DNA of 14,156 nucleotides from Candidatus Eiseniibacteriota bacterium. GTDB taxonomy: Bacteria; JAFGKV01. The DNA lies in NCBI GenBank assembly GCA_025453925.1, contig JALOPK010000050.1:1-14156 (forward strand), in the 5' to 3' direction. Both the position numbers and the translations under genes were made by a program. Below the pieces are notes generated by a model. It saw nothing but the letters and a program-made list of their open reading frames with translations. It had not been told where the DNA came from and ran no database searches. This document shows positions 1 to 14,156 of this stretch, piece by piece (within the stretch, counting starts at the first letter, position 1; each line of letters begins with the position of its first letter).

Positions 1-240
1 CCCATGGGGCAGCATGTACCGCTGCGCGCCCTCGCGAGCCTCTCCTACGACGACGCACCGGTCGAGATTGCGAGGGAGGGGATGAGTACGATGTCAGAGT
101 GCAGTTGAAGGAAGACGCCCGGGAGGACCACCTCGACATCGGAAACATCCTGATCATGACGCCCATGGGGCAGCATGTACCGCTGCGCGCCCTCGCGAGC
201 CTCTCCTACGACGACGCTCCGGTCGAGATTGCGAGGGAGG
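1..240. repeat. 79-base direct repeat at the left edge (1-79 and 162-240)
   Basis: Bases 1-79 and 162-240 are identical except for one position (A at 57, T at 218). The offset is 161 bases, which is not a multiple of three. The right copy is the one in frame with the RND permease. The left copy, read in the same sense (from the ATG at 4), meets a stop at about 106-108 after only a few codons past the repeat. The simplest reading is an assembly artefact or strain-variant join at a contig end. A real tandem duplication that breaks the permease gene is the alternative. Confidence 0.85.
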
Positions 241-956
241 ATCAGGAGCGCAAGGTCACGGTCGCGATCGACGTTTCGGGACGCGACCTGCGGACGACGA
301 CGAAAGACGTCCAGAGGTCGCTCGCACGCATCGCCGTTCCGAACGACTTCCGTCTGGAGATCGGCGGTTCCGCGAAAGAGATGATGGAGTCGTTCTTGTA
401 CCTTGGCATCGCGTTCATCGTAGCCATGGCACTGGTGTACATGGTCATGGCATCCCAATTCGAGTCGTTCGTCGATCCGTTCATCATCATGTTCACCATC
501 CCGCTCTCCATCATCGGCGTCGCCCTGGGTCTCACGCTCACCGGCACGACGCTGAGCGTGATGGCACTCATCGGCATCATCATGCTCATTGGCATTATCG
601 TGAACAACGGCATTGTCCTGGTCGACTACGCGAACCAGCTTCGCGCAAAGGGCCATGATCTGCTGGAGGCCGTCACGCTGGCAGGTGAGGCGCGAATGCG
701 CCCGGTGCTGATGACCGCCCTGACGACGATGCTCGCCATGGTGCCGCTGGCCTTCGGAATGGGCGAGAGCGGGGAGAACTGGGCTCCCATGGCCCGCGCC
801 ATGGTGGGCGGGCTCGCGGTGGGCACCGCCCTCACGCTGGTGGTGGTTCCCGTGATCCAGGTTGGGCTGGAGAGCGGTGTCCAGAAGAGGAAGGAGCGCC
901 GCCAGGCCCGGCGGGCGGCGAGGGTCACCCAGTCGGCAGTCGGCAGCGGGCAATAG
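78..956 (+). CDS. RND efflux transporter permease, C-terminal part (5' end missing)
   Basis: This is the last ~290 residues of an inner-membrane RND (AcrB/HAE1-like) permease, which exports substrates using the proton gradient together with a periplasmic adaptor and outer-membrane channel. Coherent family sequence begins with G-D-E-Y-D-V-R-V at about 78; everything to the left is the out-of-frame repeat. The periplasmic subdomain end (V-P-L-R-A-L-A) is followed by five hydrophobic segments matching TM8-TM12: about 400-465, 475-540, 550-625, 700-760 and 790-860. Family landmarks include S-Q-F-E-S-F near TM8, G-I-I-V-N-N-G-I-V-L-V-D-Y in TM10 and the final L-T-L-V-V-V-P-V. The C-terminus is a short Arg/Lys-rich tail. 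Full-length members are about 1,000-1,050 residues, so roughly 70% is missing. The substrate cannot be inferred; no adaptor gene is visible. The family call is firm. Confidence 0.9.
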   Translation, partial: GDEYDVRVQLKEDAREDHLDIGNILIMTPMGQHVPLRALASLSYDDAPVEIAREDQERKVTVAIDVSGRDLRTTTKDVQRSLARIAVPNDFRLEIGGSAKEMMESFLYLGIAFIVAMALVYMVMASQFESFVDPFIIMFTIPLSIIGVALGLTLTGTTLSVMALIGIIMLIGIIVNNGIVLVDYANQLRAKGHDLLEAVTLAGEARMRPVLMTALTTMLAMVPLAFGMGESGENWAPMARAMVGGLAVGTALTLVVVPVIQVGLESGVQKRKERRQARRAARVTQSAVGSGQ

Positions 957-1133
957 CCAGTCAGACGCCGCGCGGGAAGGACGACGTCCCACGCGCGAAA
1001 CCCGAAGGGAGAAGAAGGATCTGGAAGCAGCTCCCACCCGGAAAGGACCGAATCGGTGGATGGCATTCGTCGCGACTCAAGGCGGTCGCGCCGAGAGATG
1101 ATGACCTCGAATGAACGAAGAGAGGAGAACTCC

Positions 1134-1547
1134 ATGAAGCGCAGCGCACACGCCACATGGCACGGTGGTTTGAAGGAAGGCAACGGGAGCTTCGGCGTCG
1201 CCAGCGGCGCCATCAAGGACCAGAGGTACCGCTTCCGGACTCGCTTCGAGGACGCGCCGGGCACCAACCCCGAGGAGCTGATCGCGGCAGCCCACGCAAG
1301 CTGCTTCAGCATGGCGCTCAGCGCGCAACTCGGCGAGCGCGGCATCACCCCCGAGGCCATCGAGACGACGAGCACGATCACCTTCGAGAACCTGACATTG
1401 ACCAAGAGCGTGCTCACCACGACCGTCAAAGCCCGCGGCGTGGACAAGGCCACGGTCGAGGCCGCGGCAGCAGCAGCCAAGGTCGGGTGCCCCGTATCGA
1501 AGGTACTGAAGCTCGAGATCGAACTCGCGTTGACCGTCGCGGAATAG
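1134..1547 (+). CDS. osmC: OsmC-type peroxiredoxin (organic hydroperoxide reductase)
   Basis: This 137-residue cytoplasmic protein reduces organic hydroperoxides through a pair of redox cysteines. The E. coli OsmC pattern is obvious throughout: A-x-W-x-G near the N-terminus, T-R-F-E-x-x-x-G-T-N-P-E-E-L-I-x-A-A-H-A-S-C with Cys57, and G-C-P-V-S-K-V-L with Cys119. The acidic/arginine residues around the active site (Arg35 or Arg37, Glu47/Glu48) are present. Length matches the family (about 140 residues). The ATG at 1134 is chosen because AGAGGAGAA lies just upstream and the E. coli protein begins at the same place. An in-frame ATG at 1056 would add an unconserved Arg-rich leader. The 177 bases separating it from the RND gene show no obvious terminator or promoter, so co-transcription is possible but unproven. 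In other bacteria OsmC is induced by osmotic or peroxide stress. Confidence 0.93.
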   Translation: MKRSAHATWHGGLKEGNGSFGVASGAIKDQRYRFRTRFEDAPGTNPEELIAAAHASCFSMALSAQLGERGITPEAIETTSTITFENLTLTKSVLTTTVKARGVDKATVEAAAAAAKVGCPVSKVLKLEIELALTVAE

Positions 1548-1559
1548 CCACGGCGCGCA

Positions 1560-1578
1560 CCACCTTCCGAAAGGGTGG
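1560..1578 (+). terminator. Possible weak terminator hairpin after osmC
   Basis: CCACC at 1560-1564 pairs with GGTGG at 1574-1578, with an added T-G wobble and a T-A pair inside, leaving a five-base loop. It starts 13 bases after the osmC stop, which suits a terminator. There is no T-run after it, so it is not a classic intrinsic terminator. Confidence 0.25.
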
Positions 1579-1978
1579 GACCATCGCAATGTGAAGTCGG
1601 GCGACAATCGCCAGCATGGAGGCGTCCGAATGGTCACGCAGCTGCGCACGAATGAACGCCTCCGGGTCCAGGGCTTGGCTCCTGCCGAGCGGAATCGCTG
1701 CGCCGCCGGAGCAGACGATGTGCCTCGTACCCGCGCAAACTCGCCTACCTGCCGCAAGAAGGAGGAGACGAACAGATTCGGGGGAAGCACCGCTTGACGG
1801 TAGGGAAGCAACTGATCTTCTTCAACCCGTTCAGTTCCGAAGGACGCGTTTGCCCCGGGTTCATGATGGACATGATCGGATCTCGCCTTTTCCCTTCCCC
1901 CCGTTGCGGCGGTCTCGGGCGTTCGCCACGACATCAGGCAGCTCTCGCGACATACCTTGTCAGGTCCGCGCCCCATCG

Positions 1979-2008
1979 ACCAACTATTCTAACTTTAGAA
2001 TAGTTGGT
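1979..2008. promoter_or_regulatory. Perfect 14-bp AT-rich palindrome, candidate operator
   Basis: ACCAACTATTCTAA (1979-1992) and TTAGAATAGTTGGT (1995-2008) are exact reverse complements separated by only CT. The central core reads ATTC-N8-GAAT, which from memory matches the recognition pattern of the SqrR/BigR/YgaV group of ArsR-family repressors that sense reactive sulfur. TAGAAT within it also resembles a -10 hexamer (5 of 6). The stem is AT-rich and followed only by TTTCG, so it makes a poor intrinsic terminator. It lies about 190 bases before the exported deacetylase-like gene. No regulator gene of that family is in the window, so the assignment is tentative; a dyad operator is the best reading. 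Confidence 0.55.
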
Positions 2009-2199
2009 TTCGCTTCCGCATGAGACGCCATTGCACGGGATTCTACGCGCGTCCGCTGGTTCTGTCGTCCCGCACCATCGTCGCACGTCCTTCAGTTATC
2101 CAGGCGCCACGGCCGGTCATGGGATTGCGGCCGAGGGCCTGCTCGGGTGTTGCACCACATCAAGGGTTCCTTCCGAAGCGGACCCGCATGGAGCAGCTG

Positions 2200-3345
2200 A
2201 TGGTTCTCAACCACCCCCGACTTCTCCTCATGATACTTCTGGCCGTGCCGTGGGGCCTCTGCTGTACCAAGGATGCCACGCCGCCAGACACCGAGGAACG
2301 GCCGATCTATGTCACGATCTTCTCCCACAACGAGGAGCCCTGGGGCTCCTGGGTCGGCACGCGTGACCGGTATGCGGCCTACCGGGAGAACCTCGTTGAG
2401 AGGGTAGGGATCATCCGGGAATACGGCGCCGCGCTGGACTGGCAGTCCGATCTAACAGTCCTCCAGGCAATGATCCGGGAGGAAGACGACTCACTCTGTG
2501 CGCTCACCGAGGGCAAGAACATCCTCAGATACATGCGCGACCTCGGCGTGAGCATCGACCCCCACAGCCACCTGACACAGTGCAGCTATGCCGATATTGC
2601 CTATTGGATCGGACAGCTTGGAGTGGCATCCTCGGGCGTGATCGGAGGCCTCCCATGCTTGGAGTGCGGCACGACCTACCTGGGGTTTCTGGACCGGATG
2701 GATTGGAGGGCCGAGATCGACCTGGGTGCCGACGGCTTGATACGTGGACAGGTCGTTCCCGAAGCCGTGTGGAGGCCGACAATACTCTCCGTACCGGCGA
2801 TGCCTGGGCACTGGTTTGACGAACTCTCCTCGGGTGTCTGGAAGCCGGGGAACGGGGACGAATTCCTCACCCATCACCCCGAGGAGGAGATCGTCTATGT
2901 CGGACAGGGCTACCCGCACGATGTCACCAATCTGGGGCCGACCCAGGCCAGCGGGGCGGTCATCTACGGGGAGGACGCGGCTTACATCAAGGAGCTTGCG
3001 CAGAAGATCGAGCAGGGCGAAATCGCGGGCGACGGAATGCTCACGGCATCGATCCACATTCGCGACTGCGAAACGGTGCGCGACAATGCTTCCCTGGTGA
3101 ATGTGAACGGCGCACTGCGCGACATGCTTGAGATCCTGAAACCGATGGCGGAAAACGGCGACATCGTGTTCGTCACTTATCCGCGGGTGGTGCAGATCTG
3201 GCAGGACGAGTATGCGGCGCAGCCCTCCCGAGTGGACTTCAGCAGCTTCAGCATGTACGAGGCGGTGAAGGTACAGGCAATGGCGCACTGCGGGGCGGGA
3301 TTGGGAGGCGCGGACCGTGACCTGAACGCGCCGGGCAGCCGGTGA
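2200..3345 (+). CDS. Exported uncharacterised protein, polysaccharide-deacetylase-like (S-H-N-E / D-P-H-S-H motifs)
   Basis: This 381-residue protein begins with M-V-L-N-H-P-R and a hydrophobic stretch (residues 8-20) ending in Cys-Cys, so it is probably exported. The pre-Cys residues (W-G-L-C) are not a standard lipobox, leaving lipoprotein status open. The ATG at 2200 is chosen because GGAG sits six bases upstream; ATG 2188 is the alternative. Conserved-looking motifs are S-H-N-E-E-P (42-47), W-Q-S-D (81-84), T-E-G-K-N-I-L-R-Y (103-111), D-P-H-S-H (120-124), V-W-R-P-T-I-L (190-196) and a C-terminal V-F-V-T-Y-P-R-V-V-Q-I-W. Paired Asp/His motifs and this C-terminal strand recall (beta/alpha)-barrel metal-dependent carbohydrate deacetylases. 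I recall similar exported proteins of unknown function in FCB-group genomes. The stop overlaps a GTG of the next frame (GTGA at 3342-3345), so it is likely co-translated with the S51 peptidase. Catalysis is inferred, not shown. Confidence 0.6.
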   Translation: MVLNHPRLLLMILLAVPWGLCCTKDATPPDTEERPIYVTIFSHNEEPWGSWVGTRDRYAAYRENLVERVGIIREYGAALDWQSDLTVLQAMIREEDDSLCALTEGKNILRYMRDLGVSIDPHSHLTQCSYADIAYWIGQLGVASSGVIGGLPCLECGTTYLGFLDRMDWRAEIDLGADGLIRGQVVPEAVWRPTILSVPAMPGHWFDELSSGVWKPGNGDEFLTHHPEEEIVYVGQGYPHDVTNLGPTQASGAVIYGEDAAYIKELAQKIEQGEIAGDGMLTASIHIRDCETVRDNASLVNVNGALRDMLEILKPMAENGDIVFVTYPRVVQIWQDEYAAQPSRVDFSSFSMYEAVKVQAMAHCGAGLGGADRDLNAPGSR

Positions 3346-3407
3346 CGGCAGTGGCCGAGATGTTCCTTAGCGCCGGCAATCGATGGGGCTGCCGGTGCCG
3401 GGAACGC

Positions 3408-5084
3408 ATGCGCAGCATCGCGGCGTGTGCGGCATTGATGGTGAGTACGGTCCACGGCCAAGGATCGGTGATGCTGGTTGGAGGCGGTTCCGAGAGTTAC
3501 GGAGGATGGTCCGACGCGCCCTATGCCTGGTTCGTCGGGCAGGCAGACTCAGGGATCATCATCAATGTTGACGTGGCGGCCGCCAGCGACTGGTATCCAC
3601 CCTACTTCATCTCGTTTGGGGCGGACCCGACCAGCCACGCGCTGCAGATCCCGACCAGGAGCGCCGCCAACAACCAGGCCATCTACGATGATCTCGTGAG
3701 CGCCAGGGGTATCTTTCTGGAGGGCGGCGACCAGTGGAACTACGTTGCCACATGGAAGGGAACCCTTGTCGAAGACGCCCTCCATCAGGTATTCGCCGCG
3801 GGCGGCGCCATCGGCGGCACCAGTGCGGGATGCGCGGTGCTCGGTGAGGTCGTCTTCGACGCAGAGCATGGCACCGCATACCCACAGGAAGTCGCCTACG
3901 ACCCGTATGCGTGGTCCGTCACGTTCACGGACGATTTCCTCACGGTTCTTCCCGGCGTGATCACCGATTCCCATTTTCACACGCGGGGAAGACTGGGCAG
4001 GCTTGTGCCCTTCGTCGCCAGACGGATCCAGGACTTCGGCGACGCGGGGCTCGTGGGGATCGGCGTCGAAGAGAACACCGCCTTCTGCATTGACGCCAGT
4101 CGCGTCGGCATCGTCTACGGTGACTGTGTGGCGATCATCGCGCCAACGGAGCACTCCGTGGTCGCCTGTGAGCCGGCTACCCCCGTCACGTTCACGGCAA
4201 TCCATTTCGACCAGTTGCTGCAGGGCGACGAATACGACCTGCTGACCCTCCGACTGGTGAATTCCGGCGGCTTCCTCCTTCCGGTCACCGGGGCGGCGCC
4301 TCCCGACCCCATCTACAGCGACGTTATCCTCGACGGGTCGTCTGAACTCACCGGCAATCTGGGGGAGATTCGCATCACGGGAATGACGTACGATCCTGAC
4401 GCGTGGTGGTCAGGAGAGCTGGGAATCGTGCCCGGCCAAGGGGTCGTTCCTCGCTCGGTGATCATACCGAGGCTCTGGAGCGACATCGATCTCCTTGGCA
4501 ACCGCTGGGTCGGGGGATTGTACGGCATCGCCGTCAACCCATTCTTCACGGCGTGGTATCTCGACGACGGGTGCCGCACCCACATCATGGAGCCGGGCAT
4601 GGCGGTGGCGGGGAGTCTGACCTACGTCGTGAACACAAGGTCAGCCAGCCACTGTGGCGTCAATACCTCCAACATACCGGGGATACTCGGCGCGAGTCTT
4701 CACTTCCTTGGCCCCGGCGATTCCCTGGATTTGCTCTCTCCCCAGGCCGTCGACGACCTTGCCGTCAGCGAACTTGCACCGGGGTCTCTTGTGCTTTCCT
4801 GGTCGGCCCCAGGCGACAACATGACCGTCACAGGGTTTCTGGTGTACCGCCACACGCTGCCGTACTTCCTACCCACCCCGACCCTAGTAGTGGCCACGAC
4901 GACCGCCCAATTTTGGGTGGACGCCGGCGGCGTGGGGGATCCATCGGCCCATCCCTGTTACCGCGTCACTGCCGTGGATGCTTTCGGCAACGAGTCGGCA
5001 CCATCGAATCCTGTTGGCGCGATGTCGTTCCCCTGCACCACGCAGGGCCAAGCCCCGCGCCGCGACATGGCGACCACACGGTGA
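3408..5084 (+). CDS. Secreted cyanophycinase-like S51 serine peptidase with C-terminal Fn3-like domain
   Basis: The 558-residue product has a short signal peptide (residues 1-17, M-R-S-I-A-A-C-A-A-L then cleavage near H-G-Q). The peptidase S51 domain follows, roughly 20-300. Its hallmarks are V-M-L-V-G-G-G-S, the E-G-G-D-Q-W loop (Gln109), the nucleophile elbow G-G-T-S-A-G-C (Ser139), D-S-H-F-H-T-R-G-R-L-G-R-L (His189) and G-I-G-V-E-E-N-T-A-F (Glu222). Together these match the Ser-His-Glu triad of cyanophycinases. A linker/beta region (300-440) leads to a fibronectin-III-like module (about 446-541), L-V-L-S-W-S-A-P-G-D to Y-R-V-T-A-V-D, typical of extracellular proteins. Length is about twice that of a bare cyanophycinase. 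The ATG at 3408 places the signal peptide at the N-terminus. A GTG at 3342 overlapping the previous stop would give a 22-residue longer n-region. The substrate is unknown; S51 enzymes cleave after Asp, and cyanophycin itself is not implied. Confidence 0.85.
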   Translation: MRSIAACAALMVSTVHGQGSVMLVGGGSESYGGWSDAPYAWFVGQADSGIIINVDVAAASDWYPPYFISFGADPTSHALQIPTRSAANNQAIYDDLVSARGIFLEGGDQWNYVATWKGTLVEDALHQVFAAGGAIGGTSAGCAVLGEVVFDAEHGTAYPQEVAYDPYAWSVTFTDDFLTVLPGVITDSHFHTRGRLGRLVPFVARRIQDFGDAGLVGIGVEENTAFCIDASRVGIVYGDCVAIIAPTEHSVVACEPATPVTFTAIHFDQLLQGDEYDLLTLRLVNSGGFLLPVTGAAPPDPIYSDVILDGSSELTGNLGEIRITGMTYDPDAWWSGELGIVPGQGVVPRSVIIPRLWSDIDLLGNRWVGGLYGIAVNPFFTAWYLDDGCRTHIMEPGMAVAGSLTYVVNTRSASHCGVNTSNIPGILGASLHFLGPGDSLDLLSPQAVDDLAVSELAPGSLVLSWSAPGDNMTVTGFLVYRHTLPYFLPTPTLVVATTTAQFWVDAGGVGDPSAHPCYRVTAVDAFGNESAPSNPVGAMSFPCTTQGQAPRRDMATTR

Positions 5085-5239
5085 GTGGAGCGTGGTGTCG
5101 GAAGGAAGCTGCCATTCCGGCGAGCCGGTCAGTCGCCTCGCGATCGCGGCGCGTGAAACAAACCGCATGGTTGATCGGTCATCCAGGCCGGAGCGCATGA
5201 CGGGCGGTGCGGGGCCTAGTATTCGGCTCGCGCCTGCGC

Positions 5240-5267
5240 GCGGGATGCGCTCGCTCGCGCTTCCCGC
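5240..5267. other. Imperfect 10-bp GC hairpin, possible 3'-end structure of the upstream operon
   Basis: GCGGGA-T-GCGC at 5240-5250 pairs with GCGC-T-TCCCGC at 5257-5267, broken only by a T-T mismatch, around a six-base loop. It lies 155 bases after the S51 peptidase stop. There is no T-run on either side. It could protect or end the upstream transcript with Rho help, or be a dispersed palindromic repeat; no second copy was noticed in this window. Confidence 0.4.
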
Positions 5268-5370
5268 ACTGGCGCTGCGGGGGGGCGGTCGCTTTGGACG
5301 CCGCTCCCGTGGAAGAGGCGGCAAGCAACGTCGAGGACGGCGGTCTGGCACGACCCAGCCTGAGGAGCCA

Positions 5371-5386
5371 TCGACAGAAATGTCGA
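5371..5386. promoter_or_regulatory. Inverted repeat TCGACA-N4-TGTCGA, possible activator site
   Basis: TCGACA at 5371-5376 is the exact reverse complement of TGTCGA at 5381-5386, with spacer GAAA. Its centre is about 120 bases before the predicted sigma-54 start point, within the usual range for NtrC-family enhancer sites. It does not share sequence with the second inverted repeat at 5408-5426, so at most one may be the true site. Confidence 0.35.
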
Positions 5387-5407
5387 GGCGCACCCTGGGC
5401 GATCGGA

Positions 5408-5426
5408 AGATTCGCATGCCGAATCT
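5408..5426. promoter_or_regulatory. Inverted repeat AGATTCG-N5-CGAATCT, candidate enhancer site for the NtrC-class regulator
   Basis: AGATTCG (5408-5414) and CGAATCT (5420-5426) are perfect 7-bp inverted arms around CATGC. The centre lies about 84 bases upstream of the predicted sigma-54 transcription start (near 5501), a typical place for an upstream activating sequence. The dimeric Fis-type helix-turn-helix of the regulator encoded at 7923-9338 would recognise such a dyad. Binding is inferred from position and symmetry only. Confidence 0.5.
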
Positions 5427-5474
5427 CCATGTGTGCCATACTACTGCCCCCTTCCTGAGCGCGCTGCGAAAATC

Positions 5475-5490
5475 CGGCACGGGCATTGCA
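5475..5490 (+). promoter_or_regulatory. Sigma-54 (-24/-12) promoter of the ZraPSR-like operon
   Basis: CGGCACGGGCATTGCA matches the consensus TGGCACG-N4-TTGCA at every position except the first. The invariant GG (5476-5477) and GC (5488-5489) are separated by the required 10 bases. This predicts transcription from about 5501, some 70 bases before the ATG at 5569. The operon it drives encodes a sigma-54-dependent activator, which strongly supports the call. Confidence 0.8.
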
Positions 5491-5568
5491 TAGAAGGTGT
5501 GTGCACTCGACGCGCGGAGTTGCACGAAGTACGGCAGACGCGAAGTTGTAGTGAACAAGGAGGTCGCA

Positions 5569-6132
5569 ATGCGACGGACAACCGTTCTTCTTCTCGTACT
5601 GGGGATGGTGGCCTTGCTGGCCGCCACGTCAGATGCTCGAGGCCGTGGCGCGGGGCGCGGGCCGGCCATGTGTGGCATGGGACCGTGTGCGGCGATGGGA
5701 CCGATGTGGGCCGACTCCTCCGGCATGAGCAAGGAGCTGATGGAGAAGATCGCCAAGGAACGCCAGACGCTGATGATGGAGACCCTGAGCATTCGCACAC
5801 AGCTCTTCGAGAAGACCGAGCGTTTTCAGCTTATGATGGGTGATTCCAAGGCCAAGGACGATGACATCCTCAAGCTGCAGCAGGAAGTCCACAGCCTGAA
5901 GGGTCAGTTGGCTCAGAAGCATCTTCAACACATGCTCAGGATTCGTAGGGACCTCCCCGAGGGAACACGCCCTGGGTGCTGTTTCATGGGCGAGGGCTGT
6001 AACATGGGTCTGTGCGGGGGCATGGATCGCATGGGCCCCGGCGCCATGGCTGGGCGCCACGGAGGCTGCGGAATGGGCTGCATGCAGGGCAACGGCCGCG
6101 GGTGCTCGGCGGGAAGCGGACCCAGGCGGTAA
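5569..6132 (+). CDS. Periplasmic Cys/Met-rich metal-resistance chaperone, ZraP/Spy/CpxP-like
   Basis: The 187-residue product has a clear signal peptide (M-R-R-T-T then a Leu/Val/Ala core, cleavage near S-D-A-R at 21-24). The mature part has three regions. A short Gly/Met/Cys segment (25-50, Cys35 and Cys40) comes first. A charged, helical, coiled-coil-like core follows (about 53-128, K-E-L-M-E-K-I-A-K-E-R onward), with D-D-D-I-L-K-L-Q-Q-E-V-H-S-L-K. That core resembles the heavy-metal-resistance/Spy-CpxP fold. The tail (136-187) has seven Cys (137, 138, 144, 149, 167, 171, 179), several Met and His164. ZraP proteins are periplasmic, bind zinc and copper and have chaperone activity. The ATG at 5569 follows a perfect AAGGAGGT, and the sigma-54 start point (~5501) excludes the earlier in-frame start at 5497. 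It heads an operon with a sensor kinase and an NtrC-class regulator, as expected for a ZraPSR-type circuit. The bound metal is unknown. Confidence 0.78.
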   Translation: MRRTTVLLLVLGMVALLAATSDARGRGAGRGPAMCGMGPCAAMGPMWADSSGMSKELMEKIAKERQTLMMETLSIRTQLFEKTERFQLMMGDSKAKDDDILKLQQEVHSLKGQLAQKHLQHMLRIRRDLPEGTRPGCCFMGEGCNMGLCGGMDRMGPGAMAGRHGGCGMGCMQGNGRGCSAGSGPRR

Positions 6133-6140
6133 TCCTGTCG

Positions 6141-6177
6141 GCGGGAGCGGGCAGTGCGAAGCGCATGCCCGCCCCGC
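6141..6177 (+). promoter_or_regulatory. Strong intercistronic stem-loop between the chaperone and kinase genes
   Basis: GCGGG (6141-6145) pairs with CCCGC (6173-6177), and CGGGCA (6148-6153) with TGCCCG (6166-6171). TGCG (6155-6158) pairs with CGCA (6162-6165) across an AAG loop. Only a small internal loop and one bulged G interrupt about 15 GC-rich pairs. It starts nine bases after the chaperone stop and ends 15 bases before the kinase ATG. With no T-run it is more likely an RNA-stability or attenuation element than a full terminator. Confidence 0.5.
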
Positions 6178-6192
6178 GGCAACCGAAAGACG

Positions 6193-7926
6193 ATGACCAG
6201 ACACAACCTGACGTCGCGCCGACTCCGTCCGCGCGGCGCGGTTGTCTATCCCCTGGCGGGTCTGGTCACGCTCATCGTGGTCATCGTAGCCCTCAGCGCG
6301 GTGCTCTCGAGGCTGACCGAACGCCACGTCTATGATCTTCTGTCCGCTGAGGGGCGCCATCTGGCGGCGAGCATCAAGGCAAGCACCCTGCACGGGTTGA
6401 GCAGGATGCGGACCTCCCAGGATGAACTGGTGCGGCGGCTGAAGGTCCAGGCGGCGTGGCTCGACACCACGCTCACGGGAGATCCACGGCACGATGGGCC
6501 GCTCATCGTTGACCTGGGAGAGCGGGAAGATCTCGACGTGGTGGCAGTGTACGATCCGCTGCTCCAGCCGCTTATCTGGGCGGGGGGAGGCCCTCCGCGG
6601 GGGGCGGGGCCGGGCCCGCGGTGGGAGGCCGGGCCACCCCGCGGACGACCGCCGGCCATGTGCCCGGATGTATGCGGTTCACTGGTCGGCATCATGGCGA
6701 AGTTCTACGCCTCAGGAGATGCCGAACAAGCGTTCGACACCTGGGGGGGACATCATGGATGGAACCGGTCGGGAACACGGCCGGTGGCGTATGCCCGCAG
6801 GCGGGCGGGTGGGGGAGTGGTGTTCCTCAGGACCAGCGACGATCTCACGCGGCGCACCCTCGATGTCGACTCGTTCCAGGGCCTTCTCGATAACCTGGCG
6901 TTGGCCAGGAAAGTTCGCGGGATCGCGGTCACCGATGCCCGGAGTACGGTGCTGTTCTCCACCGATAGGGAGCAGATCGGTTCGCGCTGGCTCGATCCTC
7001 CACCCGAGGCGCAGCTGCTCATGGTGAGTGAGCCCTTTCCATTGGGCGGCGACACTCCCGGGACAATCCGCATCGCGCTCACCACCGATGACGCTCGTCA
7101 GGTGCTCGGCACGGCCGGGCGGAATCTATCCGTTCTGACCTTGGCCGCCTCGCTGGTTGGTGTCGCCGGGCTCCTTTCTGTCTTCAGCATCGAACGCCGG
7201 CACCACGCGCGCGCGGAGACCCTGCGGGAGGCGCTTCATCAGCACGACCGACTCGCCGACCTGGGGCGCATGACGGCCACCGTCGCGCACGAGATCCGCA
7301 ACCCGCTGAACGCGTTGGGGCTTACCGCCCAGAGACTGGCCCGGATGTCATCGGTCGATGGTTCCCGGGACGACGTCCAGGAGCTTTCCTCGCTGGTCAG
7401 ACAGGAAGTCGCGCGGCTCGACCGGACCGTGGATGCCTTCCTGAACCTTGCGAAACCTCCTCCGACTTCCCGCATCGCTTTCGATCTGAATGAACTCGCC
7501 CGCGCCGTTGCCGGCCTCTACGCGGCCGAAGCCGAACAGAGCGGGGTCAGGTTGCTTCATGAGCCCTCGCCCGAGCCCCTCGAGATGGACGGTGATCCCG
7601 ATCGACTCCACCAGGCCCTTTCGAACCTGGTGCGCAACGCCATCGAATCGTCGCCGCGGGCCGGATCGGTCAGAACAACGGCGAGGAAGGAAGGGACTAT
7701 CGCCGTACTGCGGGTGGAGGACACGGGTCAGGGTTTCTCGGTTGATGCCCTCGAACACGCCACTGCCGCGTTCTTCACGACAAAGACGCAAGGCATGGGG
7801 CTCGGCCTCACGCTGGCCGATCGCGTGGCAAAGGACCACGGCGGGGCATTGGCTATGGGGAACACGGAGCGGGGCGGCGCCTGGGTGGAACTGCGTATCC
7901 CGTTGCGAGGGGAGCCTCACCGGTGA
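6193..7926 (+). CDS. Membrane sensor histidine kinase, ZraS/NtrB-like
   Basis: The 577-residue kinase has TM1 (about 16-38), a periplasmic sensor of about 270 residues and TM2 (about 312-331). The cytoplasmic transmitter follows. H-box A-H-E-I-R-N-P-L-N carries phospho-acceptor His366; the N-box is N-L-V-R-N-A-I-E (Asn482). The G1 box is D-T-G-Q-G-F (510-515), the F-box F-F-T-T-K, and the G2 box G-M-G-L-G-L (534-539). No HAMP domain is evident between TM2 and the H-box. The sensor carries a Gly/Pro/Arg-rich insert (131-155) followed by C-P-D-V-C (157-161) and G-G-H-H-G-W (185-190), possible metal ligands. The ATG at 6193 is preferred because the earlier GTG at 6154 sits inside a stable stem-loop; its ribosome site (AAAGA) is weak, so the start is uncertain. 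The stop overlaps the regulator start by four bases. It probably phosphorylates that regulator in response to a periplasmic metal or envelope signal. Confidence 0.88.
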   Translation: MTRHNLTSRRLRPRGAVVYPLAGLVTLIVVIVALSAVLSRLTERHVYDLLSAEGRHLAASIKASTLHGLSRMRTSQDELVRRLKVQAAWLDTTLTGDPRHDGPLIVDLGEREDLDVVAVYDPLLQPLIWAGGGPPRGAGPGPRWEAGPPRGRPPAMCPDVCGSLVGIMAKFYASGDAEQAFDTWGGHHGWNRSGTRPVAYARRRAGGGVVFLRTSDDLTRRTLDVDSFQGLLDNLALARKVRGIAVTDARSTVLFSTDREQIGSRWLDPPPEAQLLMVSEPFPLGGDTPGTIRIALTTDDARQVLGTAGRNLSVLTLAASLVGVAGLLSVFSIERRHHARAETLREALHQHDRLADLGRMTATVAHEIRNPLNALGLTAQRLARMSSVDGSRDDVQELSSLVRQEVARLDRTVDAFLNLAKPPPTSRIAFDLNELARAVAGLYAAEAEQSGVRLLHEPSPEPLEMDGDPDRLHQALSNLVRNAIESSPRAGSVRTTARKEGTIAVLRVEDTGQGFSVDALEHATAAFFTTKTQGMGLGLTLADRVAKDHGGALAMGNTERGGAWVELRIPLRGEPHR

Positions 7927-9338
7927 CCGCGGCGAAGACGCGCCTTGCCGTGGTGGAGGATGAGGCGGTCCAGCGTCGCCTGATGACTGAGGCGCTGCGT
8001 GAGGCGGGGCACGATGTGACGGGGTTCGAGTCGGCCGAGGCTCTGTTGGCGGTGGGGGAGAGCGCGGCATTCGACGTGGTGCTCACCGACCTGCGCCTCC
8101 CGGGCATGAGCGGAGTCGAGCTCCTCCGGCGACTCCGGGAGATCGATCCCGAGCTGCAGGCCCTCGTGATCACGGCGTACGCGACCATCGAGACTGCCGT
8201 CGAAGCCATCAAGGCCGGCGCCTACGGCTACCTGAGGAAGCCCATCGATCTCGAGGAATTGCTGGTGCTGGTGCGCCGGGCGGGCGGGAACAGACGCCTG
8301 CTCGCGGAGAACCGCGTTCTCAAGGAGCAGTTGAAGGAGCGGTACTCCCTGAAAGGGGTGATCGGCAGCTCATCGCGCATGCAGGAGGTTCTCAGTCTCG
8401 TCTATCGGGCCGCCCCCAGCGTCGCTACCGTGCTGATCACCGGCGAGAGCGGCACCGGCAAGGAGTTGATCGCCCGGGCGCTGCACCTTCAGAGCCCGCG
8501 GGCCCCCGGGCCATTCGTCACGGTGAATTGCGCCGCTCTGCCTGAGACGCTCCTGGAGGCCGAGCTGTTTGGCCACGAAAAGGGCGCCTTCACCGGAGCG
8601 TCCTCGGCGCGGATCGGGCGGTTCGAGGCCGCGGATGGCGGTACGCTCTTTCTGGATGAAGTGGGCGAGATCCCGGTATCGATCCAGGTCAAGCTGCTGA
8701 GGTTCCTCCAGGAGCGTACCGTCGAGCGCCTTGGCAGCAACACGCTCCTGCGCCTGGATGCCCGGCTGGTCGCCGCGACCAATCGGGATCTGGGTCTTCT
8801 CATGCGCGCGGGCCTATTCCGGGAAGACCTCTACTGGAGGCTCAATGTGGTGACCATCGCGCTTCCACCCCTTCGCGAGCGCAGGGAAGACCTGTCACCT
8901 CTGGTCGCGCACTTCCTCTCGCGGCACGCGGAGGCGAACGGGAAGAGCATCGGAGGGTTCAGCCGCGAGTTCTTCACTGCCCTGCACCAGTATGACTTCC
9001 CCGGAAACGTGCGGGAATTGGAGAACATCGTCGAGCACGCGGTGGTGATGGCCCGGGGCGGAATCCTGACCGTGGAAGACCTCCCGCCCTACGTCCGTCC
9101 GGTCGCGACCCCGGGGATTGAGTCAGAGGGTCGCCTGCGTGATGTGCTGGAGTCCGTGGAGCGGGGCATGATCGAACGGGCGCTGGCGGACACCGGATCA
9201 GTGCAGACCAAGGCCGCCCAACGACTAGGGATCAGCGAACGGATGCTGCGCTACAAGATCACGAAATATGGTCTGAAGGAACTCCGCCCCGCGGCGCCTA
9301 CCGGGGAGGAATCCAGCCGGGCACCGCTGCCGTCATGA
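7923..9338 (+). CDS. NtrC-class sigma-54-dependent response regulator, ZraR-like
   Basis: The 471-residue protein has three domains. The receiver (1-120) has acidic Glu12/Asp13, phospho-acceptor Asp56 in V-L-T-D-L-R-L-P, Thr84 and Lys106. The AAA+ domain (about 145-380) has Walker A G-E-S-G-T-G-K (174-180), the sigma-54-contacting loop G-A-F-T-G-A (221-226), Walker B T-L-F-L-D-E (241-246), A-T-N-R-D-L and G-N-V-R-E-L-E-N. A Fis-type helix-turn-helix (about 415-452) has K-A-A-Q-R-L-G-I-S-E-R-M-L-R-Y-K. All parts needed for ATP-driven opening of sigma-54 promoters are intact. The GTG start at 7923 overlaps the kinase stop (GTGA) and is preceded by GAGGGGAG eight bases upstream. Its likely target is the sigma-54 promoter at 5475-5490 ahead of its own operon. 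The 3' end overlaps the oppositely oriented glycosylase gene by 41 bases. Among regulators, ZraR/AtoC/NtrC-like subtype names are less certain than the class. Confidence 0.95.
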   Translation: MTAAKTRLAVVEDEAVQRRLMTEALREAGHDVTGFESAEALLAVGESAAFDVVLTDLRLPGMSGVELLRRLREIDPELQALVITAYATIETAVEAIKAGAYGYLRKPIDLEELLVLVRRAGGNRRLLAENRVLKEQLKERYSLKGVIGSSSRMQEVLSLVYRAAPSVATVLITGESGTGKELIARALHLQSPRAPGPFVTVNCAALPETLLEAELFGHEKGAFTGASSARIGRFEAADGGTLFLDEVGEIPVSIQVKLLRFLQERTVERLGSNTLLRLDARLVAATNRDLGLLMRAGLFREDLYWRLNVVTIALPPLRERREDLSPLVAHFLSRHAEANGKSIGGFSREFFTALHQYDFPGNVRELENIVEHAVVMARGGILTVEDLPPYVRPVATPGIESEGRLRDVLESVERGMIERALADTGSVQTKAAQRLGISERMLRYKITKYGLKELRPAAPTGEESSRAPLPS

Positions 9339-10053
9339 GCCTGCTCCAGCCCCTGTTCGCCGCGGGATTGGCCGGACTCGGATGCGGCACGGCGGTAACA
9401 GTGCACCCGGTTCCGGCCAGGGCCTCCTGCGCTCGGACGAAGGCGAAGACGCCAAGGGCAATGACCTGCCGGGCCTCCACGAGGAGAGCGGTGCGTCTGA
9501 ACGCATTGTCGCAAATGGCGAACAACTCCACCTGATCAGCCCTCGCAAGCCGGTCAGGGGTGAGGTTGTGGCCGGCGGCGTCGAAGAAGATCAGCGGGCA
9601 GTAGTTGGTGACGAAGCACCGCGCAAAGAACCGCTCAGGCGTGCCGAACGCCGCCCGCGCCCACCCCCAGACCCTCGCACCGCTCACTTCGCTCCGGGTG
9701 CATGCGAACCCCATGATGGGCCGCGACGGGATCTCGCCGACCGGATGCCCCACCGGCTCATCGATGTCGAGCCAGCTCCGAACGTGGGCGACCTCACCGA
9801 AGGGGACGCCGGTCTGCGCCATGCCCCATGGCCCGGGGTTCATGCCCAGAATGAGTAGTTCCTTGGGTGGCGCGCCATACCGGGTCACGTAGGCACGGAA
9901 GCCGGCACGGGCATACTCGAGCGGATTGTAGACGCAGGCAACGGGCCGGCGGAATCTGAGGTCCCCGACCCTGGCGCTCAGATCATCCGCGATCGCCAGG
10001 AGCCCGTTGTCCTTCGCCCCGTCTCCGGTGCAAGGGCCCGCGTTGTTCGTCAA
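9298..10053 (-). CDS. SMUG1-type (family 3) uracil-DNA glycosylase
   Basis: The 251-residue cytoplasmic repair enzyme removes uracil and oxidised pyrimidines from DNA. Family 3 signatures run along its length: V-Y-N-P-L-E-Y-A-R (41-49), L-G-M-N-P-G-P-W-G-M-A-Q-T-G-V-P-F-G (69-86) with the catalytic-site Asn72, R-P-I-M-G-F-A-C-T-R-S-E-V-S-G (111-125), F-V-T-N-Y-C-P-L and A-V-P-H-P-S-P (221-227) with His224. Length suits the family (about 240-270). No ATG occurs before residue 71. The start is therefore taken as the TTG at 10053, which overlaps the stop of the upstream Wzz-like gene (TTGA), implying translational coupling; GGAGG lies 14 bases upstream of it. Pairing a DNA-repair gene with a polysaccharide chain-length gene is unusual. 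Its 3' end runs 41 bases into the converging response-regulator gene. Confidence 0.92.
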   Translation of the reverse strand: MTNNAGPCTGDGAKDNGLLAIADDLSARVGDLRFRRPVACVYNPLEYARAGFRAYVTRYGAPPKELLILGMNPGPWGMAQTGVPFGEVAHVRSWLDIDEPVGHPVGEIPSRPIMGFACTRSEVSGARVWGWARAAFGTPERFFARCFVTNYCPLIFFDAAGHNLTPDRLARADQVELFAICDNAFRRTALLVEARQVIALGVFAFVRAQEALAGTGCTVTAVPHPSPANPAANRGWSRLMTAAVPGWIPPR

Positions 10054-11618
10054 GTCAGGGACGACAGGCCTCCGGCGCCACGCATGAACTCCTTTGCCAG
10101 AGCCGCGGCCGAAGCGACGGAGAACCCCAGCAGCATGCCGAGCAGAACATTGAGTTTTCGCTGCGGGCCGATGCGTTTCTCCGGGATCAACGCGGGATCG
10201 ACCAGCGTCATCGTACCGAGCTTGGCGGCAACCTCGATGCGGGACTGATCGTACTTCTCGGCGAGGATGTTCTTCAGGTTGGCCGCGACCTTGGTTTCTT
10301 CTTCGAGCGCCTGGACGTCGCGCATGCCCGGGTAGAGCCGGTCTTCTACGGAGCGTATGTCGGACTTGATGGATGCCACGACCTCGCGGAGCTGGACTTC
10401 CTTGGCCTGGTACCCTCGGACCGCCACCTGGGTCTCCGCATGATCTCGGAGAAGGGAGACCCGAAGGGGGTTGGCCACCCGCTGCTCCTCCCGGGTACGC
10501 TGCGAGAGCTCACCGCGTGAAGCCGCGGCGAGTTCGCTCAGCCGCTGGTGGATGGACGCCATGTCGGTGTTGTCCTGCCATGCCGATGAAGCGGAGAGAT
10601 CCGCGAACAGCCCGGCGAGATCCTGCAGACCTTCCGAAACGAGGCGGTAGCGTTCACCCCATTCCTGGGCAGTGAGCCGCCGCCTGCCGGGCGGGTTCTG
10701 CAGCTCATCCAGCGCCACCCGCATTCGGGCAACGTCGGAACCGGCCCGGTCGAGAAGGCCGCGCTGCTCCTCGCCCGTCGAGGTGCGCCCCATGCCGGTC
10801 AGGTCGATGCTGCTCAGGAACTGGTGGGCGTCAGACACGATGGACGCCCCATCGGGGGAACCGGCCCCGCTCACGGTGGATTGGGCATCGCGGGTGGACG
10901 CGACGGTCTCTTCCGGCATACCGGACAGCAACGCGGCCAGTTCGCCCAGCCGCGCCTGGTTCCTCACCAGCTCGCCCCGCGTGGCTTCCAGGTCGGTTTC
11001 GAACATCTTGAGCTCCTCAAGAAGGTGCTGGAGCCTGAGCTGCAGCTGGTCAATCCGACCGTGAGCGCGGGCCACCTCCAGAGAATCCTGGACCCGGTTG
11101 AAGCTCTGGTCCGCGTGGTCCAGTTGTTGTCTGATGAATGTCTGGGATGTTTCGATTTCGGTGAGGCGCAGGTCCCGGTAGAGTTGCACAAAACGATCGG
11201 CAACACGGTTCACGATGATCTTGGCCTTGACCGGACTGTTGTACACGAGACCGATCTCGATCAGCTTGGTGTCTTTCACCGGCACCACCGACACCCGGCT
11301 GTGCAGCCCTTGGGGCGTCAGGCGGTCAGGCGGGAAATCCAGACCCAGGTCGCGTACGACGCTCCCCAGCAATTCCTGATTGCCCAGCATGGAGGAGTAT
11401 GTGTCCACGGTGTATACGGTATTGGTGACGTTATAGTAGCCGCCGGACTTGCTCTCGACGCTGGGCTCGAGCACCAGCAGACGCGCCGACGCGCGGTACT
11501 GGTCTTCCAGGAACAGGCTGTAGATGCCTGCGGCGAGCCCGGCGAGAAGCGTTGCGGCACAGACCCAGAACTTGCGCGAAACCAGCGTGTCGATGTACGT
11601 CGTGCGAGCGGGACTCAA
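10050..11618 (-). CDS. Wzz/GumC-type polysaccharide chain-length determinant protein without kinase domain
   Basis: The 522-residue inner-membrane protein has the polysaccharide co-polymerase layout. A short cytoplasmic N-terminus leads to TM1 (about 16-36) and a Wzz domain (Y-R-A-S-A-R-L-L-V-L, residues 41-50). A long coiled-coil periplasmic region follows (about 150-460, many Gln/Glu/Arg/Leu heptads). Then comes the Pro-containing D-P-A-L-I-P-E-K-R-I-G-P-Q-R-K stretch typical of the GNVR region, and TM2 (489-508). Such proteins set chain length of exported polysaccharide with Wzx/Wzy or an outer-membrane exporter. There is no C-terminal Walker/tyrosine-kinase domain. It is longer than classical Wzz (about 330), mostly in the coiled coil. 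The start is TTG at 11618, supported by GGAGGT eight bases upstream. No polymerase, flippase or export channel is in the window; only a glycosyltransferase lies nearby, on the other strand. It is translationally coupled to the SMUG1-type gene. Confidence 0.85.
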   Translation of the reverse strand: MSPARTTYIDTLVSRKFWVCAATLLAGLAAGIYSLFLEDQYRASARLLVLEPSVESKSGGYYNVTNTVYTVDTYSSMLGNQELLGSVVRDLGLDFPPDRLTPQGLHSRVSVVPVKDTKLIEIGLVYNSPVKAKIIVNRVADRFVQLYRDLRLTEIETSQTFIRQQLDHADQSFNRVQDSLEVARAHGRIDQLQLRLQHLLEELKMFETDLEATRGELVRNQARLGELAALLSGMPEETVASTRDAQSTVSGAGSPDGASIVSDAHQFLSSIDLTGMGRTSTGEEQRGLLDRAGSDVARMRVALDELQNPPGRRRLTAQEWGERYRLVSEGLQDLAGLFADLSASSAWQDNTDMASIHQRLSELAAASRGELSQRTREEQRVANPLRVSLLRDHAETQVAVRGYQAKEVQLREVVASIKSDIRSVEDRLYPGMRDVQALEEETKVAANLKNILAEKYDQSRIEVAAKLGTMTLVDPALIPEKRIGPQRKLNVLLGMLLGFSVASAAALAKEFMRGAGGLSSLT

Positions 11619-11626
11619 CGGTGGCG

Positions 11627-11632
11627 ACCTCC
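11627..11632 (-). promoter_or_regulatory. Shine-Dalgarno that fixes the TTG start of the Wzz-like gene
   Basis: Read on the minus strand, GGAGGT lies eight bases before the TTG at 11618-11616. No ATG or GTG with a comparable site precedes the N-terminal transmembrane segment, so this decides an unusual TTG start. Confidence 0.7.
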
Positions 11633-11683
11633 AGGGTTCTTGTTCATCAAAGGCATTTCCCGTGGAAGGTGAGCCCCGCGCGC

Positions 11684-11747
11684 CGCACCGTCAACTCCCG
11701 TTTGGGTTCAACCTCCGCCCATCTGTGCCGGCTCCGTTGACGGTGCG
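11684..11747. repeat. 12-bp inverted repeat with 40-base spacer in the divergent region
   Basis: CGCACCGTCAAC (11684-11695) is the exact reverse complement of GTTGACGGTGCG (11736-11747). In RNA this could form a long-looped stem in the leader of the Wzz-like gene, whose start is 66 bases beyond. As DNA the two half-sites could be bound by a looping regulator. GTTGAC half-sites alone are not diagnostic. Confidence 0.5.
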
Positions 11748-12004
11748 CGTGATCCGGGCCTTCTTGTCGGCGTTTCCATTCCGTGCGGGATTCCCCGTCC
11801 GGATCCCGACGCATCGTACCCTCCGGAGGCCGATCCGGGGTATGGCTCGCTGCACGATGCCCCGGTGGGGGAATGACCATGGGGGGAATCGGTACCGCCG
11901 CCGACCTCCCGTGTACCGCCCGGCGATCGTACACCGCGAACAGTTCCACGACCTGCCTTCGTCGCGCCGGTCGTGCTGACTGCCCGTGAAAGAAGGAGAG
12001 ACCC

Positions 12005-13414
12005 ATGGCATTGGTGTGGACCGAGATCCGACGCGTGTCGTCGAAGGTCCTAGTGGGTGCGAAGACGGTCGGTGAGTTCTTCGTTCTCCTCTACCGCGAT
12101 TTCGAGGATATGCGCTGCGCCACCAGGGCATCTGCGCTCAGCTACGCCACAGTTCTGGCCATCGTGCCTCTCCTGGCCGTCACCATCTCCTTGTCGCGGA
12201 ACTTCCTGAGGGATGCCAGTCAGGATCTGATTCCGAAACTGCTGGATCGGGTGCTCTTCTCCGCGATCCCCTTGCTGGACTACGTACCCCCTTCGTCGCT
12301 GGGCGACAGCACCGTGACACCTCAGACCGCAGCCGATGCGCTCCCGTCCAGGAGCAACGCCGCGCGAGAGCGGATCATCCGGGACATCACGTCGTTCGTG
12401 GAGAACATCAACTACAGCGCGTTGGGTGCCGTGGGGATGCTCGTTTTGCTGTTTGTCGGCGTACGACTCATCGAGGCCGTCGAGAACGCGGTCAATGACG
12501 TGTGGGGGGTGACCCGCGGACGAGGGCGTATCCAGCGTCTGGTGTACTACTGGACCGCTCTAACTCTGGGACCCTTGGTGATTCTCCTGAGCCTGGGGTC
12601 ATCGGCGGCATGGGGAATCGAGAAGCTTGCCGCCTTGCCCGGCCTCAAAGTGATCCCGCAGGCGACCAGCAATCTTGTCGTGCTCTGGCTGCTGTTCGGA
12701 TTGCTGTACCTGGTACTCCCGCACACCCGCGTCAAGCTGTACGCCGCCCTGGCGGGCGGGATCGTGGGGGGATCACTGTGGAGGACGAATAGCCTCCTCT
12801 CCGCCCTGTACTTCCAGAGGGCGGTGGCCTACACCAATATCTACGGGAGCCTCGGCCTCATTCTCGTGGTGCTCGTCGGGATCTACCTCACCTGGCTCAT
12901 CTTCCTGCTCGGCGTCGTGGTCTCCTATCGGGCCCAGCACATGCGGGAATACCATCAGGAGAAGGCACTGCGGCGCGTCAATCAGGCCGCCCTCGAATTC
13001 CTGTCGGTGCACATCATGCTGTTCTCCGTGCGGCGGTTCCTCCAGGGGAGTCGGCCCGCTACCACGGAGATCATGGCCCGCGAGCTCATGGTGCCGGAAC
13101 GCGTCGTGGGAGAAGTCGTGCGGCGGCTGGCTGCCGTGGGCCTGTTGGTCCCGGTCAGCCAGCCGCAGGCGACTACCGGGTATCAGCCGGCCCAGGATCC
13201 CCACGCCGTCCGTGTACTCGACGTGCTGGAGGAGATCCGGTCCGCGGGAGCGGAGTGGCTCGACCCTGCCCCCTCGAGTGAGCGCGAATGGCTGCGGCAG
13301 GTGTTCGCGAACATCCGGACCGGGGCCCTGGAGGCCGGCGGGCGGGCAACCCTGGCGGAGGGCGTGAGGGAGTCATCCGACACCGCAGCGCATCCCCCCC
13401 TGGCGCCGAACTGA
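12005..13414 (+). CDS. YihY/BrkB family inner-membrane protein with C-terminal winged-helix-like extension
   Basis: The 469-residue protein has the YihY (formerly annotated RNase BN/BrkB) membrane core. A-S-A-L-S-Y-A-T-V-L-A-I-V-P-L lies in TM1 (about 42-63). Further hydrophobic segments sit near 140-160, 184-204, 222-239 and 243-258. The signature A-Y-T-N-I-Y-G-S-L-G-L-I-L-V-V-L (275-290) runs into the last helix (to about 308). The loop between TM1 and TM2 (about 70-138) is long. After the last helix, residues about 320-415 form a soluble helical tail (T-T-E-I-M-A-R-E-L-M-V-P, then V-V-R-R-L-A-A-V-G-L-L-V) that looks like a winged helix, as in longer YihY members. The molecular role of the family is not settled; the old RNase BN name is wrong. 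Start is supported by GAAGGAGAG upstream. Its stop shares one base with the start of the glycosyltransferase gene (TGATG), so the two are likely co-translated. Confidence 0.9.
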   Translation: MALVWTEIRRVSSKVLVGAKTVGEFFVLLYRDFEDMRCATRASALSYATVLAIVPLLAVTISLSRNFLRDASQDLIPKLLDRVLFSAIPLLDYVPPSSLGDSTVTPQTAADALPSRSNAARERIIRDITSFVENINYSALGAVGMLVLLFVGVRLIEAVENAVNDVWGVTRGRGRIQRLVYYWTALTLGPLVILLSLGSSAAWGIEKLAALPGLKVIPQATSNLVVLWLLFGLLYLVLPHTRVKLYAALAGGIVGGSLWRTNSLLSALYFQRAVAYTNIYGSLGLILVVLVGIYLTWLIFLLGVVVSYRAQHMREYHQEKALRRVNQAALEFLSVHIMLFSVRRFLQGSRPATTEIMARELMVPERVVGEVVRRLAAVGLLVPVSQPQATTGYQPAQDPHAVRVLDVLEEIRSAGAEWLDPAPSSEREWLRQVFANIRTGALEAGGRATLAEGVRESSDTAAHPPLAPN

Positions 13415-14118
13415 TGGCCTGCAGCGGCATGGACGTCACTCTCGTCATCCCGGCCAAGAACGAGAAGGCTACGCTGGTGGACATGCTGCCTCGGGCATTG
13501 CCCCTGGTGGACGAAGTCATCGTGGTCGATGCGCACTCATCCGACGGCACCGCCGATGCAGCCAGAGCCCTTGGAGCAAAGGTCATCTTCGACAACGGGC
13601 GAGGGAAGGGCGAGGCGGTCCGGATGGGCATTCAGGCCGCCGCGCACCCGTGCATTGTGCTGATGGACGCTGACGGATCCCACGATCCCGCGGACATCCC
13701 CCGCCTTGTGAGCGCGTTGGACCAGGGGCTGGATCTCGTGATCGGCTCCCGGATCAGGGGCGGGAGCGACGAATGGTCGGGCAGCTTCGGCCGGTTCATC
13801 CGCATGATGGGTTCCCATCTCGTTCTCATCGCGATCAACTACCGGTGGGGCATTCGGATCACCGATTGCCAAAACGGATTCAGGGCGATCCGCGCGGACA
13901 TCGCCCGGAGCCTCGACCTCGCCGAAAACGGCTTTGCCATCGAACAGGAAATGGTAATGCGCGCGTTGATCAAGCGCTGCACAGTCGGCGAGATCGGATG
14001 TCACGAGTATGAACGCAAAGCGGGGTCATCGAAGCTGAATCTGTTTCGCGTGTGGCCCGATATCCTGCGCACGCTGGTCGTTCTGAGTTTCAAGTCCCGA
14101 GCCCGGCCATCCTCCTGA
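13414..14118 (+). CDS. Family 2 glycosyltransferase (DPM1-like, GT-A fold)
   Basis: The 234-residue protein is a compact GT-A enzyme resembling polyprenyl-phosphate sugar transferases. It opens with V-T-L-V-I-P-A-K-N-E (8-17), then E-V-I-V-V-D-A-H-S-S-D-G-T (34-46). The nucleotide/metal-binding D-A-D-G (Asp85-Asp87) sits in V-L-M-D-A-D-G-S-H-D-P-A-D. Next come V-I-G-S-R (109-113), D-C-Q-N-G-F-R-A-I-R (151-160) and the acceptor-side F-A-I-E-Q-E-M (174-180). No transmembrane or GtrA-like C-terminal domain is present, so it is probably cytosolic or peripheral. It would transfer a sugar from a nucleotide donor to a lipid carrier or glycan; donor and acceptor cannot be read. The ATG at 13414 overlaps the YihY stop; ATG 13429 is an alternative directly before the first strand. 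The Wzz-like gene across the divergent region suggests a surface-glycan role. Confidence 0.88.
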   Translation: MACSGMDVTLVIPAKNEKATLVDMLPRALPLVDEVIVVDAHSSDGTADAARALGAKVIFDNGRGKGEAVRMGIQAAAHPCIVLMDADGSHDPADIPRLVSALDQGLDLVIGSRIRGGSDEWSGSFGRFIRMMGSHLVLIAINYRWGIRITDCQNGFRAIRADIARSLDLAENGFAIEQEMVMRALIKRCTVGEIGCHEYERKAGSSKLNLFRVWPDILRTLVVLSFKSRARPSS

Positions 14119-14135
14119 GCCCTCGGGATCCCCGT

Positions 14136-14150
14136 GGCGGCGCGACCGCC
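14136..14150 (+). terminator. Possible short hairpin after the glycosyltransferase gene
   Basis: GGCGG (14136-14140) pairs with CCGCC (14146-14150) around CGCGA, 18 bases after the stop. The window ends six bases later (GATTCT), so a T-run cannot be assessed. Confidence 0.25.
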
Positions 14151-14156
14151 GATTCT

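Follow-up and report, generated by a model that had tools for sequence, protein, structure and literature searches.

The window, by which we mean the whole stretch of 14,156 nucleotides from Candidatus Eiseniibacteriota that we analysed, very probably carries a ZraPSR-type module for envelope or metal stress, with three genes in line behind one sigma-54 promoter and activating itself. The evidence for the promoter box is its conservation in two relatives, not the motif alone, and upstream of it lies an enhancer palindrome that an earlier note on this DNA had overlooked and that we found in this analysis. The features of the locus are the following:

5371..5386, + strand: enhancer (UAS) palindrome TCGACA-GAAA-TGTCGA, kept in three genomes
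5475..5490, + strand: sigma-54 -24/-12 promoter box CGGCACGGGCATTGCA, conserved as TGGCACGGTCATTGCA in G001 and TGGCACGGAAATTGAT in G002
5501..5501, + strand: predicted transcription start, from the position of the -12 GC
5557..5563, + strand: ribosome-binding site AAGGAGG of the chaperone gene, strong, from the sequence
5569..6132, + strand: ZraP-like secreted helical-hairpin protein with a Cys/Met/Gly-rich tail (Metal_resist match, fold search, orthologs)
6136..6181, + strand: GC-rich intercistronic hairpin without U-tract (z -3.4; counterparts in G001 and G002)
6193..7926, + strand: membrane sensor histidine kinase, ZraS-like, His at residue 366 (domains, ZraS comparison)
7923..9338, + strand: NtrC-class response regulator, Asp56, GAFTGA 221-226, Fis-type HTH (domains, orthologs)

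Three genes in line

The genes follow each other on the + strand in the order chaperone, kinase, regulator. The chaperone gene (187 aa) starts with the ATG at 5569 and ends with a stop codon at 6130-6132, the kinase gene (577 aa, HisKA and HATPase domains) starts with the ATG at 6193, after a gap of only 60 bp without promoter-like site, and the regulator gene (471 aa) starts with a GTG at 7923 and shares 4 nt with the end of the kinase gene. Because its 3' neighbour, a uracil-DNA-glycosylase-like gene at 9298-10053, is convergent, the regulator gene is the last of the operon. No sigma-70-type promoter was found in 5000-9700. The earlier note had described a regulator with an intact GAFTGA loop and its partner kinase in the same operon, as we also find, and had placed the three genes behind one promoter, which is well supported by conservation and by the shared enhancer palindrome. 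Elsewhere in the window, a large peptidase-S51 (cyanophycinase-like) protein is encoded 5' of the operon (3342-5084), where G001 has other genes, and the contig start has the C-terminal part of an AcrB-type RND pump (99-956), followed by an OsmC peroxiredoxin gene (1134-1547).

The chaperone has, by eye, an N-terminal signal peptide. Its match to Pfam Metal_resist (E 2.5e-5, 24.9 bits) is under the gathering score of 29.2 bits, which the G001 ortholog exceeds (35.4 bits); the orthologs in the two relatives are 52% and 38% identical to it. A comparison of folds was needed, because a sequence profile searched against the PDB reached ZraP (3LAY) only at E 4. The model of the chaperone shows two helices (55-91 and 97-128) in the helical hairpin of the ZraP/CnrX/CpxP fold, with low confidence outside this hairpin (residues 55-128). 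Chains of Salmonella ZraP (3LAY) take the first six places in a fold search of the PDB, with a best E of 0.015 and target TM of 0.85-0.91; CnrX, NccX, and CpxP come next. A short N-terminal ZraP peptide used as plasmid query gave no match. Cys and Met are abundant in the tails encoded by the window and G001, and the G002 tail has more His, so the metal may differ between these genomes. We infer the metal response of the module from the family only.

The kinase matches E. coli ZraS at 29% over 384 aa, membrane-proximal sensor stretch included, and ZraS is its best NCBIfam model, with 173 bits for a cut-off of 479, which is not reached. A structure prediction for the kinase was discarded (mean pLDDT of 51). 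The regulator combines receiver, Sigma54_activat, and HTH_8 domains, as NtrC-class bEBPs do, and its phospho-acceptor Asp56 was assigned by position. It is 70% and 65% identical to its orthologs in G001 and G002, and almost equally close to ZraR (45%) and AtoC (44%); the NCBIfam models of these two give 408 bits (ZraR, cut-off 760) and 482 bits (AtoC, cut-off 714), neither reaching its cut-off. We would call the regulator ZraR-like by context, not by descent.

The module in relatives and in other phyla

Our collection comprises 97,973 species genomes, and the phylum has only three of them: the window's own genome (G000), one of the same genus (G001), and one of the same family (G002). The lineage is therefore not proteobacterial, as the earlier note had suspected. 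The triplet with its box, which that note proposed to seek in related genomes, is present in both other genomes of the phylum, and the order chaperone-kinase-regulator is the same in G001 and, as far as its contig extends, in G002. Further Metal_resist proteins are encoded in G001 (C91, L228) and G002 (C103, L313), without neighbouring GAFTGA regulator.

Outside this family, the chaperone-kinase-regulator order was found in none of 100 Metal_resist loci from diverse phyla, in a survey that included one or two genomes per family and used a Pfam model that misses diverged members. Three loci of family f70 (L222, L303, and L291, in G341, G212, and G071) have the order kinase-regulator-chaperone. 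Their chaperone genes are preceded by a conserved sigma-54 box (TGGCACCTCGGTTGCT twice, TGGCATGACCGTTGCT once), found only between regulator and chaperone gene, and by a conserved palindrome-like element, GTGCGAAGAAYCTGCGCA, unlike the palindrome of the window. We also scanned 80 related regulator loci using a four-sequence ZraP profile and a filter on tail composition. There was one clear match, L055 (Desulfobacterales), where a ZraP-like gene is divergent from a kinase-regulator pair (4438-9000), with no good -24/-12 box between the two. The same logic thus has at least three arrangements: divergent, P-S-R, and S-R-P (P for the chaperone, S for the kinase, R for the regulator).

A hairpin after the chaperone gene

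A hairpin follows the stop codon of the chaperone gene in all three genomes of the phylum, with a different sequence in each and z of -3.4 in the window, -3.6 in G001, and -5.9 in G002. The one in the window is the most stable of 195 post-stop stretches from the three genomes, and those of G001 and G002 rank within about the top 2%. None of the three has a U-tract, and no terminator was called there in the window. The ribosome site is strong for the chaperone gene and almost absent for the kinase gene. Intercistronic hairpins in other operons can stabilise the upstream message and limit downstream expression; by analogy, the likeliest role of this hairpin would be the same, leaving the chaperone in excess. 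Kinase and regulator are probably made at a lower level than the chaperone, because of the conserved hairpin and the weak translation signals. The strong joint autoregulation of all three proteins expected by the earlier note thus holds in part: self-activation is supported by conservation and by the shared palindrome, but expression of kinase and regulator as strong as that of the chaperone is unlikely. In G001, another hairpin (-21 kcal/mol in 45 nt) lies 3' of the regulator stop (locus L136, reverse strand, after 5991) and is possibly the end of the operon.

One might also think that the sigma-54 promoter serves the chaperone only, its transcript being terminated or attenuated by the hairpin, and that an unseen promoter, weak and constitutive, provides for kinase and regulator. 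This would fit the strong hairpin right after the chaperone stop in the three genomes, the f70 genomes from another phylum, where the box precedes the chaperone gene only, and the distance between chaperone and kinase genes in G002, where an extra promoter is possible because of the gap of about 360-460 bp. Yet, the hairpins lack U-tracts and were not called terminators, the short gap of the window is devoid of promoter-like sites, and in both E. coli and Desulfovibrio the kinase-regulator operon is among the targets of its own regulator (PMC8249747, PMC4641369). We therefore regard this arrangement as unlikely.

Promoter and enhancer

The box CGGCACGGGCATTGCA has one mismatch to TGGCACGNNNNTTGCW, with GG at 5476-5477 and GC at 5488-5489 separated by N10, and it sits 94 bp 5' of the chaperone ATG; a motif scan thus agrees with the near-consensus box and exact GG-N10-GC spacing read in the earlier note. 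With up to 3 mismatches allowed, the window has 17 matches, this box being the best, and shuffles have ~21; 16-mers with 1 mismatch are as frequent in the window's own genome as those of the reversed control (80 vs 80). Because of this equality genome-wide, the motif alone is not evidence. The earlier note had staked its promoter on the GG and GC elements of orthologous upstream regions, and these are perfect in G001, whose box TGGCACGGTCATTGCA has exactly the same distance of 94 bp to the ATG as that of the window; in G002 the distance is 84 bp and the box reads TGGCACGGAAATTGAT, with GC changed to GA at -12 (TTGAT, not TTGCA). Apart from the boxes, the DNA 5' of the operon is ~31% identical between window and G001 (ungapped), near chance. 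An imperfect inverted repeat, GTGCACTC...GAGTTGCAC, begins at the predicted transcript start in the window (5501-5525), and G001 has a cleaner one at the matching position (GTGCAACC...GGTTGCGC); these are possibly 5'-terminal mRNA stems.

The palindrome TCGACA-N4-TGTCGA precedes the box by 104, 105, and 116 bp across the three genomes, with one change in G001, and its centre in the window is ~122 bp 5' of the predicted transcription start. A further, weaker copy in G002 is 80 bp 5' of the box. Separately, a second enhancer-like palindrome of G002, TGACAATAATGTCGA, is found 176 bp upstream of the box (locus L137, 79-95). The exact palindrome occurs only twice in the window's own genome, and the pair of palindrome and box, separated by N80..110, occurs once in each of the three genomes, every time at this operon (reversed control: 0, 0, and 1); no other operon with such a pair was found in the three genomes. 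Such a unique pair would be expected of a single-target activator that has an enhancer to itself, and adjacency and co-conservation point to the encoded regulator as the probable binder of the palindrome.

The window's own genome has ten strong Sigma54_activat genes (about ten bEBPs), and a different one of these might drive the promoter while the encoded regulator acts elsewhere. We find this improbable, because the pair of palindrome and box is at this operon only and neighbouring single-target regulation has been reported for ZraR (PMC8249747). Even less credible is a chance match of the box, with a housekeeping promoter running the operon: the motif is indeed as common as its control genome-wide, but its position and sequence are kept in two relatives with a matching palindrome, in a pair that is unique in each genome. 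RpoN was not found in the window's own genome, a MAG that is 82% complete, and is present in both relatives; we take its absence as an assembly gap.

Discussion

Our results suggest a circuit of self-activation from one sigma-54 promoter. The kinase would sense periplasmic stress and, judging from the domains, phosphorylate the regulator, which would bind the palindrome at 5371-5386 and drive RNA polymerase-sigma54 at 5475-5490. The step from palindrome to box is supported, because the pair is conserved and unique. The chaperone would then be made, and read-through past the hairpin would give more kinase and regulator in a positive feedback, the two being probably held below the chaperone by the hairpin and the weak downstream translation signals. 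Finally, by analogy with what has been reported on ZraP of E. coli and Salmonella, the chaperone probably uses its tail to bind metal and damps the activity of the kinase. We put forward more tentatively, as plausible rather than probable, the complete picture of a one-promoter ZraPSR feedback circuit in which the hairpin sets the ratio of effector to sensor and regulator, with an enhancer code of its own and in a non-proteobacterial phylum. If true, one enhancer would give strong effector output with only a small gain of positive feedback.

These results indicate that a sigma-54-controlled ZraP-type stress module exists beyond Proteobacteria, in a little-sampled phylum. Gene order, enhancer, and promoter number seem to have been re-wired between lineages, and the logic kept: the regulator activates the chaperone and probably itself. 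The palindrome makes DNA binding testable, and the hairpin does the same for the way such circuits limit their own positive feedback.

The earlier note overstated the novelty of a self-contained, autoregulated sigma-54 circuit, since E. coli ZraPSR is already one (PMC8249747, PMC4987338). ZraR is a single-target, self-controlling regulator (PMC8249747). It has one binding site and controls zraP as well as zraSR (PMC8249747, PMC4987338), through two sigma-54 promoters (PMC4987338). In Desulfovibrio vulgaris, DVU3381 controls DVU3382-DVU3381 and DVU3384 in envelope stress (PMC4641369). Self-containment is thus not new, because both regulators do likewise; the differences from E. coli ZraSR are the in-line order, the enhancer code, and the hairpin. 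Like ZraPSR of E. coli and Salmonella, the operon encodes a periplasmic protein of the ZraP fold with a tail rich in metal ligands, a membrane kinase, and an NtrC-class GAFTGA regulator, with sigma-54 control, autoregulation, and a single target site. It differs from the E. coli system by the longer periplasmic part of its kinase, by a regulator that is not clearly ZraR over AtoC, by the palindrome TCGACA-N4-TGTCGA and the intercistronic hairpin, and by its single in-line operon: zraP is divergent from zraSR in MG1655, as the earlier note had stated, whereas the genes are in line in the window, G001, and G002. The D. vulgaris regulator similarly acts via sigma-54 on the operon that encodes it with its kinase and on a gene nearby, but these are two transcription units. 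Vibrio cholerae 'Zra2' was rejected as a comparison, because VC_1314 is not ZraP-like in sequence (PMC10848872).

In CpxP-CpxRA, as here, a periplasmic helical hairpin protein accompanies an envelope-stress two-component system. The Cpx regulator is of the OmpR class and its promoters are of sigma-70 type, both unlike the operon of the window. The f70 loci share with it a kinase, a GAFTGA regulator, and a Metal_resist protein in line, with a box before the chaperone gene, but they have the order S-R-P, the box before P only, and another palindrome-like element.
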